A stretch of 64,000 nucleotides of DNA from Chrysiogenes arsenatis DSM 11915 (lineage in GTDB: Bacteria > Chrysiogenota > Chrysiogenetes > Chrysiogenales > Chrysiogenaceae), in the NCBI RefSeq assembly GCF_000469585.1, contig NZ_AWNK01000001.1:186731-250730 (forward strand), given 5' to 3'. Each line of letters begins with the position of its first letter. Positions within the stretch are counted from its first letter, which is position 1. Made by a program: the position numbers and the translations under genes. Below are positions 1-64,000 of this stretch, piece by piece. The notes beneath the pieces are model-generated. The model was not told where the DNA came from. It saw nothing but the letters and a program-made list of their open reading frames with translations, and searched no databases.

Positions 1-1
1 T

Positions 2-1069
2 CCCGTACACGCAGGGGTCATTGAACCGGGGCATTTCCGCTTCCAGTGTTATGGGGAGGAAGTACTGCACCTTGAAATTTCACTTGGCTACCAACACCGC
101 GATGCCGAACGATTGATTGAAAGGAACGGGGTATCAACCCTGAGTTTGTGGCAAGCGCAAACGCTGGCAGGAGATACCACCATTGGCCACGGTACCGCAT
201 GGTGCGCGCTGGTAGAGGCGTTAAGTCATGCTGAAATTTCGCCGCGTGCCGCAACGATCCGTGCTATCGCGCTTGAATTCGAACGGCTTGCCAACCATGT
301 TGGCGATATCGGCGCGTTGGCAGGCGACGTGGGATTCCTCCCAGTGGCATCATTCAATGGACGTCTGCGTGGCGATTACCTGAACCTCACAGCGGCACTC
401 TGCGGGAACCGCTTTGGTCGCGGACTATTGCGGCCTGGTGGGGTACAGCACGACATTTCTGACGGGTTGGCAGGAACGATATTGGCAACACTATCGACTG
501 TCGGGCGCGACACACACGGGTCGCTCGACCTCTTTTTTGAAACACCATCGGTATTGGGACGATTAGAGCGGGTTGGCGTTGTCAGCGAGCACGCAGCTCG
601 CGAACTCGGGTTAGTGGGAATGGCGGCGCGGGCAAGTGGCATTCGTGGCGATGCACGCAGTGACTTTCCTCTCTATGAGTCAATGCGACTACAAGCAGGT
701 GAAGCGGCTACAGCGAGCGGTGGCGACGTGTTTGCGCGCGCTAGCATTCGGCAGCAAGAAATCACCACCAGCCTGAAACGCATCGAGGGTGCCTTACAGA
801 AACTCCCCGGTGGCGCGCTTTGCGTGGCAGATGCGCCGCTCATATTGCAACCCGAACAGATTGCCTGCACCTTGGTTGAAGGGTGGCGCGGAGTCGTCGT
901 GCATGTCGGACTGACGGATGAACATGGCAAGTGGGCTCGGTATAAAGTGGTCGATCCGTCATTTCACAATTGGAGCGGACTGGCAATGGCACTACGCAAC
1001 GAAGAAATTTCTGATTTTCCACTGTGCAATAAGAGTTTTAACTTGTCGTACTGTGGGCACGATTTATAG
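2..1069 (+). CDS. Hydrogenase/NuoD-like large subunit lacking Ni ligands (5' partial)
   Basis: The reading frame is open from base 2 to a TAG at 1067-1069, so the gene is cut by the window edge; the first in-window alternative start (TTG, 113) is not the true one. The opening residues PVHAGVIEPGHFRF and LGYQHRDAE are typical of the large subunit of group 4 membrane hydrogenases and NuoD. In NiFe enzymes a CGIC motif follows about 20 residues later; here the aligned residues are AGDT (167-178). The C-terminus, DFPLCNKSFNLSYCGHDL, lacks the usual terminal DPCxxC. The protein therefore probably cannot bind the NiFe centre and is more likely a HyfG/NuoD-like structural or quinone-site subunit. 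It lies 14 bp upstream of its partner small subunit. Confidence 0.85.
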   Translation, partial: PVHAGVIEPGHFRFQCYGEEVLHLEISLGYQHRDAERLIERNGVSTLSLWQAQTLAGDTTIGHGTAWCALVEALSHAEISPRAATIRAIALEFERLANHVGDIGALAGDVGFLPVASFNGRLRGDYLNLTAALCGNRFGRGLLRPGGVQHDISDGLAGTILATLSTVGRDTHGSLDLFFETPSVLGRLERVGVVSEHAARELGLVGMAARASGIRGDARSDFPLYESMRLQAGEAATASGGDVFARASIRQQEITTSLKRIEGALQKLPGGALCVADAPLILQPEQIACTLVEGWRGVVVHVGLTDEHGKWARYKVVDPSFHNWSGLAMALRNEEISDFPLCNKSFNLSYCGHDL

Positions 1070-1083
1070 GGAAAGGTGACTGT

Positions 1084-1908
1084 ATGCTTCACACGCTCCA
1101 CGAACGCTGGCGTCAGGGCTATCGCACTGCCCCGTGGCCGCAACAACAACCAACATTGCCCGAACGGTATAGCGGCGCGCCGTTGTTCGATCAAACACGT
1201 TGCACTGTCGGGTGCGTTGTCTGCCGTAACGCCTGCCCGACGGCAGCGATTACGACAACACCACACTGGCAACTCGATATGGGGCGGTGCGTTTTCTGCA
1301 ACGAATGCGCGCAGGCGTGCCCATCTGGAGCGCTACAAATGAGCCGCGAACATCGTCTCGCAGCACGACAGCGCGAGGGGCTTATCGTCACTGCGACGAA
1401 CCATTTCCGTCCGTTGCTGCCGGAAGCGGCCTTGCCAGGGGCGATTCGCCGTATCCTTGGTCGCTCCTTAAAGCTGCGGCAAGTGTCCGCTGGTGGGTGC
1501 AATGCCTGCGAAGCAGATGTCAACGTACTGGGAACACTTGTTTTTGATATGGGACGGTTTGGGGTGCAGTTTGTCGCCTCGCCACGCCATGCCGACGGGC
1601 TACTGATAACCGGTCCGGTAAGTGAAAACATGCGTCACGCGTTGCTAGAAACCTACGTCGCCACACCAGACCCGAAAATCGTGATAGCCGTTGGCGCCTG
1701 CGCCATTTCCGGCTGCCCGTATCACGATTCACCAGAAACACACAACGGTGTTGGCGATCTCGTACCAGTCGACCTCTATATTCCCGGTTGCCCACCACAT
1801 CCATACACAACTTTAGATGGGATTCTGCGTTTGCTGGGAAGGCTCACAGAGCCTGCCGAAATACTCGGCGAAAGGCGACAAACGCGCACCCACTCACCAG
1901 CGCAATGA
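1084..1908 (+). CDS. Fused 2x[4Fe-4S] ferredoxin and NuoB/HycG-type small subunit
   Basis: A 274-residue electron-transfer subunit of a group-4-hydrogenase/complex-I-like complex. The N-terminal third has two ferredoxin motifs, CTVGCVVCRNACP (from about residue 40) and CVFCNECAQACP (about 69), as in HycF/NuoI. The rest is a NuoB-like domain with the cluster ligands GGCNACE (about 138), AVGACAISGCPY and IPGCPPHPYTTLDG. Fusion of these two subunits in one chain is unusual but in frame throughout. All cluster cysteines seem present, unlike the decayed nickel site of the neighbour. The ATG at 1084 has an AAAGGTG ribosome site. Its last 65 bp overlap the end of the convergent MFS gene. Confidence 0.88.
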   Translation: MLHTLHERWRQGYRTAPWPQQQPTLPERYSGAPLFDQTRCTVGCVVCRNACPTAAITTTPHWQLDMGRCVFCNECAQACPSGALQMSREHRLAARQREGLIVTATNHFRPLLPEAALPGAIRRILGRSLKLRQVSAGGCNACEADVNVLGTLVFDMGRFGVQFVASPRHADGLLITGPVSENMRHALLETYVATPDPKIVIAVGACAISGCPYHDSPETHNGVGDLVPVDLYIPGCPPHPYTTLDGILRLLGRLTEPAEILGERRQTRTHSPAQ

Positions 1909-3190
1909 CGCCGAAAAGGACAGTGTAGGCATCAACCGGAATGCTCGGAAGTGGTATCGAAAGTACCCGCCCCGCCGCAGCCGTTCCCAGTGCACCTGAA
2001 AGGAAAAAAGTCAGGTTAAACAGTCCCATCCCAACACCCGTATTTACCCGTTCCAATGTCTCAGAAATGGTATTGGCAAGTGATGAATGGATAATGGAGA
2101 AGCCACCATTGCCGCATACTAAACAAAGTGCCGTCACCCATGGATCAAAACGGTGCAATACCATCAGCGCGATGAGTCCACTTCCCAAAATGACAATTCC
2201 GCCCAGTACAATGCGATACGGTGTCAGTCTGGCGGAAAATTTTCCGGCAAAATATCCGGCGAGCGCGCCACTCATCGCTCCAGGAAACGTGACAAGGCCG
2301 ATCGCCATTGTATCCAGCGCATGGACATCACGCAGCATGATGGGCACGGCAAACATCATGGCAAACGCGGGGGCGATAGCGAGAATCACAATGATGAGTC
2401 CACTGCGATAGCGACGCAGACCAAACAGCGCTGGTGGCAAGAACGGGGCGCTGACACGGCGGATATGCCAGGCAAATAGTGCTGCGGCGATAACAGCGCC
2501 CAGCAATAAATCCCAACGCCCCTTGGTGACGGCAAATAACAGTGCCGTAATAGCGACCGCAAAAGCGGTCGCGCCAAAGAAATCAAACGGGCGGGGGTGT
2601 TTTATTTCGTCCGGGAGAAAGCGGCGAAATGCTGGGATGACAATGAGTGTTGCCAGTGGCAGAAAAAAGAGCGCTTTCCAGCCGAAGTTACCCGCCAGAA
2701 AACCTCCAACCAATGGCGCGATGCCTGCCGCAAAGGCAACGGTTGACGCAAACATTCCCAATACCGTCCCTTTTAAGTGGGCTGGGGCATAGAGCGTGGC
2801 TAGCATCATCCCCAGCGCGGGGATGCCAGAAGCGCCACTTGCCTGAATTAAGCGCCCGATCATCAACCAAGCAAACGAATCGCCCACATATCCAACCACT
2901 GAACCGAGGCTAAAAAGACCAAGGCCAACACTGATCAGATCGCGGATGGCAAAACGCTCTGCCAGCTTGGCGTACAGCACCGAGCCAAGAGCGAACATGA
3001 CCACGTAGGCGCTGACAACCCAACTCACGGTTGAAGGGGAGAGGGAAAACGTAGCAGCAATATCGGGTATAGCGACATTGAACATGACGCCGTTGAGTAC
3101 AGAAAAAAGGATAGCAAAGGCGAGAATAGGCATAATGCGAGTTTGTAAGAGTTTGGCATCTAGTGGTTGGGGAGTGTTGGTCGGTGACAT
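1844..3190 (-). CDS. MFS transporter, multidrug exporter-like
   Basis: A 448-residue protein made almost entirely of hydrophobic segments, about 12-14 helices. It has the major facilitator pattern: VSWVVSAYVVMFALGSVLYA followed by a cytoplasmic loop AERFAIRD, and IGRLIQASGASGIPALGM, which resembles motif C-type helices of DHA2 drug exporters. It probably exports a small molecule in exchange for protons; the substrate cannot be told. An AGGA ribosome site precedes the ATG at 3190. It is convergent with, and overlaps by 65 bp, the ferredoxin/NuoB-like gene. Its helices 13-14 are less certain because only hydrophobicity supports them. Confidence 0.85.
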   Translation of the reverse strand: MSPTNTPQPLDAKLLQTRIMPILAFAILFSVLNGVMFNVAIPDIAATFSLSPSTVSWVVSAYVVMFALGSVLYAKLAERFAIRDLISVGLGLFSLGSVVGYVGDSFAWLMIGRLIQASGASGIPALGMMLATLYAPAHLKGTVLGMFASTVAFAAGIAPLVGGFLAGNFGWKALFFLPLATLIVIPAFRRFLPDEIKHPRPFDFFGATAFAVAITALLFAVTKGRWDLLLGAVIAAALFAWHIRRVSAPFLPPALFGLRRYRSGLIIVILAIAPAFAMMFAVPIMLRDVHALDTMAIGLVTFPGAMSGALAGYFAGKFSARLTPYRIVLGGIVILGSGLIALMVLHRFDPWVTALCLVCGNGGFSIIHSSLANTISETLERVNTGVGMGLFNLTFFLSGALGTAAAGRVLSIPLPSIPVDAYTVLFGVIALVSGCAFVAFRRVFRQAL

Positions 3191-3223
3191 GCGATATTCC
3201 TGCGTCAGAGTTCGGAGAAGAAT

Positions 3224-3250
3224 AAAAAAACCGAGAGCGGAAACTCTCGG
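3224..3250 (-). terminator. Rho-independent terminator of tRNA-Leu
   Basis: The inverted repeat CCGAGAG / CTCTCGG (3231-3250) is followed on the minus strand by a run of T (3224-3230). It lies 18 bp past the tRNA 3' end and so probably ends the tRNA transcript before the MFS gene. Confidence 0.85.
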
Positions 3251-3267
3251 TTAATTAAGGTTTAAAG

Positions 3268-3353
3268 TGGTGCAGGAGGCGGGACTTGAACCCGCATGAC
3301 CGTTGGACACTACCCCCTCAAGATAGCGCGTCTACCAATTCCGCCACTCCTGC
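3268..3353 (-). tRNA. tRNA-Leu, anticodon GAG
   Basis: On the minus strand the acceptor stem GCAGGAG pairs with CTCCTGC, the anticodon stem CTATC/GGTAG encloses loop TTGAGGG (anticodon GAG), and the T arm is GCGGG-TTCAAGT-CCCGC. The long variable arm (about 14 nt) marks a class II tRNA, and GAG makes it leucine. The 3' CCA is encoded (3268-3270). Confidence 0.95.
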
Positions 3354-3408
3354 GACGAGGCAGGAGATTACAGAAAAACAGCGGACTCGTCAAGCGATTT
3401 TTCCTCGT

Positions 3409-4143
3409 TTATGAGGAAAGTCCAAGGAGGCCGCTCAAGCGGTTCATAGTGATTTCTTGGTGCGCTTTTTGGGCATACATTCCGGCTTCCATGAGCATCT
3501 GCGAAGTCGTTAATTTGGTAATCTCACGTGCCAAATCTACACCGCGCAGGCTTTGTTCTGCGGCCGATTGAGCAATAGCGCTTTGCGCAAGGTTATTGAT
3601 GTTCGCCTCTTCGCGATTGACTTGAGCACCAATAGTCGCGCGGGATGAATTCACGGTTGAAAGCGCTTGGTCGATAACGGCAAGAGAGTTTTCTGCTCCA
3701 AGGTTTAAACCGTTAACACCCAGAGAAGCACTGTCAAAACCACCAAGTATTTTATGGCCGTTAAATTCGACCATCTTGGCAATATCGTTAATGCCTTCTG
3801 CCATTTGTTGTGCTTCATAGGCGATGATTTGCCGATCATCATCGGTCAATGTCCCGTTCTTATACTGCACCGCCAATTCACGCATCCGTTGCAAGGAATC
3901 TCCAACACTGCTCAGCCCGCCATCTTTGGTTTGATTCATACTAATGGCATCTTGCGCATTGCGCAGAAGATTAAAATTTTCGGTTACTTTGGCCGCAAAT
4001 CTCTCCCCAATAACCACGTTCACCGGGCTGTCGGTGGTAAGGGCTTTGCCTGACGAAATGCGCTTGGCCGAATCAACAACGTTTTGATACGACTGCTGGT
4101 AATTGCGCTCAAAAGCTCCTGATATATGTTTGCTGGTGATCAT
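3409..4143 (-). CDS. Short flagellin, D0/D1 domains only
   Basis: A 244-residue flagellin, the filament subunit exported through the flagellar type III apparatus. The N-terminal coiled region contains AKRISSGKAL and LLRNAQDAISM; the C-terminal helix contains NRLSGLLGLSS. The middle is short, so the surface domains D2/D3 are absent, as in other compact flagellins. A strong ribosome site, AAGGAGGTG, precedes the ATG at 4143. The start MITSKHISGAFERN is divergent from the usual MxINxN opening, so a hook-junction protein is a lesser alternative, but overall it reads as flagellin. No flagellar genes flank it. Confidence 0.9.
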   Translation of the reverse strand: MITSKHISGAFERNYQQSYQNVVDSAKRISSGKALTTDSPVNVVIGERFAAKVTENFNLLRNAQDAISMNQTKDGGLSSVGDSLQRMRELAVQYKNGTLTDDDRQIIAYEAQQMAEGINDIAKMVEFNGHKILGGFDSASLGVNGLNLGAENSLAVIDQALSTVNSSRATIGAQVNREEANINNLAQSAIAQSAAEQSLRGVDLAREITKLTTSQMLMEAGMYAQKAHQEITMNRLSGLLGLSS

Positions 4144-4187
4144 GGGACACCTCCTTGTGAAATGCGTGCGCCCGAGAGAATCATAGG

Positions 4188-4218
4188 GAGAGTATAGTAC
4201 TCTCTGTCAAAAAGTCAA
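4188..4218 (-). promoter_or_regulatory. Flagellin promoter with palindrome over the -10 box
   Basis: On the minus strand TTGACT (4218-4213), a 16-bp spacer and TATACT (4196-4191) form a good sigma-70 promoter. A perfect inverted repeat, GAGAGTA-CTA-TACTCTC (4188-4204), covers the -10 box, which looks like an operator or a 5' hairpin. No convincing sigma-28 site was seen. Confidence 0.6.
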
Positions 4219-4255
4219 AGGCTTGCCTCTTCTCATGCCAAGAAGAAAAGGTCAG

Positions 4256-5278
4256 TTACACCTGATAATACTCCCGATACCAGCGCACAAAGCGAGCAAC
4301 CCCTTCTTGCACTGGGGTGCTTGGCTTATAGGCGATTTGTTTTTCCAGCTCACTCACGTCGGCAAAGGTGTCAGGTACATCGCCAGCCTGCAGTGGCAGG
4401 AGTTCTTTGATCGCTTTTTTATTGAGCGCTTTTTCGATTGCGTCAATATATTCACTAAGTTTTACTGGGTTGTTATTGCCGATGTTAAAGATGCGATAGG
4501 GCGCGTTGCTGGTCGCAGGGTCTGGGGTGTCGCTGTTCCATGCAAGATTCGGTGCAGCGATTTGGTCGCTGGCGCGGATAACCCCTTCGACAATATCGCT
4601 GACGTAGGTGAAGTCACGGGTATGGTTACCATGATTGAAGACTTGGATCGGTTCACCTGCAAGTATGTTTTTAGTAAAAAGAAAGAGCGCCATATCGGGT
4701 CGTCCCCAAGGGCCGTAAACAGTAAAAAAGCGGAGTCCGGTGGTGGGAAGTTTATAGAGGTGGCTGTAGCTGTGTGCCATCAGTTCGTTGGCACGTTTGG
4801 TAGCGGCATAAAATTGGAGCGGGTGGTCGACTCCATTGTGTTCACTGAAGGGCATTCGGGTATTCGCGCCATACACGCTGCTGGTGCTGGCGTAGGTGAG
4901 GTGTGGTGTTTCGGCATGACGGCAGGCTTCCAGGATATTCGTGGTCGCGACGATATTGCTTTCGACGTAGGCGTGGGGATTGACCAGCGAGTAGCGAACT
5001 CCGGCTTGCGCGGCCAGATGGATGACGCGGTCGAAACGGTGGTCAGCGAAACACTGTTCCACAGCTTTCAGGTTGGCAAGGTTGTCACGTATAAAAAGAA
5101 AGGTATTGCCAGTGCGGGTGGCAGTTTCGGCAAGAATTTTAAGACGTGTTTCTTTGAGAGCAGTGTCGTAGTAATCGTTAACGCTATCAAAGCCGACAAC
5201 GCTGTCGCCCCGTTCAAGGAGTGTTTTCGCGGTATGAAAGCCGATGAATCCGGCGCAGCCGGTTACAAGAATGAGCAT
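4256..5278 (-). CDS. NAD-dependent epimerase, UDP-glucuronate 4-epimerase type
   Basis: A 340-residue short-chain dehydrogenase-type sugar nucleotide epimerase. The dinucleotide-binding motif is TGCAGFIG near residue 6; the catalytic set is STSSVYG and YAATK; the segments [15 protein letters not shown] and [11 protein letters not shown] are characteristic of UDP-GlcA 4-epimerases (CapI/WbpP-like). It would make UDP-galacturonate for surface polysaccharide. It sits 24 bp after the histidine kinase gene and may be read from the same transcript, though there is no functional link beyond position. UDP-GlcNAc 4-epimerase is the main alternative. Confidence 0.88.
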
Positions 5279-5302
5279 GAATTTCCCCTGTATTTTCCAT
5301 AT

Positions 5303-6871
5303 TTATGCGTTACGAGCGGGTAGCGAGAGGCAGAATTTTGCTCCACGTCCGCTGTTCGCCCCTTCGATGTTGCCGTGCATTTTTCCCATAATCATGCGAG
5401 CAAGCGAGAGTCCTATCCCAGTGCCGCCTTCGCCTTTCGTAGAGGTGAAAGGCTCAAAGAGTTTATCGGGCAGGAGTTCTTCGGCTATGCCGCCGGCGGT
5501 GTCTTGAAAACAGACTTGCGCGACTTTTTCGGAATGTTGATTAAACGTGATAACGATGCGGCGATAGGCTATTTTTCGTTCAATAAAAGCATCACGGGCA
5601 TTATTAAGAAGATTCAGAACGACTTGTTTGAATTCATTGCGATAGCCAATGGCGGGCAAGGGCGGCGTGAGGGTCACTTCGATATCGACTTGAATATTAT
5701 CAAGAACGAATTGTTTCGAAAGCATGCTCAACACTTCGCGAACTGCCATTTCCATATCAAAATTCTGTGGTTCTAACGATGGCTTGTAGAAATTCCGGAA
5801 GTCTTCGATGGTTTGCGACATAAAACGGACTTGTTCGGCGACAGTTTCTGATATGCCAGTGAGTTCTTCCGGCTCGATTTCGCCATAGGCGTACATTTCA
5901 GGCAAGTCAGCAACGAGGAGGTTAATGATATTGAGTGGCTGGCGCCATTGATGGGCGATAGCACCAATCATAGTGCCTAATTCTGCCATTTTCGATTGCT
6001 GTATCAACATTTGCTGGCTGAGTTTTCGTTCGTGCTCCATACGTTTTTTTTCGGTTACATCGCGCACGACAGCAAATGCAGGAGCGCCCGGAAGGCGCGG
6101 CTGGCAATAACAGGTGTATTCCGCTAGAAACTTGGAGCCATCAGCGCGGGTGAGTTCCATTTCGGCATCGCGCGGCACCGCGCGTGCGGTGCAGGAGGCT
6201 CGATTATTGCCAGTACTTTGTGAACACAGGCCGAGGTCGGCTGGGGTAAGCTGCATCATTTCTTCTGGTGTGTAACCAAACATCTGGCAGGCACTTTGAT
6301 TCATTTCGGTGATAAAGGTCGAGTTACCTTGGGCGTCAAAGCGGTGGATAATGATTGCATCGGGAACGGCATCGAACAGGTTTTTATAGGTTGCGCTGGC
6401 AAGGTTGCGTTCACGTATTTCTTGTTCTACTTGTTTGGCGAGCGTTGCGTTGAAGTCGACAAGTTTTTTTTCGAGTTGCGCCCGCGTTTTGGCGTAGTAA
6501 ATAGCCCGGATAAGCGAGTCGTTTGAAAAAGTCCCCTTGACAAGATAGTCTTGCGCGCCAACTTCGAGTGCTTCAAGCGCAAAGGATTCGTTGTCGTTTC
6601 CAGTGAGGACGATGATAGGAATCATCGTCGCAAGCGACAGGGCTCTGAGATGTTGCACGGTGGGTAACCCGAACGAGTCAGGTAACGATAGGTCGAGCAA
6701 TATTACGTCGGGACGATGATGCGCCAGCACGGCTTCGGCTTCCGCGAGTGAGGTGACCCACTCAATGTCAAAATGCCCTACGGGGGAGTTCTTGAGAGCT
6801 TGCCGAATCAGTCCCGCGTCGCCAGGTTCATCTTCAACGAGCAGTACGCGAACCGTAAAGTTAGCATTCAT
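5303..6871 (-). CDS. Hybrid sensor kinase: REC-PAS-HisKA-HATPase
   Basis: A 522-residue soluble kinase. A receiver domain comes first (phospho-acceptor Asp in VILLDLSLPDS), then a coiled linker, a PAS domain (YKNLFDAVPDAIIIHRFD), the H box AIAHQWRQPLNIINLL, the N box NLLNNARDAF and the G boxes DTAGGI and GGTGIGLSLA. With an N-terminal receiver it can both take and pass phosphate. The ATG at 6871 was chosen because it overlaps the stop of the previous gene as ATGA; an upstream in-frame start at 6907 would overlap more and lacks support. It is the last gene of a four-gene coupled operon. Confidence 0.9.
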   Translation of the reverse strand: MNANFTVRVLLVEDEPGDAGLIRQALKNSPVGHFDIEWVTSLAEAEAVLAHHRPDVILLDLSLPDSFGLPTVQHLRALSLATMIPIIVLTGNDNESFALEALEVGAQDYLVKGTFSNDSLIRAIYYAKTRAQLEKKLVDFNATLAKQVEQEIRERNLASATYKNLFDAVPDAIIIHRFDAQGNSTFITEMNQSACQMFGYTPEEMMQLTPADLGLCSQSTGNNRASCTARAVPRDAEMELTRADGSKFLAEYTCYCQPRLPGAPAFAVVRDVTEKKRMEHERKLSQQMLIQQSKMAELGTMIGAIAHQWRQPLNIINLLVADLPEMYAYGEIEPEELTGISETVAEQVRFMSQTIEDFRNFYKPSLEPQNFDMEMAVREVLSMLSKQFVLDNIQVDIEVTLTPPLPAIGYRNEFKQVVLNLLNNARDAFIERKIAYRRIVITFNQHSEKVAQVCFQDTAGGIAEELLPDKLFEPFTSTKGEGGTGIGLSLARMIMGKMHGNIEGANSGRGAKFCLSLPARNA

Positions 6872-7320
6872 GTGTTGTTCTCTGGGAGTTTTACTAAGGT
6901 AAACCAATACCCTTCGAGTTGCCGAATGGCGATGGCAAATTGTTCAAAGTCAACGGGTTTTGTAATGTATCCCGCTGCGCCGAGTTTATAGGATGCAATA
7001 ACATCGCGTTCGACGTCGGACGTGGTAAGCATGACGACAGGAATGCCGCAAAAATCTTCGTCTTTTTTAAGAGCGGCTAAAAGTTCGCGCCCATCCATGC
7101 GTGGCATATTCAGGTCAAGGAGGATTAAGTCGGGGCGTGGCACACGAGAAAACGTTTCCCCTTGTCGGCGCAAAAATTCAAGTGCTTCCACACCATCCGA
7201 TACATGGTGAACTTCAGTTAAAACCCGGTTCTCCTGTAATGCCATTTTTACGAGGTGAGCATCGGCGGGTTCGTCTTCAACGAGCAGAATTACAAACGGT
7301 TTTACTTGAGCATGATTCAT
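6868..7320 (-). CDS. CheY-like single-domain response regulator (Rcp1 type)
   Basis: A 150-residue stand-alone receiver. The acidic pocket is VEDEPADA, the phosphorylated Asp is in LILLDLNMPRMDG, and the conserved Thr and Lys are in VMLTTSD and YITKPVD. The long loop between beta3 and the phosphosite (FLRRQGETFSRVPRPDL) is typical of Rcp1-type regulators that serve phytochrome-like or PAS kinases. There is no output domain, so it probably relays phosphate between the kinases encoded on each side. It shares ATGA overlaps with both neighbours. Confidence 0.93.
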   Translation of the reverse strand: MNHAQVKPFVILLVEDEPADAHLVKMALQENRVLTEVHHVSDGVEALEFLRRQGETFSRVPRPDLILLDLNMPRMDGRELLAALKKDEDFCGIPVVMLTTSDVERDVIASYKLGAAGYITKPVDFEQFAIAIRQLEGYWFTLVKLPENNT

Positions 7321-8261
7321 TTTGGTTTCCTATTGGGTAATTCAAGGTACACAGTTATTCCATGCGCATGCTGAGAATCCAGCCATATGCGTCCACCACA
7401 ACTCTCGACAATTCGCCGTACAATGGCTAATCCAACTCCCGTTCCTTCACGGTCAGCATGTTGAAGTTTTTCGAACACGCGCAGCACTCGCTGGTGATAC
7501 TCTTGCGGGATGCCTCGTCCGTTGTCGCTTACTTCTATTCGCAATGCAGTCTTTTCTTGATAGCTTCGGATAGAAATAATTGGCGGAATGTTTTCGCGCT
7601 GATACCGTACTGCATTATCGATTAAAATAGAAAATATATCTTTGGCGCGCCCGGCGTCAAGAAACAGGGGTATTGTACTGTGGCACGTAATGGTTGCGTT
7701 GCATGCTGATAGCAGGTGGCTTTTTTCGTGCTGGATTTTGTTCACTAACTGGCAAAGGTCGAGCGGTTGTATTTCGCCCCGTGGTTCACTGGCGGCGAGG
7801 TAGAGCTGTATGTCGCGCACGATAGCGCGCAGTTGTTCCGCCCCTTCTTCAATATAGGTGATGGTCAGGGTCGTTTCGTCGTCTAATGTTGTGCCGTGCA
7901 TGTGTTGGCGAAGTCGTTTGGTATAGGCGGCGATGCGACGGGTCGGTTCCTGAAGGTGGTGGGCGGAGATTTCGGCAAATCGTTGCAGTTCAGCATTCGC
8001 ACGGTTCAGTTGTAGAATGAGGGTTTCGCGCTCATTGATGATTTGTTCGGTCGAAAGTCGTTTGCTGGCTCGCCACCAGCTAAACCACAAAACAAGAATG
8101 CCGACGACCCAGAGTGAACCATATCCGAGAAGGTTGGTGTCGAGCTGCCGTTTGAGTACCATAATAATAACTAAGCTGCTCCATACTGCTGCGAGCAGAG
8201 TAAAAAAAATGGACATCCACCGTTCTAGGTGTTGCAAACGGGCAAGCGAGTTACTGCTCAT
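7317..8261 (-). CDS. Membrane histidine kinase with atypical H box
   Basis: A 314-residue kinase with two N-terminal membrane segments (about residues 16-35 and 42-63) and almost no periplasmic loop, so it probably senses through the membrane or by its partners. The H box region reads AEISAHHLQEPTRRIAAY, a form seen in phytochrome-like kinases (HHLQEP in place of HELRTP). The N box ILIDNAVRYQ and the G boxes SDNGRGIP and GTGVGLAIV are intact. It overlaps its upstream and downstream genes by 4 bp each, consistent with one translational unit. Confidence 0.9.
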   Translation of the reverse strand: MSSNSLARLQHLERWMSIFFTLLAAVWSSLVIIMVLKRQLDTNLLGYGSLWVVGILVLWFSWWRASKRLSTEQIINERETLILQLNRANAELQRFAEISAHHLQEPTRRIAAYTKRLRQHMHGTTLDDETTLTITYIEEGAEQLRAIVRDIQLYLAASEPRGEIQPLDLCQLVNKIQHEKSHLLSACNATITCHSTIPLFLDAGRAKDIFSILIDNAVRYQRENIPPIISIRSYQEKTALRIEVSDNGRGIPQEYHQRVLRVFEKLQHADREGTGVGLAIVRRIVESCGGRIWLDSQHAHGITVYLELPNRKPK

Positions 8262-9871
8262 ATTGTTACGGGATTCGTTGTTTTGGGAATGGTAAAATAA
8301 AAGGTCGTCCCATGCCCATCGCCAAATGACTTAATCCAGATTTTACCACCGTGCTTTTCGACAATTTTACGACATATCGCAAGGCCGACGCCATTGCCGT
8401 CGTATTTCGCTCGCGACTGAAGGCGGGAAAATACCTGAAAAAGTCGGTGTGCTTGTGAAGGATCGATGCCAATTCCGTTATCTTCGACGGAAAAAATCCA
8501 ATTTTTATCGCTTTCTCTGGCGGTGATGGTGATGTGTGGTATGCGCCCAACCGGTTGGTATTTCAACCCGTTGTCGACCAGATTTTGAAACAATCGAACC
8601 ATCTCGTCACGACTCAGCGTGAAAGCGGGAAACTCTCCGTTGATTTCAATGATAGCTTGGGTTTCTAGAATGGCGGGTGCAAGAAACGTGAGGGCTTCGT
8701 CGAGTGTTTCCCGCAGACTGACCACGCCGATCGGATCACTTTTGCGCCCGATACGCGAGTAAGCGAGCAGTGAGACAATCATTTGATCCATACGGACGGC
8801 ACCATCAGTAGCATAATGAATGCAGTCACGCGCCGTTTGGGATATATCACCACCCAGTTCTTTGGCAAGGATTTGCAAATAACTGTTAATCATTCGCAAT
8901 GGCTGCCGCATATCATGCGACACCGCATACGCAAATTGTTCGAGTTCGGTGTTGGATCGTGAAAGATCGTCAAGCAGTTTTTTGCGAACGGAGATGTCGC
9001 GTGCAATCCCTTGCAGCCCGATAACAGAACCGTTACGGATCTGAGGGGCAACACTCACACCAACGGTTATGGTTGAATGGTTGCTCCGGAGAATTTGCAA
9101 TTCTAAAAGCTGTATTGAGGTTCCTTCCATAACTTGCGCAAAAGCCTTCATGGCAACTTCAAGTGACTCTGGGGCTATCAGTTTGATAAAGCTCGTCCCG
9201 ACGATTTGTTCGACTTCCCACCCAATGACGCTTGGAGTGGCAGGAGAGGCATAGGTAAATATGCTGGCATGATCAATTTGGAAAATCATGTCGGTGGTGG
9301 TTTCGACGATCAGACGAAATTTTTCCTCGCTGTCGCGGCGTGCTTCGTCCAAGCGGTGCTGTTCTGTAATGTCGTTAACCGCAAGGAGGAGTACCGTCCC
9401 TTCCTCCTGACGCTTTGGCGAAAAAAAGGCGGCGAATTCACTTCTGCCAGTTAAACGGACATGCACACGACCATTGCAGCCACGCAAAGTTGTTTCGATA
9501 TTTTTATCACGTGGGCTTTTGAAAAACGATGGATAGCGAGCGAGAAATATGCGCCGTTCATTTTCGGAAAGATAATTTACAAACGGCTGGTAGGTAAGGT
9601 CACTGATCGACAAACCAAGCATATCGGCAAAAGTCTGGTTCAGTTGCAGGATAATTCCACTGCTACTCAGGGTTAAATATCCATTGGGCGAAAAGTTGTA
9701 CAGCCGGGCGAAAGCATCCCGCGCCTGTTCCATGTGGCGTTGTGCAAGCCGTAAATTTTCATTTTGCACTTCAAGCTCGGCTTGGTAAGCAGCAATGCCA
9801 ACCCCTTGCGTTTGAGCGGTACTACTTTCTAATGCCACATCAGGAAAAGATGAATGGTCAGAATTACGCAT
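8258..9871 (-). CDS. PAS-PAS histidine kinase
   Basis: A soluble kinase of about 537 residues. Two PAS domains occupy roughly residues 40-160 and 180-300 (LYNFSPNGYLTLS; FRLIVETTTDMIFQ), followed by the H box AYAVSHDMRQPLRMIN, the N box NLVDNGLKYQ and the G boxes DNGIGID and GNGVGLAIC. The ATG at 9871 has a GGAAC upstream and is preferred over the TTG at 9883. As the first gene of the operon it probably supplies the main sensory input. No transmembrane segment is seen, so the signal is cytoplasmic, perhaps redox or ligand binding; no cofactor residue can be named. Confidence 0.9.
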   Translation of the reverse strand: MRNSDHSSFPDVALESSTAQTQGVGIAAYQAELEVQNENLRLAQRHMEQARDAFARLYNFSPNGYLTLSSSGIILQLNQTFADMLGLSISDLTYQPFVNYLSENERRIFLARYPSFFKSPRDKNIETTLRGCNGRVHVRLTGRSEFAAFFSPKRQEEGTVLLLAVNDITEQHRLDEARRDSEEKFRLIVETTTDMIFQIDHASIFTYASPATPSVIGWEVEQIVGTSFIKLIAPESLEVAMKAFAQVMEGTSIQLLELQILRSNHSTITVGVSVAPQIRNGSVIGLQGIARDISVRKKLLDDLSRSNTELEQFAYAVSHDMRQPLRMINSYLQILAKELGGDISQTARDCIHYATDGAVRMDQMIVSLLAYSRIGRKSDPIGVVSLRETLDEALTFLAPAILETQAIIEINGEFPAFTLSRDEMVRLFQNLVDNGLKYQPVGRIPHITITARESDKNWIFSVEDNGIGIDPSQAHRLFQVFSRLQSRAKYDGNGVGLAICRKIVEKHGGKIWIKSFGDGHGTTFYFTIPKTTNPVTI

Positions 9872-9935
9872 GATGAGTTCCAAGTTCAGGGGTAAGTGTT
9901 ATGTAAAAAGCGTCTGCTTCGCTGCTAAGTGGTAG

Positions 9936-10844
9936 CTATACTACCGCATATAAACGCTCAATTGCCAATTCAATTTCACGCAATGTGGCCATTTTATCAG
10001 CAATCCAAAGTGGGGCGACTAACACTTCGTGAGCTGGAGCATCCCCCGTGAGTCGTTGCACCACAACGTGTGCAGGGAGCGTGGCGATAGCGCTGGCGAC
10101 AGCGGCAGCGTACTCTTGCCGCGTCGGCATGGGAAAAGGGTTCGCATGATAGAGCGTGGCAAGGTCAGTTCCTTCCAGAATATGCAGCATATGGATTTTA
10201 ATCCCATCTATTCCTGCTTCGCCAAGCTGCTGCACATGCGCAACCGCCTCGTCCAGTGTTTCTGTTGGGAGGCCAAAAATAACGTGCACGCAGACGTTCA
10301 GTGAACGATGGCGTAAGCGAGCAATGCTATCGAGTGCAGTGGCAACGCTATGTCCACGGCGGATAAACTGGAGCGATTCGTCCTTCAGGCTTTGTACGCC
10401 AAGTTCAACCCACACTTCGTAGCCACGGCGTGAAAATTCGCAGAGCACATCGAGTATTTCATCCGGCAAACAGTCTGGTCGTGTCCCCACGGAAAGACCT
10501 ATAAAGTCAGCACTCTGGTCAAGCGTAGCTTGCCACAGCTCGCTGAGTTGCGCTGGAGTGCCAACGGTGTTGGTGTAGGCCTGAAAATAGGCCACAAATT
10601 TTTCGGCTTTAAAGCGTCGTTTCAGGTAAGCAATATTGCGGATCACCTGAGTAGCAATGTCGTGACTATTTTCGGCGGCAATGGCGGCGGCGGCGCCACT
10701 GCCGGAGCAGTAAACACAACCACCTTCCTGACGAGAGGTGCGGTTCGGGCAACTAAAGCCGGCATCAATAGGAACTTTATAAACTTTTTTGCCGTACCGC
10801 TGCCGATAGTATTCACTCAGGCTAAGATATCCTTTGGCACTCAA
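9936..10844 (-). CDS. Radical SAM protein, YhcC family
   Basis: A 302-residue radical SAM enzyme of the YhcC/TIGR01212 family, whose reaction is not established. The cluster motif lies in [20 protein letters not shown] (residues about 28-47), with the wider-than-usual first spacing typical of the family. Other family blocks are [21 protein letters not shown] and [10 protein letters not shown]. It starts inside the end of hisF (4-bp ATGA overlap), so the two are translated together, yet no histidine-related role is known for it. Confidence 0.88.
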
Positions 10845-11626
10845 ACAGCGACCTCGACCCGATAGACGGGGTAGCGAACGGGAATTCCCTGTGTTTGCAA
10901 ATAGGCTTTGGTTTCGTCAATGGTATAGGTGCCAAAGTGAAAAATTGATGCCGCAAGTGCAGCGTCCGCCGCCCCCTTGGTGAAGCCTTCGGCAATATGT
11001 TCGAGTGTGCCAACACCACCACTGGCAATGACAGGAATGCCGACGCTGGTAGATACGGCACGGGTAAAGTCTAAATCGTAGCCCGCTTTTGTGCCATCCC
11101 GATCCATACTGGTCAGAAGGATTTCGCCAGCACCGAGCGCTTCCATTTTCTGTGCCCATTCTACGGCATCAATACCCGTGCGATTGCGTCCGCCGTGAGT
11201 GAAAATTTCCCATTTCCCCGGAGCAACTTGCTTGCCGTCAACCGCCACAACAATGCACTGCGAACCAAAAACTTTAGACGCTTCACGCACTAATTCGGGA
11301 GTATGCACCGCGGCGGTGTTGATGCTCACTTTATCGGCACCAGCTCCCAGTAAGGCGCGGATATCTTCGATGGTACGAACTCCTCCGCCAACGGTCAGCG
11401 GAATAAAAATCTGATCTGCCGTGCGCCGCACGACATCCAGCAGAATACCGCGATTATCGCTCGAAGCCGTGATATCAAGAAACGTAATTTCGTCAGCCCC
11501 TTCGGCATTATAGCGTTTGGCAACTTCGACGGGATCTCCGGCATCAATCAAGTTGACGAAATTGACCCCTTTAACAACCCGCCCGGCAGCAACGTCGAGG
11601 CAGGGGATAATTCTTTTTGTGAGCAT
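10841..11626 (-). CDS. hisF: Imidazole glycerol phosphate synthase cyclase subunit
   Basis: HisF uses ammonia from the HisH glutaminase to convert PRFAR to imidazole glycerol phosphate and AICAR in histidine synthesis. The sequence is near identical in pattern to the family: [44 protein letters not shown] and [12 protein letters not shown], forming a beta/alpha barrel. At 261 residues it has a short C-terminal tail, about 8-10 residues longer than usual, created over the start of the next gene. hisH and the other his genes are not adjacent. Confidence 0.97.
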
Positions 11627-11863
11627 AGACCACCTTCTACTCTGAATATGATGCGCTGTTTCTGTCTTTCTTCAAAACAGGGTGGATACTATCAAAGAAA
11701 TCATTTCCCGCACAGAGGAACCCTTCTCAAGGTAACATTTTTTCGACGAGGACACTGCCGAGCTGAACCTATTGGGAGTATTGAAGCGCTCCTGAAAGCA
11801 TACTGGCACGAAAAATTCCTTGCGTTTTTTTGCACTCTCCGGCATAAAGAGCTTCCTTTTAGA
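11627..11863. other. Intergenic region without a recognised gene
   Basis: The 237 bp between hisF and the tRNA hold a TTTTTT/AAAAAA-rich stretch but no supported coding sequence. It should contain divergent promoters for hisF (minus) and the tRNA (plus). I could not settle on individual boxes. Confidence 0.5.
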
Positions 11864-11940
11864 GGGCCCGTAGCTCAGTTGGTTAGAGCTCTCGGCTCAT
11901 AACCGAGCGGTCCTGTGTTCGAGTCACAGCGGGCCCACCA
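11864..11940 (+). tRNA. tRNA with anticodon CAT (Met elongator or Ile2)
   Basis: The acceptor stem GGGCCCG/CGGGCCC is fully paired, the D arm is GCTCAGTTGGTTAGAGC, the anticodon stem CTCGG/CCGAG encloses CTCATAA (anticodon CAT), and the T arm is CTGTG-TTCGAGT-CACAG. CCA is encoded at the 3' end. The first base pair and the lack of the three G-C pairs below the anticodon loop rule out initiator tRNA. Elongator Met and lysidine-modified Ile2 cannot be separated with certainty by eye. Confidence 0.93.
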
Positions 11941-11956
11941 TCATGCACATTACGAA

Positions 11957-11993
11957 CAGCCACCAGAACGCGCCAAAGCGTATCAGGTGGCTG
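11957..11993. terminator. Hairpin between tRNA and uvrC ends
   Basis: CAGCCACC (11957-11964) pairs with GGTGGCTG (11986-11993). It sits between the convergent tRNA and uvrC, where a bidirectional terminator is expected. The following T run is weak, so a terminator role is inferred from position. Confidence 0.5.
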
Positions 11994-12015
11994 CTTTAGT
12001 TGTGCCGTATTGAGC

Positions 12016-13791
12016 CTACCCTAAATTTTTCGCCAAATGATCAAGCAGTATCTTTCCCTTCTTTTCCCCGATAAGGGTGCAAACACGCTCTGGGTAAGCG
12101 GCCATTTCCTCAAAGCTGGCAAAATGCATCAGAAGTTGCTTTAGGGTTCCAGGGCCGATTCCGGAAAGTGAGAGTAGCGTGCTGGTCTGGCTTTCACGGT
12201 CGCGCCCTTTGCTGTGAGCGGTAATGCCAAAGCGGTGCGCTTCGTCGCGTACGAGTTGGAAAATCCGTAGTGGTGAGTTTGGCTTAATGGCGAGTGTATT
12301 TTTGCGTCCGGGAAGATGAATTTCGTCAAATATTGACTTTGCCTCCCCACGCCGTTTGGCACTGCGTCCTTTTGAGATAGCAACGGTAAGCGGTAGAGAA
12401 ACGCCCGCTTCGCTTAATGCTTTCAGTGCCATATCGAGTTGCGATGCGCCGCCGTCAATCACCAGAATATCGGGATGGGGCTCGTGCGCCAACGTTCCCG
12501 TAAAACGTCGCAAGAGCGTGGTGTACATCATTTGATAGTCGTCGTTCTGCGTAAATCCTTCGAGCTTGAATAAGCGATAGGCCGCCGGATGAAGTTCCCC
12601 TTCCTCCCACACGGACATCGAACCAATGGGATAGCTTCCCTGAAAAGCGGAGATATCGAAACATTCAATGCGACTCAGGCGAGTAAGGCCAAACATCTGC
12701 CGCAATTGTTCGCTCAGGTCGGCCTCAACTTTTTCGCGATGGCGGCTGAGATTCATCTGCGCCAGCTCTAGTGTCCGTTTTTTATAACCCCGTTGCGGTG
12801 TGATAAATTCGATCCGGCTTTCACGCAAGAAATGGTGAACACTTTCGGGTGCCGCAAGGTTGCAGATAATCATCTGTGGTGGCTGCAATCCGGCGGCGTA
12901 CTGGCCGATAAGGGATTCGACCGCATCGTCGTCACTTTGTGCTCCAGCCAGCCGTTTGACAAGGCTTCCGGAAAGCTTGCCATCACGGACAATCAGCATG
13001 GAAGCAAGGTAGCGCTCCTGACGCGGCAAGGGTTCAATCCAATACACATCCGCATCATAGCTGCGTTGATCAAGTACGGTCTGGCTCGCAAGCACGGTAG
13101 AGAGCGACGCAAGGCGGTCACGCACTTCGGCGGCACGCTCAAAGTCGAGTACCTGCGCGAAATGGCGCATCTGCTGTTCCATTCGCTCGATTGTCCGCTT
13201 ACTCTTTCCTTTGAGAAAAGCAATCAGTTCATCAAGTTCGGCACGGTAGGCCGCCGCAACATCATATACGCAAGGCGCGAGGCAATTGCCGATTTCGTAT
13301 TCGATACACGGCTTGGTACGCCGTGCGAACTCGGTATTGGAGCAGCTGCGCAGCTTATACAGATGCGCCAACAGACGTAAGAGGCGAAACACACTGCTGC
13401 CGTGAACATACGGGCCAAAGTAGCGTGCTCCATCGGCTTTTATGCGGCGTACCGTGTCAATGCGGGGATATGGGTGACGGAAATCGATGCGGATAAAAGG
13501 GTAGGTTTTATCGTCACGCAGCAAGGTATTGTAGCGCGGCTGGTGTTGCTTAATAAGCGTGTTTTCGAGGATGAAGGCTTCGTTTTCGTTAAACACGCGC
13601 ACGCACTCGACGTGCTCTACCAGAGCCACCATTTTGCTGATTTTCGGCGAAAGGTCGCTGCTCAGATAGTTTTTCAGTCGTTTTTTCAGCGACTTCGCTT
13701 TCCCGACATACAAAATGACTCCACCAGAGCCAAACATTTTGTAAATGCCTGGCTCGTCGGGAGCCGTTTGAATCATTTCTGCCATCAGCAT
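12016..13791 (-). CDS. uvrC: Excinuclease ABC subunit C
   Basis: UvrC makes both incisions in nucleotide excision repair after UvrA/UvrB loading. The 591-residue protein has the full domain order: the GIY-YIG nuclease (GIYKMFGSGGVILYVGKAKS), the UVR helix that binds UvrB (about residues 200-235), the RNase-H-like nuclease for the second cut (ECFDISAFQGSYPIGSM; LVIDGGASQLDMAL) and the C-terminal helix-hairpin-helix (LSGIGPGTLKQLL). The ATG at 13791 lies 6 bp after the TPR gene; ATGs two and five codons downstream are possible alternatives. Confidence 0.97.
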   Translation of the reverse strand: MLMAEMIQTAPDEPGIYKMFGSGGVILYVGKAKSLKKRLKNYLSSDLSPKISKMVALVEHVECVRVFNENEAFILENTLIKQHQPRYNTLLRDDKTYPFIRIDFRHPYPRIDTVRRIKADGARYFGPYVHGSSVFRLLRLLAHLYKLRSCSNTEFARRTKPCIEYEIGNCLAPCVYDVAAAYRAELDELIAFLKGKSKRTIERMEQQMRHFAQVLDFERAAEVRDRLASLSTVLASQTVLDQRSYDADVYWIEPLPRQERYLASMLIVRDGKLSGSLVKRLAGAQSDDDAVESLIGQYAAGLQPPQMIICNLAAPESVHHFLRESRIEFITPQRGYKKRTLELAQMNLSRHREKVEADLSEQLRQMFGLTRLSRIECFDISAFQGSYPIGSMSVWEEGELHPAAYRLFKLEGFTQNDDYQMMYTTLLRRFTGTLAHEPHPDILVIDGGASQLDMALKALSEAGVSLPLTVAISKGRSAKRRGEAKSIFDEIHLPGRKNTLAIKPNSPLRIFQLVRDEAHRFGITAHSKGRDRESQTSTLLSLSGIGPGTLKQLLMHFASFEEMAAYPERVCTLIGEKKGKILLDHLAKNLG

Positions 13792-13797
13792 GATGGT

Positions 13798-15369
13798 TTA
13801 TGGTTTCGGTGATTGCGCCGCTTGAATACTATCAATGCGGTTTTGAATCTCTTGGGCAATGGCGGGAGCGTCGCCTGCCAGTTCCAGTGCTTGGCGATAG
13901 AAGCGTATCGCTTCTGCCATATTTCCTTGTGTATCGTACACATATGCAGTGCGGTGCAATGTATTGAGCCGAAGCGTGTTGTCTTCAGTCTTGACCCGTC
14001 CATATGCCGCCAGCGCGGTTGGATAGGCTCGCAATTCAAGAGCGCTATTCCCTTCCATATACGCTACCAATGCGGCATCAGCACCGCTATAGGGTTTGGC
14101 TTGGAGGAGTGTGACAACGTCTTGATATTTTCCAGCCGCATAGAGGTCGGCAAGATAATTGTAGTAGCTGGCACCCGAAGGGAACTGTTCATAAATTTCT
14201 TGCGAAAGTGCAAGCCGATCTCCTTGGTTGGTGACAATGACATCATATTTGATGTTTAGCAGTGCCAGCCGTTCCTGCGTATCGCGCGCGTGGCTCAGGC
14301 TGATGTTAATGTAACGGAGCGCTTCGCTCCGGCGATCAAGTTTGCCGAGCGAATCGACAAACATTAAGACGATATCACTATCGGCGATCGCTTTTTGTTC
14401 TACCTCTTTTACTAACTCCTGATGACTGCCAATCGCATAGAGCTTGCGCAAGTACAGGCGACGGAAGTCGTCGTGCAACGGGCTGAATTTGGCCATCACA
14501 CTGGGAGCGGTTGTGGTAAAATTATTCCGCAGATAACTGGTGAGCGTCGCCATGACAGTGCGATCCGTTCCAAATGCGCGGAGATACCGCTCCCCTTGCT
14601 GGAGCAATTTATCGCCCTTCCCTTGCTGTGCGGCCAAGGCAATATACTGCTGCCAAACCTCACGGCTGGGCGCGGAAAGGCGCGGCAAAATAGCTTCAAG
14701 CCGTTCGAAAGCAACACGGAAATTTTTCTGTTCTAAGGCGATATTATACTGGTAGTAAAGTAATTCGAGCGCATTTTCGGGATCAAGCTTATTGATTTGA
14801 ACCTTTTGCGCCACTTCAAGCGCTTCGTTGATCTGCCCCAGATGGTACAGGTTGCGCATCCGGTCGAAAATAACAGTTTCCATGTGCGGGTAGTTACGGC
14901 TAATGGTATCGAGATAGGCAAGTGAGCGGCGATATTCACCCAGTTCGTAAGCAATGCTCGCGGCTCCATGACGGGTTTCGTCATCCGGTTGGCCTTCCAG
15001 GAAAACATCATAGGCAGCCAATGCACTCTTTAAGTCACCTAAAAACTCATACGACTGTGCCATGTAATTGGCATTGATGGCCTTGAGCGCCTTGGTAGTA
15101 TCTTTGTTGTCCGAAATAAGAAACCAGCGCAACGCTTCGCGGTAATTTTCCATCCCGAACTCAGCGAGGCCAAGCATATGGATAGCATGCGCATCGTCAC
15201 TGTGTTCATTGACATATTCCACCAGAAGGGTCGCCGCTTCGCTGAAGAGCGAGTCTGCCAGAAGCTTCCGTGCTACTTGCAAGTTGTCGACATTCGCCAA
15301 TACGGTGCCACTCCATAGCAGCATCACCAGCAGGCCAGAGGAAAACAGGCGCGTGAAATTAGCGTTCAT
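13798..15369 (-). CDS. Exported TPR-repeat protein
   Basis: A protein of about 523 residues with a signal peptide (MNANFTRLFSSGLLVMLL, cleavage likely after GTVLA) and many helical repeats of the tetratricopeptide type, for example HAIHMLGLAEFGMENYREAL near the N-terminus and TLHRTAYVYDTQGNMAEAIR near the C-terminus. TPRs hold protein partners, so it may scaffold an envelope complex; nothing more specific can be read. The ATG at 15369 gives a clean signal peptide and overlaps the pyrC stop by 11 bp; the longer frame from 15387 would spoil the signal. Confidence 0.82.
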   Translation of the reverse strand: MNANFTRLFSSGLLVMLLWSGTVLANVDNLQVARKLLADSLFSEAATLLVEYVNEHSDDAHAIHMLGLAEFGMENYREALRWFLISDNKDTTKALKAINANYMAQSYEFLGDLKSALAAYDVFLEGQPDDETRHGAASIAYELGEYRRSLAYLDTISRNYPHMETVIFDRMRNLYHLGQINEALEVAQKVQINKLDPENALELLYYQYNIALEQKNFRVAFERLEAILPRLSAPSREVWQQYIALAAQQGKGDKLLQQGERYLRAFGTDRTVMATLTSYLRNNFTTTAPSVMAKFSPLHDDFRRLYLRKLYAIGSHQELVKEVEQKAIADSDIVLMFVDSLGKLDRRSEALRYINISLSHARDTQERLALLNIKYDVIVTNQGDRLALSQEIYEQFPSGASYYNYLADLYAAGKYQDVVTLLQAKPYSGADAALVAYMEGNSALELRAYPTALAAYGRVKTEDNTLRLNTLHRTAYVYDTQGNMAEAIRFYRQALELAGDAPAIAQEIQNRIDSIQAAQSPKP

Positions 15370-16633
15370 AAACCGGCTTTCCACCAAAAAGTGTCAACGT
15401 GTTACGCCCAACAACCTGGCGCCCTTTGAAGCAAGAGTTATGCGATTTAGATGCGAAGTAGCTATCGTCAATCGTATCCGTCGCGGATAAATCCCATAGC
15501 GAAAGATCGGCTATGCGCCCCACGCTAACGTCGCCAAGGTCGCTACGCCCCAAGATGGCCGCTGGTTTTACGGTAAGTGCAGCTATCAACTCCTCCAACG
15601 TCATTTTTCCTTGATGCACAAGGTCAAGCGTCACAGGTAATGCCGTTTCCAGCCCGATAACGCCGAAGGGTGCGTTGTCGAATTCTTTCTCTTTATCGCC
15701 AATGGCATGCGGTGCGTGGTCAGTGGCAATGGCGTCAAGCGTCCCGTCCAGCAGTCCTGCTATGCAGGCAAGGCGGTCTTCTTCAGAGCGGAGCGGTGGG
15801 TTCATTTTGAAATTGGTATCGTAGGTTTCGATGGCACTATCATTGAGGAACAAATGGTGCGGTGTCACTTCAGCGGTGACAGGCAGACCACTGGCCTTCG
15901 CCTGACGAATTAACTCGATACTCCGCTTGCTTGATACGTGACAGAAATGGACGCGATTACCAGTATAGTAGGCCAGCTCGATATCGCGTGCGACGCCCAA
16001 CGATTCAGTAATATCAGGAATCCCTTTCAGGCCGGTTTTTGACGAGTAAAACCCTTCGTGCACCACGCCACCTTTGCCGATGTGCGGATCTTCGGTATGT
16101 GCGGCAATCAACGCGTTCCACATGGAACTGTATTCGAGCGCAATTTTCATCATTTCGGCATTATCGACGTTTTTGCCGTCGTCACTAAAACCGATGGCGC
16201 CAGCTTCCAGCAGTTCTGCCATCGGAGTCAGCACTTCACCTTTCATCCCTTTGGAAATCGAACCATACGGCAACACGCGGCATTTGCCATACGCTTTGGC
16301 CTTATTCACGATATAGGTCGTGACGGTTTTAGAATCATTGACGGGTAACGTATTCGGCATGCAGCAGACGGTACTAAATCCCCCTTTAGCCGCCGCATCC
16401 GAACCGGTATGAATGTCTTCTTTATATTCTAAGCCAGGGTCGCGCAGATGAACATGCAGATCGATAAAACCGGGGAAAATGTGTTTGCCACGCGCATCGA
16501 TGACGGTCGCACCCGCTGGTGCTTCAATCGAAGGAGCTATGCTGGTGATGGTGTCCCCATCAATTAGAATGTCGCAAACTTCGCTTCTCTTCGTCGCAGG
16601 GTTGACAAGGTGGCCTTGTTGAATGAGTAGCAT
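15359..16633 (-). CDS. pyrC: Dihydroorotase (class I)
   Basis: This enzyme closes carbamoyl aspartate to dihydroorotate in pyrimidine synthesis. The 424-residue amidohydrolase shows the metal site DLHVHLRDPG, the following FSTVCCMPNT, the TPHHLFL histidine and the catalytic TDHAPH. The length and motif set fit class I dihydroorotases. It lies 9 bp after tyrS and its stop overlaps the TPR gene, forming a tyrS-pyrC-TPR-uvrC run. No pyrB is adjacent. Confidence 0.95.
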   Translation of the reverse strand: MLLIQQGHLVNPATKRSEVCDILIDGDTITSIAPSIEAPAGATVIDARGKHIFPGFIDLHVHLRDPGLEYKEDIHTGSDAAAKGGFSTVCCMPNTLPVNDSKTVTTYIVNKAKAYGKCRVLPYGSISKGMKGEVLTPMAELLEAGAIGFSDDGKNVDNAEMMKIALEYSSMWNALIAAHTEDPHIGKGGVVHEGFYSSKTGLKGIPDITESLGVARDIELAYYTGNRVHFCHVSSKRSIELIRQAKASGLPVTAEVTPHHLFLNDSAIETYDTNFKMNPPLRSEEDRLACIAGLLDGTLDAIATDHAPHAIGDKEKEFDNAPFGVIGLETALPVTLDLVHQGKMTLEELIAALTVKPAAILGRSDLGDVSVGRIADLSLWDLSATDTIDDSYFASKSHNSCFKGRQVVGRNTLTLFGGKPVYER

Positions 16634-16642
16634 AGATTCTCC

Positions 16643-17848
16643 TTACCTTACTGTGATACGTGCAAAGCGGCGTTTGCCCACTTTCAGAACGAATGTCCCT
16701 GCCGTTGTAAATTCATAATTTTCGTCGCTGACCGTCTCTCCGTCAAGCGACACTCCAGCTTGACCAATCAACCGTCGCGCTTCGCCATTACTTTTGGCAA
16801 AAGCGATGGAAGCAATAAAGGCACTCAGACGGCGGTCTTCTTGTGCCAGGGAAAAGTCAAACTCCGGCATCTCGTCGGGATTTTCTTTATTGGCAAATAC
16901 TTTATCGAAATTACTTGCCGCATCGGCGCCAGCTCCAGCACCATGGTAACGATCAACCAGTTCACTGCCAAGCGCCATTTTGATGTGTTTCGGATGCAGC
17001 TCACCACTGGCCATTTTCTGGCGCATATCGGCAATTTCGTCGAGCGTGCGATCGCTCAACAGTTCGTAGTAGCGGAACATCAGATCGTCAGAAATCGACA
17101 TGATTTTACCGAACATGGCGTCTGGCGCTTCGTTAATGCCGATGTAGTTGCCCAGCGACTTCGACATCTTCTGCACGCCGTCTGTCCCTTCCAAAATCGG
17201 CATGGTCAGCACGCACTGTTCTTCTTGGCCGTAGCGTTTTTGCAGTACACGCCCCATGAGCAGGTTAAACTTTTGGTCGGTGCCGCCCAGTTCGATATCG
17301 GCTTTCATGGCGACGGAATCGTAGCCCTGAAATAAAGGATAGAAAAACTCAACAATGCTGATTTCACTCCCGCTTTTATAGCGATTTTGAAAATCATCAC
17401 GCTCTAGCATCCGCGCCACAGTCGTCTTGCCCGCAAGCTCCATAAACGAATAAATATCAAGCTTCGTCAGCCATTCGGAGTTGAAAACAACCGTGGTTTT
17501 TTCACGGTCAAGGATTTTGAAAATTTGCTCTTTGTAGGTTTCGGCATTGCGCAACACATCTTCGCGCGTCAGAGGCTTGCGCGTTTCATTTTTACCAGTC
17601 GGATCACCGATCATTCCGGTGAAATCACCAATCAGAAAGTGAACGTGATGGCCAAGTTGCTGGAAGTGGCGCAGCTTCTGGATCAGCACGGTATGCCCGA
17701 GGTGCAAATCCGGCGCAGTCGGGTCAAAGCCCGCTTTGACGATCATAGGACGATTCTTTTTCAGTTTCTCGCGAAGTTCCGCTTCATTTATCAGCTCTGC
17801 GCAACCGCGCTTCATAAGTGCTAATTGCTCGTCTATCGGTAAAAACAT
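16643..17848 (-). CDS. tyrS: Tyrosyl-tRNA synthetase
   Basis: Charges tRNA-Tyr. The class I signatures are clear: HLGH (in [15 protein letters not shown]) and KMSKSLGN, with the insertion [17 protein letters not shown] and a C-terminal S4 RNA-binding domain (about residues 330-401). The ATG at 17848 gives a 401-residue protein of normal length, with a GGAGG 8-11 bp upstream; the frame is open for 42 further codons but those residues do not look like a synthetase. Just upstream the accessory island begins with the integron scrap. Confidence 0.95.
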
Positions 17849-18034
17849 CAGGCCATGCCTCCGTAAGGAATTATTCTCGGCATGGTAACGAAAAACAGGG
17901 GTGCGACTCAAGGGAATTATGTGGCTGGCACGCGACCAGTCCGGGGAATCGCGCTCTGTAAATTGTGGGTGCATGACTTGCCTGTGCCGTGTGATGCGCT
18001 GTTTATTGCCCGCCAGACCACGGCAGAGGATGAC

Positions 18035-18102
18035 GCAAGACGGAACGAACCTGATTCATGAGCGTTAAGGTTTGTTGGGACGTAAATTGTCGCACTCTTC
18101 AT
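18035..18102 (-). pseudogene. 5' scrap of an integron integrase gene
   Basis: On the minus strand, from ATG at 18102, about 68 bp align with the start of the truncated integrase at 45218: both share CGTCC, then ATGAATCAGGTTCGT versus ATGGATCAGGTTCGT, then TTGCG. One or more deletions break the frame after the first codons, and homology ends near 18035, beyond which the sequence is tyrS upstream DNA. It lies in the orientation expected of intI relative to the attI and cassette on its right. Confidence 0.65.
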
Positions 18103-18281
18103 ATTTTGCCCCTACTCTCGCGATAGAGGCAAAAAGAACTTTTTTACATTTATCGTTGCAACACGGAAGGATGCGGAATACAATTTTATGCGTTTGTTGC
18201 TTTAGGGTCACAGAATATGAAAATTTTCCTGATAGAGGGGTATGATATGCGGAAAAGATTCTCCTTATTGCAATGTTAGAA
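18103..18281 (+). other. attI-like region, integron platform A
   Basis: This stretch aligns with the region upstream of the second integrase remnant (45219-45399): both contain the words CGTTG(C/T)AACACGGAA, GAAAATTTTCC, GATATGCGGAA and TTATTGCAATGTTA in the same order and spacing, about 70 percent identical by eye. The recombination core GTTAGAA is at 18275-18281, with the next gene starting 13 bp later. This is where cassettes should enter. The intI promoter should lie within it. Confidence 0.6.
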
Positions 18282-18293
18282 GACTGAGACGCT

Positions 18294-19025
18294 ATGACTA
18301 AACGCGCGATTATCCACAAAGAATTAGACGCCCTCTACCAAGAGGGAGCAAAGCTAGCTGTCGCCTTCCAAAATGAGGAAGATAAGCAGTTTCAATACAA
18401 ATACCAGCGCTGGTACACAAGAGCACTGAAGGCTGTAGCTACCCTCGCACCTGATAGACATACTGAATTCCGTGGCTATTACGAAATCGACCCAAAACGA
18501 AAATCCCTTGGTTATGGCACTTATGTGATTCAGGATTTCCTTAAGGGCGTTGCTCCAAATAGGCATAGCTACCCAGATTTCAATATACGGAATCAAGTGC
18601 TCACTTGTTTCTTCAACCAGCTTACGATATTAAATTCTATAGGCGAGCGCGTTGATTCGGTACTGGGAAATATCGAGGGTGAGTTATACGCTGAGATTCA
18701 GGATAGCGAGGTTAAAGTGGCACGGCAATTGGCAAAGGTAAGTTTGCGTGCGGCTGGAGCACTAGTGGGAGTGGTAATAGAAGGACATTTGCAAAAGGTT
18801 GCAAATGCTCATGGAGTAAAAATTACAAAAAAACATCCGACGATTGCCGATCTCAATGATCCGTTAAAAGCGGCGTCGGTTATTGACACGCCCGCATGGC
18901 GCAAAATCAGTTACTTGGCTGATTTGCGCAACCTTTGTTCGCATAAGAAAGATGCAGAGCCTACAAAAGAACAGGTTGACGAATTATTGCAGGGCGCTGA
19001 GTGGATAACAAAAAACGTCTTCTAA
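18294..19025 (+). CDS. Cassette-borne protein with HEPN RNase-like motif
   Basis: A 243-residue protein I cannot name. Its C-terminal half is helical and ends ADLRNLCSHKKDAEPTKEQV; RNLCSH (residues 212-217) fits the Rx4H active motif of HEPN ribonucleases, common in toxin, abortive-infection and antiphage proteins. The N-terminal half has a helical region (KYQRWYTRALKAVATLAPDR) often seen with such domains. No signal or membrane segment is evident. It fills an integron cassette that starts TTAGAA at 18276 and ends in an attC whose R'' box includes the stop codon. No antitoxin gene accompanies it. Confidence 0.75.
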   Translation: MTKRAIIHKELDALYQEGAKLAVAFQNEEDKQFQYKYQRWYTRALKAVATLAPDRHTEFRGYYEIDPKRKSLGYGTYVIQDFLKGVAPNRHSYPDFNIRNQVLTCFFNQLTILNSIGERVDSVLGNIEGELYAEIQDSEVKVARQLAKVSLRAAGALVGVVIEGHLQKVANAHGVKITKKHPTIADLNDPLKAASVIDTPAWRKISYLADLRNLCSHKKDAEPTKEQVDELLQGAEWITKNVF

Positions 19026-19088
19026 TACGTCGCTCCAGTCAACGTCAGGCCGCATTGTGGCCTTCCTCAGTTAAGCTTGGCGTTAGAA
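19020..19088 (+). other. attC site of the HEPN cassette
   Basis: R'' TTCTAAT (19020-19026) and R' GTTAGAA (19082-19088) bracket 69 bp with a central palindrome AGGCC-GCATTGT-GGCCT. R'' is complementary to the TTAGAA that opens the cassette at 18276, as required for an integrated cassette, apart from T in place of the final C. The outer stem is weakly paired, so this attC may be decayed. Confidence 0.6.
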
Positions 19089-19188
19089 CTCGATTGAAGT
19101 TCAAAATAAGGTGCCAACATTAATCGCTACAGGCCATGACCATAAGATAGATGGTTATAGTTAGATAAAACGACGAGGTGGGGATCCT

Positions 19189-19401
19189 ATGGCTAAGAAT
19201 ATTCGCGGCAATAAAGACGGAAAAAATGGTGAAAATGACTCATATACAATTCCTGGGCGGGGTGTTGTTGATCGAGAACAGTTGGTTCGTGAAATAGAAG
19301 CGGGGAAACACCCCAGTCATCATGTCGTAACAATAAACGGTGAAGCTTATGTTCGTTCTAACCCAGATGCGACTGACTCCAATAATGTAAATAAACAATG
19401 A
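19189..19401 (+). CDS. Small DUF3892-family protein
   Basis: A 70-residue hydrophilic protein. GRGVVDREQLVREIEAGKHP, then HHVVTINGEAYVRSNPD and a final NNV, follow the pattern of DUF3892 proteins, which have no known function and are frequent in mobile regions. The ATG follows a GAGGTGGGG ribosome site by 8 bp. It begins about 100 bp after the attC R' box, so it could be the second cassette of platform A; a TACTAAC at 19413-19419 may be the remains of its own R'' box, but no matching R' follows. Confidence 0.7.
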   Translation: MAKNIRGNKDGKNGENDSYTIPGRGVVDREQLVREIEAGKHPSHHVVTINGEAYVRSNPDATDSNNVNKQ

Positions 19402-19440
19402 GAGAAGCACCGTACTAACAATACGCAGCACTCGCTTCCA

Positions 19441-19561
19441 TATCAAGTATTTGCCAGTTCCACGTTTGCCGACCTCAAGAGGAGCGGCAACAGGTGATAC
19501 AACGGCTAGCAGCCAGTCAAGAGACATTAAAACCGCTCTACACCTTGCTCGTAATCTTTAG
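19441..19561 (+). pseudogene. Toxin remnant, HI1419-like RelE/ParE family
   Basis: Two pieces of a small toxin are visible in different frames. TAT at 19441 begins YQVFASSTFAD, which resembles the N-terminal start of HI1419-type toxins, and after a deletion the frame ending at TAG 19559-19561 reads SSQSRDIKTALHLARNL, the usual C-terminus of that family. The central two thirds, with the catalytic core, are gone. The gap to the antitoxin gene is 8 bp, as in intact toxin-antitoxin pairs of this kind. Confidence 0.75.
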
Positions 19562-19569
19562 GATAACGT

Positions 19570-19884
19570 ATGAAAAAGACAGTTACTTCCCGTTACGATG
19601 TTACAGAGCATCTCCGTACCCCTGAAGAAATGGCCGCATATCTGGAAGCATGCCTGGAGGAGGCAAATGGGGACGCTGCCTTTATCGCAAAAGCCCTTGG
19701 TGACATCGCCCGTGCGAAAGGTATGTCACAAGTCGCACGCGACGCAGGCGTATCGCGTGAAAGCCTCTACAAAGCGCTTTCAGGAGAACGAACTCCCGGG
19801 TTCGACACCATCCTTAAAGTCATGGCAGCGCTGGGTTTGAAGTTGCACGCGGAAGCGGTGAATGTCTCAAATCATTCCCAGTAA
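19570..19884 (+). CDS. Antitoxin of HI1420 type, helix-turn-helix
   Basis: A 104-residue addiction-module antidote. The N-terminal part (TRYDVTEHL-like start, then MAAYLEACLEEANGD) and the Xre-like helix-turn-helix (GMSQVARDAGVSRESLYKAL) match the HI1420 family, which normally follows its toxin. The partner toxin upstream is deleted, so this is an orphan antitoxin; it may still repress its own promoter or neutralise a related toxin elsewhere in the genome. Confidence 0.88.
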   Translation: MKKTVTSRYDVTEHLRTPEEMAAYLEACLEEANGDAAFIAKALGDIARAKGMSQVARDAGVSRESLYKALSGERTPGFDTILKVMAALGLKLHAEAVNVSNHSQ

Positions 19885-19959
19885 AGCGCTCCCTCCGATG
19901 TCGCTTCGTGGCGCGGATAAGATTGGGCGTTACCTGCCACCATCGACATGTTCATTATG

Positions 19960-20008
19960 TTGCACATGTTAAGGCTTAAGGCTATACTTGTCCTGTAAAA
20001 TGTACAGG
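19960..20008 (+). promoter_or_regulatory. yefM-yoeB promoter and operator
   Basis: TTGCAC (19960-19965), a 17-bp spacer and TATACT (19983-19988) make a near-consensus promoter. Immediately after lies the inverted repeat CCTGTA-AAATG-TACAGG (19992-20008). It includes a TGTACA-type half, the core known in YefM operators, so autorepression by YefM/YoeB is likely. The yefM ATG is at 20019 with a GGAGG site. Confidence 0.8.
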
Positions 20009-20018
20009 TGGAGGCTCT

Positions 20019-20273
20019 ATGAGAATCGTGTCTTTTACAGAAGCAAGAAATAGTCTGAAAGCGGTATTGGATTCCGTTGTTAATGACGCAGATACCGCAG
20101 TGATTACTCGCCGTGATTCGGAAGATGCTGTTGTTATGTCGCTAACCTACTACAACAGTCTGATGGAAACGGTACACCTATTGCGCTCACCGGCAAATGC
20201 TGAGCATTTGAATCGCTCAATTGAACAGTTCAAAGCAGGCAAGGTAACCCGCAGAGACGTGATTGATGAGTAG
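20019..20273 (+). CDS. yefM: Antitoxin YefM
   Basis: An 84-residue Phd/YefM antitoxin: the N-terminal DNA-binding fold reads VSFTEARNSLKAVLDSVVND, followed by VITRRDSEDAVVMSLTYYNS and a C-terminal tail that should wrap the toxin. It represses its own promoter at the palindrome just upstream and neutralises YoeB. The end overlaps the start of yoeB, the normal arrangement in this family. Confidence 0.95.
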   Translation: MRIVSFTEARNSLKAVLDSVVNDADTAVITRRDSEDAVVMSLTYYNSLMETVHLLRSPANAEHLNRSIEQFKAGKVTRRDVIDE

Positions 20274-20529
20274 TCGTTTCCTGTCATGGACTGACGAATC
20301 ATGGAGCGACTACCTGTATTGGCAAACCCAAGACAAAAAAACGCTTACACGAATAAACAAGCTTATAAACGACGTTAGACGCTCACCCTTTGAAGGTATT
20401 GGCAAACCAGAGCCATTAAAGGAAAACTTAGCTGGTTTTTGGTCGCGGCGTATAGATGATACGAATCGATTAGTCTACGCAGTTGATGACCATGCAATTA
20501 CGATCATTTCGTGTCGTTATCACTATTAA
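20266..20529 (+). CDS. yoeB: Toxin YoeB
   Basis: An 87-residue ribosome-dependent mRNA endonuclease of the RelE fold. Family features are visible: W-rich start (SWTDESWSDYLYWQTQD), IGKPEPLKENLAGFWSRRI, then TNRLVYAV and the C-terminal catalytic ISCRYHY. All appear intact, so the toxin should be active. The start at 20266 (MSSRF) is preferred over the ATG one codon earlier; both overlap the yefM end by 8-11 bp. Confidence 0.95.
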   Translation: MSSRFLSWTDESWSDYLYWQTQDKKTLTRINKLINDVRRSPFEGIGKPEPLKENLAGFWSRRIDDTNRLVYAVDDHAITIISCRYHY

Positions 20530-20531
20530 AT

Positions 20532-20597
20532 TCAGCTCTTCCACAGTACAGCCAACACGGCGCAAATAAAAATAGCGGCAACGCAAATAATCACCAT
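20532..20597 (-). CDS. Possible 21-residue membrane peptide
   Basis: On the minus strand an ATG at 20597 opens a 21-codon frame, MVIICVAAIFICAVLAVLWK plus S, a single hydrophobic helix with a basic end. It lies between yoeB and cydD, opposite to both, without a strong ribosome site. Cytochrome bd carries small subunits of this sort, but those are normally on the same strand. It may equally be chance or a gene remnant. Confidence 0.25.
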   Translation of the reverse strand: MVIICVAAIFICAVLAVLWKS

Positions 20598-20608
20598 TTC
20601 GGGAAAAC

Positions 20609-22294
20609 ATGACAACACCAACTCCGCAAATCTGGCTCAAAAAGATAAGCTCTCCGGCACGTTTTTGGATATTCGGTGCAATCGCCTGTGGCGCAACCTC
20701 TGCTATTTTAGTGATTTTTCAAGCATGGCTTTTCGCCAGTATTATTGCGCAAGGGTTTATTGACCGCGTCCCGCTGCCTGCGCTTTTACCTTCTCTGGCA
20801 CTCGTGGCGGGAGCCATTGTCCTACGCGCATTGGCCAATGCGGGGCGCGAGCTTGCGGGGCAGCGCGCTGGCGAAGTTGTCCGCACGCACGTACGCAATG
20901 ATATTCTTGCGCAGCTTGCCAGACTTGGCCCTGCTTACATCGCACTCACTCCGGCAGGAACACTGGCAACCATAACACTGGAGCGCACCGAGGCCTTGCA
21001 CAACTTCGTAGCTCACTATGTGCCGCAAAAATATATCGCGATGATTGTTCCTGTGCTGATTGCCAGCGCCATTTTTCCGGTCAGTTGGGCGGCAGGGAGT
21101 ATTTTACTGATTACGGCGCCGCTGATCCCCTTTTTTATGACACTCGTCGGGCGTAATGCGGCATCGCTACACGAAAAACACTTTGTAACGCTCGGGCGGA
21201 TGAGTGTTCGTTTTCTTGACACATTGCGCGGCCTGACAACGCTCAAACTGCTCGGACGCTCGAAAGCAGAATCGCAGCGGATTGCCGCGGCTTCTGAAGA
21301 GTACCGCAAAGGGACGATGTCGGTACTGCGTGTTGCTTTTCTTTCTTCCGCAATACTTGAATTTTTTACCGCTGTTGCTATTGCTATGAGCGCCGTTTAT
21401 CTGGGATTGCATTATTTGGGTTATGTAGATTTTGGACTGTACGGGCGGGAACTCACGCTGCAAACTGGGCTTTTTATCCTGTTACTGGCTCCAGAATTTT
21501 ACCAACCGCTGCGCGAATTGGGAACGCACTATCATGCGCGTGCCGAAGCGCTTGGCGCGGCGGATGGAATTGTCGCACTGCTGCACACACCAGCGGAAGC
21601 GCCGACAGAAGGGCATCTTACGGTTCCGCACCCGAACGATGGCATTACGCTTGTGTGCGATAATGTTTCATACACCTATGCGGGGCGTGAACAACCGGCA
21701 CTTGTCAATTTTAGCGAAACGTTTCGCTCCGGCGAATGGGTGGCGATTACTGGCGAAAGTGGCGCAGGAAAAACAACCTTACTCCAGCTATTACTGGGAT
21801 TTATTCCGGTTCAGCATGGGGAAATTTCCATCAACGGCACTCCCCTTCATCACCTTTCACTGGCGAGTTGGCGTGACAATGTGGTGTGGGTTTCACAAAA
21901 TCCCGCGCTATTTTATGGAACTATCTACGAAAATATTTTGCTAGCCAAAGCGGACGCAACTGCCGCAGAGGTGCACCGCGCAGCGAGCAAAGCTCGTGTA
22001 ATCGACTTTTGCCAACATTTCGACAAGGGGATTCACACAGAAGTCGGAGAACAAGGTCGTCTGCTTTCCGGCGGAGAAGGGCGACGCGTGGCACTTGCCC
22101 GTGCCTTCTTAAAAGATGCGCCCGTCCTCCTGCTTGATGAACCAACCGCCGGGCTTGATCATGAAAATGAAGCTATCATCCTAGAAGCGCTGCAAGAATT
22201 GGCACGAGGAAAAACAACTATCATGGTGACACACCGCGAGCAGGCGGCGCACTATGCCGGTCGGGTTATTACTCTGCCTTCTTTCGAGAGTTAG
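20609..22294 (+). CDS. cydD: ABC exporter subunit CydD, solitary
   Basis: A 561-residue half-transporter: six membrane helices (about residues 15-300) followed by an ATPase. Walker A is GESGAGKTT, the signature is LSGGEGRRVALARA (E in place of the common Q) and Walker B is VLLLDEPTAG. The pattern RELAGQRAGEVVRTHVRNDIL and HYVPQKYIAMIVP is that of CydD, which with CydC exports glutathione/cysteine to the periplasm and is needed for cytochrome bd assembly. No cydC follows; the downstream 450 bp hold no gene. It may pair with CydC elsewhere or act as a homodimer. Confidence 0.85.
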   Translation: MTTPTPQIWLKKISSPARFWIFGAIACGATSAILVIFQAWLFASIIAQGFIDRVPLPALLPSLALVAGAIVLRALANAGRELAGQRAGEVVRTHVRNDILAQLARLGPAYIALTPAGTLATITLERTEALHNFVAHYVPQKYIAMIVPVLIASAIFPVSWAAGSILLITAPLIPFFMTLVGRNAASLHEKHFVTLGRMSVRFLDTLRGLTTLKLLGRSKAESQRIAAASEEYRKGTMSVLRVAFLSSAILEFFTAVAIAMSAVYLGLHYLGYVDFGLYGRELTLQTGLFILLLAPEFYQPLRELGTHYHARAEALGAADGIVALLHTPAEAPTEGHLTVPHPNDGITLVCDNVSYTYAGREQPALVNFSETFRSGEWVAITGESGAGKTTLLQLLLGFIPVQHGEISINGTPLHHLSLASWRDNVVWVSQNPALFYGTIYENILLAKADATAAEVHRAASKARVIDFCQHFDKGIHTEVGEQGRLLSGGEGRRVALARAFLKDAPVLLLDEPTAGLDHENEAIILEALQELARGKTTIMVTHREQAAHYAGRVITLPSFES

Positions 22295-22745
22295 CTTACA
22301 GCAAGCTTCACATTTTACCGCTAATGATTGTAAAGCGCTTTTTTCCAACCTGAATCAGGGATAAAAATGTTACTCGATTTCACAGCTGCATTTCCCTTGA
22401 CACTCTTGACCAGTCATGGTAACAGGAAAATGACAGTGTTTTATGAGGAAGAGATTTTTGCGAGATGTTGTCTCCACTCCTTCTCAGTATGTTTTTCTGA
22501 GTCTCATCGTGCCCGTAGCGAGCTTGCGCAGTTCTGCATATGCGGGTGTTGATGCTGCAGAAGCTTCAAGATCAATGTGCCTGTGACTGGTTTGCGAACT
22601 CAGTAATGTGCAGGTATTGACATCGAACAGCATACTGGCAGCGATGTATTTTCCCGGCCTCTTTGCTCTCCAAATACTGTTTTATTTATTCGATAGAGCG
22701 ACGATGCGTCGCTGTCCTCATTATGGCGCCAAGCAAGGAAAAGGC
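22295..22745. other. Gene-free stretch between cydD and the FapA-like operon
   Basis: About 450 bp with no supported gene. Frames in it are short and lack ribosome sites. TTGACA at 22390s and TTGACA near 22617 are possible -35 boxes for the downstream genes, but neither has a good -10 at the right distance. The region is also where cydC would be expected if it had been present. Confidence 0.45.
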
Positions 22746-24176
22746 ATGGAATACATCACCGTTGTGTACTCTGAAGACACAAATAGCGCCACTCTCTGTG
22801 TCGATCCGCTGATTCTGGAGCGTGTTGCCCCATCACACCTGAAAGATGCTGTGCTTGACTCTCTTCGGGAAATGCGGATTCAGGAACGGTTTATCTGGCA
22901 TGAGACGCTGGAAGAGCTGGTCGCAATTGCACTCCAAAGCGCCACAAAATGGGAAAAGCCTTTTCGTGAGGTTATTGCTCATGGTATCCCGCCACAGCAT
23001 GGACGGGATTCGGAACTCGCTGTCTTTTTCCCGACCACCCTGAAAGCGGGGCAGGAATTGCCGGGAGGCCGTTTTGATTACAAGGAACGCGACTTTGTCA
23101 CGCTGGTGTCGCGCGGCGATTTGCTGGCTTCGGTCACTTTTCCCACCCGTGGCGAGCCCGGTGTCGATGTCTTTGGCAATCCTTTACGTGCAAATGATGG
23201 CTCCCTAGTGCACCGGATTGAGTTTGATCCCTCCTCGGTGCGTAAAGAAGAAAACGAAACACACAGAGAGTATTTTGCCGTCCAGAATGGCTCGGTGCGG
23301 TTGCGGAATAATTTTCTTTCAGTTGAGCGCTCGTTGGTAATCAACCATGATGTAAGCATTGAAACAGGGCATATTCGTACTATTGGAGATGTCACGATCA
23401 TGGGAGCGGTCAGAAGCGGCTGCGAGGTCGTAACCAATGGCAACATCACCATTCAGGGAGATGTCGAGCCGGGTGCAGACTTGCGTGGGCACCATATCCA
23501 CGTCAAAGGGATTTGCCACGGCTCAGCACGCACGACCGGGAATTTCACGGCAATGCGTACCGAACATACAACGATCTTTGCCGCGCAAAATGCCTTTATT
23601 TCGTCGGTGTTCTGTTGCGACATTACCTGTGCCAATGCCACTATCAAAGAGGTGTGTTCGTCAACCATCCGCGCGTCAAAGCTCATCAGAATTGACACTG
23701 TCATGGCCAGCGCTGGCAGCAACTCACACCTGATCATTTCGCACCACTTTGCCATCCATCAGACTATTAATCTCTATCGTTCCGCACTTGCCGAGCGTCT
23801 TTTTGAGAGCGTTATCGTCAGCCGGGAAAGTAAGGTGGCCGAAGCGCAAATCGCGCACAATGCTCCTCACACAAGCAAGACGGACGTTTCCGCAATGATC
23901 CGAGGCAATACCCTTGTCGGCAAACTGCGTACCGAAATGCGTGCCATTCATGATGAGGTTGCCCAGAAAGAAACTCTCGTACTGGACTTTTTGAAAGATA
24001 AAACCGGAAAAATTGAAGTTAAACGTGTTGCAGAAGGAACCGTGGTGTTTATGTACGCTTCAACGCGCAAAATTGATACGGTACTGCACGACATCATTTT
24101 CCGTTATGATCCTGCCACCTGCGCTATTGTCATTGCCACCCTGAAAGCTTCGGAGGGGCACAATGAAACTCCTTAG
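22746..24176 (+). CDS. FapA/DUF342-like polymer-forming protein
   Basis: A 476-residue DUF342 protein. The middle is a right-handed beta-helix of short repeats (VSIETGHIRTIGDVTIMGAV, then VTNGNITIQGDVEPGADL), the hallmark of FapA-like proteins, and the C-terminal part is a coiled coil (about residues 400-430). Such proteins are often found with flagellar or chemotaxis genes, but their role is not settled. The ATG at 22746 was chosen for its AAGGAAAAGG site; the frame is open for 46 more codons upstream without a ribosome site. It overlaps the next gene by 14 bp. Confidence 0.82.
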   Translation: MEYITVVYSEDTNSATLCVDPLILERVAPSHLKDAVLDSLREMRIQERFIWHETLEELVAIALQSATKWEKPFREVIAHGIPPQHGRDSELAVFFPTTLKAGQELPGGRFDYKERDFVTLVSRGDLLASVTFPTRGEPGVDVFGNPLRANDGSLVHRIEFDPSSVRKEENETHREYFAVQNGSVRLRNNFLSVERSLVINHDVSIETGHIRTIGDVTIMGAVRSGCEVVTNGNITIQGDVEPGADLRGHHIHVKGICHGSARTTGNFTAMRTEHTTIFAAQNAFISSVFCCDITCANATIKEVCSSTIRASKLIRIDTVMASAGSNSHLIISHHFAIHQTINLYRSALAERLFESVIVSRESKVAEAQIAHNAPHTSKTDVSAMIRGNTLVGKLRTEMRAIHDEVAQKETLVLDFLKDKTGKIEVKRVAEGTVVFMYASTRKIDTVLHDIIFRYDPATCAIVIATLKASEGHNETP

Positions 24177-25011
24177 CCCAAATCAACTCAAAGTCGGCAT
24201 GCGCCTAGTTCACGATGTGTTCAGTGGAGAAAGTGTCCTGCTGCCACAAGATACCGTCATTACCAGCCGCCTTATCAGCGCCCTGCGTCTGCTGGATTCA
24301 AAGAGAAAAATAGCGGTGTACTCCGAAGAACCGTGTGCCATACGCAAGTCATCCCGGGGCTACGAGCTGGAAATGCTTGAGCTGTGGCATGGACACCTGA
24401 CGCTTCACGGTGACACCTTCATTGAGTCTTTTGTCCAGTCAGAGGCCTCGCTCTTTTGCGTTGGCAATCTGGAAGTCGGTGGCGATGTTTATTCGCTGGC
24501 AAACATTGCCTGTACCGGAAACCTGATCGTTCGCGGATGCGTCAACGGCGCTGTGGTTACGGCAGGCAACCGCCTGACAGTGCAAAAAGCCGGCGGCGCG
24601 TGCGGACTCCCCACGGCACTCGTCTGTGTTGACTATGCGGGTCTGGAACGCAAACGGCAGGCGGAGAAAGTTACTGATGAAATGCACCACCTCGACGAAA
24701 ACATCATGCGCCTAGGTGCAACACTTTCATCGCTCACCGTTCAGCAAAAAAGCGGAACAAGCATGACGCCGGCCGAAAAGTCAAAAGTTAAAAAGATATT
24801 TGAAACGTATGCGTTCATGTGTAAAAAACGAAACCACCTTATGGATCTTTCGCAAAAAAGCAAAAACAACGTAAAGTCGGTCTCAATCATTGTGAATGAT
24901 CAGATCCACAACAACGTCATTGTCCGACTAAATCATAATGAGCGGTCACTTGAACCCAGTAAAGGAAAACTCGTTATAAAGGAACAAGAAGGGGTTATTT
25001 GTATCGACTAG
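24163..25011 (+). CDS. FapA-like companion protein
   Basis: A 282-residue relative of the preceding gene product: an N-terminal region (LKVGMRLVHDVFSGESVLLP) of the type that begins many HD-GYP-associated proteins, a shorter beta-helix of about residues 80-145 (LFCVGNLEVGGDVYSLANIA), and a C-terminal coiled coil with a basic stretch. It probably assembles with the longer protein as a pair, because the genes overlap by 14 bp and both carry the same repeat type. The function is unknown. Confidence 0.7.
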   Translation: MKLLSPNQLKVGMRLVHDVFSGESVLLPQDTVITSRLISALRLLDSKRKIAVYSEEPCAIRKSSRGYELEMLELWHGHLTLHGDTFIESFVQSEASLFCVGNLEVGGDVYSLANIACTGNLIVRGCVNGAVVTAGNRLTVQKAGGACGLPTALVCVDYAGLERKRQAEKVTDEMHHLDENIMRLGATLSSLTVQQKSGTSMTPAEKSKVKKIFETYAFMCKKRNHLMDLSQKSKNNVKSVSIIVNDQIHNNVIVRLNHNERSLEPSKGKLVIKEQEGVICID

Positions 25012-25049
25012 GATCATGACCAAAACATATAGTGTCACGGTAAAACACC

Positions 25050-25080
25050 CACCGCTTCGTACCAGATGTGCGAAGCGGTG
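25050..25080. terminator. Perfect hairpin between convergent genes
   Basis: CACCGCTTCG (25050-25059) and CGAAGCGGTG (25071-25080) form a 10-bp perfect stem with an 11-nt loop. It lies between the end of the FapA-like operon and purA, which converge. T runs on either side are short (TTTT on the minus strand), so a bidirectional terminator is likely but not of textbook form. Confidence 0.65.
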
Positions 25081-25116
25081 AGGTAATATGATAAATAAAA
25101 TCAGACAGAATTGATA

Positions 25117-26403
25117 CTAGATCATCTTCGTTTTAATGTACGTCTGATCGCGCTTTGGCCCAGTAGAAACAATCGTGATTGGACACTGCAACAGTTCTTC
25201 AAGGCGTGCCAGATACGTGCGCGCCGCTGCGGGAAGATCGGCTTCCGACTGCGTCCCAACGGTAGAACACTGCCAGCCCGGCATTTCTTCATACACCGGT
25301 TCAACTTTACGCAGCTTCGTTAAGCTTGCAGGAAATTCATGCAGCAATTCATCACCAACGCGGTAGCCGGTGCAGATTTTAATAACAGGGAGCTTGTCGA
25401 GTACGTCAAGCTTGGTAATACACACACCCGTCAGGCTGTTCGTCCGCACGGCGTAGCGCCCGACCACGGCATCAAACCAGCCGCAGCGGCGTGGGCGTCC
25501 AGTCGTCGCGCCATACTCGTTCCCTTCTTTGCGCAAGAATTCGCCAGTGGATTCCAATAATTCGGTTGGAAACGGCCCTTCACCAACGCGTGTGGTATAG
25601 GCTTTCATAATACCTAACGCATTATCAACGCCACGAATACCAACACCGCTTCCAGTCAGGCTGCCGCCCACGCAGCACGAAGAAGAGGTAACATACGGAT
25701 AGGTTCCGTTGTCAACGTCCAGCATCGTCCCTTGTGCACCTTCGTACAGAACGTTCTTGCCTGCGGCCAGTGCGTCTGCCAAATAGAGGCTGGTGTCGGC
25801 AACATACTGTTGCAGTTGACGGCCATACTCTTGGTATTCGTTAAAGATGTCATTAAACTTCAGCTCTGGCAGATTATAGAGTTTACTCAAAATATAGTTG
25901 AAGTTTTGCAGGTTGTCGGCAAGGCGCTCGGCAAACAGTTCGGTTTCGAGCAAGTCACACAGACGGATACCAATGCGCGACATTTTATCGGCATAACATG
26001 GGCCAATACCGCGTCCGGTGGTTCCAATCTTCTTTTCACCGCGATGCGACTCGTTCGATTTATCAATCGCACGGTGATACGGCATAATTAAATTCGCCCG
26101 TTCAGACACAAGGAGTTGCCCCGCAACCTGAATCCCTTTTTCTTCAAGGTACGCGATTTCATCCAGTAACGCTTTCGGATCAACGACCACACCCTGACCA
26201 ATAATGCACATCTTTCCGGGATGGAGAATCCCACTCGGAATCAAATGGAGAATGGTCTGTACATCGCCAACTTTTACCGTATGACCGGCATTGTGGCCAC
26301 CCTGATAGCGGACAACGACATCAGCGTCTTCTGAAAGCAGGTCGACAATTTTCCCTTTTCCCTCATCGCCCCACTGGGCACCAAGAATTACCAGATTAGA
26401 CAT
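25117..26403 (-). CDS. purA: Adenylosuccinate synthetase
   Basis: PurA joins IMP and aspartate with GTP in AMP synthesis. The 428-residue chain has every family block: GAQWGDEGKGKIVDLLSE at the N-terminus, RYQGGHNAGHTV, GTTGRGIGPCYADK, EGAQGTMLDVDNGTYP and ATTGRPRRCGWFD. It is 18 bp downstream of hisZ and is the last gene of a run of aminotransferase, serA, hisZ and purA, an order also known around serA in some anaerobic proteobacteria. Confidence 0.98.
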   Translation of the reverse strand: MSNLVILGAQWGDEGKGKIVDLLSEDADVVVRYQGGHNAGHTVKVGDVQTILHLIPSGILHPGKMCIIGQGVVVDPKALLDEIAYLEEKGIQVAGQLLVSERANLIMPYHRAIDKSNESHRGEKKIGTTGRGIGPCYADKMSRIGIRLCDLLETELFAERLADNLQNFNYILSKLYNLPELKFNDIFNEYQEYGRQLQQYVADTSLYLADALAAGKNVLYEGAQGTMLDVDNGTYPYVTSSSCCVGGSLTGSGVGIRGVDNALGIMKAYTTRVGEGPFPTELLESTGEFLRKEGNEYGATTGRPRRCGWFDAVVGRYAVRTNSLTGVCITKLDVLDKLPVIKICTGYRVGDELLHEFPASLTKLRKVEPVYEEMPGWQCSTVGTQSEADLPAAARTYLARLEELLQCPITIVSTGPKRDQTYIKTKMI

Positions 26404-26421
26404 ACGTAAAACTCCTTGATT

Positions 26422-27573
26422 CTATGCAATTTCTACAAGATTAACGGCAAGATGTCGGTGATAGAGAGTACCATCCACTGGTACCCAGAAAGCTGTCTTC
26501 CCTTCGCGTCGTAACGCATCAACCGCGGCGGCGGCGCCCATCGTGTCACCTGAGCGTGAGACGACCAGCGTGTCAGCCAGTGGTGTTGCTTTTTGGACGG
26601 CACACTTTACGAGTGCATTCGCATACACGGCAAATCCGACGGCGGACAGTTTACAGGCGTATTTCTCCAGCAGCGAGTCGTAACGCCCTCCGCCAGCCAG
26701 TCGCAAACTCCGCGTGGCCGAGAATATCTCAAAATAACATCCGGTATAATAATCAAGACACGAGAGTTCCGTCAGATCAATAGTGACTTCGCCCGTGCAG
26801 GTTATTTGCTGTACAAAAGCTTCAAGTTCGTCAAGTGACTGCAGTGATAGGGAGTTACGCACCAGTGTACGCGCACGGGCAATCACCTCTATACCGCCAG
26901 TAAGTTCTGGCAACATAAGGAGTACCTGACGATTACTGTACTGCGTCCCTGAAGCGTCAATCGCACGCTGAAGCTCAGCGATATCTTTTTTATGGAGAGC
27001 CTGCAAAATTTGCTGTTGGCTGTACGTGTCAATGTCAAAGGCCTGCAAAATCCCCGCAATGAATTGCCCATGACCGATGACAATATGCAATGGCTCTTCG
27101 GGGAGAATTTGCTGAATGGCAGCCATAGCAAGATGGAGAATTTCTCGGTCGGCGACCAACGAATCACAGCCGATAAATTCACAGCCCACCTGAATGTTTT
27201 CCGCCTGATTTCCTTCGTGAATATCGACCGCACGAAACACGGGGCCGCTGTAGCACAAACGGGTAAAAGCACCGAGTTGTTCCGCTGAAGCCGCATACGC
27301 CCGAGCTACACCGGGGGTGTAATCTGGCCGTAGCAGTAAGACACGGCCACTATTCGTATCGATAATACGGTAGGTGTCGGCCAGTGTAGCCGTGCTGAGA
27401 GCACGGCAGACCACGTCTTCATACTCTAATGATGGCGTATACACCCGTTGGTAACCCCACTGCGCAAACAATTCGAGCGAATAGTGCTGAATCGCAGCGA
27501 GCGTTTTCGCGCGGTGATCGGTATAGGCGAGAAACCCGCGTGGGATATCGCGCGGTTCATTGCGATGCGGCAT
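26422..27573 (-). CDS. hisZ: ATP phosphoribosyltransferase regulatory subunit
   Basis: A 383-residue histidyl-tRNA-synthetase-like protein lacking the tRNA anticodon domain; HisZ partners with the short form of HisG to catalyse and feedback-control the first step of histidine synthesis. The core reads LLLRPDYTPGVARAYA, then AENIQVGCEFIGC and LRLAGGGRYDSLLEKY. Length and the lack of a true synthetase C-terminus favour HisZ over HisS. It overlaps the end of serA by 17 bp. The presence of HisZ predicts a short HisG elsewhere in the genome. Confidence 0.92.
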   Translation of the reverse strand: MPHRNEPRDIPRGFLAYTDHRAKTLAAIQHYSLELFAQWGYQRVYTPSLEYEDVVCRALSTATLADTYRIIDTNSGRVLLLRPDYTPGVARAYAASAEQLGAFTRLCYSGPVFRAVDIHEGNQAENIQVGCEFIGCDSLVADREILHLAMAAIQQILPEEPLHIVIGHGQFIAGILQAFDIDTYSQQQILQALHKKDIAELQRAIDASGTQYSNRQVLLMLPELTGGIEVIARARTLVRNSLSLQSLDELEAFVQQITCTGEVTIDLTELSCLDYYTGCYFEIFSATRSLRLAGGGRYDSLLEKYACKLSAVGFAVYANALVKCAVQKATPLADTLVVSRSGDTMGAAAAVDALRREGKTAFWVPVDGTLYHRHLAVNLVEIA

Positions 27574-29128
27574 CAGTCAGCTCCAACTGTAGACAGTCGA
27601 TAACATTATTCAGCGATGCAATTTCAGCAAGGACATCAGCACTGACGGGAGAGTCGATATTGACCATACACAGCGCTTCGTCTGCTCCGCGAATACCAAG
27701 CTTCATATTGGCGATATTAACCCCTTTTTGTCCAAGCAATGTGCCGATATCCCCTATGACCCCTGGACGGTTATAGTTGCGGAAGAAAAGGATAATCCCG
27801 GCCGGTACCGCTTCGATGCGATAGCCGTTCACTTCAACAATGCGCGGGAACTTATCTGCCAGTAATGTGCCCGTAATGGAAGCGTTATCGGTCGACATCA
27901 CCAGCTCATTGACAAACGAACCGCCAGCATCACCCCGTGACGTCGTGAACGCCACACCTTGATCGGCGAGTAAAAACGGCGCATTGATGTCGTTGACGTC
28001 AGACACTTTCATCGCTTTTAAGAAACTTTTAATAGCACCGTTTTCGATAGCATTCGTCGTGATATCAGCAATTTTCCCATTCAATTCGATAGTGAAATTT
28101 TTCGTCTTGCGGTCAAGTTGCGCCAGAATAGATGCCAGCTTGCCAGCGAGATCAAGGTAACCAGCGATGTTCACTTCGTTTGATTCGGCAATAACCGGCA
28201 AGTTGATCGAACCAGCAACGTAACCGCTTTGCAGGTAATTCAAAACTTTACTCACGATATCGACACACACACCTTCTTGCGCCTTGGTCGTCGCGGCACC
28301 AATATGCGGTGTGGTGAAAATCTTCGGATGTTGAACGGCGCGATTCTCCGCTCCAGCTGGTTCATTTTGGTACACATCAACGGCAGCAGCTGTCAGCTGA
28401 CCAGTATCCAACGCGGCAATAAGATCGTCTTCTACCACCAGTTTCCCGTTCGCGATATTGACGAAGATGGCCCCTTTTTTCATCTGGGCAAACACATCGG
28501 CGTGAAACATCCCTTCGGTTTCAGGAGTACGTGCACAAGCCGCTACTACCACATCAGAACGTTCAAGGAGATCCTGAAACGGTAGCAAAGCTATGGCATC
28601 GCCGCTATTGCGCACATACGGATCACAGGCGATGACGTCCATGTTAAGCGCGGTTGCATACGCTGCAAGTTTATGTCCCACATTGCCGTATCCAACTATG
28701 CCGAGTGTTTTCCCACCGAGTTCCGTGCCAACCAACCGAGCGCGATCCCAAACCCCGTTTTGCAGGTCAAGCGATGCTTCCCATAAGCGGCGCGCTGCCG
28801 CAATAATCAGACATAATCCAAGTTCAGCGGCCGCTGTGCTGGAAATATCCGGCGAATGCAAGACGACAACGCCGGCTTTGCTCGCAGCTTCTACATCAAT
28901 ATTGTAAGAGCCGACTCCAGCCCGCCCAATCACTTTCAAAGCTGGTGCCGCCGCAATCAACGCAGCACTGATCGTAGTATGGCTCCGTACGATAATCGCT
29001 TCGGCTTGACACAGGTGTTGCCGGATTTCTTCTTCTGAAGGGGAATCGAGCAGGACAATGGTATGTCCCGATTGTTGTAGGACTTTTTCTGCTGGAGCTT
29101 CCAGCCGATCACAGACGACTATATTCAT
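27557..29128 (-). CDS. serA: D-3-phosphoglycerate dehydrogenase
   Basis: SerA oxidises 3-phosphoglycerate to phosphohydroxypyruvate, the first step of serine synthesis. The 523-residue chain is the long form: substrate/nucleotide-binding domains (GIVGYGNVGHKLAAYA; catalytic Arg, Glu and His in ANGKLV, DVYQNEPA and TPHIGAATT), an intervening ASB domain and a C-terminal ACT domain (about residues 450-520) for serine feedback. It overlaps the aminotransferase upstream by 4 bp, which suggests that the two act in sequence. Confidence 0.97.
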   Translation of the reverse strand: MNIVVCDRLEAPAEKVLQQSGHTIVLLDSPSEEEIRQHLCQAEAIIVRSHTTISAALIAAAPALKVIGRAGVGSYNIDVEAASKAGVVVLHSPDISSTAAAELGLCLIIAAARRLWEASLDLQNGVWDRARLVGTELGGKTLGIVGYGNVGHKLAAYATALNMDVIACDPYVRNSGDAIALLPFQDLLERSDVVVAACARTPETEGMFHADVFAQMKKGAIFVNIANGKLVVEDDLIAALDTGQLTAAAVDVYQNEPAGAENRAVQHPKIFTTPHIGAATTKAQEGVCVDIVSKVLNYLQSGYVAGSINLPVIAESNEVNIAGYLDLAGKLASILAQLDRKTKNFTIELNGKIADITTNAIENGAIKSFLKAMKVSDVNDINAPFLLADQGVAFTTSRGDAGGSFVNELVMSTDNASITGTLLADKFPRIVEVNGYRIEAVPAGIILFFRNYNRPGVIGDIGTLLGQKGVNIANMKLGIRGADEALCMVNIDSPVSADVLAEIASLNNVIDCLQLELTDAASQ

Positions 29129-30276
29129 CTCTGATACCTTTCTTGGAGGATTTTTTGGGCGGCGCTGACACCATCACCCATCCTAAATGAATATCCGAAA
29201 TGATCAAGTGCCATCTCCATGGCGCTGATCGATATCACCACATCAAAGGTGTCGACGTAGCCCATGTGGTTGATGCGAATGATTTTACCAGTTAGATGAT
29301 CCTGACCGCCAGCAAAGGTCACGCCCATTGTATCGCGCACATATTTGACAAATTTTTTCCCATCGACCGATTCAGGCAAAAAGGCACCTGTGCACGAAAG
29401 GGCCGGCGCCTGCGGCGCTAACAATTTCAGTCCAAGCGCTTCGAGCCCCGCACGTGTGGCACGCGCCAAGATATCATGCCGCGCAAATAAGACAGGCAAC
29501 GTTTCCTGACGAATCATCTCCAACACTTCATCAAGCCCGATGATCAGCGAGGCGGCTGGCGTATAGGCGGTTGTCTGATCAGCGAGTGCTTTGCGCTCTT
29601 TTTTGAAGTCAAAGTAAAAGCGGGGGAGATCGGCGCGGCTGTTTTTCTGCCATGCTTTTTCACTCACACCTACGCAGGCCAGACCAGGCGGCAGCATCAG
29701 TGCTTTTTGCGAACCAACCACCAGCACATCGATCCCGTCGCGATCCATGGCAAGGTCAGCCACACCAACGGCCGTAATCCCATCTACCACGTACACAACA
29801 TTCGGGTACTGACGCACGATCTCGCCAACCTCACGAATCGGATGCGCCACCGTCGCAGACGTATCGCACGCCTGAATAAAAACGCCCCCGATAGAAGGAT
29901 CATTTTTGAGCGCCACGGCAATATCATCAGGATTGACCGGCACGCCCCAGTCGCTATTGATCCAGACAACTTCCAATCCATACGCTTGGGCAATTTTCCC
30001 CCAACGCTCGCCAAACTTTCCGCCATTGACAACCAAGGCTTTTTCACCGCGACACAGAAAGTTGATAACAGAACCTTCCATGGCACCAGAGCCACTGCAA
30101 GCAAGCATCAGGACATCGTTTTTCGTCTGGAACAAGTATTGCAAACCCGCTTCAACGCGGGCAAAAATCTCGGAAAATTGGGGTGTGCGGTGATGCATAG
30201 CGGGGTGTGCCATCCGCAAAGAAACTGATTCGGGAACCGGAGTTGGGCCAGGAGCCATCAGGTAACACTTTTGCAT
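29125..30276 (-). CDS. Class V aminotransferase (alanine-glyoxylate/serine type)
   Basis: A 383-residue PLP enzyme of the serine-pyruvate/alanine-glyoxylate aminotransferase group. The PLP lysine is in VVGSQKALMLPPG; other blocks are MAPGPTPVPE, HRTPQFSEIF and CSGSGAMEG. Since its gene is translationally joined to serA (ATGA overlap) and no serC is seen here, it may serve as the phosphohydroxypyruvate or serine-forming transaminase; this is inference from position. The ATG at 30276 (MQKCYLMAPG) is preferred over 30291, because family members begin there. Confidence 0.88.
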   Translation of the reverse strand: MQKCYLMAPGPTPVPESVSLRMAHPAMHHRTPQFSEIFARVEAGLQYLFQTKNDVLMLACSGSGAMEGSVINFLCRGEKALVVNGGKFGERWGKIAQAYGLEVVWINSDWGVPVNPDDIAVALKNDPSIGGVFIQACDTSATVAHPIREVGEIVRQYPNVVYVVDGITAVGVADLAMDRDGIDVLVVGSQKALMLPPGLACVGVSEKAWQKNSRADLPRFYFDFKKERKALADQTTAYTPAASLIIGLDEVLEMIRQETLPVLFARHDILARATRAGLEALGLKLLAPQAPALSCTGAFLPESVDGKKFVKYVRDTMGVTFAGGQDHLTGKIIRINHMGYVDTFDVVISISAMEMALDHFGYSFRMGDGVSAAQKILQERYQR

Positions 30277-30310
30277 GAATTCTCGCCTCAAACAAAGGGA
30301 TATAGGCGCA

Positions 30311-32005
30311 TTAACGCGCCGTTTCTACAATGGAATCGATTTGGAAAAAAAGAAAAGCCGTGCCACCTGTCGGCGCTCCCGCTCTATTGCGATAGTTCAT
30401 CAACACCGCAATTTCGCGCCGCCCATCGCCATTGACGTCGACAAAAGCTGCATCACTCATCACCGCACGGGAAATGTAGACACTGCGATAGACTTCATGG
30501 AATGAGGCACCGCTTTGCTGGAGCAAGCGCAGATCTGAACCCTTAAAGGCCGTGGCAACGCTGAGAAAACCAAGAAATGGTTCGTTGTTCATGCCAACTA
30601 TGTACGGTGTTCCCCCGGCAACAATCGGGAGCACCCGCCGTTTGGCGTACAGTCGAATATCGTCACTGAGCACCATTGGCACTAAAAATGCGCCAAAATC
30701 AGCTGGGGTTGCGCCAAGCTGGCGATAGCTATTGTCAAATAACGCAATGCGCCCATCGGCGGTATAGTTCAACCACTGGTCGCCCACACGCGCGGCACCA
30801 ACTAATTCAACGTTACGTTTGGAAAGCTCTTCCGTGGTAACGATCTCCCCGCCTTGCAGTGTAAAGCGATGAATTGATCCGCCCATAAGTTCGGTTGGCG
30901 CCACTTTTTGCAATAGAATTTCGCTCGTGCCATTTTCTAGGTAGGTGCGATAGATAACGACATCAAAAAATGTCTTCTGACGTGCTATCCCTTGCGACAG
31001 AATATGATACTGCAACGTATAAATTCGCTTTCCGTCAAATACGCTGGCATAAATTTCCTGAACGCCATCACCATCCATGTCGGCAGCAACAATGGAAAGG
31101 GGTGCGCCCGACGCGGAGCGATCCTGCGAAAGAATCTTCATCTCACCTTGTTCTAAAGAGACCAGCGCAACCGTTCCATCGCCCAACAGCGCCATTTCCG
31201 GGATACCGTCGTTATTGATGTCGATCGGATCGAATACGCGGAAGTTCGGGTCAATACGCCGTGTCTGCCACGCACCAAGAATAGCGGCTTCGGCAGAATC
31301 AGCACTCGTCACTTGCTCAGTGTAGAACTCGCGCAGTGCAAAGTCACCTTCAGCCAGTGTAAGGAAACTCGCGCCATCAATGAGTTTATAAAGCAAACTT
31401 TGCGTGCCACCGGTACGGTGTTCGCTGAGGTCAAGCACCACGTCGACATTCAGACGGCGGGTAAGTTTCGGGAAGGTTTCAGGGGTGAGTTCCGTAATGC
31501 CGAGCTCTTGCTTCGTCCGTTCAACGTGTAACGTGTTTACCAGCTCAAACGTGCCGGTTTTGGCGAGACTAAGCTCCATTTCCTGATTCAGGCTACTGTG
31601 CGCTTCGCCCAAATAGAGAAGCTTGACGCCCCGTTCGCCAGAGCGGATACGCATGCCATTGCGAAGTTCTTGGTTGCTAGCCACACGACGCGCTAACCAA
31701 TCATTGCCCATGCTCTGACGAGTGAGCTGCACAAGCCCGACCAGGGATTCGCGTTGCCCAAGGTATTCGTCAGTAAGGGGGTGACGAATCGCTTCGCCAA
31801 CGGCATACACGCGGAGATATTGACCGGAGCGGACTTCTCCTTCAGTAATTCGTACCGTTGTCGTGGCTCCAAGAGAGGAAAGAACCGTGCCGGAAGCCTT
31901 TGGGAAGAGTGCTCCCAACTCACGTGCCAGATGATCGGTCGTATACGCAACGCTCATGGTTGGGATCAGTATGAGCAGCAGGAAAAGCCAAAAACGTGAT
32001 TGCAT
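30311..32005 (-). CDS. Exported FG-GAP/VCBS-repeat protein
   Basis: A 564-residue protein with a clear signal peptide (MQSRFWLFLLLILIPTMSVA). The first half has a domain of unknown type (LGEAHSSLNQEMELSL and VDVVLDLSEHR), perhaps related to FlgO/LpoB-like periplasmic domains. The rest contains calcium-binding FG-GAP-type repeats: DINNDGIPEMALLGDG, ADMDGDGVQEIYASVFD and DVNGDGRREIAVLMNY. It is probably periplasmic or surface-exposed. The downstream aminotransferase starts 35 bp later; no shared function is evident. Confidence 0.8.
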   Translation of the reverse strand: MQSRFWLFLLLILIPTMSVAYTTDHLARELGALFPKASGTVLSSLGATTTVRITEGEVRSGQYLRVYAVGEAIRHPLTDEYLGQRESLVGLVQLTRQSMGNDWLARRVASNQELRNGMRIRSGERGVKLLYLGEAHSSLNQEMELSLAKTGTFELVNTLHVERTKQELGITELTPETFPKLTRRLNVDVVLDLSEHRTGGTQSLLYKLIDGASFLTLAEGDFALREFYTEQVTSADSAEAAILGAWQTRRIDPNFRVFDPIDINNDGIPEMALLGDGTVALVSLEQGEMKILSQDRSASGAPLSIVAADMDGDGVQEIYASVFDGKRIYTLQYHILSQGIARQKTFFDVVIYRTYLENGTSEILLQKVAPTELMGGSIHRFTLQGGEIVTTEELSKRNVELVGAARVGDQWLNYTADGRIALFDNSYRQLGATPADFGAFLVPMVLSDDIRLYAKRRVLPIVAGGTPYIVGMNNEPFLGFLSVATAFKGSDLRLLQQSGASFHEVYRSVYISRAVMSDAAFVDVNGDGRREIAVLMNYRNRAGAPTGGTAFLFFQIDSIVETAR

Positions 32006-32073
32006 CGTGTATATCTCTCCATAATCTTGAGTATTTCAACAGAGCAATTGCCTCAGCAAGATTCAGCAACGTT

Positions 32074-33963
32074 CTACGGCTCCAAGAAGCTACGCAGCAC
32101 TTTTGAACGGGTCGGGTGACGCAGTTTGCGAAGTGCTTTGGCTTCGATCTGGCGAATCCGTTCCCGCGTTACATTAAACTTTTTACCAACCTCTTCGAGT
32201 GTATGGTCGGAGTCAGTATCAATGCCAAAACGGAGTTTGAGCACTTCTGCCTCACGCGGGCTTAGCGTGTGCAACACGTCGCGCACTTGCTCTTTCAGGT
32301 TAAAGGTAATGACCGCTTCGGCGGGAGAAATCGAATTTTTATCTTCGATAAAATCGCCAAGCGAGGAATCTTCTTCTTCACCAATCGGAGTTTCAAGACT
32401 GATTGGTTCTTTCGCGATTTTCAGCACTTTGCGAACTTTTTCAACCGGCAAAACCATCCGTTCCGCAATCTCTTCGGGCGTCGGTTCGCGACCAAGTTCC
32501 TGCACCAGGGTACGACTGGTGCGCACCAGTTTATTGATGGTTTCAATCATGTGCACCGGAATACGGATCGTGCGCGCTTGATCGGCAATCGCGCGGGTAA
32601 TGGCCTGACGAATCCACCACGTAGCATAGGTCGAAAACTTGTAGCCACGGCGATATTCGAACTTATCGACCGCCTTCATAAGGCCGATGTTTCCTTCCTG
32701 AATCAGGTCAAGGAACTGAAGACCACGGTTGGTATATTTTTTCGCAATCGATACGACCAAGCGAAGGTTCGCTTCAATCAGTTGCATTTTTGCGGCTTTG
32801 GACTCTGCTTCCCCTTCGTTAACACGCTGAACGATGACCATAAATTCGCTGTAGTGAATTCCGGTAATCCGCTCCACTTCTTCAAATTTAGCGTAGGCAC
32901 CCTTTACCGTTCCGGCGAGTTTACACAAGTCGGCTTCGCGCAAAGCACCTTTCTTTCTGCGTCCGGTAATAATTGTTACCGGCTCACCGTCGGCAATGCG
33001 CAGCAAAATTTCGCGGTTTGTATCGGCCATTTTTTCGCACTTGGCAATTTCGGCATCGGCACGGCGAATATCGGTATAGAGAGACTTCATAATATTGCTG
33101 ATGCGTGAAACCGTTTCGTTTGTCAGACGAATATCAGTCAGCATTTGGATCATTTCACGAATAGCCGCCTGCTCTAAAGCTGGCGATTCAAGGCGCAAGT
33201 CAGGCAGTGTTGCACTGAGTACGGCAATTTTTTCGATCGATTCAATAATGAATGTGCGCGTTTCCACCGCGCTTTCAGAGCGAACCGGGCGGACGTGCTC
33301 TTCGCCATCCTCGTCTACTTCTTCGTCATCATTAACCGCATCGGTATCGTGCCCAAGAATCCCCATGCTGCCAACTTCGTCGTCAAGCATGATCACATCT
33401 TTCAGGCTGATCTCTTCTGCCTTGAGGCGATCCCCAAGTTCAACTAATTCTGCAACCGCTTTTGGGATAACAATCAGCGCGCTGATCATTTTTTCATATC
33501 CCGCTTCGATCCGCTTCGCGATTTCCACTTCCCCTTCGCGGGTCAGAAGTGGAACCGAACCCATCTCCTTGAGGTAGAGGCGAACAGGATCATCAGTGCG
33601 GAAAGAAGTGTCAGGACTCAGGTCGAGGGTCGCCTCGTCTTCTTCTTCCTCTTCTTCAGCATGTGGCGTGTCTCGTTCTTCGTCCATCACAAGAGGAGTA
33701 AAGTCTTCCTCTTCGTCATGGTCAGCTTCGTGATCGACCTCATCGCTTGTTGTCCCTTTGCGGGCAATTATCGTTTCTGCCGTTTCCGCCACGACCTTAA
33801 TTCCAAGCTTGGACAGCTCGCTCATCACGGTATCAAGCTTTTCTGGATCAACTACCGCCTCATCAGGCAAATAGTTGTTGAGTTCATCATACGTGATGAA
33901 CCCTCTTTTTTTGGCATACTGGATCAATTCGAGAAACTTTTTTTCCATCATCGATGTACTCAT
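32074..33963 (-). CDS. rpoD: RNA polymerase primary sigma factor RpoD
   Basis: The 629-residue housekeeping sigma factor. Region 1.2 ([20 protein letters not shown]), region 2 ([20 protein letters not shown] and [20 protein letters not shown]), region 3 and region 4 ([20 protein letters not shown]) are all intact. Between 1.2 and 2 lies the large non-conserved insert typical of proteobacterial-type RpoD. The N-terminal region 1.1 is very acidic ([12 protein letters not shown]). It starts directly after the dnaG stop, the classic macromolecular-synthesis pair, lacking rpsU. Confidence 0.98.
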
Positions 33964-35799
33964 CTATATTTTGCCTCCGGGGTCAATTTCCTTTTTCAAC
34001 TGAAGATGTTCTTGCAAAACAGCACTCAACTTTTTTTGGGCCTCCGGTGAAGGGTCGCTTGCTAATACGCGAATCTGCCCTTCCAGCTCTTCTATCTGTC
34101 GCTCCTGATAGAGGCGAAATACCTTCGCAATGACGTCCTCCAACACTCGATCACTGCCATCCATCCCCGTATCAACTTGATGCACATGACGCAACAATCC
34201 AGCAAACGACCCATCGGAGAGTTGCTGAACAATGGCGTTCACCGTCAGTCCGTCGTTGTGTAGGTCGGTCGCTTGGTGCAACAGGGAGTTATATGGCTCA
34301 TGTAGAATATCGGTGCCTATTTTATCCACCAGATTCTCAAAAGCTGTATCGGACGAAAACATCACGCTCAGAAGGTATTTCTCAAGGTAGTTTTTATCAA
34401 CAGTTATTTTTCCTTGCAGTACATTTTGCATCCCACCATGTGTGGATGGGGTTTGAGAATAATACGGACGCTTTTTTTCATACGAGTTTGTAGAATGTGC
34501 CGTACGATACGGCGATTCGTTCCGCGGCGCTTGCGGGGGGGTACTGGGACGAATCGCTGTCGCATACACATCAATACCTGAACGGCGCGTGAGATAATTG
34601 TAGTATGCCTGACGCTTGATGGTATCTTGAATCGATTCGAGCAATACCTTGAGCTCACGTAACACCGTAGTGGTGCTGTTAATATCGCCACGCGCAGTTT
34701 CCAGTTGGTAATCAATATAAAATTCACCCAAATCACGCGCTTTTCCGATCAATTCGTTAAAGTCGCTCTCCCCCTGCCGCAATAAAAACGTGTCAGGATC
34801 GTCGCCAGCAGGGAGGAAAACGGCTCGCAAAGGATTCAGGCACTTCCCCAATAACGAAACCGTGCGCAACGCGGCTTTGGTTCCTGCATCATCGCCATCA
34901 AATACAAGGTAGAGATCGGTTTTTGCCCCCAGCAAATGGAGATGCTCCTCCCCAAGCGCCGTTCCCATCACTGCTACGGTTTCAGTAAAGCCGTACTGAT
35001 GCGCACGAATCACATCGAAATACCCTTCTACAAGAATCGCACGACGGCGACTTCGTATCGATGGACGCGCAATGTGGTACCCATAGAGAAGTTCTTTTTT
35101 CTTAAACAGAATACTTTCAGGTGAATTCATATATTTTGCTGGAGAGCGTCCCGAAAGGTCGCGCCCACCAAATCCCGCGATATTGCCCTGTCCGTCGCAA
35201 ATAGGGAACATCAGCCGTTGCCGAAAACGGTCGTACCACGATTGATCTTCATCCTTCTGAGCGATCAAACCCAAACGCGCCAAATCATCATGCCGTGCTG
35301 CAAAAGCTTTTAAGAGCGTTTCGCGCGTTCCATCCGCATAGCCAATGGCAAACTGATCGATCAATGGGCGGGGAATAGAGCGCTGCTCCAAGTACTCTTG
35401 TGCGTGTGGAGCATGCTCCAGAGTACTGCGAAAGCTCATCAAAATCGTTTGATTCAGTTCCCACAACGGCTGACGCGGGTCGACGCCTTCATTGGCATCC
35501 TGCTCATACTCCAGCGTCACCCCATAGCGTTCGGCAAGGTGTTCGATAGCGTCAACAAACCCCAGCCCCATCTTTTCATCCAGAAATGTCAGCGCGTTGC
35601 CACTGGCTCCACAGCCAAAACAATGATAGACCCCTTTCGCGGGCGTAACATGAAAAGAAGGGGATTTTTCCTGATGAAACGGACAACATCCTTTATAGCT
35701 ATTGCCGCCTTTTTTTAGGTTCACATACGGCGAAAGGATATCAACAATATCCACCCGATCGAGGACTCTTTCGACTGATTCGCGACGAATTCGTTTCAT
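33964..35799 (-). CDS. dnaG: DNA primase
   Basis: DnaG makes RNA primers at the replication fork. The 611-residue chain has the CHC2 zinc motif (CPFHQEKSPSFHVTP, then HCFGCGASGNALTFL), the RNA polymerase core, the TOPRIM metal site (LVEGYFDVIRAHQYG; LVFDGDDAGTKAAL) and a C-terminal helical domain (from about residue 450) that binds the DnaB helicase. A low-complexity linker with Ser/Thr/Pro separates them. It shares no gap with rpoD (adjacent stop and start), so the genes are cotranscribed. Confidence 0.98.
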   Translation of the reverse strand: MKRIRRESVERVLDRVDIVDILSPYVNLKKGGNSYKGCCPFHQEKSPSFHVTPAKGVYHCFGCGASGNALTFLDEKMGLGFVDAIEHLAERYGVTLEYEQDANEGVDPRQPLWELNQTILMSFRSTLEHAPHAQEYLEQRSIPRPLIDQFAIGYADGTRETLLKAFAARHDDLARLGLIAQKDEDQSWYDRFRQRLMFPICDGQGNIAGFGGRDLSGRSPAKYMNSPESILFKKKELLYGYHIARPSIRSRRRAILVEGYFDVIRAHQYGFTETVAVMGTALGEEHLHLLGAKTDLYLVFDGDDAGTKAALRTVSLLGKCLNPLRAVFLPAGDDPDTFLLRQGESDFNELIGKARDLGEFYIDYQLETARGDINSTTTVLRELKVLLESIQDTIKRQAYYNYLTRRSGIDVYATAIRPSTPPQAPRNESPYRTAHSTNSYEKKRPYYSQTPSTHGGMQNVLQGKITVDKNYLEKYLLSVMFSSDTAFENLVDKIGTDILHEPYNSLLHQATDLHNDGLTVNAIVQQLSDGSFAGLLRHVHQVDTGMDGSDRVLEDVIAKVFRLYQERQIEELEGQIRVLASDPSPEAQKKLSAVLQEHLQLKKEIDPGGKI

Positions 35800-36028
35800 A
35801 GTTTCCTTGGCTCACCGTTGCTGCATCCATCTGTCTGCTTATCATAGCATCTACTCATCGCAAGAAGGGCAGATTTCTAGCACTTTTCTTCCATAAGAAG
35901 CAATGCCTACTCTTGTGCACACTGCGACAACAATGCCCTTATGCAGGCAAGAGCATGCCAGAGCACCTCTTGTCTTTTCCCAACTGTTGCAGTACTATGC
36001 GCACATCCTACGTTCGTTGAGGTGCTTT

Positions 36029-36298
36029 ATGGCGAATAAATTTGACGCAGTTGCCGTCAAGTTCAAATGTCTTTCTGATCCCACTCGCCTCCAGATTCTC
36101 CACTTTCTCCTTGAAGGGGAAAAATGCGTTGGCGATGTTGCCGCGCATGTCAATACGACTCAAGCGAATGTATCCAAACATCTTTCTCTCCTCAAAGCTT
36201 CTGGGCTGGTGAGTGCGCGCAAGCAAGGGATGCATGTTTTTTACTCCGTAGTCGGCGATAAGGTACAGCGCTTGTGCGACCTGATGTGTAAAGAATAA
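36029..36298 (+). CDS. ArsR-family transcriptional repressor
   Basis: An 89-residue winged helix-turn-helix regulator: FKCLSDPTRLQILHFLLEGE, KCVGDVAAHVNTTQANVSKH (recognition helix) and LKASGLVSARKQGMHVFYSV. The ECVCD metal box of ArsR/SmtB is represented only by KCVGD, so it is probably not an arsenic sensor; other inputs such as redox at cysteines are possible. The ATG at 36029 follows GAGGTG; the frame is open further upstream. It lies 11 bp before the cyclase gene and may regulate that operon. Confidence 0.85.
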   Translation: MANKFDAVAVKFKCLSDPTRLQILHFLLEGEKCVGDVAAHVNTTQANVSKHLSLLKASGLVSARKQGMHVFYSVVGDKVQRLCDLMCKE

Positions 36299-36309
36299 GA
36301 GGGGGAGCT

Positions 36310-38463
36310 ATGAAGCTGGGGAAAAAATTACGGGATAATGGGGTCAAAACGCTTCCGTATCTGATTCTTCTCCTGCTCACAGCAATTACGCCACTTGACT
36401 TACCACTCCTGAGTGACGTACGGCACCTCTCATTTGATACGTTCCAACAATACAATCACCAGCAACCGGAATCGGCAACACTCATTCTGGATATCGACGA
36501 AGAAAGCCTGCGCCAATACGGTCAATGGCCGTGGTCGCGCGATGTAATGGCCGAAATCGTTATCCGCCTCTACGAAGGGGGAGCCGCTGTCGCCGGAATG
36601 GATATTGTGTTTGCCGAAGATGACCGCACCTCGCCACCGCGTGTGCTGAAAAAAATCGGCATCGAAGACCCGCAATTTGATGAGTACGACTACGATACCT
36701 ATTTTGCCAGCATCATCTCTCAAGTACCGCTCGTGCTGGGATATCCCTTCTTGATGACCTCAGAAATAGATTCATATGACCTTGCAAGCTCCATCCGTGC
36801 CGGAACCGTAGTTTCTGGTGGCGAAGATCCCAGCCGATTTACCTATCTCGCACAAAACGTTACACCGAATATCCCAGTGTTAGCCGAACAGGCCACCGGC
36901 ACAGGATTCTTTAACGTGATTCCCGACAGCGACGGCAAAGTCCGCTCGGTTCCACTGTTTCTTTCCTATCGCGACCGCATTTACCCCTCACTGGTCATGG
37001 AGATGCTGCGCGTAGCCGTTGGCGCACGGAGCTACATTATCCGTGCATCCGAAACCGGCATCACAAACGTGAAGGTTGGCAACTGGGAAATCCCCACCGA
37101 TGCGATGGGGCGCGTTTCCGTCAATTATCGTGGCACCAGCATGACATTCCCGTACTTGTCGGTCATCAATCTGATGAATGGAAACTTTGATCCGGCTTTA
37201 CTCGATGGCGCAATGGTGCTTGTTGGAACCTCTGCCGCTGGACTGCTCGACTTGCGCGCGACACCAGTTTCGCCAGTATTCCCAGGAGTTGAAATTCACG
37301 CCAACTTACTGGACACCATTATTTCGGGTGATTTCCTTGTCCGTCCCGATTGGATGGGTGGCGCAGAAATGGTATACGTGTTTCTTGCTGGCCTACTCAC
37401 GATTGTCATTGCGCAACGATTCCGTGCCCTGTGGAGCGGTATGGCCTTGATTGCACTCAGTGCCGCCGTGCTCGCACTCAGTTTTTGGCTCTTTCAACAT
37501 CAAGGACTCTTAATCAATTTCGTCTATGTCATCAGCGCAACGCTGTTGATCTTCAGCTTTAATACCTTCCTGAGTTACATTCGGGAAGAACAGGAAAAAG
37601 CCTACATCCGTTCAGCGTTTGGACAGTACCTATCGCCCGTTGTTGTTGAACAACTGGCGAACAATCCCGAATCGCTTAGCTTGAGTGGAGAAGAAAAGAG
37701 CATGACCATCATGTTCTCAGATATTCGGGGCTTCACCTCCATCTCGGAGCGTTTATCACCGCAAGAACTCACCAGCTTTCTGAACGAATATATGACACCA
37801 ATGACCAACATCATTATGGATCGCTTTGGAACCGTCGACAAATTCCTTGGCGACGCCATCATGGCATTCTGGAACGCCCCGCTTGATGATCCCAAACACG
37901 CCGATAACGCCCTACTTGCCTCGGTCGATATGCTCATCAAGCTCGACGAACTCAAAAAAGAGTGGCATGCGCGCGGACTCCCTGAAATCAACATCGGTAT
38001 CGGATTGAACAGCGGCCTTGTCCGCGTCGGCAACATGGGATCAACCCAGCGCTTTGACTACACCGTTCTGGGCGATAACGTCAACCTCGCCTCGCGACTC
38101 GAAGGGATCAATAAAACCTACGGCTGCAATATCGTCATCAGCGAATACACGCTGGCGCTTTTAACTGAAAACTATCACATCCGTTTCCTTGACGCCGTTA
38201 AAGTCAAAGGAAAATATCTGCCCGTCAAAATTTACCAGGTTTCACCAACACCGTACCATCCTGACGAAATCGAACTCTACACGGCAATGCTGGATCACTA
38301 CAACAACCGACGTTGGGACGATGCGCTGGCACTGGCGAACCAATTGCGCGCCAAAGACCCGAAAAGCGTCCTCTATGAACTCTATGAAGAGCGCATTGTC
38401 CTTTACCAGCAAACCCCACCACCCGATGACTGGGATGGCTCGTTCACTATGACGACGAAATAA
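36310..38463 (+). CDS. CHASE2-domain adenylate/guanylate cyclase
   Basis: A 717-residue membrane cyclase. An N-terminal membrane anchor (about residues 15-33) leads to a CHASE2 extracytoplasmic sensor domain (TLILDIDEESLRQYGQWPWS; PLFLSYRDRIYPSLV), then three membrane helices near residues 357-425, and a class III cyclase domain. The metal-binding aspartates are in MFSDIRGFTS and FLGDAIMAFWN, and the transition-state Asn/Arg in TVLGDNVNLASRLEG, so it should be active. Cyclic AMP is the more likely product but cannot be proven here. It probably forms an operon with the ArsR gene 11 bp upstream. Confidence 0.9.
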   Translation: MKLGKKLRDNGVKTLPYLILLLLTAITPLDLPLLSDVRHLSFDTFQQYNHQQPESATLILDIDEESLRQYGQWPWSRDVMAEIVIRLYEGGAAVAGMDIVFAEDDRTSPPRVLKKIGIEDPQFDEYDYDTYFASIISQVPLVLGYPFLMTSEIDSYDLASSIRAGTVVSGGEDPSRFTYLAQNVTPNIPVLAEQATGTGFFNVIPDSDGKVRSVPLFLSYRDRIYPSLVMEMLRVAVGARSYIIRASETGITNVKVGNWEIPTDAMGRVSVNYRGTSMTFPYLSVINLMNGNFDPALLDGAMVLVGTSAAGLLDLRATPVSPVFPGVEIHANLLDTIISGDFLVRPDWMGGAEMVYVFLAGLLTIVIAQRFRALWSGMALIALSAAVLALSFWLFQHQGLLINFVYVISATLLIFSFNTFLSYIREEQEKAYIRSAFGQYLSPVVVEQLANNPESLSLSGEEKSMTIMFSDIRGFTSISERLSPQELTSFLNEYMTPMTNIIMDRFGTVDKFLGDAIMAFWNAPLDDPKHADNALLASVDMLIKLDELKKEWHARGLPEINIGIGLNSGLVRVGNMGSTQRFDYTVLGDNVNLASRLEGINKTYGCNIVISEYTLALLTENYHIRFLDAVKVKGKYLPVKIYQVSPTPYHPDEIELYTAMLDHYNNRRWDDALALANQLRAKDPKSVLYELYEERIVLYQQTPPPDDWDGSFTMTTK

Positions 38464-38485
38464 CTTTCGGAGACCCCTACTAACA

Positions 38486-39943
38486 ATGACGTTATACGAT
38501 CAGATACAACTCGGAGAGAGCAAAACGCTTGAACTCAAGCAACAACTCCCACGGCATGAACAAATAGTTCAAACAGCAATAGCGTTCGCGAATACTGCCG
38601 GGGGAAAACTTGTTCTCGGCGTTGATGATCAACGTAACGTCATTGGTATTGCTGAAGAAAATATCTTTACCCTACAAGATCAGATAACCGCGATTATTAT
38701 GGATCGATGTTATCCACCGTTGCTTCCCGAAATATACATCACCAATATTGACGGAAAGTTGGTTTTAGTCGTTGAAATTTTTCGCGGCAACCTCATGCCC
38801 TACTACCTGAAAGCTGCCGGCAAAAACGAAGGAACCTATATTCGTGTTGGTGCCACAAATCGGAAGGCTTCGTTAACCCATATTGTCGAACTTGAACGGC
38901 AACGCGTCAATCGCAGCTTTGATGAAGAAATTGACACTGAGTTTTCCCTCGATACACTAGACCTAAGTTCACTAAAAATTCACTTTTCTGCTTATGGAAA
39001 ACCTCTAGATGAGCAAAAACTCATCAATCTCAAACTCGTTCAAGAAGAGCAAGGGCTGCTTTTCCCAACACATGGGCTTACCATTTTGCTCGGCCTCAAA
39101 GAGCATGTAGCGGTGAAATGCGCGCGCTTCAAAGGGAATGATATGAGCGTTTTTGTTGATCGCAAAGAGTACCAAGGTGATCTTTTGACTCAACTCGCAA
39201 ATACCGAAGCTTTCATTAAAAACCATATTCATCTTCACGGAGAAATACGGGGACTACAGCGCACAGACACCTATGAGTTACCGGAAGCTGCGCTGCGAGA
39301 AGCACTTATAAACGCATTTATCCATCGGGATTATACGAACTACGGTCGAGATATTAAGGTTGGCGTGTACGACGATATCGTCAACATTGTGTCTCCCGGA
39401 GGCTTCCCAAATACGCTGACACTTCAGTCAATTCGAGAAGGACGTTCCGAAATCAGAAATCGTGTCATAGCCCGAGTATTTAAAGAGCTTGGCTATATTG
39501 AACAGTGGGGCAGTGGCTTGGGACGAATCAAAAATATCTGTCTTGCGACGGGGTTAAAAGCGCCGCGCATAGAAGAACAAGGTGACTTTGTCGATGTAGA
39601 GTTCTACCGACCACAAAAACTATCTGCACCGTCGGATACTGCCGCCATACCGTCGGATACTGCCGCCATACCGTCGGATACTGCCGCCATACCGTCGGAT
39701 ACTGCCGTCATACCGCCGGATAAACGAAGAAATAGCGAGACAGAGGTCGAGCCTGAACTCGCCATACGCCACTATTTACATCAGCACACAACCATCACTG
39801 TGCGTGACGTCATGGCACTATTTTCTATTAAAGAGAGCCGTGCGCGCGAAATTCTACGGAATTATGTTGTGAAAGGAATCTTGGAAAAACGGGGCAGTGC
39901 TCGCAACACGCACTACACATTAGCCAGCCCTGCTATACAGTGA
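38486..39943 (+). CDS. AlbA/Schlafen-domain, RecG-like putative regulator
   Basis: A 485-residue protein of the type often mis-named RecG-like helicase. The N-terminal AlbA_2 domain reads ESKTLELKQQLPRHEQ and AFANTAGGKLVLGVDD, and the middle is a GHKL ATPase-like fold (LREALINAFIHRDY; VNIVSPGGFP). The C-terminal part is a winged helix (VRDVMALFSIKESRAREILR). A linker carries four heptad-like repeats of PSDTAAI from residue about 382. It interrupts the cyclase-ispF interval and looks acquired; many such genes accompany mobile or defence regions. DNA- or RNA-binding regulation is the best guess. Confidence 0.78.
   Translation: MTLYDQIQLGESKTLELKQQLPRHEQIVQTAIAFANTAGGKLVLGVDDQRNVIGIAEENIFTLQDQITAIIMDRCYPPLLPEIYITNIDGKLVLVVEIFRGNLMPYYLKAAGKNEGTYIRVGATNRKASLTHIVELERQRVNRSFDEEIDTEFSLDTLDLSSLKIHFSAYGKPLDEQKLINLKLVQEEQGLLFPTHGLTILLGLKEHVAVKCARFKGNDMSVFVDRKEYQGDLLTQLANTEAFIKNHIHLHGEIRGLQRTDTYELPEAALREALINAFIHRDYTNYGRDIKVGVYDDIVNIVSPGGFPNTLTLQSIREGRSEIRNRVIARVFKELGYIEQWGSGLGRIKNICLATGLKAPRIEEQGDFVDVEFYRPQKLSAPSDTAAIPSDTAAIPSDTAAIPSDTAVIPPDKRRNSETEVEPELAIRHYLHQHTTITVRDVMALFSIKESRAREILRNYVVKGILEKRGSARNTHYTLASPAIQ
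39629..39721 (+). repeat. 21-bp in-frame tandem repeats
   Basis: The unit CCGTCGGATACTGCCGCCAT plus A recurs at 39629, 39650, 39671 and 39692 (last with one change), followed by a partial copy at 39713. Copies are almost identical, which suggests recent slippage and length variation in the encoded linker. Confidence 0.95.
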
Positions 39944-39952
39944 GGAGAAGAT

Positions 39953-40438
39953 ATGTTCCGTATCGGCACCGGATATGATGTTCACCGCCTTGTCGAAGGG
40001 CGCCCGTGCATTCTTGGAGGAGTCACTATCCCGCATCACCTTGGCCTGCTTGGCCATTCTGATGCCGACGTCCTGCTCCACGCTATCAGCGACGCCCTGC
40101 TCGGCGCGCTCGCCCTCGGCGATATTGGCGCTCACTTTCCTGATACCGATCCCGCGTATAGTGGCGCTGACAGCCGTATCTTACTCCGCGCTGTCGTGGC
40201 CTTAATTCATCAAAAAGGCTACCGCGTTGGCAATCTTGACAGTGTTATCATGGCGGAACGGCCTAAACTCCGTTCGTATATCGATGCCATACGGCACAAT
40301 ATTGCACTTGATCTCCAGCTCGATATTGAATCGGTAAGCGTTAAAGCTACCACAACCGAAAAGCTTGGCTTTGTCGGACGCGAAGAAGGCATTGCCGCCC
40401 AGGCTGTCGTGATCATTTTCAAAAAAGGTGAACCATGA
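39953..40438 (+). CDS. ispF: 2-C-methylerythritol 2,4-cyclodiphosphate synthase
   Basis: IspF closes CDP-methylerythritol phosphate into the cyclodiphosphate in the MEP isoprenoid pathway. The 161-residue chain has the zinc-binding [12 protein letters not shown], the substrate loop [19 protein letters not shown] and [13 protein letters not shown], all as in the family. It stands without ispD, and overlaps nadK by 4 bp, starting an ispF-nadK-recN-truA operon. Confidence 0.97.
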
Positions 40439-41292
40439 AACACGTCGGAATTATCGCCAAACCAGATGCCCAGAAAGCGCCACAAATTGTCGAAGGATTG
40501 ATCCGCTACCTTGAAAAAAAGCAAATTGAATGGAACGTAGACGAAGATACCGCCCGCATTATTGAATTGGATAACGGCATGCCCAAAGCGGCGCTCGTCA
40601 ACCATGTGGAGCTGTTGATTGCTCTTGGCGGCGACGGCACCATCTTGGGCGTGGCGCGTTTGATGGTAGGGAGCGATACCCCTATCCTTGGCGTTAACCT
40701 CGGCAACCTCGGCTTTCTGACCGAAGTCTGCATTGATCAAATGTACCTCGTGCTCGACCGCATTCTGGGCGGCGATTACCGCATTGACGAACGGATGATG
40801 CTGCGCTGCCACCTGCATCGCATGGGAGAGCGCTTTGCTGAATACCACGTCCTCAACGACGTCGTCATCAACAAAGGGGCGCTGGCGCGCATTATCGACC
40901 TTGAACTCATGGTCAATAAACAATTTCTGACCCGCTACCGCTCCGATGGCCTCATCGTTTCTACGCCCACCGGCTCAACCGCTTACAACCTGGCTGCTGG
41001 CGGGCCGATCATTCACCCGTCGCTAACCAATATGATTATCACGCCGATTTGCCCGCACATGCTGGCAAACCGTTCCATTGTCATCCCCGCGCGCAACGTG
41101 GAACTGGCCGTTCGCGTAAAAGCGCGCAGCTCTGACGTCATGCTTACTCTTGACGGGCAACTCGGAGTCGCCCTACAAACCGGCGACGTCATTCATATCT
41201 ACAAATCAGACGCCACATTGAAGATGGTGACAAACCCCGAAAAGAATTACTATGCCGTGTTGAAAGAAAAAATGAAGTGGGCGGAGATCTAA
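40435..41292 (+). CDS. nadK: NAD kinase
   Basis: NadK phosphorylates NAD to NADP. The family motif [12 protein letters not shown] (residues about 63-74), the NE/D block [12 protein letters not shown] and the [13 protein letters not shown] loop are intact in this 285-residue protein. It is followed 4 bp later by recN, an arrangement seen in many bacteria. Confidence 0.97.
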
Positions 41293-41296
41293 CACA

Positions 41297-42988
41297 ATGT
41301 TGCACGAGTTGATCATCAAAAATTTTGCGATCATCGAAGACATTACCATCGAATTTGACAGCGGCCTCAATATTTTGACAGGTGAAACCGGAGCCGGAAA
41401 ATCGATCATCATCGATGCCCTCGGCCTCCTCTGCGGCGAAAAAGCGCAGAAAGAGTCGATCCGCACCGGGCAAGAAAGCCTTGAAGTGCAGGGAGTGTTT
41501 GGGCTGGAAAGTGACGCATTGCAGGCCGTGCTCGCCGCAAACGATATTCCTGCGGACGATGGCGAACTGATTATCCGCCGCATCGTGGCGCAAGGGGGGA
41601 AAAACCGCGTCTACGTCAACGGCACCGTGCAAGCCGTTGGATTTCTCAAAGAAATTGCCGATTATATTGTTGATATTCATGCCCAAAACCAGCACCACAG
41701 CCTGCTCAATCACGCGCGGCACGTCCAGTTGCTCGATACCTTTTTAGACGACCCACAACTCCCTGAACAGTACCGTTTGCACCACCAAGCGTGGCGACGC
41801 GCGCGCCAAATATACGAAGAAGCCCGTAAAGGCGCTGCCGAAAACCAACGGGCGCTCGACGATATTCGCCGTCAACTCACTGAAATTGATAAAGCCAAAC
41901 TCCAGTGTGATGAAGACGACGAACTCGAAGCTCGCCTGAAAATTCTGACCCACGCGCAAGACATTGCCGATGCCGCCGAAGCAGTGCAATGCGCCCTCAG
42001 CGAAGATCACGACGCCGTGATTCCGCGCTTGCAAGGGGTACAAAAACAACTGCGGACGCTTGAATCCTTCGACCCTGCATTTGCTCCGTACCTCGCCGAA
42101 ATTAATACCGTTATGGCCACGTTGCAGGATATGGCGAGTGTGGCGCGCAGTACCGCGCGCAACGTATCGGGCGACGACGTGGAACTCGAAAAAGTCGAAA
42201 CGCGCATTCGTCAGCTCGATACCTTAAAACTGAAATATGGCCGGAGCGTCGCTGACATTCTGGATTATGCCGAAACGCTGCGCGCGCGCGAAGCAAACCT
42301 CGCGCATACCCTTGATGTAGACGCCTGCGCCGCTGAAGCCGCCGCCACCCTCGCCCTCGTGCAACAATGCGGCGAAGCCCTACGCCACGCACGGCAGAAA
42401 GCGGGAGCCGCCATCAGCGCCGCTATCATCCGCCAACTCGCCGATCTTGGAATGAAAGGGTGCCAGTTCAGCGTCAACGAAACGCTGCACCCCGAACCAC
42501 AAACCAGCGGCCTTGATGCCATTGAATTCTACCTCTCTGCCAACCGTGGCGAAGCCCCCAAACCACTCGCCAAAGTCGCCAGTGGTGGCGAAATGAGCCG
42601 CATTATGCTGGCCATTAAAGGGGTACTCGCTGGGCAAGGGATGACCAGCACCTTTGTGTTTGACGAAGTCGATACCGGCGTCAGCGGTGCCGTCGCCGAA
42701 ATGGTGGGGGAAAAACTCAAAGAACTCGCCAGCCGCAATCAAGTGCTCACCATTACGCACTTGCCGCAAGTTGCCGTCAAAAGTGACCGCCACTTTCGCA
42801 TTGTCAAAGCAACCGTCGGCGATCAAACCTGTTCCGAAGTCATCCCCCTTGACGCCGAAGGGAAAATCGAAGAAATCGCGCGGATGCTCGGCGGTATCCA
42901 TATTACCGATGCCTCGCTGGAACATGCGCGGCAGTACGTCGCACAAATGGGGGGAGCGCCAGCGAAAGCTGGGCGTGCCCAGCGCTAG
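41297..42988 (+). CDS. recN: DNA repair protein RecN
   Basis: An SMC-like ATPase in double-strand break repair. The 563-residue chain has Walker A (TGETGAGKSIIIDAL), a central coiled coil (about residues 150-370) with a short zinc-free hinge, the signature ASGGEMSRIMLAIK and Walker B (TFVFDEVDTGVSG). It abuts truA directly, with the truA ATG right after the recN stop. No LexA box was recognised upstream. Confidence 0.97.
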   Translation: MLHELIIKNFAIIEDITIEFDSGLNILTGETGAGKSIIIDALGLLCGEKAQKESIRTGQESLEVQGVFGLESDALQAVLAANDIPADDGELIIRRIVAQGGKNRVYVNGTVQAVGFLKEIADYIVDIHAQNQHHSLLNHARHVQLLDTFLDDPQLPEQYRLHHQAWRRARQIYEEARKGAAENQRALDDIRRQLTEIDKAKLQCDEDDELEARLKILTHAQDIADAAEAVQCALSEDHDAVIPRLQGVQKQLRTLESFDPAFAPYLAEINTVMATLQDMASVARSTARNVSGDDVELEKVETRIRQLDTLKLKYGRSVADILDYAETLRAREANLAHTLDVDACAAEAAATLALVQQCGEALRHARQKAGAAISAAIIRQLADLGMKGCQFSVNETLHPEPQTSGLDAIEFYLSANRGEAPKPLAKVASGGEMSRIMLAIKGVLAGQGMTSTFVFDEVDTGVSGAVAEMVGEKLKELASRNQVLTITHLPQVAVKSDRHFRIVKATVGDQTCSEVIPLDAEGKIEEIARMLGGIHITDASLEHARQYVAQMGGAPAKAGRAQR

Positions 42989-43759
42989 ATGGAACGCAAT
43001 ATCGCACTTCGAGTCGCCTATGATGGCACCGCCTATCGCGGCTGGCAGATACAGAGCGGGCGCAGCGAAGAACACCTGACGATTCAGTATATCATGTCGC
43101 ACGCCATCGCTCAGGTTTGCAACCATCCCATTCGGCTGCTGGCCGCCGGGCGTACCGACAGCGGCGTCCACGCGCGTGGCATGGTCTGTAATTTTTTTAC
43201 CACCAGCGCCATCCCACTCGAAAACGTGCGCCGTGCGCTGAACGTCAACTTGCCGCGCGACATCCGCGTGATGGATGCCCGTGAAATGCCAGCCGACTTT
43301 CACAGCCGCTTTAGCGCCAGCATCAAAACCTACTGTTACACCATCGAACACGGCACCCCCGTTCCAGACCCCTTGACGGAACGCTTTGCGTGGCACCTGT
43401 ACCATAACCTCGACCGCGCGAGCATCGAACGCGAATTGCAAGTGCTGGTCGGCGAACACGATTTTGCCTGTTTTCGTGGCCGGAGGCCAACTACCCTTGG
43501 CACCGTGCGCGTATTGACCGAGCTCAGCGTCCACGACCTCAGCCCCACGCAGCTTGCTATCCGCATCCGCGGCAAAGGATTCTTGAAACACATGGTACGG
43601 AGTATTGTTGGCACCGTTGTGGATATACAGACGGGAAGATTCCCGCGCACCATGACAGAAGTGCTGGCCGGGAAACAACGAGCGCTGGCCGGACGAACCG
43701 CTCCAGCGGCTGGGTTACTGTTGGAGAGTGTGGAGTACGTTGATTATGTGTGGGAGTGA
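42989..43759 (+). CDS. truA: tRNA pseudouridine synthase A
   Basis: TruA converts uridines 38-40 of the tRNA anticodon arm. The 256-residue protein has the catalytic aspartate in AAGRTDSGVHARGMV, the opening RVAYDGTAYRGWQ and the block FLKHMVRSIVGTVV. It closes the ispF-nadK-recN-truA operon; the accessory island starts just after. Confidence 0.97.
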   Translation: MERNIALRVAYDGTAYRGWQIQSGRSEEHLTIQYIMSHAIAQVCNHPIRLLAAGRTDSGVHARGMVCNFFTTSAIPLENVRRALNVNLPRDIRVMDAREMPADFHSRFSASIKTYCYTIEHGTPVPDPLTERFAWHLYHNLDRASIERELQVLVGEHDFACFRGRRPTTLGTVRVLTELSVHDLSPTQLAIRIRGKGFLKHMVRSIVGTVVDIQTGRFPRTMTEVLAGKQRALAGRTAPAAGLLLESVEYVDYVWE

Positions 43760-43766
43760 CGGTTAG

Positions 43767-43889
43767 AAAAACAAACGTAACCATTCAGCTTAATGACGGT
43801 AGAGGCTTTTCGAAGCGCTCTCGTGTCATTTCGATCCTTAGCGAGAAATCTAGATCTCTCACCTACGTTCGAGATGACAGGCAAAAGTG
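43767..43889 (+). repeat. Hairpin repeat, copy 1
   Basis: A leader (AACCATTCAGC, then AAGCGCTCTCGTGTCATTTCGA) is followed by an imperfect inverted unit opening TCATTTCGA and closing TCGAGATGACAGGCAAAAGT. The same leader and close recur at 44789-45014. Similar TCATTTCGAGC hairpins occur as dispersed repeats in many bacteria. Confidence 0.8.
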
Positions 43890-44195
43890 CTGAATAGTTA
43901 TACCTCTACGACTATTGCAGAGATCGGTTTTGCGGTGGCTGTTAAAAGCCAATCCGACCTTCCAGTGTGGATACAGTGATTCAAAGTATGTCAGCCTTGT
44001 AAAGTTATTGGGTTACACACTGTAGATGCTTAACAGCGCCATTAAATTTGCCCCCTACGGTCGCCGGACGCTCGCAAGCTCGCAAGCTCGCGCCGCTTAT
44101 TTTTGCGTTAGCGTTTAAAATCCTTGCCCAAAATAATGTATCAGAATAGTATCACTTTATGGGTTAATATTATTTTAGAAGGAGTTGGGGGATTT
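43890..44195. other. Non-coding stretch before the Phd/RelE pair
   Basis: About 300 bp without a gene. It holds the attC-like element at 44029-44114, with the local GCTCGCAA repeat, and the promoter region of the toxin-antitoxin pair. Nothing else is recognised. Confidence 0.5.
44029..44114 (+). other. attC-like element, degenerate
   Basis: GCTTAAC (44029-44035) and GTTAGCG (44108-44114) have the layout of R'' and R' boxes around 86 bp with partial inner pairing (CTCGC repeats). The R' box departs from consensus in its last two bases, and no complementary cassette end was found. It lies upstream of a typical cassette-type toxin-antitoxin pair. Confidence 0.4.
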
Positions 44196-44453
44196 ATGAA
44201 AACAGAATTAGTTACAACCTTGAAAAGGCAAGCGACAAAGATTCTTGCTGAACTACACCAAACAAAAGAACCTGTTCTCATCACAGAGCATGGGCAACCT
44301 TCCGCTTATCTTGTAGATGTGGATGAGTACGAGTATATGCAAAACCGTATGCAAATCCTCGAAGGCATTGCACGTGGAGAAAAAGCCTTACTTGAAAGCA
44401 GAGTGTATTCTGCAAATGAAGCGAAGGAGAAAATGAGTAAATGGCTCAAATAA
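44196..44453 (+). CDS. Phd/YefM-type antitoxin
   Basis: An 85-residue antitoxin: VTTLKRQATKILAELHQTKE and VLITEHGQPSAYLVDVDEYE show the Phd/YefM fold, and the C-terminal tail should bind the toxin. The ATG at 44196 follows AAGGAGTTGGGG and matches family starts, so the longer frame from 44124 is not used. Its end overlaps the toxin gene by 13 bp. The pair is bracketed by two hairpin repeats. Confidence 0.9.
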   Translation: MKTELVTTLKRQATKILAELHQTKEPVLITEHGQPSAYLVDVDEYEYMQNRMQILEGIARGEKALLESRVYSANEAKEKMSKWLK

Positions 44454-44749
44454 TATGGACAGAGCCTGCACTTATTGATCTTGATGGAATTGCTGAATAC
44501 ATCGCTCTCGACAAGCCAAGCGCAGCTAAAAAACTGGTTAGAAATGTTTTTGAATCGGTCAAACGCCTTGAACAATTTCCAAAATCCGGAAAAACACCAG
44601 AAGAACTAAAAGATACTGAATACCTTGAAATAATCGAAGGTCCTTGTCGTATATTTTACCGCATCGCCGACGATAAAGTTTATTTGTTGTACGTAATGCG
44701 TTCGGAAAGAAAATTGAGAGCATACATTTTAGAAGAGCGCATTCAATGA
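44441..44749 (+). CDS. RelE/ParE-family toxin
   Basis: A 102-residue toxin of the RelE/ParE fold: IIWTEPALIDLDGIAEYIAL opens the protein, and LEIIEGPCRIFYRIADDKVY and LLYVMRSERKLR supply the core strands and the C-terminal basic region. Whether it cuts mRNA or poisons gyrase cannot be told; pairing with a Phd-type antitoxin is common for both. It is intact and in the standard antitoxin-first order. Confidence 0.9.
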   Translation: MAQIIWTEPALIDLDGIAEYIALDKPSAAKKLVRNVFESVKRLEQFPKSGKTPEELKDTEYLEIIEGPCRIFYRIADDKVYLLYVMRSERKLRAYILEERIQ

Positions 44750-44788
44750 AACGTTCATTAAATCATTACAAGCACGAGCGGTGATAAA

Positions 44789-45014
44789 GAAAAACGCAAC
44801 CATTCAGCGTCATAATGGGAGAACTTTTTCAAAGCGCTCTCGTGTCATTTTGAACGAGCAGAGCGAGGAGAAATCTGACCTCCGCGAGCATCGAATACGC
44901 ATCATTTCGAGCAAAACGAGAAATCTGACATCCCTAAGTAAGGTATATGTGTCATTTCGAGCGTTAGCGAGAAATCTAGATCTCTCACGTACGTTCGAGA
45001 TGACAGGCAAAAGT
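44789..45014 (+). repeat. Hairpin repeat, copy 2 (three sub-units)
   Basis: Begins with the same leader as copy 1 (AACCATTCAGC), then has three TCATTT(C/T)GA units in tandem, the last being AGAAATCTAGATCTCTCAC with the closing TCGAGATGACAGGCAAAAGT. Its right end, 45014, is exactly where the integrase homology stops. Confidence 0.8.
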
Positions 45015-45218
45015 AAGATGCGATAAAAAAGCTTCCACATCTTTTGCCACAAGCTCCCTCGGATGTGTTTGTTCACCAAAATGGTGAATGTAACGCAAAA
45101 TCCAATGACAATAGGACTTTTCTGTACGATAGGCATAATGGTGGTATCGCAACACCGCACGAACCTGATCCATAAGTTTCAAGCTTGGATCAGGACGAAG
45201 TTTATGGATTTTTTCCAT
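45015..45218 (-). pseudogene. intI: Truncated integron integrase intI
   Basis: The minus-strand frame from ATG 45218 encodes 68 residues that match the N-terminal SAM-like domain of integron integrases: PSLKLMDQVRAVLRYHHYAY, RTEKSYCHWILRYIHHFGEQ and DVEAFLSHL. After that the frame runs into the hairpin repeat and ends after nine unrelated residues. The catalytic RHRY domain is missing, so the enzyme cannot work; excision would require an integrase from elsewhere in the genome. Its orientation, away from the attI and cassettes to its right, is the normal integron layout. Confidence 0.85.
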
Positions 45219-45399
45219 ATTTATCCCCTAATATCGCAATATATAGAAAATAAAACTTTTTTATATTTTTCGTTGTAACACGGAAAGATGCAAGATATAA
45301 TTTTCCGTGTCTGCAGCCTTAATATCACGAAACATGGAAAATTTTCCGGATATAGGGGTGCGATATGCGGAATAAATTCTATTTATTGCAATGTTATGC
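45219..45399 (+). other. attI: attI region, integron platform B
   Basis: The 181 bp between intI and the first cassette, homologous to 18103-18281. The core GTTATGC at 45393-45399 is the recombination point. Its TTATGC continues as the start of the first cassette, whose attC ends in the complementary GCATAAC. The intI promoter and any cassette promoter should be here; I could not assign boxes confidently. Confidence 0.75.
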
Positions 45400-45415
45400 A
45401 AAGGCGTAGAAGACA

Positions 45416-45922
45416 ATGCGGCTGGTCACGGAAACCAAACGTTTGAAGTTAATTAAGGTGACCGCCGCCGACGTTGATTTGGTATATTTGCTGACTGGGA
45501 ACAAAAATGTGATGGAGTTCTTTCCGAAGGTGCTCAGTTACGACGAGACCCAGCAAATGGTTGAGAAAATCCTCCATCAATACACAGAATACGGTTATTG
45601 CTTTTGGAAGGTCCTGCTCAAAGCAGGAGAACAGTTTATCGGCATCGCCGGTCTTCTACATCAAGAAATTAATGGTGAAGTGGAAACCGAGATATCATAT
45701 CGCATGCTACCCGTGTACTGGAACAATGGCTATGCAACCGAAGCCGCGAAGGCCTGTAAAGAGTATGGGGAAAATACATTGGGAAAGAGGAGGCTCATCT
45801 CTCTGATTCATCCGAGGAACCATGCCTCCATACGAGTGGCGCAGAAGCTCGGTGCCAAGAAGACAAAATCAGTGTTCTTTATCGGCGAAGAACACGGCGT
45901 TTATGTCTACCCCATAGAATGA
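45416..45922 (+). CDS. GNAT acetyltransferase, RimJ/RimL-like (cassette 1)
   Basis: A 168-residue acetyltransferase that would move an acetyl group from acetyl-CoA to an amine, for instance a protein N-terminus or a drug. TKRLKLIKVTAADVDLVYLL, GIAGLLHQE, EISYRMLPVYWNNGYATEAA (acetyl-CoA loop) and NHASIRVAQKLG follow the RimL pattern. The start lies 17 bp into the cassette with a weak ribosome site. The substrate is unknown; resistance is possible but nothing in the sequence shows it. Confidence 0.85.
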   Translation: MRLVTETKRLKLIKVTAADVDLVYLLTGNKNVMEFFPKVLSYDETQQMVEKILHQYTEYGYCFWKVLLKAGEQFIGIAGLLHQEINGEVETEISYRMLPVYWNNGYATEAAKACKEYGENTLGKRRLISLIHPRNHASIRVAQKLGAKKTKSVFFIGEEHGVYVYPIE

Positions 45923-45928
45923 TTAAGC

Positions 45929-45990
45929 GCATAACAAAGTTTTTTCAGCGGAACGCAAAAAGCCGCGCCCGCTGAAAAGCAACGTTAGGC
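45929..45990 (+). other. attC site of cassette 1
   Basis: R'' GCATAAC (45929-45935) and R' GTTAGGC (45984-45990) enclose a perfect 10-bp stem TTTTCAGCGG / CCGCTGAAAA. Total 62 bp, normal for attC. Confidence 0.9.
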
Positions 45991-46034
45991 GCCCGCGCAA
46001 AATGAATCAGAATCTTAATCAAGAAGCAGGTTAA

Positions 46035-49016
46035 ATGAATAAAGATCAAAAGAAAGCCATCTTAGACTACATCCAGCACATGGATCCAAAGGGTGATGTA
46101 GTTGAGTCTATTTCTCCAAAAAAGGACTTCTCTGGTGGGAAAATCAAGTACAACGAATCAAGTTTGCTCGTGCACAGAGATATCTCTTCGCTAGGTGATG
46201 AGGAGTGGGTTAGAGCATTTTTATTGGTGCGACTGGTAAAGGAGCTTGGCTATAACTCCAAAGAAAAAATTATTGAACTTGAAAAGACATATAGCATCGG
46301 TCGACCAAGCAGAAAATCGGCAAGGGTCGATATTCTGGTTAAATATCCGTCAGATTGGCCTGAGAAAGATAAGCGAAATTCTGTTTTTCTATTTATAGAG
46401 TGCAAGGCACCTGAAAAGTTTGAGTCTGACAGGGATTACCTCAAAGGGCAGTTGTTCAACCTTTCAAAGCAAGAATCACCTCTTCCAGCCTTCGGTGTTT
46501 ATTACACATCATCCTTTGATGTTGGAAATGTTTTTGACAAATGCCTTATTGTAAATCTTTCTGAGCATTCGTCATGGGATGATTGGGATAAGGAGGGCCA
46601 GCCCTCAAACTCAATTATTCCTACTAATTTTGATATTCCAAAAAATATTGAATATGCAAATATTGACCATCCCACTGAAGAACAGAGGCCACTTAGAACA
46701 GACGTAAATAGGCATGAATTTGATCGTCTGAGAAAAGAGTTACATGACGTGATTTGGGGTGGTGGTGGCACTAATAACAATGATGTCTTTGTAATTCTAG
46801 TACGATTATTCTTATGTAGAGTTTACGATGAGTTAGAGGCGGCCCCAAATGCAACATATCGTTTTCAGCGGGCTGCATATGAAAACGGATTAGTAGAATC
46901 TCCTGAAGATGTGGTCGTAAAGATGACTGCATTATTTAAAGAGGCTGCTAAAACTTATCTGGGCTACAGCAATGCTGAACTAGAAGAGACTGTGCCGTTT
47001 GAGGCAAAAAAAATATCTGCAGCTAAGGTCGCGTTCGTTGTTGAGCAGCTTCAAGATAAATCACTGACGCGAAATACTCATAGAGGCGACAATGATCTTT
47101 TGGGTGATTTTTTCGAAGGAATTGTCTCTCAGGATTTTACTCAAACTAAAGGACAATTCTTTACGCACATAAATATTGTAAAATTCTGCATTGAGATTTC
47201 TGGATTTAAAGAAAATGTAGTTCAAACATTTATGAATGAAAGAGATCCTCAAGGTAGGCCTAGAATACCAAAAGCTATAGATCCGTCGTGCGGTTCAGGA
47301 ACCTTCATGATAGAAGCTATGAAGGTGGGAACGAGTGCATTATTTCCACTCCGCAAGGAGGGGAAGCTACCTAAGCGGCTAAAAGAGTATTCATCCATTT
47401 GGTTTGGCGAGGATAGTCCCAATGGTTGGGCGCGTGAATTTATATACGGAATCGAACCAAACGCTGATCTTGGGCTAGCCACCAAAGTTAACATGATTCT
47501 TCACGGTGACGGAAGCACTAATATTTTTGTCAAGAGCGGATTAGAGCCCTTCGCGAGCTATGCCATTTATGATCGATCGCATGGTTTGGCGATAACAAAA
47601 TCTAAAGGAAGTAAATTTCCCTACGCGAAGGATTGTAATGAAGAGTTTGATTTCATCTTTACGAACCCTCCTTTCTCAATCTCTCTAAGTGGAGATGAAA
47701 AGAAACAGTTAAACAGAGACTTTGTTCTCGGATCTAATAGTTCAAGCGAAAACCTGTTTATCGAACGTTGGTACCAGCTCCTTAGGGCTGGAGGGAAGTT
47801 TGTAGTTGTTATTCCGGAGACCATTCTTGACTCATCAAGTAGTTCAGATATACGTTTATTTTTATTTCGTTATTTCAATATAAAAGCAGTAATTTCGCTC
47901 CCATACGTTGCTTTTAAGCCTTTCACAAGTACCAAAACCTGTATTCTGTTTGCCGAAAAAAAGACAGATCAAGATGTTGAAGCTTGGAGTAATGCGTGGC
48001 AGACACAGGAGTCTGAATACAAATCGTTAGTGAAGGGTTTCAAGTCTACAAATGATGAAGCTCGGCTAGTATCTGCTACAGAGCTTCTGGGCCTAGAAAA
48101 GGAGCTGGATTCCATAGAGGATGTTTTATCTAGTTACGAAAGCGACTTAGATCAAATAGTAAAGGATGGCAGCTCATGGATATTCAAACGCGTTGTTAGC
48201 TCGGAGAATATCGGAGATGATGAAATATTCTTGGCTGAACCTCAAAACGTTGGATATAAAAGGCGTAAAGGACTGCCAGACTTAGTGCAGCCAGATGACT
48301 TATTTGGTGAAACTAGCGTCTTTAATAATTTTAAAAGTAGTGAGAAAGAGTCGTTGCGCTTTGGATTTAGGGTTAAATTGAGCGAACTTGCAGTTCGTCC
48401 TAGTCTTCGCTTAGATCCAAAATATCTACACTTATGGGTTAAACGAAAAGGAAATGTATTCGGGCAAGAAGCTGGGATAAATAAGCTAGGTGATCTTCTT
48501 GTTCCTTATAAACCAAATAAATTACCTAAAGGTTTGCTCTCGAGTCCGAGGTTGTTAGTCGATCTTGCTAATGTTGAGTCAAAAATGTCGATTGTTTCAG
48601 GTGTGGAAGAAATTGATGAGCTAGGATCAGACAAAATTGAATTTGGTGAAAGCGAACTTGCAATTTCAAAATTGGAGCCCTATTTAGGCAAGGTGTTAAT
48701 AAATAAACCAGAGCAGGAATGGATCGGTAGTCCCGAGTGGCTAACTTATAAAACGACAAGCGAAGTTTATGATCTTGATTATTTGAGGTTTCTATTACTC
48801 ACACCCGAAATGTTAGAAGTGTATAGATGTCTGCAATCTGGAAAGAGACACGCAAGGCTATCTGAAGCGGATTTACTCGCATTGCTTGTCCCTAAAAGAT
48901 CTAAGGCAGAACAAAACGAAATGGCAAAAACAAGCAGGAAAAAAATGATCGATATACTCAGCAAACGCGAAGAAATCGAAGCTCTTAGAAAAGAAATAGA
49001 CTTAGCATTCTCTTAA
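46035..49016 (+). CDS. Single-chain restriction-modification protein (cassette 2)
   Basis: A 993-residue fusion. Residues about 90-130 hold a PD-(D/E)xK-type nuclease (D99 in ARVDILV, E122 and K124 in FLFIECKAP), as in the HsdR N-terminus. A helical linker precedes an N6-adenine methylase with motif X (TKGQFFTHINIV), motif I (AIDPSCGSGTFMIEAM, about 415-429) and motif IV NPPF (544-547). The C-terminal 300 residues look like a target-recognition domain with a coiled coil. There is no helicase motor, so it resembles type IIG/IIC systems that cut and methylate with one polypeptide. It is noticeably AT-rich against neighbouring core genes, and fills a 3.1-kb integron cassette. Confidence 0.88.
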   Translation: MNKDQKKAILDYIQHMDPKGDVVESISPKKDFSGGKIKYNESSLLVHRDISSLGDEEWVRAFLLVRLVKELGYNSKEKIIELEKTYSIGRPSRKSARVDILVKYPSDWPEKDKRNSVFLFIECKAPEKFESDRDYLKGQLFNLSKQESPLPAFGVYYTSSFDVGNVFDKCLIVNLSEHSSWDDWDKEGQPSNSIIPTNFDIPKNIEYANIDHPTEEQRPLRTDVNRHEFDRLRKELHDVIWGGGGTNNNDVFVILVRLFLCRVYDELEAAPNATYRFQRAAYENGLVESPEDVVVKMTALFKEAAKTYLGYSNAELEETVPFEAKKISAAKVAFVVEQLQDKSLTRNTHRGDNDLLGDFFEGIVSQDFTQTKGQFFTHINIVKFCIEISGFKENVVQTFMNERDPQGRPRIPKAIDPSCGSGTFMIEAMKVGTSALFPLRKEGKLPKRLKEYSSIWFGEDSPNGWAREFIYGIEPNADLGLATKVNMILHGDGSTNIFVKSGLEPFASYAIYDRSHGLAITKSKGSKFPYAKDCNEEFDFIFTNPPFSISLSGDEKKQLNRDFVLGSNSSSENLFIERWYQLLRAGGKFVVVIPETILDSSSSSDIRLFLFRYFNIKAVISLPYVAFKPFTSTKTCILFAEKKTDQDVEAWSNAWQTQESEYKSLVKGFKSTNDEARLVSATELLGLEKELDSIEDVLSSYESDLDQIVKDGSSWIFKRVVSSENIGDDEIFLAEPQNVGYKRRKGLPDLVQPDDLFGETSVFNNFKSSEKESLRFGFRVKLSELAVRPSLRLDPKYLHLWVKRKGNVFGQEAGINKLGDLLVPYKPNKLPKGLLSSPRLLVDLANVESKMSIVSGVEEIDELGSDKIEFGESELAISKLEPYLGKVLINKPEQEWIGSPEWLTYKTTSEVYDLDYLRFLLLTPEMLEVYRCLQSGKRHARLSEADLLALLVPKRSKAEQNEMAKTSRKKMIDILSKREEIEALRKEIDLAFS

Positions 49017-49039
49017 TTTTAATCGAGCATAGATACAGC

Positions 49040-49102
49040 GCCTAACGGATAAGGTTAGATCGTGATCGCGAAGCGAGCCACGATCTGAACCGTTTGTTGG
49101 AC
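49040..49102 (+). other. attC site of cassette 2
   Basis: R'' GCCTAAC (49040-49046) and R' GTTGGAC (49096-49102) enclose the perfect palindrome AGATCGTG / CACGATCT. Total 63 bp. Confidence 0.9.
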
Positions 49103-49321
49103 AAGCCCAGCGGCGACCGCCATGTTACATGAAAATATTTTTTAGGATCTTGGGTTGCTAGATCAGTAAATTGAATCGTCGCGAGGTTGGAAGTAGTTGC
49201 GGATTATTTGCTGCCATTATTTTGTTATTTTATCGTTTTTTATCGCCCTTTTGGTTGTTTTTTAGGCACAGCTATCCCATAGCATGTAGGTTGATTGACT
49301 CTCTCTGGCACGTAGTGCGGT
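49103..49321. other. Non-coding end of IS91-like element and cassette 3 start
   Basis: No gene is seen. The stretch contains T-rich runs (TTATTTTATCG near 49220) and should include one terminus of the IS91-like element, but its exact boundary cannot be read because IS91 elements lack terminal inverted repeats. Confidence 0.5.
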
Positions 49322-50410
49322 TTACATAGATAACGTCTCTTGGTTTGTCCGCTGGTACAGAATCTGTGGGTGGGAAACCATGGTTGCGAGGATTGTCATA
49401 TCTGCTCCGCAAGACGGACAAACGATTGCTGGCCGTGGTTTGTTGTTACAGCGCCATGGCTTTACTCGCAGCACCAGCTGCAGGATGCGGATCAGCTTTT
49501 TACTCCCTGCATGGAGGAATCCATACGATCTTGCTCGCCGGAATCTTCGAGGGAGCACGTGGAGCATGAGCAGATAAAGAAAGTACTCGCCTTTGACAGT
49601 TCTGGTGCGGTTTTCGCCACTTTTTGCGTGGCGATAGCGGAAGGTGATCATGCCGTTTTGGTTGTGCAGAATGTCTTTTTCACGGATCACACCGCGATAC
49701 AAATAGCGGCCAAGGTAGATTAATGCTTTTTCACCGTTGCCTGCATCCTTGCAGTCAACCACCCACTGTTTTGGGCAATCATACGGAACGGACAGTTTGT
49801 TTTCGACCAGACTTTGGAGCAGCTTTGCTCGGAACACTGTGGCCAATGCTTTATGACAAAAGAGATATTTCCCAAATTTCTTGTTCCACAGCCTGGTTTC
49901 CAGAGTGATGCTTGCTCCCGGCATGATCACGTGGATATGGGGATGGTAGTCCAAGGTTCTGGAATGGGTATGCAAAATGGCAGTAAATCCCGCTGATCCT
50001 CCGAGTTTTTTGTCATTACTGGTGAAGGTTTTTAGGAGAGCTTGCACGGATTCGAACATCTGAGTGTAAACGGCTTGCTGGTGTTTCCATGCTAGATCAC
50101 GCAACTGGCTTGGCAGGGTAAAGGTTATCAGATAGTATTGACACGGTAGCCGCTTTTCAAGCTGGCTTTCCAACCACTGCTGACTCTCGTAATTTTGGCA
50201 GTGTGGGCAGTTTCTGTGGCCGCAGGAATGGGGGATGTAGACCCGTTCTAAGCATTGGTGGTCTGTGCAACAGGCCACCATGTGCGGCCCATGTTCTTGT
50301 CTGCACCGAACCATTGATTCCAGTGCCTTGATATGGCTTGGCAGGAGGTTTTGCTTGTAAGCGCGCAAGAAACTCTCCTTGAATTCATTGATAATTATGG
50401 AGAGCCGCAT
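49322..50410 (-). CDS. IS91-family transposase (Y2 HUH)
   Basis: A 362-residue rolling-circle transposase of the IS91/IS801 type. The N-terminal zinc finger reads CTDHQCLERVYIPHSCGH and CPHC; the HUH metal site is YHPHIHVIMPG; the tyrosines lie in ALIYLGRYLYRGV; the C-terminal zinc-finger-like CPSCGADM is present. All are intact, so it may be active. The ATG shares one base with the stop of the tyrosine recombinase gene (TAATG), so the two are translated together. Confidence 0.95.
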   Translation of the reverse strand: MRLSIIINEFKESFLRAYKQNLLPSHIKALESMVRCRQEHGPHMVACCTDHQCLERVYIPHSCGHRNCPHCQNYESQQWLESQLEKRLPCQYYLITFTLPSQLRDLAWKHQQAVYTQMFESVQALLKTFTSNDKKLGGSAGFTAILHTHSRTLDYHPHIHVIMPGASITLETRLWNKKFGKYLFCHKALATVFRAKLLQSLVENKLSVPYDCPKQWVVDCKDAGNGEKALIYLGRYLYRGVIREKDILHNQNGMITFRYRHAKSGENRTRTVKGEYFLYLLMLHVLPRRFRRARSYGFLHAGSKKLIRILQLVLRVKPWRCNNKPRPAIVCPSCGADMTILATMVSHPQILYQRTNQETLSM

Positions 50411-51315
50411 TATTTACGTCCCCTCCACTTGATGTCTAAAGAGTTCACGACAGAGTTGACAACCGTTCTGGTGTTGTTGGCTGTTGTGGCGGTCAAGTGG
50501 GTATATCTGGCAGTGGTTAGAATGCTGACATGGCCAAGAATCTGCTGCAGCTCGAGCAGGTCGACTCCAGCTTCCAGCATATGGGTGGCATAACTGTGGC
50601 GCAGGGAATAGCATGTGATCCTCTTTAGGCCAAGGTGCTGAACCACGCCTTGCATAGCGGTTTGGATGCCTCCCCTGTCCAGAGGCAAATCAACCAAGTG
50701 GGCATTCTTCAGGCCTCGTTTTCTACTGGGGAAAAGAAAGCGGGGATGCTGGTGCACCGCCCAGAACTCCCGCAACAGCTGCAATGTTTTATCAGGCAAA
50801 GGCACCAGTCGATCCTTATTTCCCTTGGCATCGCGAATATGCACCCGCATATTGCCAGCGTCGATATCGTCTACCGTAAGCCGGATACCCTCACCAAGGC
50901 GTAAACCAATGCTATAGCAGGTGAAGAAGAAAACCTTGTAGCTCAAAATACTGGTTGCTGCGAATAACTGTCCGGCCTGCTCCACCGACAAAATATCAGG
51001 AATTCTTGATGCATTGGGCGGTTTGATCAGGAGAATGTTGTCCCAAGGTTTGCGCAGCACTTCGGAGTAGAAGAATTTCAGCCCGTAGAGGTCAAGCTTG
51101 ACCGCACTCCAAGAGTGCGTATCCAGAAGCTCAGTGAAATAGTCAAGCAGCTGATCGGGCGAGAGGTCACCAACATTGCCATCGAAATAATTGCCGATGC
51201 GCCGGATCGCCCTAGCATCAATGGTCTTCGGTTGCAGACCGCCAAGTTTGAGGCATTTGAGATGTTTCTGATACAGTTTGCTAAAATTCGGATCTTGCAG
51301 CAGAGTGGTGTTCAT
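50410..51315 (-). CDS. Tyrosine recombinase of the IS91-like element
   Basis: A 301-residue phage-integrase-type recombinase. The catalytic Arg is in YSIGLRLGEGIRL, the second box is CYSLRHSYATHMLEAGVD (H-x-x-R type), and the nucleophile Tyr is in TTARYTHLT. It is coupled to the transposase gene and reads in the same direction, as in IS91 relatives that carry an accessory recombinase. It is unlike the integron integrase fragment at 45 kb, lacking the IntI-specific insert, so it should not serve the cassettes. A GAGGAG site precedes the ATG at 51315. Confidence 0.93.
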   Translation of the reverse strand: MNTTLLQDPNFSKLYQKHLKCLKLGGLQPKTIDARAIRRIGNYFDGNVGDLSPDQLLDYFTELLDTHSWSAVKLDLYGLKFFYSEVLRKPWDNILLIKPPNASRIPDILSVEQAGQLFAATSILSYKVFFFTCYSIGLRLGEGIRLTVDDIDAGNMRVHIRDAKGNKDRLVPLPDKTLQLLREFWAVHQHPRFLFPSRKRGLKNAHLVDLPLDRGGIQTAMQGVVQHLGLKRITCYSLRHSYATHMLEAGVDLLELQQILGHVSILTTARYTHLTATTANNTRTVVNSVVNSLDIKWRGRK

Positions 51316-51449
51316 TGTAATCTCCTCGGCAATTGATAGAGAGCGGCAACCGCTCTGCTGCTACCTATTACCGAATATCTTGAAATTACAACTGGTTAAT
51401 TGTGCTTAGATGGGTTTATTCTGGAATTTATCTGCCGCGTAGCGGCTTC

Positions 51450-51551
51450 GTCCAACAAACCGATGCTGAGCGACCAAAGCATATCGACATGCCTTTTGCT
51501 TACGCAAAAGCTACGCCGATATTCTTTGGCGCCAGATTAGGGGCGTTAGAA
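51450..51551 (+). other. attC site of cassette 3
   Basis: R'' GTCCAAC (51450-51456) and R' GTTAGAA (51545-51551) enclose a long imperfect stem centred on CTTTTGC-TTAC-GCAAAAG, with CCAAAG(A/C)ATATCG arms on each side. Total 102 bp, longer than the other two but within attC range. Confidence 0.85.
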
Positions 51552-51552
51552 A

Positions 51553-51595
51553 GCAGCCTCAATTTCTTCGCCTCTCAAGATGTGGTTGCTGTGGT
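51553..51595 (+). repeat. 43-bp duplicate of the following gene's 5' coding region
   Basis: Positions 51553-51595 match 51710-51752 in 41 of 43 bases. The copy encodes SLNFFASQDVVAVV, against SLNFFVSQDVAAVV in the gene at 51640. It starts right after the attC R' box, so a partial duplication sits at the cassette join. Confidence 0.9.
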
Positions 51596-51639
51596 GCGAA
51601 GATAAACCACAAAAACACTAAAAGGTATGGAGGACACTG

Positions 51640-52302
51640 ATGGCCGAGTCGACGGTCTTCAATAGGAACCGAAGTGCTTTCTGGTTGCGCGTCAACGAAA
51701 ATGACGATGGCAGCCTCAATTTCTTCGTCTCTCAAGATGTGGCTGCTGTGGTCAAACATCATTTTCCTGAACTGGAGCAGGCAAGCCCGACGGGTTGGAA
51801 ACAGGGGAATAATAACACCGAGAATATTTGGGTGCCCGAAAACAGAGTGGATCAGGTTGATGTTGATGAAATTAAGCAGTGGGCACAGTTCGCTGGCAAT
51901 CAATGCGTTTGGCTGAAGTTGGGCAATCAGCTGCAAGATCATTTTTCTGGCTCTGAAGTCGATTATTGTATTGCAGGGGATTTTAACTTTACCACCGATG
52001 GGTCCGATACTATTGGGCCGCGAAGTGTGTTGGGAGAAGCGGAGTTTCAACTCAAGTATCACCTGGGCGAACTGACCCAGGAGAAAAAGCAGGAGTACTG
52101 TACTGTGATGTCGCAGTCTTTGCTGGACGCCTTTGACCTTTTGCCATTGCGGGGTATTGGTACTCCAGAGAGTCCGGTTGTTTCTCCCATTCCTGCTCAG
52201 GAAGGGGCGAGCAAATTAGCCTGGGCTTTCGCGAAACATGTGGCAGAACGTAAAGGGGTCGACTTCATCGAGCCTCGTCTTTTGGTTCAAAACCACAGAT
52301 GA
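51640..52302 (+). CDS. N-terminal part of a phosphoribosyltransferase-like toxin (ShosT-like)
   Basis: A 220-residue protein I recognise only through its context and end. It has no signal or membrane segment; the first 130 residues are of unknown fold, and the end (GVDFIEPRLLVQ) reads like the approach to a ComF-type phosphoribosyltransferase core. The core itself lies in the next, overlapping frame. GGAGG precedes the ATG at 51640. It is the first gene of a PRTase-DprA module resembling the ShosTA toxin-antitoxin defence system. Either the gene was split by a frameshift or the two parts are made separately and associate. Confidence 0.65.
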   Translation: MAESTVFNRNRSAFWLRVNENDDGSLNFFVSQDVAAVVKHHFPELEQASPTGWKQGNNNTENIWVPENRVDQVDVDEIKQWAQFAGNQCVWLKLGNQLQDHFSGSEVDYCIAGDFNFTTDGSDTIGPRSVLGEAEFQLKYHLGELTQEKKQEYCTVMSQSLLDAFDLLPLRGIGTPESPVVSPIPAQEGASKLAWAFAKHVAERKGVDFIEPRLLVQNHR

Positions 52303-52535
52303 AACAGCTGACCATCCAGCAGAAAGTCACAGTATGGACAAAGATCTACCAGACAGCCAATCCTGTCGCTCTCGACCCCGCGAGTGTTCACGGACGGGAT
52401 GTGGTGATCATTGATGATCTGTACCAATCGGGCATCACGATGTGGGCCTACGCAAAAGCCCTGATGGGTGCCGGGGTTCGAAATGTTTTTGGCTTGGTTT
52501 GCGTAAAGTCAATGAGGGATAGCGATAACCAATGA
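52299..52535 (+). CDS. Phosphoribosyltransferase C-terminal part
   Basis: A 78-residue frame overlapping the previous gene by ATGA. It contains the PRPP-binding loop DVVIIDDLYQSGITMWAYAK, followed by GAGVRNVFGLVCVKS, as in ComF-like phosphoribosyltransferases. On its own it lacks the hood and first half of the fold, which the previous gene seems to supply; the two together would give one PRTase of normal size. It overlaps the dprA-like gene by 4 bp. Confidence 0.75.
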   Translation: MKQLTIQQKVTVWTKIYQTANPVALDPASVHGRDVVIIDDLYQSGITMWAYAKALMGAGVRNVFGLVCVKSMRDSDNQ

Positions 52536-53500
52536 TTCAACCCATTCTCCAATTCATCCAAGCGAAAGGATCAGGCGAAGCAGCCCTTCGGCGTCTACTC
52601 ACCTATGCTGTGGCTCATGGTGAGAATGCTGCCCTGGAGATCTGTTCGTCTGCTCATTCTCTTGCTGCGGAGATTGGCGTAAAGCCTGATGTTGCCCAAA
52701 ATATAGTGGAAGCCCGGGGTGAGGCGGTCAAGACTGCTGAAGAGCTTGAACATCATGACGTGAGTGTCATCTGGCAGGGGGCATCTTCCTACCCTGAGCG
52801 GATTGAGAAAATTCTTCAGTCCGATGCACCACCTGTGCTTTTTATCCAGGGGAACCAGTCACTTTTTGACGAACCTGGCGTGGGGTTTTGTGGCTCGAGA
52901 AAAGCTTCAGATAAAGGACTGGCGATCACTGGGCGATGTGCGTTGCAGCTTGCCAAAGAGGGAATATGCGTAGTGAGTGGCTATGCGCATGGTGTTGATA
53001 TGGCGGCCCACAGAGCTGCCATGGAGAATGGCGGCACTACGATCTTCGTCCTCGTTGAGGGAATTCTTCGTTTCCAGAGAAAGCGAGACATTGCCGACTT
53101 ATTATCGGCCAGCAATCACCTGGTGGTATCCCAATTCCCTCCGCGCCTCACATGGAGTGGCCGGAACGCGATGAAGCGAAACAGCACGATCATCGGCCTC
53201 TCTGATGCGATGATTCTCGTTGAATCGGGGCTGACCGGTGGCACGTTCGCGGCCGGAGAGGAAACTCTTAAACGCAAAAGGCCACTGTTTGTAATCGATT
53301 TCACAGAGCCAGGTACTTCTGCTGAGGCCAATCCCTATTTCATAAAACAGGGCGGCATGCCTGTACGTGGCAATCGGGAAGGGGTTCCCTCGCTTGATAA
53401 AGTAAGAGAGGTCGTTGCCAAGCAGTCGTGGCGGGCTTCATCACCGAAAGAACAGAGTCTTTTCAACTTGGTCGCAGATCAAGATAAAAGGAGAAGCTAG
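52532..53500 (+). CDS. DprA/Smf-like protein (ShosA-like antitoxin candidate)
   Basis: A 322-residue DprA-family protein with an N-terminal helical region and the DprA Rossmann core: PVLFIQGNQSLFDEPGVGFC, GSRKASDKGL, VVSGYAHGVDMAAHRAAMEN, then RNSTIIGLSDAMILVESGL-like block (NSTIIGLSDAMILVE) and GTFAAGEETLKR. Ordinary DprA loads RecA on incoming DNA; here its coupling to a phosphoribosyltransferase suggests the antitoxin role described for ShosA. It lies after the cassette array, with no known competence genes nearby. Confidence 0.85.
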   Translation: MIQPILQFIQAKGSGEAALRRLLTYAVAHGENAALEICSSAHSLAAEIGVKPDVAQNIVEARGEAVKTAEELEHHDVSVIWQGASSYPERIEKILQSDAPPVLFIQGNQSLFDEPGVGFCGSRKASDKGLAITGRCALQLAKEGICVVSGYAHGVDMAAHRAAMENGGTTIFVLVEGILRFQRKRDIADLLSASNHLVVSQFPPRLTWSGRNAMKRNSTIIGLSDAMILVESGLTGGTFAAGEETLKRKRPLFVIDFTEPGTSAEANPYFIKQGGMPVRGNREGVPSLDKVREVVAKQSWRASSPKEQSLFNLVADQDKRRS

Positions 53501-53586
53501 TGCCACCTCGAAAAATATTAGGAGGAAAAACACCACCGGACAAACACCATCGCAGAACACCACTGGACAGCCACTTTGAGGCATGA
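53500..53586 (+). CDS. Possible 28-residue basic peptide
   Basis: A GTG shares a base with the dprA-like stop (TAGTG), with AGGAG at the right distance upstream, and opens 28 codons: VPPRKILGGKTPPDKHHRRT then PLDSHFEA. The charge and Pro content do not resemble a known domain. The setting is that of a coupled small gene, but the length is too short to be sure. Confidence 0.35.
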   Translation: MPPRKILGGKTPPDKHHRRTPLDSHFEA

Positions 53587-53650
53587 CTAACTTTTCTCTT
53601 TCTTTCTGGTATTATTTCCCCCATCCTGAACCAAAAAAATGAGTTTCGCC

Positions 53651-53768
53651 ATGACTCTTGCTCGTAATCAACAGGTATTCCTCGATTCTACTCCCTACTA
53701 TCACTGCATTAGCCGTTGTGTCCGCCGCGCGTTCTTGTGCGGAGGATAGTGCAACTGGGCAGAATTTT
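53651..53768 (+). pseudogene. 5' fragment of a RAYT (REP-associated Y1 transposase)
   Basis: From ATG 53651 the frame reads [20 protein letters not shown] then [11 protein letters not shown], the unmistakable opening of REP-associated tyrosine transposases, then hits a TAG after 32 codons. An extra base explains this: shifting frame restores DSATGQNF up to 53768. The catalytic HUH part is missing, replaced by unrelated sequence. Confidence 0.85.
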
Positions 53769-53957
53769 GCTTTCGATGCCGTTCTGCACGATAAAGAGAC
53801 TCTTGGGGAAATGCTCAGCGCAATCATAGCTCATGAGCGAGAAGAATTTGATGCTGCGAGCGAAATTATGGAAGACCTTCTCATCCCATCAAAAAAGTTA
53901 AATGAGATTGTTCTGAAAAGCTACATTTGGGCAGATTCTCTTCTGGGTTCACGGTAG
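53769..53957 (+). pseudogene. Unidentified gene tail joined to the RAYT fragment
   Basis: In frame with the shifted RAYT piece, 62 codons to a TAG at 53955-53957 encode an acidic, helical sequence (MLSAIIAHEREEFDAASEIM; NEIVLKSYIWADSLLGS). I do not recognise it firmly; the style recalls C-termini of EAL-HDOD signalling proteins. It seems to be the 3' end of another gene fused by deletion, with no start of its own. Confidence 0.4.
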
Positions 53958-54054
53958 GAAAATGTGCAATGGCACTTGTATTTATTGAGAGCTGCGATAT
54001 CAATCGTGCGTCAGCTATCAATAGCCAATCATATTTTCTCGCCAACAGTTCCGC

Positions 54055-54082
54055 TTGACGGCATAAACAAAATGATTACACT
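54055..54082 (+). promoter_or_regulatory. higBA promoter
   Basis: TTGACG (54055-54060), a 16-bp spacer and TACACT (54077-54082) lie directly before higB. The higB ATG (54091) is only 8 bp past the -10 box, so the mRNA may be leaderless or nearly so. Confidence 0.6.
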
Positions 54083-54090
54083 TGGCTAAT

Positions 54091-54372
54091 ATGATAAAAA
54101 ATATTGCTTGCTCGGAAACAGCTAAAATTTTCAGTCGCGCTCGCTCGCGAAAACTCCCCCAAGAGATTCAGCAGCGGGCGTACGCTAAGTTAGTGCAGCT
54201 GGATTCGGCAATCAAGATAGATGATTTACGACTGCCGCCTTCCAATAAGTTGGAAGCGCTCAAAGGTGATTTAGGGGGCTATTGGAGCATACGCATTAAC
54301 AACCAATGGCGTATATGCTTTCAGTGGAACGGATCAGATGCGGAAAACGTACAAATTATGGATTATCACTAA
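54091..54372 (+). CDS. higB: Toxin HigB
   Basis: A 93-residue RelE-fold mRNA endonuclease. The opening MIKNIACSETAKIFSRARSR, the core LPPSNKLEALKGDLGGYWSI and RINNQWRICFQWNGSDAENV match HigB closely, and the final residues QIMDYH carry the usual catalytic-end motif. The toxin-first order is typical of hig modules. ATG 54091 is chosen over TTG 54082. Confidence 0.95.
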   Translation: MIKNIACSETAKIFSRARSRKLPQEIQQRAYAKLVQLDSAIKIDDLRLPPSNKLEALKGDLGGYWSIRINNQWRICFQWNGSDAENVQIMDYH

Positions 54373-54389
54373 AACAAGAGGAACGTATT

Positions 54390-54710
54390 ATGAATAATAC
54401 ATTATCGCCTGTTCATCCGGGTTATTACCTACGAGAAACACTGGAAGAAATGCACATCACTGCTCGCAAATTTGCCCATCACATCGGCATATCGCCCATG
54501 CGAATTTCGCTTGTTTTGCGCGGAATACGGCCTGTCAATGCGGATTTAGCACTAAGGCTCGAAAAAGCGCTTGGGCAAAGTGCAGGATATTGGATGAACC
54601 TTCAGGCCAAGTACGATCTCGACACGGCAGTTGAAGCGGGGAGCACATGTTTTGCCAAAATTCAACTTGTGTCGCCATTAACGATGGAAACGCTCTCTGG
54701 CACTCATTAA
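54390..54710 (+). CDS. higA: Antitoxin HigA
   Basis: A 106-residue Xre-family antitoxin: VHPGYYLRETLEEMHITARK, the helix-turn-helix FAHHIGISPMRISLVLRGIR and the ALRLEKALGQSAGYWMNLQ helix define HigA. It neutralises HigB and probably represses the promoter. The ATG at 54390 follows AAGAGGAAC; the longer frame from 54306 reads through higB and is not used. Confidence 0.95.
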   Translation: MNNTLSPVHPGYYLRETLEEMHITARKFAHHIGISPMRISLVLRGIRPVNADLALRLEKALGQSAGYWMNLQAKYDLDTAVEAGSTCFAKIQLVSPLTMETLSGTH

Positions 54711-54949
54711 GCTTGCTACCTATACTGCTTCGGCAGGCGGGTATTTAACCACCGCCAGATAGCGCTGGGAGTGACTACCTTTCTGCTACCATCACCATCA
54801 CACTAAACAACCAAAGAGCTTCGCGATGGCTCTCGCTTGCAATCAAGCTCCGATGGTTGGGGTCAGAGTAAAAGCCCTTCTAAGTCTGTGGTTGCTTGCG
54901 TGTTCATTTTTAAGCATTATAAATACGCTAAGCTGATACAGGAGGCTTC
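54711..54949. other. Stretch with a second RAYT start scrap and the parD promoter
   Basis: ATG 54826 opens MALACNQ, resembling the RAYT start at 53651 (MTLARNQ), with matching upstream words; it soon leads to GTTGGGGTCAGAGTAAAA, a sequence common near RAYT ends. TTGCGT (54896) and TATAAA (54918), 16 bp apart, can serve parD. No other gene is seen. Confidence 0.5.
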
Positions 54950-55201
54950 ATGAGCAGAGCTACGACTACGACAATGACGGTTCGCCTCAGTGGCGCACTC
55001 AGCGAATTCGTATCCACGAATGTGGGCGATCATGACACCTACGAGAACATCAGCGAATATGTGCGAGACTTAATCCGGCGAGACAAGGAAGCAGTAGCGT
55101 TCGAGCGCCTTAAAGCCGAACTGACCCACGCCTATGCAGCGCCCGAAGCATCGTACCACCCACTGACGGCGGCGGACGTGATCGCACGCAACCGGGTCTG
55201 A
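54950..55201 (+). CDS. ParD-like antitoxin
   Basis: An 83-residue ribbon-helix-helix antitoxin: TTTMTVRLSGALSEFVSTNV and YENISEYVRDLIRRDKEAVA are typical of the ParD/CC2985 family. AGGAGG precedes the ATG at 54950. It is followed 6 bp later by a decayed parE. It could still act as a repressor of its own promoter or bind ParE made elsewhere. Confidence 0.85.
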   Translation: MSRATTTTMTVRLSGALSEFVSTNVGDHDTYENISEYVRDLIRRDKEAVAFERLKAELTHAYAAPEASYHPLTAADVIARNRV

Positions 55202-55207
55202 TGCGGC

Positions 55208-55309
55208 ATGACCAAAGCCAATATCCGCATCCAAGATGCTGCATCCTATCGGCTTGATGAGATATATCGTTATGCCCACAACCGGGGGACTACCATGCTC
55301 GGCTTATAA
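55208..55309 (+). pseudogene. Truncated parE toxin
   Basis: An ATG at 55208 starts MTKANIRIQDAASYRLDEIY then RYAHNRGTTMLGL and a stop after 33 codons. The first 24 residues match the first helices of ParE (usual length about 100); the rest is lost. So the toxin is dead while its antitoxin is intact. Confidence 0.8.
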
Positions 55310-55335
55310 TAAAAAGTTTCCCACGGGACATCGAC

Positions 55336-56499
55336 ATGCAAATACCTAAACAATTCGTTTCTAGACGCCATGTTTTACTCTGGCTGGCCACACTACCGCT
55401 CGTTGGCTGTGCTCCCCACGAAATCCAACGGAGTATTACAACGGCCAATCGCGTGATTGGTGGCGACGTTGCTGGTGCTGTGACGGGCTATATCCCTTCG
55501 ACGGGCGTAGCGGCAGTCGATCAACTGGTGCGACGCCAGATTCAAACCATGATCAGCGAGATCAAAAAACGGTGGGGCGACGAAAAAGTCGCTACGGAAA
55601 AAGAATATGTCAAATACACCGCCAACTATCAAAGCCGAGCCATTATCAGCTTCGAGAGCGGTCTGGCTCGTGTCGAAACACGCCAGGCACACGATCCAGT
55701 TGCCGCTTTACGGCAGGCGATTATCGCAACACTGCTGACTCCCGAAGACCCCACAACGGTCGACTTGCTCAGTGCCAAAGAATTCGACACTGATGGCGAA
55801 CCATTTCTCTATAAACTTGTCGTCGATCACGAAAAAGAATACATCCGCTGGCAGTGGCGCGCCGCACGATTTGCCGACTCCCTGCTGCAAACGTCACTCA
55901 AAACCGAGCGTAGCCACGGCAGTATCACCCATTTTGTCACTTTCAATCTGGTGCGCGAATATCAGACCAATCAGCAATTCAAATACCAGAATTTTGTGGT
56001 GCAGAACGCTCGCCGCTTCCAGCAATCGCCTGCCCTGATGTACGCCATTATGGAAGCAGAAAGCAGTTTCAACCCCTATGCCATGAGTCATGTTCCCGCT
56101 TATGGATTGATGCAGATTGTCCCGACCACTGCCGGGCGCGATGTCCATCAACTCCTGTACGGACGCGAAGGAACGCCAACACGAGACTATCTTTTTGTGC
56201 CGGAAAACAACATTCGCATGGGGGCAGGCTACCTGCATCTGCTTGATACCCGCTATCTGCGCATGATCGAAAACCCCGTCAGCCGTGAATATTGCGTTAT
56301 TGCTGGATACAACACCGGCAGCGGCAACGTGCTGCGCGCTTTCCATCAGAACCGGGATCAAGCGGTATCCAGAGCCAATCGTATGGCTCCGCCAGATTTA
56401 TACCGCCATCTCCTGCGCCACCTTCCGTATCAAGAAACACGCAACTACCTGCCAAAAGTGGTAGGGTACAAAGAAAAATATCGCAGTGTGACTCTATAA
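55336..56499 (+). CDS. mltC: Lipoprotein murein transglycosylase, MltC-like
   Basis: A 387-residue outer-membrane lipoprotein that cleaves the peptidoglycan glycan chain to a 1,6-anhydro end. The signal peptide ends in the lipobox LVGC. An N-terminal MltC domain (about residues 70-210) leads to the SLT lysozyme-like domain: catalytic Glu in AIMEAESSFNPYAMSHVPA, YGLMQIVPTTAGRDV, and the GYNTGSGNVLRAF block. The ATG at 55336 precedes the twin-arginine-like RRHVLL stretch. It reads divergently in age from the degraded TA genes just before it. Confidence 0.9.
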   Translation: MQIPKQFVSRRHVLLWLATLPLVGCAPHEIQRSITTANRVIGGDVAGAVTGYIPSTGVAAVDQLVRRQIQTMISEIKKRWGDEKVATEKEYVKYTANYQSRAIISFESGLARVETRQAHDPVAALRQAIIATLLTPEDPTTVDLLSAKEFDTDGEPFLYKLVVDHEKEYIRWQWRAARFADSLLQTSLKTERSHGSITHFVTFNLVREYQTNQQFKYQNFVVQNARRFQQSPALMYAIMEAESSFNPYAMSHVPAYGLMQIVPTTAGRDVHQLLYGREGTPTRDYLFVPENNIRMGAGYLHLLDTRYLRMIENPVSREYCVIAGYNTGSGNVLRAFHQNRDQAVSRANRMAPPDLYRHLLRHLPYQETRNYLPKVVGYKEKYRSVTL

Positions 56500-56648
56500 G
56501 CCAACCTTCGGAGGATGTATGCAGACTATACAAGCGTTTGTCGAACAGAGCAAACGAGACCAAGCGAACAGATAGCTCTGAGATTGATTTTTTTCGATAA
56601 GCACAGTATTCTCATCCCTCCAACATCTCAAAGGAATCTTCAATAACA

Positions 56649-57815
56649 ATGTTACGATGTGTATCGCTCGCCATAGCATGTATTTTCGTCCATGTATGCA
56701 CTTCAAGCGCTCACGCTGGCTGGCACAGCATGCAGCAAAGTCAAAGCGATTACCTGCGCGAGCACGCTGCGCAACGCAATATTCAAGCGCAGTTTACAGC
56801 AAGAGTTCAAGCGGAACCACAACCGCTGGAAACTCCCCCAGCATTACCCGTGCGAATCGCCATCGTATATCCCGCTAAGCAGATCTCAGATTACTGGCGG
56901 CGTAATATCACTGCATTCGAAGCGCGCATGCAGGCGCTCAACATTCCATACACACTCCAGACCTATTTTTCTGCCCCTTCAGGCGAAGCCCAACTCCAAG
57001 CACAACACATAGCGCTCGCCCTCCGTGAAGGGACGGACTATCTTATTCTTTCCGTCGATTCACCCCTTGCGATCAACCTTGTCGGACGCATCCTTCGCAG
57101 CCAAAGTGCCACCGTTATAGTGCAAAACCTCACCACTCCGTTTCGCGCGTGGGAATCAGCGCAACCTTTTCTCTACAGTGGATTCGACCACGAAGAAGGG
57201 GCACAACTACTCGCCAACTACTTTCAGCAAACATTTCCGTCTGGGGCTACATACGCCGTACTGATGGCCGACCAGCACGGAACCATTTCCACCCAACGTG
57301 GCAATACCTTTATCAAAGCGCTGGAACCTTCGCGCACGTTGCATCTTGTTGCCACGTATTATACCGATTTTTCGCGCACAAAGGCCGCGCAAGCTACGCA
57401 AGAGATTCTGGAACAATTTCCAGAGGTGAATTTTATTTATGCCTGTAGCACCGACATTGCCCTTGGCGCACTCGACACCCTTCGCAAAGCCGGAAAAACT
57501 CAAAGCATTCTCGTCAATGGGTGGGGCGGTGGCGATACGGAGCTTGAAGCGCTCCGTGCCGGAGAACTCGCCGTCACCGTCATGCGCATGAGCGATGACG
57601 CGGCTGTGGCGATGGCAGAAGCCATCGCACTCGATCTAGCCGGACACAAAGATCGCGTACCAACGATTTACTCTGGAGAATTTACCATTATTGAACGCGG
57701 TGCAACGCCAAAAGATATTGAACCACTTCTGCAACGAGCCTTCCGCTACTCGTCACCACCAGCAATGACTCCCGCTCAAAACACCACCACACATGAAGGG
57801 GATACCAGTCAATGA
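56649..57815 (+). CDS. LuxP-like periplasmic binding protein
   Basis: A 388-residue periplasmic protein with a signal peptide (MLRCVSLAIACIFVHVCTSS, cleavage likely after AHA). The body is a Peripla_BP_4 sugar-binding fold: RIAIVYPAKQISDYWRRNIT, GTDYLILSVDSPLAINLVGR, GATYAVLMADQHGTISTQRG and LVNGWGGGDTELEALRAGEL. LuxP, which binds autoinducer-2, and ribose-binding proteins share this pattern; the pairing with a membrane GGDEF-EAL protein rather than ABC transporter genes favours a LuxP-like sensor role. The genes overlap by ATGA. Confidence 0.8.
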   Translation: MLRCVSLAIACIFVHVCTSSAHAGWHSMQQSQSDYLREHAAQRNIQAQFTARVQAEPQPLETPPALPVRIAIVYPAKQISDYWRRNITAFEARMQALNIPYTLQTYFSAPSGEAQLQAQHIALALREGTDYLILSVDSPLAINLVGRILRSQSATVIVQNLTTPFRAWESAQPFLYSGFDHEEGAQLLANYFQQTFPSGATYAVLMADQHGTISTQRGNTFIKALEPSRTLHLVATYYTDFSRTKAAQATQEILEQFPEVNFIYACSTDIALGALDTLRKAGKTQSILVNGWGGGDTELEALRAGELAVTVMRMSDDAAVAMAEAIALDLAGHKDRVPTIYSGEFTIIERGATPKDIEPLLQRAFRYSSPPAMTPAQNTTTHEGDTSQ

Positions 57816-60181
57816 AACTTCGCCCAATCAGCCTTTCATGGCTCACGCTTGTACTGGCGATCGCACTCCTCCTCATTATCGTGGGCGCTGCTACATACTG
57901 GAGTTACACCGATTCCGTGCGGCGCTACGAGCGACAATCAAACAGCTTGTTTGAACAGGCTGAAAGCATTATTGAACTCACCCTTCAGCAGCACGCCCAA
58001 GCACTTGGACAGTCGTTAGAGACGATAGTGGACAAAATGTACACGGCACTCCCTACAGACAACCGCCGTGACTCGGCTCATCTCACCCAATTGTTGACCG
58101 AACAATATGCACTCCACTCGGCGTACTCGCTTGATGTGCTGGCCTACGCCGACCAATTAAGCGGCACCCCCTTAATCGACGTCAGCCTAGAACATTTCAC
58201 CTTCGGTCAACTTCTGCAAACATTTGAAAAACAACTGTTCCGCTTTGCTCAACCCACCATCCTCTCCTTCCGCACAGAGCCCTCGTCAGAACCACTCACC
58301 CTGATGTTGCTAGAAAAAGCGGTGGTCGACCCTGTCAGTGGCCGCAGCATGGGAACACTGTACGGTGGCATCGTGCTCAGCCATCATGGACGCATCCTTG
58401 CTGAAATCGGCCAAAAAGCACAACTGGCTCGTGTCGAATTGATAGACGAAACAGGCCAACTCCTTGCGTCCAGTCAACGTGGCACTCCAGAAAATACGGC
58501 ACTGCGACTCTGCCCTGACACGACCCAAAACGCACCGAGCAGCCATATCACACGCTGCTATCCACTCATCGGATCTGCTTCTATTCGCATTCTGCTGGAA
58601 ACCCCGCCCGACCTCTTCGCCAGCCTGCGCCAAGACGTTCACCATCGACTCACGTGGATAGTACTGTTGAGCGCGCTCCTGATCGTTGCTGGTGCAGCAA
58701 TATACCAACAACTGATCTCGCGAGCGCTGCGGACATTTATCCGCTATACCCGACGTTTAGCCGTCCGGCGCGAACACACCCCATTTGTCCCCACCATGAT
58801 CGCCGAATTCAACCTTGCCGGAGAAGCGCTGGAGCGGATGCACAGTGAACAAAAAGCCTACGAAGATCGCATTCGCTATCAAGCAACGCACGACCCCTTG
58901 ACAGGGCTCCCCAATCGCACCCGCTTTATGGAACAACTGCGCAGCGCACTGAAAAATACGCAATCAAAGAAACTGGCCGTACTTTTTATCGACCTCGACC
59001 GCTTTAAAGTCATCAACGATACCCTTGGCCACCATATTGGTGACGAGGTACTCATTGGCGTTTCGAAACGATTCCGGCGCGTACCAATACTGTGCGATAC
59101 CGTCAGCCGCTTTGGTGGCGACGAATTCGTGGCATACATCGAAAACATTGACACTCAGGAAAATGGTGGCCACATTGCGCAAGCCATTCTGGACACGTTT
59201 CAGGCACCCTTTCATGCCGGCGGGCAAGATCTGTTCCTCCGCTGTTCTATCGGACTGAGCCTCTATCCCGATGACGCCCGGAATGCCGAAGGACTTTTGC
59301 GCCATGCTGACAGCGCCATGTATCGCGCGAAAGCTTTTGGACGCAATAACTACCAGTTTTACACCGCCGCTATGAGCTTTCAGGCTCAGGAGCGACTCAG
59401 CCTTGAATCAGATCTGCATCGTGCCCTTGATAACCACGAATTTCTCCTCTACTACCAGCCAAAAATTGAACTGGAGAGTGGCGCAATAACCGGTATGGAA
59501 GCGCTTTTACGTTGGAAACACCCTCAGCATGGCATCATGTCGCCCGACAACTTTATTCCTATACTGGAAGAAGTTGGACTCATCGTCCCCGTCGGCGAAT
59601 GGGTATTGTGGGAAGCCGCAAAAGCCTGTGCCAAGTGGCAACAACAAGCAGGCCGGCCACTGCAAGTCGCCGTGAACCTTTCCTATCGACAGCTCCAGCA
59701 GCGCAACTTTGCCAACACTGTCGCCACAGTTCTGCGCGAAACAGGTCTGGAACCCGCTATGCTCGAACTCGAAATCACCGAAAGCATGGTTATGGAAGAC
59801 CTTGAACTGGTTATATCGACGTTGCAAGGGCTCCACCAACTTGGCGTTTCTATCGCCATCGATGACTTTGGTACTGGCTACACCTCTCTGAGCCATATCA
59901 AACGACTGCCACTATCAACCCTGAAAATCGATAAATCATTCGTGATGAACCTTGATGACGACAGTAACAACGCGACCATTATCAGCGCTGTTATCGGCCT
60001 ATCGCGCAACTTCGGACTTGCTGTCGTCGCAGAAGGGGTGGAACGACCAAGCCATATCGAATGGCTCAAAAATGCCGGATGCCAAATCGCGCAAGGATAC
60101 CATTTCAGCCGCCCGCTTCCAGAAGAAGCGTTTGTCCAGTACCTGCAAGAGAAGCTGAATAGTTCAGCACGTAACAATTAA
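57812..60181 (+). CDS. Membrane GGDEF-EAL protein, LuxQ-like sensor topology
   Basis: A 789-residue c-di-GMP enzyme. A membrane helix (about 13-33), a periplasmic domain of about 250 residues and a second helix (about 288-308) precede a cytoplasmic GGDEF domain (RFGGDEFVAYI, about 433) and an EAL domain (MEALLRWKHP, about 562; IDDFGTGYTSLSHIKRL). Both active motifs are intact, so it could make or break c-di-GMP. Its gene overlaps that of the LuxP-like binding protein, so the pair may sense autoinducer-2 or a sugar; the periplasmic domain resembles LuxQ only loosely. Confidence 0.85.
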   Translation: MKLRPISLSWLTLVLAIALLLIIVGAATYWSYTDSVRRYERQSNSLFEQAESIIELTLQQHAQALGQSLETIVDKMYTALPTDNRRDSAHLTQLLTEQYALHSAYSLDVLAYADQLSGTPLIDVSLEHFTFGQLLQTFEKQLFRFAQPTILSFRTEPSSEPLTLMLLEKAVVDPVSGRSMGTLYGGIVLSHHGRILAEIGQKAQLARVELIDETGQLLASSQRGTPENTALRLCPDTTQNAPSSHITRCYPLIGSASIRILLETPPDLFASLRQDVHHRLTWIVLLSALLIVAGAAIYQQLISRALRTFIRYTRRLAVRREHTPFVPTMIAEFNLAGEALERMHSEQKAYEDRIRYQATHDPLTGLPNRTRFMEQLRSALKNTQSKKLAVLFIDLDRFKVINDTLGHHIGDEVLIGVSKRFRRVPILCDTVSRFGGDEFVAYIENIDTQENGGHIAQAILDTFQAPFHAGGQDLFLRCSIGLSLYPDDARNAEGLLRHADSAMYRAKAFGRNNYQFYTAAMSFQAQERLSLESDLHRALDNHEFLLYYQPKIELESGAITGMEALLRWKHPQHGIMSPDNFIPILEEVGLIVPVGEWVLWEAAKACAKWQQQAGRPLQVAVNLSYRQLQQRNFANTVATVLRETGLEPAMLELEITESMVMEDLELVISTLQGLHQLGVSIAIDDFGTGYTSLSHIKRLPLSTLKIDKSFVMNLDDDSNNATIISAVIGLSRNFGLAVVAEGVERPSHIEWLKNAGCQIAQGYHFSRPLPEEAFVQYLQEKLNSSARNN

Positions 60182-60189
60182 AAGACACA

Positions 60190-61221
60190 TCACCCAAATC
60201 TCCCCGCAAGAACCGTTCCGCATGCACCACATGTGCCATCTGCCTCTACGTTGATTCCCAGAATCGTATAACGGTGACGGTCGATCAGTCGCGCACCACA
60301 GCCGGAACACCACGTGGATTCGCCATCCCTATCACTGACATTCCCTACATACACGTAGTGCATACCAGCGTCCAGTGCGATTTTGCGCGCCCGTACAAGC
60401 GTTTGCACCGGAGTGGCCACAACGTCTTGCAATTGGTGTGTTGGAAAAAATGCCGAAAAATGGAGTGGCACATCAGGGCCGAGTTCCCGATAACACCATT
60501 GCGCCATCGCGGTAATCTCTTCGGTCGTATCATTTAAGCCCGGAATCAACAACGTTGTCAGCTCCAGCCAGCACGACGTTTCATGGCGTACCATCGCAAT
60601 CAGGTCGAGTACCGGCTGGAGACGTGCGCGACACCAGCGAACATAAAACTCATCGCGAAAGCTTTTCAGGTCGATATTCGCGCCATCCATGCGGGAAAAA
60701 AACTCGCGCGCTGGAGTAAGATTCATAAAGCCCGCCGTCACGGCGACGGTGTGTATCCCCAGCGCATGACAGGCATCGGCGGTATCCATCGCATATTCAG
60801 CAAAAATCACCGGATCGTTGTAGGTAAATGCCACGCTTTGTGCGCCGGAGCGTTTTGCCGCCTGGGCAATCGCCTGTGGTGGAGCGCTTTCCTGCACGGT
60901 GTCCATACTCTGCGCGTGGGAGAGCTGCCAATTCTGGCAAAACCGGCAACTCAGGTTACACCCCGCGGTGCCAAATGAAAGGATTTGCGACCCAGGATAG
61001 AAATGGTAGAGCGGCTTTTTTTCGATCGGGTCGATGGCAAAGCCGGAACTGCGCCCATAGGTGGTAAGCGACATGGCTCCTTGCAGATTCGCCCGCACAA
61101 AACAAGCGCCCCGCTGCCCTTCGCGAAGCGTGCAGCCATGCGGACAGAGGTCGCACTGAATGCTCCCGTCCGCCACCGCATGCCACCAACGTGCTGGAGC
61201 ATGATCTATTGTTCTTTCCAT
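60190..61221 (-). CDS. amrS: AmmeMemoRadiSam system radical SAM enzyme AmrS
   Basis: A 343-residue radical SAM enzyme. It has the N-terminal cysteine motif CDLCPHGCTLREGQRGAC, the SAM cluster motif CNLSCRFCQNW and a C-terminal zinc-like site (WCSGCGARL; CGACG). The family is known from co-occurrence with Memo and AMMECR1 proteins; its reaction is not established. The ATG at 61221 overlaps the previous gene by 16 bp; the frame extends 38 codons upstream, through residues that do not belong to the family. Confidence 0.92.
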   Translation of the reverse strand: MERTIDHAPARWWHAVADGSIQCDLCPHGCTLREGQRGACFVRANLQGAMSLTTYGRSSGFAIDPIEKKPLYHFYPGSQILSFGTAGCNLSCRFCQNWQLSHAQSMDTVQESAPPQAIAQAAKRSGAQSVAFTYNDPVIFAEYAMDTADACHALGIHTVAVTAGFMNLTPAREFFSRMDGANIDLKSFRDEFYVRWCRARLQPVLDLIAMVRHETSCWLELTTLLIPGLNDTTEEITAMAQWCYRELGPDVPLHFSAFFPTHQLQDVVATPVQTLVRARKIALDAGMHYVYVGNVSDRDGESTWCSGCGARLIDRHRYTILGINVEADGTCGACGTVLAGRFG

Positions 61222-61760
61222 TTTTGCACCCCGTAGCGGTAGAGCTTCACTTCGGGCGACCAAAAATGAGGCGGAAACCCCGCTTTTTGTTTCAGATGAC
61301 TCAGGAAAAGCTCTGGTGTCGCGAGGCTTTCCCAAACCTGTGGCAAAAAGGTGCTGCGCCGATTGCGGCAGGTGAAAATTACCCCATCAACGTGTGGTCG
61401 CAGTTGCCTAAGCGCGTCCGCTTCATCTTGAACAGGGAAAGGCTCGGCGGGAGTTAAGAGCGATACTTCAACGCGCACTTCGGCAAATTCCTGCTCGGTC
61501 AAAGGCTCAAAACGCGGATCGCTGAAGGCCGCCGCGCGAGCATTTTCGCGCACATCGTCGCCAAGCAAGCGCCACGCTTCGAGCGAACCAATGCACCCAC
61601 GCAGTTCACCGGCCATTGTCAGTGTGACAAAGGTTGCTCCCGGCTCATGGAGGGCGGGATGATCATCTTCGTCCAGGCACGATTGACCCAGCGCGGCGGC
61701 GATGGCGTTGCGCGCACGAGTCAGCAAAACGGCTCCTAAGGCTTCAGTGTTTTCACGCAT
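61206..61760 (-). CDS. amrA: AmmeMemoRadiSam protein A (AMMECR1-like)
   Basis: A 184-residue AMMECR1-domain protein: GATFVTLTMAGELRGCIGSL is the family hallmark, followed by AAAFSDPRFEPLTEQEF and VEVSLLTPAEPF. It is the middle gene of amrB-amrA-amrS, whose role is unknown. The ATG at 61760 overlaps amrB by 8 bp and suits the family start better than 61790. Confidence 0.92.
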   Translation of the reverse strand: MRENTEALGAVLLTRARNAIAAALGQSCLDEDDHPALHEPGATFVTLTMAGELRGCIGSLEAWRLLGDDVRENARAAAFSDPRFEPLTEQEFAEVRVEVSLLTPAEPFPVQDEADALRQLRPHVDGVIFTCRNRRSTFLPQVWESLATPELFLSHLKQKAGFPPHFWSPEVKLYRYGVQKWKEQ

Positions 61761-62577
61761 GTTCGGCCTCCGTAAATGCGATGCTGGCATATCCCACGAC
61801 GCGTGTGCGGTCGCCAGCGGTATCCCCAGAATTGCGCAGATCGAGCAGGTGCGGCGTCAGTTTCCGTTGGCGCGCGACCTCTAGTAAGCCGTTAATCGGC
61901 AGTGCCCCACACGCCTGTTGGTAATCGGTCAGCGGAATCAGCCGCAAAATATCGTTCACCGAAGCGCTATCAATATTTTGCGCGGCGGTATACGGCATGA
62001 AATGGGAAAGATCAGAGCTAATAATGATAATGGTATCCTCGCCACCCCACAGCCGTTCCAACACTTCCGCAATTTCCGTTGCGGTGGTATCTCCCACCGC
62101 CAAAGGGATCAGGGTGAAACTGGGCAAAATCGTTTGTAAAAAGGGCAGATGCACTTCCAGCGAGTGCTCTTCAGCGTGGGCGCCATCATGAATAGTAACG
62201 GACGGCAAACCGTGCAGTTGTGCTATTGCTGCCTGATCGAGCGAAACATTGCCCAGCGGCGTGGCAAAATTGGCGGTACTTGGCACGGCCATTCCCCGCA
62301 CGGCAACGCGGTGGCACGGGCCAAGCAGCACGACGCGCCGAATCGTGCTGGCATTGGCGGCAATAATCGAATAGGCCGGAGCCGCCACGGGCGCGGAATA
62401 GATATATCCCGCATGCGGAATAATGAACGCTTTGGCGTGTGCAAGGGCGGGGTGTTGTTTGGTTGGCACCAAGAAGTGCTCAATCGTTTCGGTTAAGGTG
62501 TCGCGCTGTTCAGGATAAAAAAGACCGGCAACGGCGGCGGGGCGAGTGGATGACGCTGAGGTGGCATCGTGTGGCAT
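61753..62577 (-). CDS. amrB: AmmeMemoRadiSam protein B (Memo-like)
   Basis: A 274-residue Memo-family protein with a dioxygenase-like fold. PAAVAGLFYPEQRDTLTETI starts it, and IIPHAGYIYSAPVAAPAYSI, LLGPCHRVAVRGMAV and IIISSDLSHFMPYTAAQNID contain the conserved His/Cys pocket. It leads the amrB-amrA-amrS operon, each gene overlapping the next by 8-16 bp. Its gene is divergent from the KaiC-like fusion gene 115 bp away. Confidence 0.93.
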   Translation of the reverse strand: MPHDATSASSTRPAAVAGLFYPEQRDTLTETIEHFLVPTKQHPALAHAKAFIIPHAGYIYSAPVAAPAYSIIAANASTIRRVVLLGPCHRVAVRGMAVPSTANFATPLGNVSLDQAAIAQLHGLPSVTIHDGAHAEEHSLEVHLPFLQTILPSFTLIPLAVGDTTATEIAEVLERLWGGEDTIIIISSDLSHFMPYTAAQNIDSASVNDILRLIPLTDYQQACGALPINGLLEVARQRKLTPHLLDLRNSGDTAGDRTRVVGYASIAFTEAEHA

Positions 62578-62692
62578 AGAAACCTCCAGAAGGTTTATTC
62601 TCTTTCAAAAACCTTACTCTCTTTGTCCTGCACGTGAAATTCATGATATGTTTTGGCGAAAAGTTCTGACTGTGTCACGCGTGGAGAGTACC

Positions 62693-64000
62693 ATGAGCTA
62701 TGCCAAAAGAGAAAAAATTTCAACGGGTCTCAGCGGCCTTGACGCGATACTTGATTCACTCCGCCTTGGCGATAACGTGGTGTGGAAAGTCGACTCCCTT
62801 GAAAGTTACCAGCGAGTCGTCACCCCCTTTGTGCATCAGGCACTCGCCGAAAAACGGCGCGTGGTGTACCTCCGTTTTGGGGCGCATCACCCCGTAATTG
62901 ATCCTGCGCTCGCTGGCGTCGAAGTTGTCGACCTCAATCCCCGCCTCGGTTTTGAGCCGTTTGCCAGCACCGTGCATCGCATCCTTTCGACACGAGGGCG
63001 CGGCGTCATGTACGTGTTCGATTGCCTTTCCGACCTTGTGTCTGCGTGGGCGACCGACTACATGGTGGCCAACTTTTTTCAAATCACCTGCCCGTACTTA
63101 CTTTCGCTCGATACGGTGGCGTATTTTTCCTTGCGCAATCAGCATCACAGCCTCGAAACGATTCAGCGTATTCGCAAAACAACTCAGCTTTTTCTGAGTT
63201 TTTACCGTCACGAAGACCATTACTATGTGCACCCTTTGAAAGTGTACGCCCGCAATTCACCAACAATGTTTTTGCCACACCGCGAAGAGGATGAAAAATT
63301 CGTCCCGATGGCACGCAGTTACGAGGCAACGGCACTGATGAGCAGCTTTATGCCGCGCGAAGGGGGCGCGATTGTGCGGCAACTCGATCATTGGCAGCGG
63401 CTCTTTTTGCAGGCGGAAGAGCTGTTTGCCTCCGGTGCATCACCGCGCGAACAAAAGGATATGGTGCGTCACCTCTGTCGCCATTTGATGGGGAAAGATG
63501 AGCGGGTATTGCAATTGGCCGAAACGTACTTTTCGTTAACCGATCTGCTAGAAATCAAACGGCGCATGGTCGGCACTGGGTATATTGGCGGGAAATCTAC
63601 GGGCATGCTGCTGGCAAGACGTATTTTGCACGCTACCGAGCCTGAATACTGGGAAGATGTGCTGGAACCGCACGATTCGTACTATATTGGTTCCAACCTC
63701 TATTACTGGTATTTGATCCATAACGACTGCTGGAACCTCTTTATGGAGCATAAGGAGAGCGAACAGCATGGCAGTTTTGCCGCCCAGCAGCTCCGCTCGC
63801 GCATTTTGCACGGCCACTTTCCGAGCGCCATCCGGCAGGAATTTGAAAATATGCTCGATTATTATGGCCAATATCCGATTATCGTCCGCTCTTCGAGCTT
63901 GCTCGAAGATGGCTTTGGGAACGCTTTCGCGGGAAAATACGACAGCTTTTTCCTCGCCAACCAAGAGATTACCCCCGAAGAGCGTTTGGAACATTTTGAA
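62693..64000 (+). CDS. KaiC/RadA-like domain fused to PEP/pyruvate-binding domain (3' partial)
   Basis: ATG 62693 opens a frame that stays open for 436 codons to the window end; it has no stop in the window. The N-terminal 230 residues begin KISTGLSGLDAILDSLRLGD and continue VVYLRFGAHHPV, a degenerate KaiC/RadA-like ATPase domain without a Walker A lysine motif. From about residue 280 comes the PEP synthase/PPDK N-terminal ATP-grasp domain (TGYIGGKSTGMLLARRI; IIVRSSSLLEDGFGN, then FAGKYDSFF). Such fusions are known in anaerobes, but their role is not established; phosphotransfer between pyruvate/PEP and a partner is plausible. Confidence 0.85.
   Translation, partial: MSYAKREKISTGLSGLDAILDSLRLGDNVVWKVDSLESYQRVVTPFVHQALAEKRRVVYLRFGAHHPVIDPALAGVEVVDLNPRLGFEPFASTVHRILSTRGRGVMYVFDCLSDLVSAWATDYMVANFFQITCPYLLSLDTVAYFSLRNQHHSLETIQRIRKTTQLFLSFYRHEDHYYVHPLKVYARNSPTMFLPHREEDEKFVPMARSYEATALMSSFMPREGGAIVRQLDHWQRLFLQAEELFASGASPREQKDMVRHLCRHLMGKDERVLQLAETYFSLTDLLEIKRRMVGTGYIGGKSTGMLLARRILHATEPEYWEDVLEPHDSYYIGSNLYYWYLIHNDCWNLFMEHKESEQHGSFAAQQLRSRILHGHFPSAIRQEFENMLDYYGQYPIIVRSSSLLEDGFGNAFAGKYDSFFLANQEITPEERLEHFE

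Follow-up and report, generated by a model that had tools for sequence, protein, structure and literature searches.

Among restriction-modification (R-M) enzymes that consist of one chain, the closest described layout is that of HaeIV, a Type IIB enzyme of the form R~M~[GAY] that cleaves DNA on either side of a symmetric site and presumably works as a homodimer (PMC3874165). Engineered M-half-S fusions dimerise, and palindromic split sites are recognised (PMC6158711). The Type IIB enzyme RM.BsaXI (PDB 8w0p) works instead as (RM)2S, with a separate S subunit of 476 aa that carries two TRDs (PMC11997821). R-M and other defence genes have already been reported in integron cassettes of Xanthomonas (PMC12444791), and mobile elements that target attC sites, namely IS1111-attC elements and group IIC-attC introns, are named in the literature (PMC11187229, PMC7923331).

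We analysed a stretch of 64,000 nucleotides from Chrysiogenes arsenatis DSM 11915, hereafter the window, in which an integron cassette holds an R-M gene. Like HaeIV, its product is a single chain with a nuclease, a methylase and one TRD, and would need no separate S or M; this likeness is one of domain layout as described, not of sequence comparison. Unlike our cassette, HaeIV has a known site and is not described in PMC3874165 as an integron cassette. With the Xanthomonas cases (PMC12444791) the locus has in common that a defence gene forms a cassette, and it differs from them in the single-chain enzyme, the cassette length of 3.1 kb and the occurrence in two phyla. We consider it likely that this is a genuine integron cassette with one single-chain Type IIB-like R-M gene (nuclease, BsaXI-branch methylase and one TRD), whose attC was later invaded by an IS91-type element. 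The platform and its cassettes are arranged as follows.

44985-45218, minus strand: N-terminal remnant of an integron integrase gene (intI), matching positions 1-55 only of TIGR02249
45219-45393, plus strand: attI-like site with the presumed cassette promoter region, ending at the cassette junction G/TTATGC and similar to further copies in the genome
45394-45984, plus strand: first cassette, with a GNAT acetyltransferase gene (CDS 45416-45922; PF13302, E 6e-31), delimited by attC scan and fold
45985-49096, plus strand: R-M cassette in its present-day form
46035-49016, plus strand: intact ORF of the 993-aa R-M protein, from the ORF list, domain searches and fold comparison

The first nine bases of the R-M cassette (GTTAGGCGC) are the exact complement, at 9/9 positions, of the R'' box at its end (GCGCCTAAC, 49038-49046). 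The cut position G/TT is present at both ends, with the left junction G/TTAGGCGC at 45984/45985 and the right junction G/TTGGAC at 49096/49097. Since cassette start and R'' match in this way, the R-M cassette would once have existed as a circle; when the ends of this circle are rejoined, the attC folds with the outer R''/R' stem closed. In place, the hairpin at the cassette end is imperfect and outscores every shuffle (z -3.5 to -4.1). The attC of the preceding GNAT cassette runs from R'' (45929-45935) to R' (45984-45990), and the start of that cassette, GTTATGC, complements its R'' GCATAAC. The cassette limits proposed in an earlier note on this DNA are therefore exact to the base, and the AT-richness that it had remarked on is borne out by a GC content of 39.9%, compared with 50.1% for the window. 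No significant promoter signal was found for the R-M gene.

The same note had described the cassette as one mobile unit, which is not supported in this form: the cassette would be movable with an integrase in trans, but the resident integrase survives only as fragments and the IS91-type element splits the attC. No complete integron integrase was found in the host genome (2.83 Mb, 22 contigs), where two pieces remain, an N-terminal one in the window and, on contig C8, a C-terminal one that contains a stop. Because only these remnants are kept, the R-M cassette sits in an integrase-less platform and is mobile only with an integrase provided in trans. A Phd/ParE-type toxin-antitoxin pair (44124-44749), flanked by short dispersed-element repeats, adjoins the intI remnant on its left.

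Domain searches of the R-M protein returned an HSDR_N-type PD-(D/E)xK nuclease and an N6-adenine methylase. The best relative in the PDB is RM.BsaXI (E 2.5e-132 by sequence), which is again the best fold match of the protein model (E 3.8e-45); DrdV, a Type IIG enzyme, is a far poorer match by fold. The alignment with RM.BsaXI covers nuclease, helical connector, N6-MTase and knob-like region, over residues 34-665; unlike our protein, the RM chain of BsaXI has no TRD and needs the separate two-TRD S. The parts of the chain are as follows.

About aa 55-175: nuclease
aa 226-340: helical connector
aa 350-650: N6-MTase
aa 645-723: helical knob-like region
About aa 756-955: one TRD
aa 957-992: C-terminal helix

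The last 238 aa give one match to Type I specificity subunits (E 3.7e-11). The AlphaFold model, for which an input of 32 rows was used after a two-sequence input had given a pLDDT of 30, has a mean pLDDT of 63 and resolves the nuclease and methylase but not the fold of the TRD; confidence is about 30 over residues 737-955, and the TRD is assigned from the sequence match. The earlier description of a 993-aa nuclease-methylase-specificity fusion thus stands as regards the presence of all three domains in one chain, with the limitation that the specificity part is a single TRD, which makes the chain similar to HaeIV and not to a complete fusion with two TRDs. In another genome, a more distant relative consists of an RM chain of 801 aa followed by a separate specificity ORF of 242 aa, which suggests that the R-M protein joins two such ORFs in one.

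From the layout of HaeIV and the precedent of the engineered fusions, a homodimer acting on a symmetric split site would be expected. Single-TRD Type IIG enzymes such as MmeI, on the other hand, recognise continuous asymmetric sites, and for this reason the dimer and the palindrome are not certain. An alternative reading of the protein is accordingly a Type IIG/IIL monomer of the MmeI or BpuSI kind, which would use its single TRD on a continuous asymmetric site and cut on one side only. Such enzymes have the same one-chain order R-M-TRD, and several Type IIG models match the protein in a profile search. We nevertheless consider this reading unlikely, given that nuclease and methylase are clearly nearest to BsaXI, that the TRD has its match among Type I-like specificity subunits and that the long C-terminal helix after the TRD suits dimerisation.

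The same cassette was searched for elsewhere, and a pattern scan of 85,000 species genomes, which reaches close relatives only, returned one close homologue of the R-M protein, in Psychromonas sp. SA13A, a member of another phylum. The two proteins are 77% identical (23% of residues differ), and 66% of the comparable fourfold-degenerate sites differ between the genes; amino acid identity of this order despite such differences at silent sites indicates that the R-M protein has been kept by selection. The Psychromonas gene is the first cassette beside an integron integrase gene, itself with one internal stop, and the gene in the window stands behind the GNAT cassette. The ends of the Psychromonas cassette are complementary at 9/9 positions, and the same kind of attC body lies at its end, followed by an IS91-type remnant; this attC body and its tail recur elsewhere in that genome. 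Thus both close copies (2/2) are integron cassettes, and the gene was not found mostly outside integrons. No further full-length copy was found in 296 genomes of the Psychromonas order, where most relatives match the methylase domain only, or in 51 genomes of the host's phylum. Plasmid and phage records gave distant methylase matches only, and a viral scan with the single R-M sequence gave no match; a profile scan returned 35 distant relatives, which were used for folding only.

The comparison with Psychromonas also bears on the possibility that the gene is a methylation-only remnant, or part of a decaying cassette, without restriction activity. The loss of the integrase and the invasion of the attC would fit such decay. 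Against it, the ORF is full-length and the protein is strongly conserved while silent sites are saturated. When five related sequences are aligned, the presumed catalytic residues D99, E122 and K124, the DPxCGSG motif and NPPF (N544-F547) prove invariant or intact, so that the methylase motifs are not those of an inactive enzyme. We regard loss of restriction activity as quite improbable; the cassette is real and intact, and probably active.

The earlier note had further supposed a self-contained restriction system. Each of the two R-M cassettes, in the window and in Psychromonas, contains one gene. A search for Methylase_S (PF01420) gave no match anywhere in the host genome and was positive in 9 of 14 control genomes, and a separate two-TRD S gene is absent both beside the R-M gene and in the whole host genome. 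With no HsdS-type gene available, the R-M protein should act alone, in agreement with that supposition. These results also make it very unlikely that the protein is a BsaXI-type RM subunit in need of a separate two-TRD S, and the cassette a partial system. Such a reading would draw on the closest solved protein, RM.BsaXI, acting as (RM)2S (PMC11997821). In both copies, however, the 238 aa at the C-terminus give a match to Type I specificity subunits (E 1e-11 in Psychromonas), the host genome lacks an HsdS-type gene and each cassette is single-gene. Taken as a single-chain enzyme, the protein would most likely form a homodimer in the manner of HaeIV and recognise a symmetric split site. We infer the dimer, the symmetry of the site, the geometry of cutting and an antiphage role alike.

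The end of the R-M cassette is occupied by an element with two genes, one for a tyrosine recombinase and one for an IS91 Y2 transposase. Its features are as follows.

49047-51456, minus strand: tyrosine recombinase and IS91-type element of 2,410 bp, lying in the cassette attC directly after R'', from boundary and fold comparisons and an empty site in E. coli
49322-50410, minus strand: IS91-family Y2 transposase gene (NF033538, 327 bits, cut-off 125)
50410-51315, minus strand: tyrosine recombinase gene of the element, IntI-related but not IntI (PF00589, E 1.5e-32)
49038-49102, plus strand: hybrid attC, with R'' (49038-49046) from the R-M cassette and the body and R' (GTTGGAC, 49096-49102) from the element; the same body follows differing R'' boxes at four genome sites
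51457-51551, plus strand: displaced original attC body (51457-51544; hairpin z -4.6) and R' (GTTAGAA, 51545-51551) of the R-M cassette

The recombinase does not qualify as an integron integrase, as it scores 127 bits against TIGR02249, below the cut-off of 265, and leaves positions 178-214 unmatched. The stretch from just past R'' through the hairpin into the IS91-type element is found at four sites of the host, 94-96% identical, behind four different genes with different R'' boxes. Past the right end of the element, a hairpin of 88 nt and GTTAGAAAGC follow, which together with R'' and the cassette start fold as a full attC (-33.3 kcal/mol); on this basis, we take them for the attC body that the R-M cassette had originally. 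It is highly improbable that there is no real cassette and that the attC-like site merely combines chance sequence on the left with a hairpin that terminates the neighbouring IS91-type element: the hairpin body does recur with the element at other host sites and in other bacteria, but R'' lies outside the element, varies by site and matches the R-M cassette start 9/9 in both host and Psychromonas, the displaced body beyond the element folds with R'' and the cassette start, and an attI-like site and a second complete cassette stand directly upstream.

The mode of insertion is clearest in the IncC plasmid RCS41_p of E. coli (NZ_LT985243.1), where aadA1 and the 3' conserved segment of a class 1 integron flank a relative of the element, which has the same two genes as in the other plasmid cases. 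Compared with the empty site, the element stands exactly after R'' GTCTAAC; beyond its right end, the aadA1 attC body is complete and keeps its original orientation, and nothing is missing. The same comparison, by showing insertion between R'' and body, led us to drop the ideas that the shared hairpin is a uniform host attC type or the terminal hairpin of an IS, and showed that the insertion did not invert the attC body. Five copies from Vibrionaceae plasmids give a similar picture, in some cases less clearly. Clear attC hairpins form the right-hand remnants in Salinivibrio, in E. coli and in the window; P. toruni (L167) has R' boxes that agree at 7/7 positions but a weak fold, and P. damselae (L163, L164) and P. 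ganghwense (L165) have no clear right-hand attC hairpin. As a control, 537 random AAC sites were screened, of which 14 had a comparable hairpin with R'. Each of the seven elements compared has an R'' and an R' of its own that are complementary at 6-7 of 7 positions, and a circle of the element would for this reason carry an attC itself.

On this evidence, an IS91-type element that brought a tyrosine recombinase and an attC along later entered the attC of the R-M cassette between R'' and body, and thereby handed its attC body to the cassette, so that a foldable attC remains. On balance, we favour the view that this is a widespread element family (tyrosine recombinase and IS91-type Y2 transposase) that inserts after the R'' of attC sites, has an attC-bearing circle and swaps the bodies, with the invaded cassette left foldable and the element itself cassette-like. 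IS1111-attC elements and group IIC-attC introns have the attC as target in common with it; the present element differs from them in its Y2 transposase and tyrosine recombinase, its landing right after R'' and its own attC body. No description of such an attC-invading element was found in the open-access literature searched.

About eight attI-like copies are dispersed in the host genome, and seven of them end at the same G/TT junction, each followed by a different gene. On their left, several of the copies on contigs C4, C22, C8 and C3 have similar limits, some 250 bp upstream and within the start of intI. A second copy in the window is 74% identical to the one at 45150-45395, and behind it lies an ORF of 243 aa with cassette-like ends (GTTAGAAGAC / GTCTTCTAAT); copy and ORF together occupy 18034-19090. 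On contig C4, a small cassette stands behind the attI-like copy, and a complete Type II system comes next (cytosine methylase, E 1e-133; restriction enzyme, E 1.2e-147). This system (L100, 5741-7820, minus strand) appears to be a single 2.1-kb cassette with its attC body likewise replaced by that of the IS91-type element. Near the copy on contig C22, there is a Type IV Mrr-like gene (L118, 5101-6018), and in the same stretch, behind that copy, inspection by eye suggests a pair resembling RloA/RloB. In a relative of the host, an apparent class 1 integron integrase with resistance-type genes is seen near contig position 9,300-12,600.

Altogether, the claim of a whole R-M system in a cassette is right, but the layout of the enzyme and R-M genes in cassettes are both already known, and the element that invades the attC is the more unusual part. 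The R-M cassette is a clean case of a whole R-M system in one gene and one cassette, common to two phyla, and it supports the view of integrons as carriers of defence genes. The displaced attC points to a route for the invasion and re-issue of attC sites, and such invasion bears on the origin of cassette recombination sites and on the repeated attC bodies in arrays.
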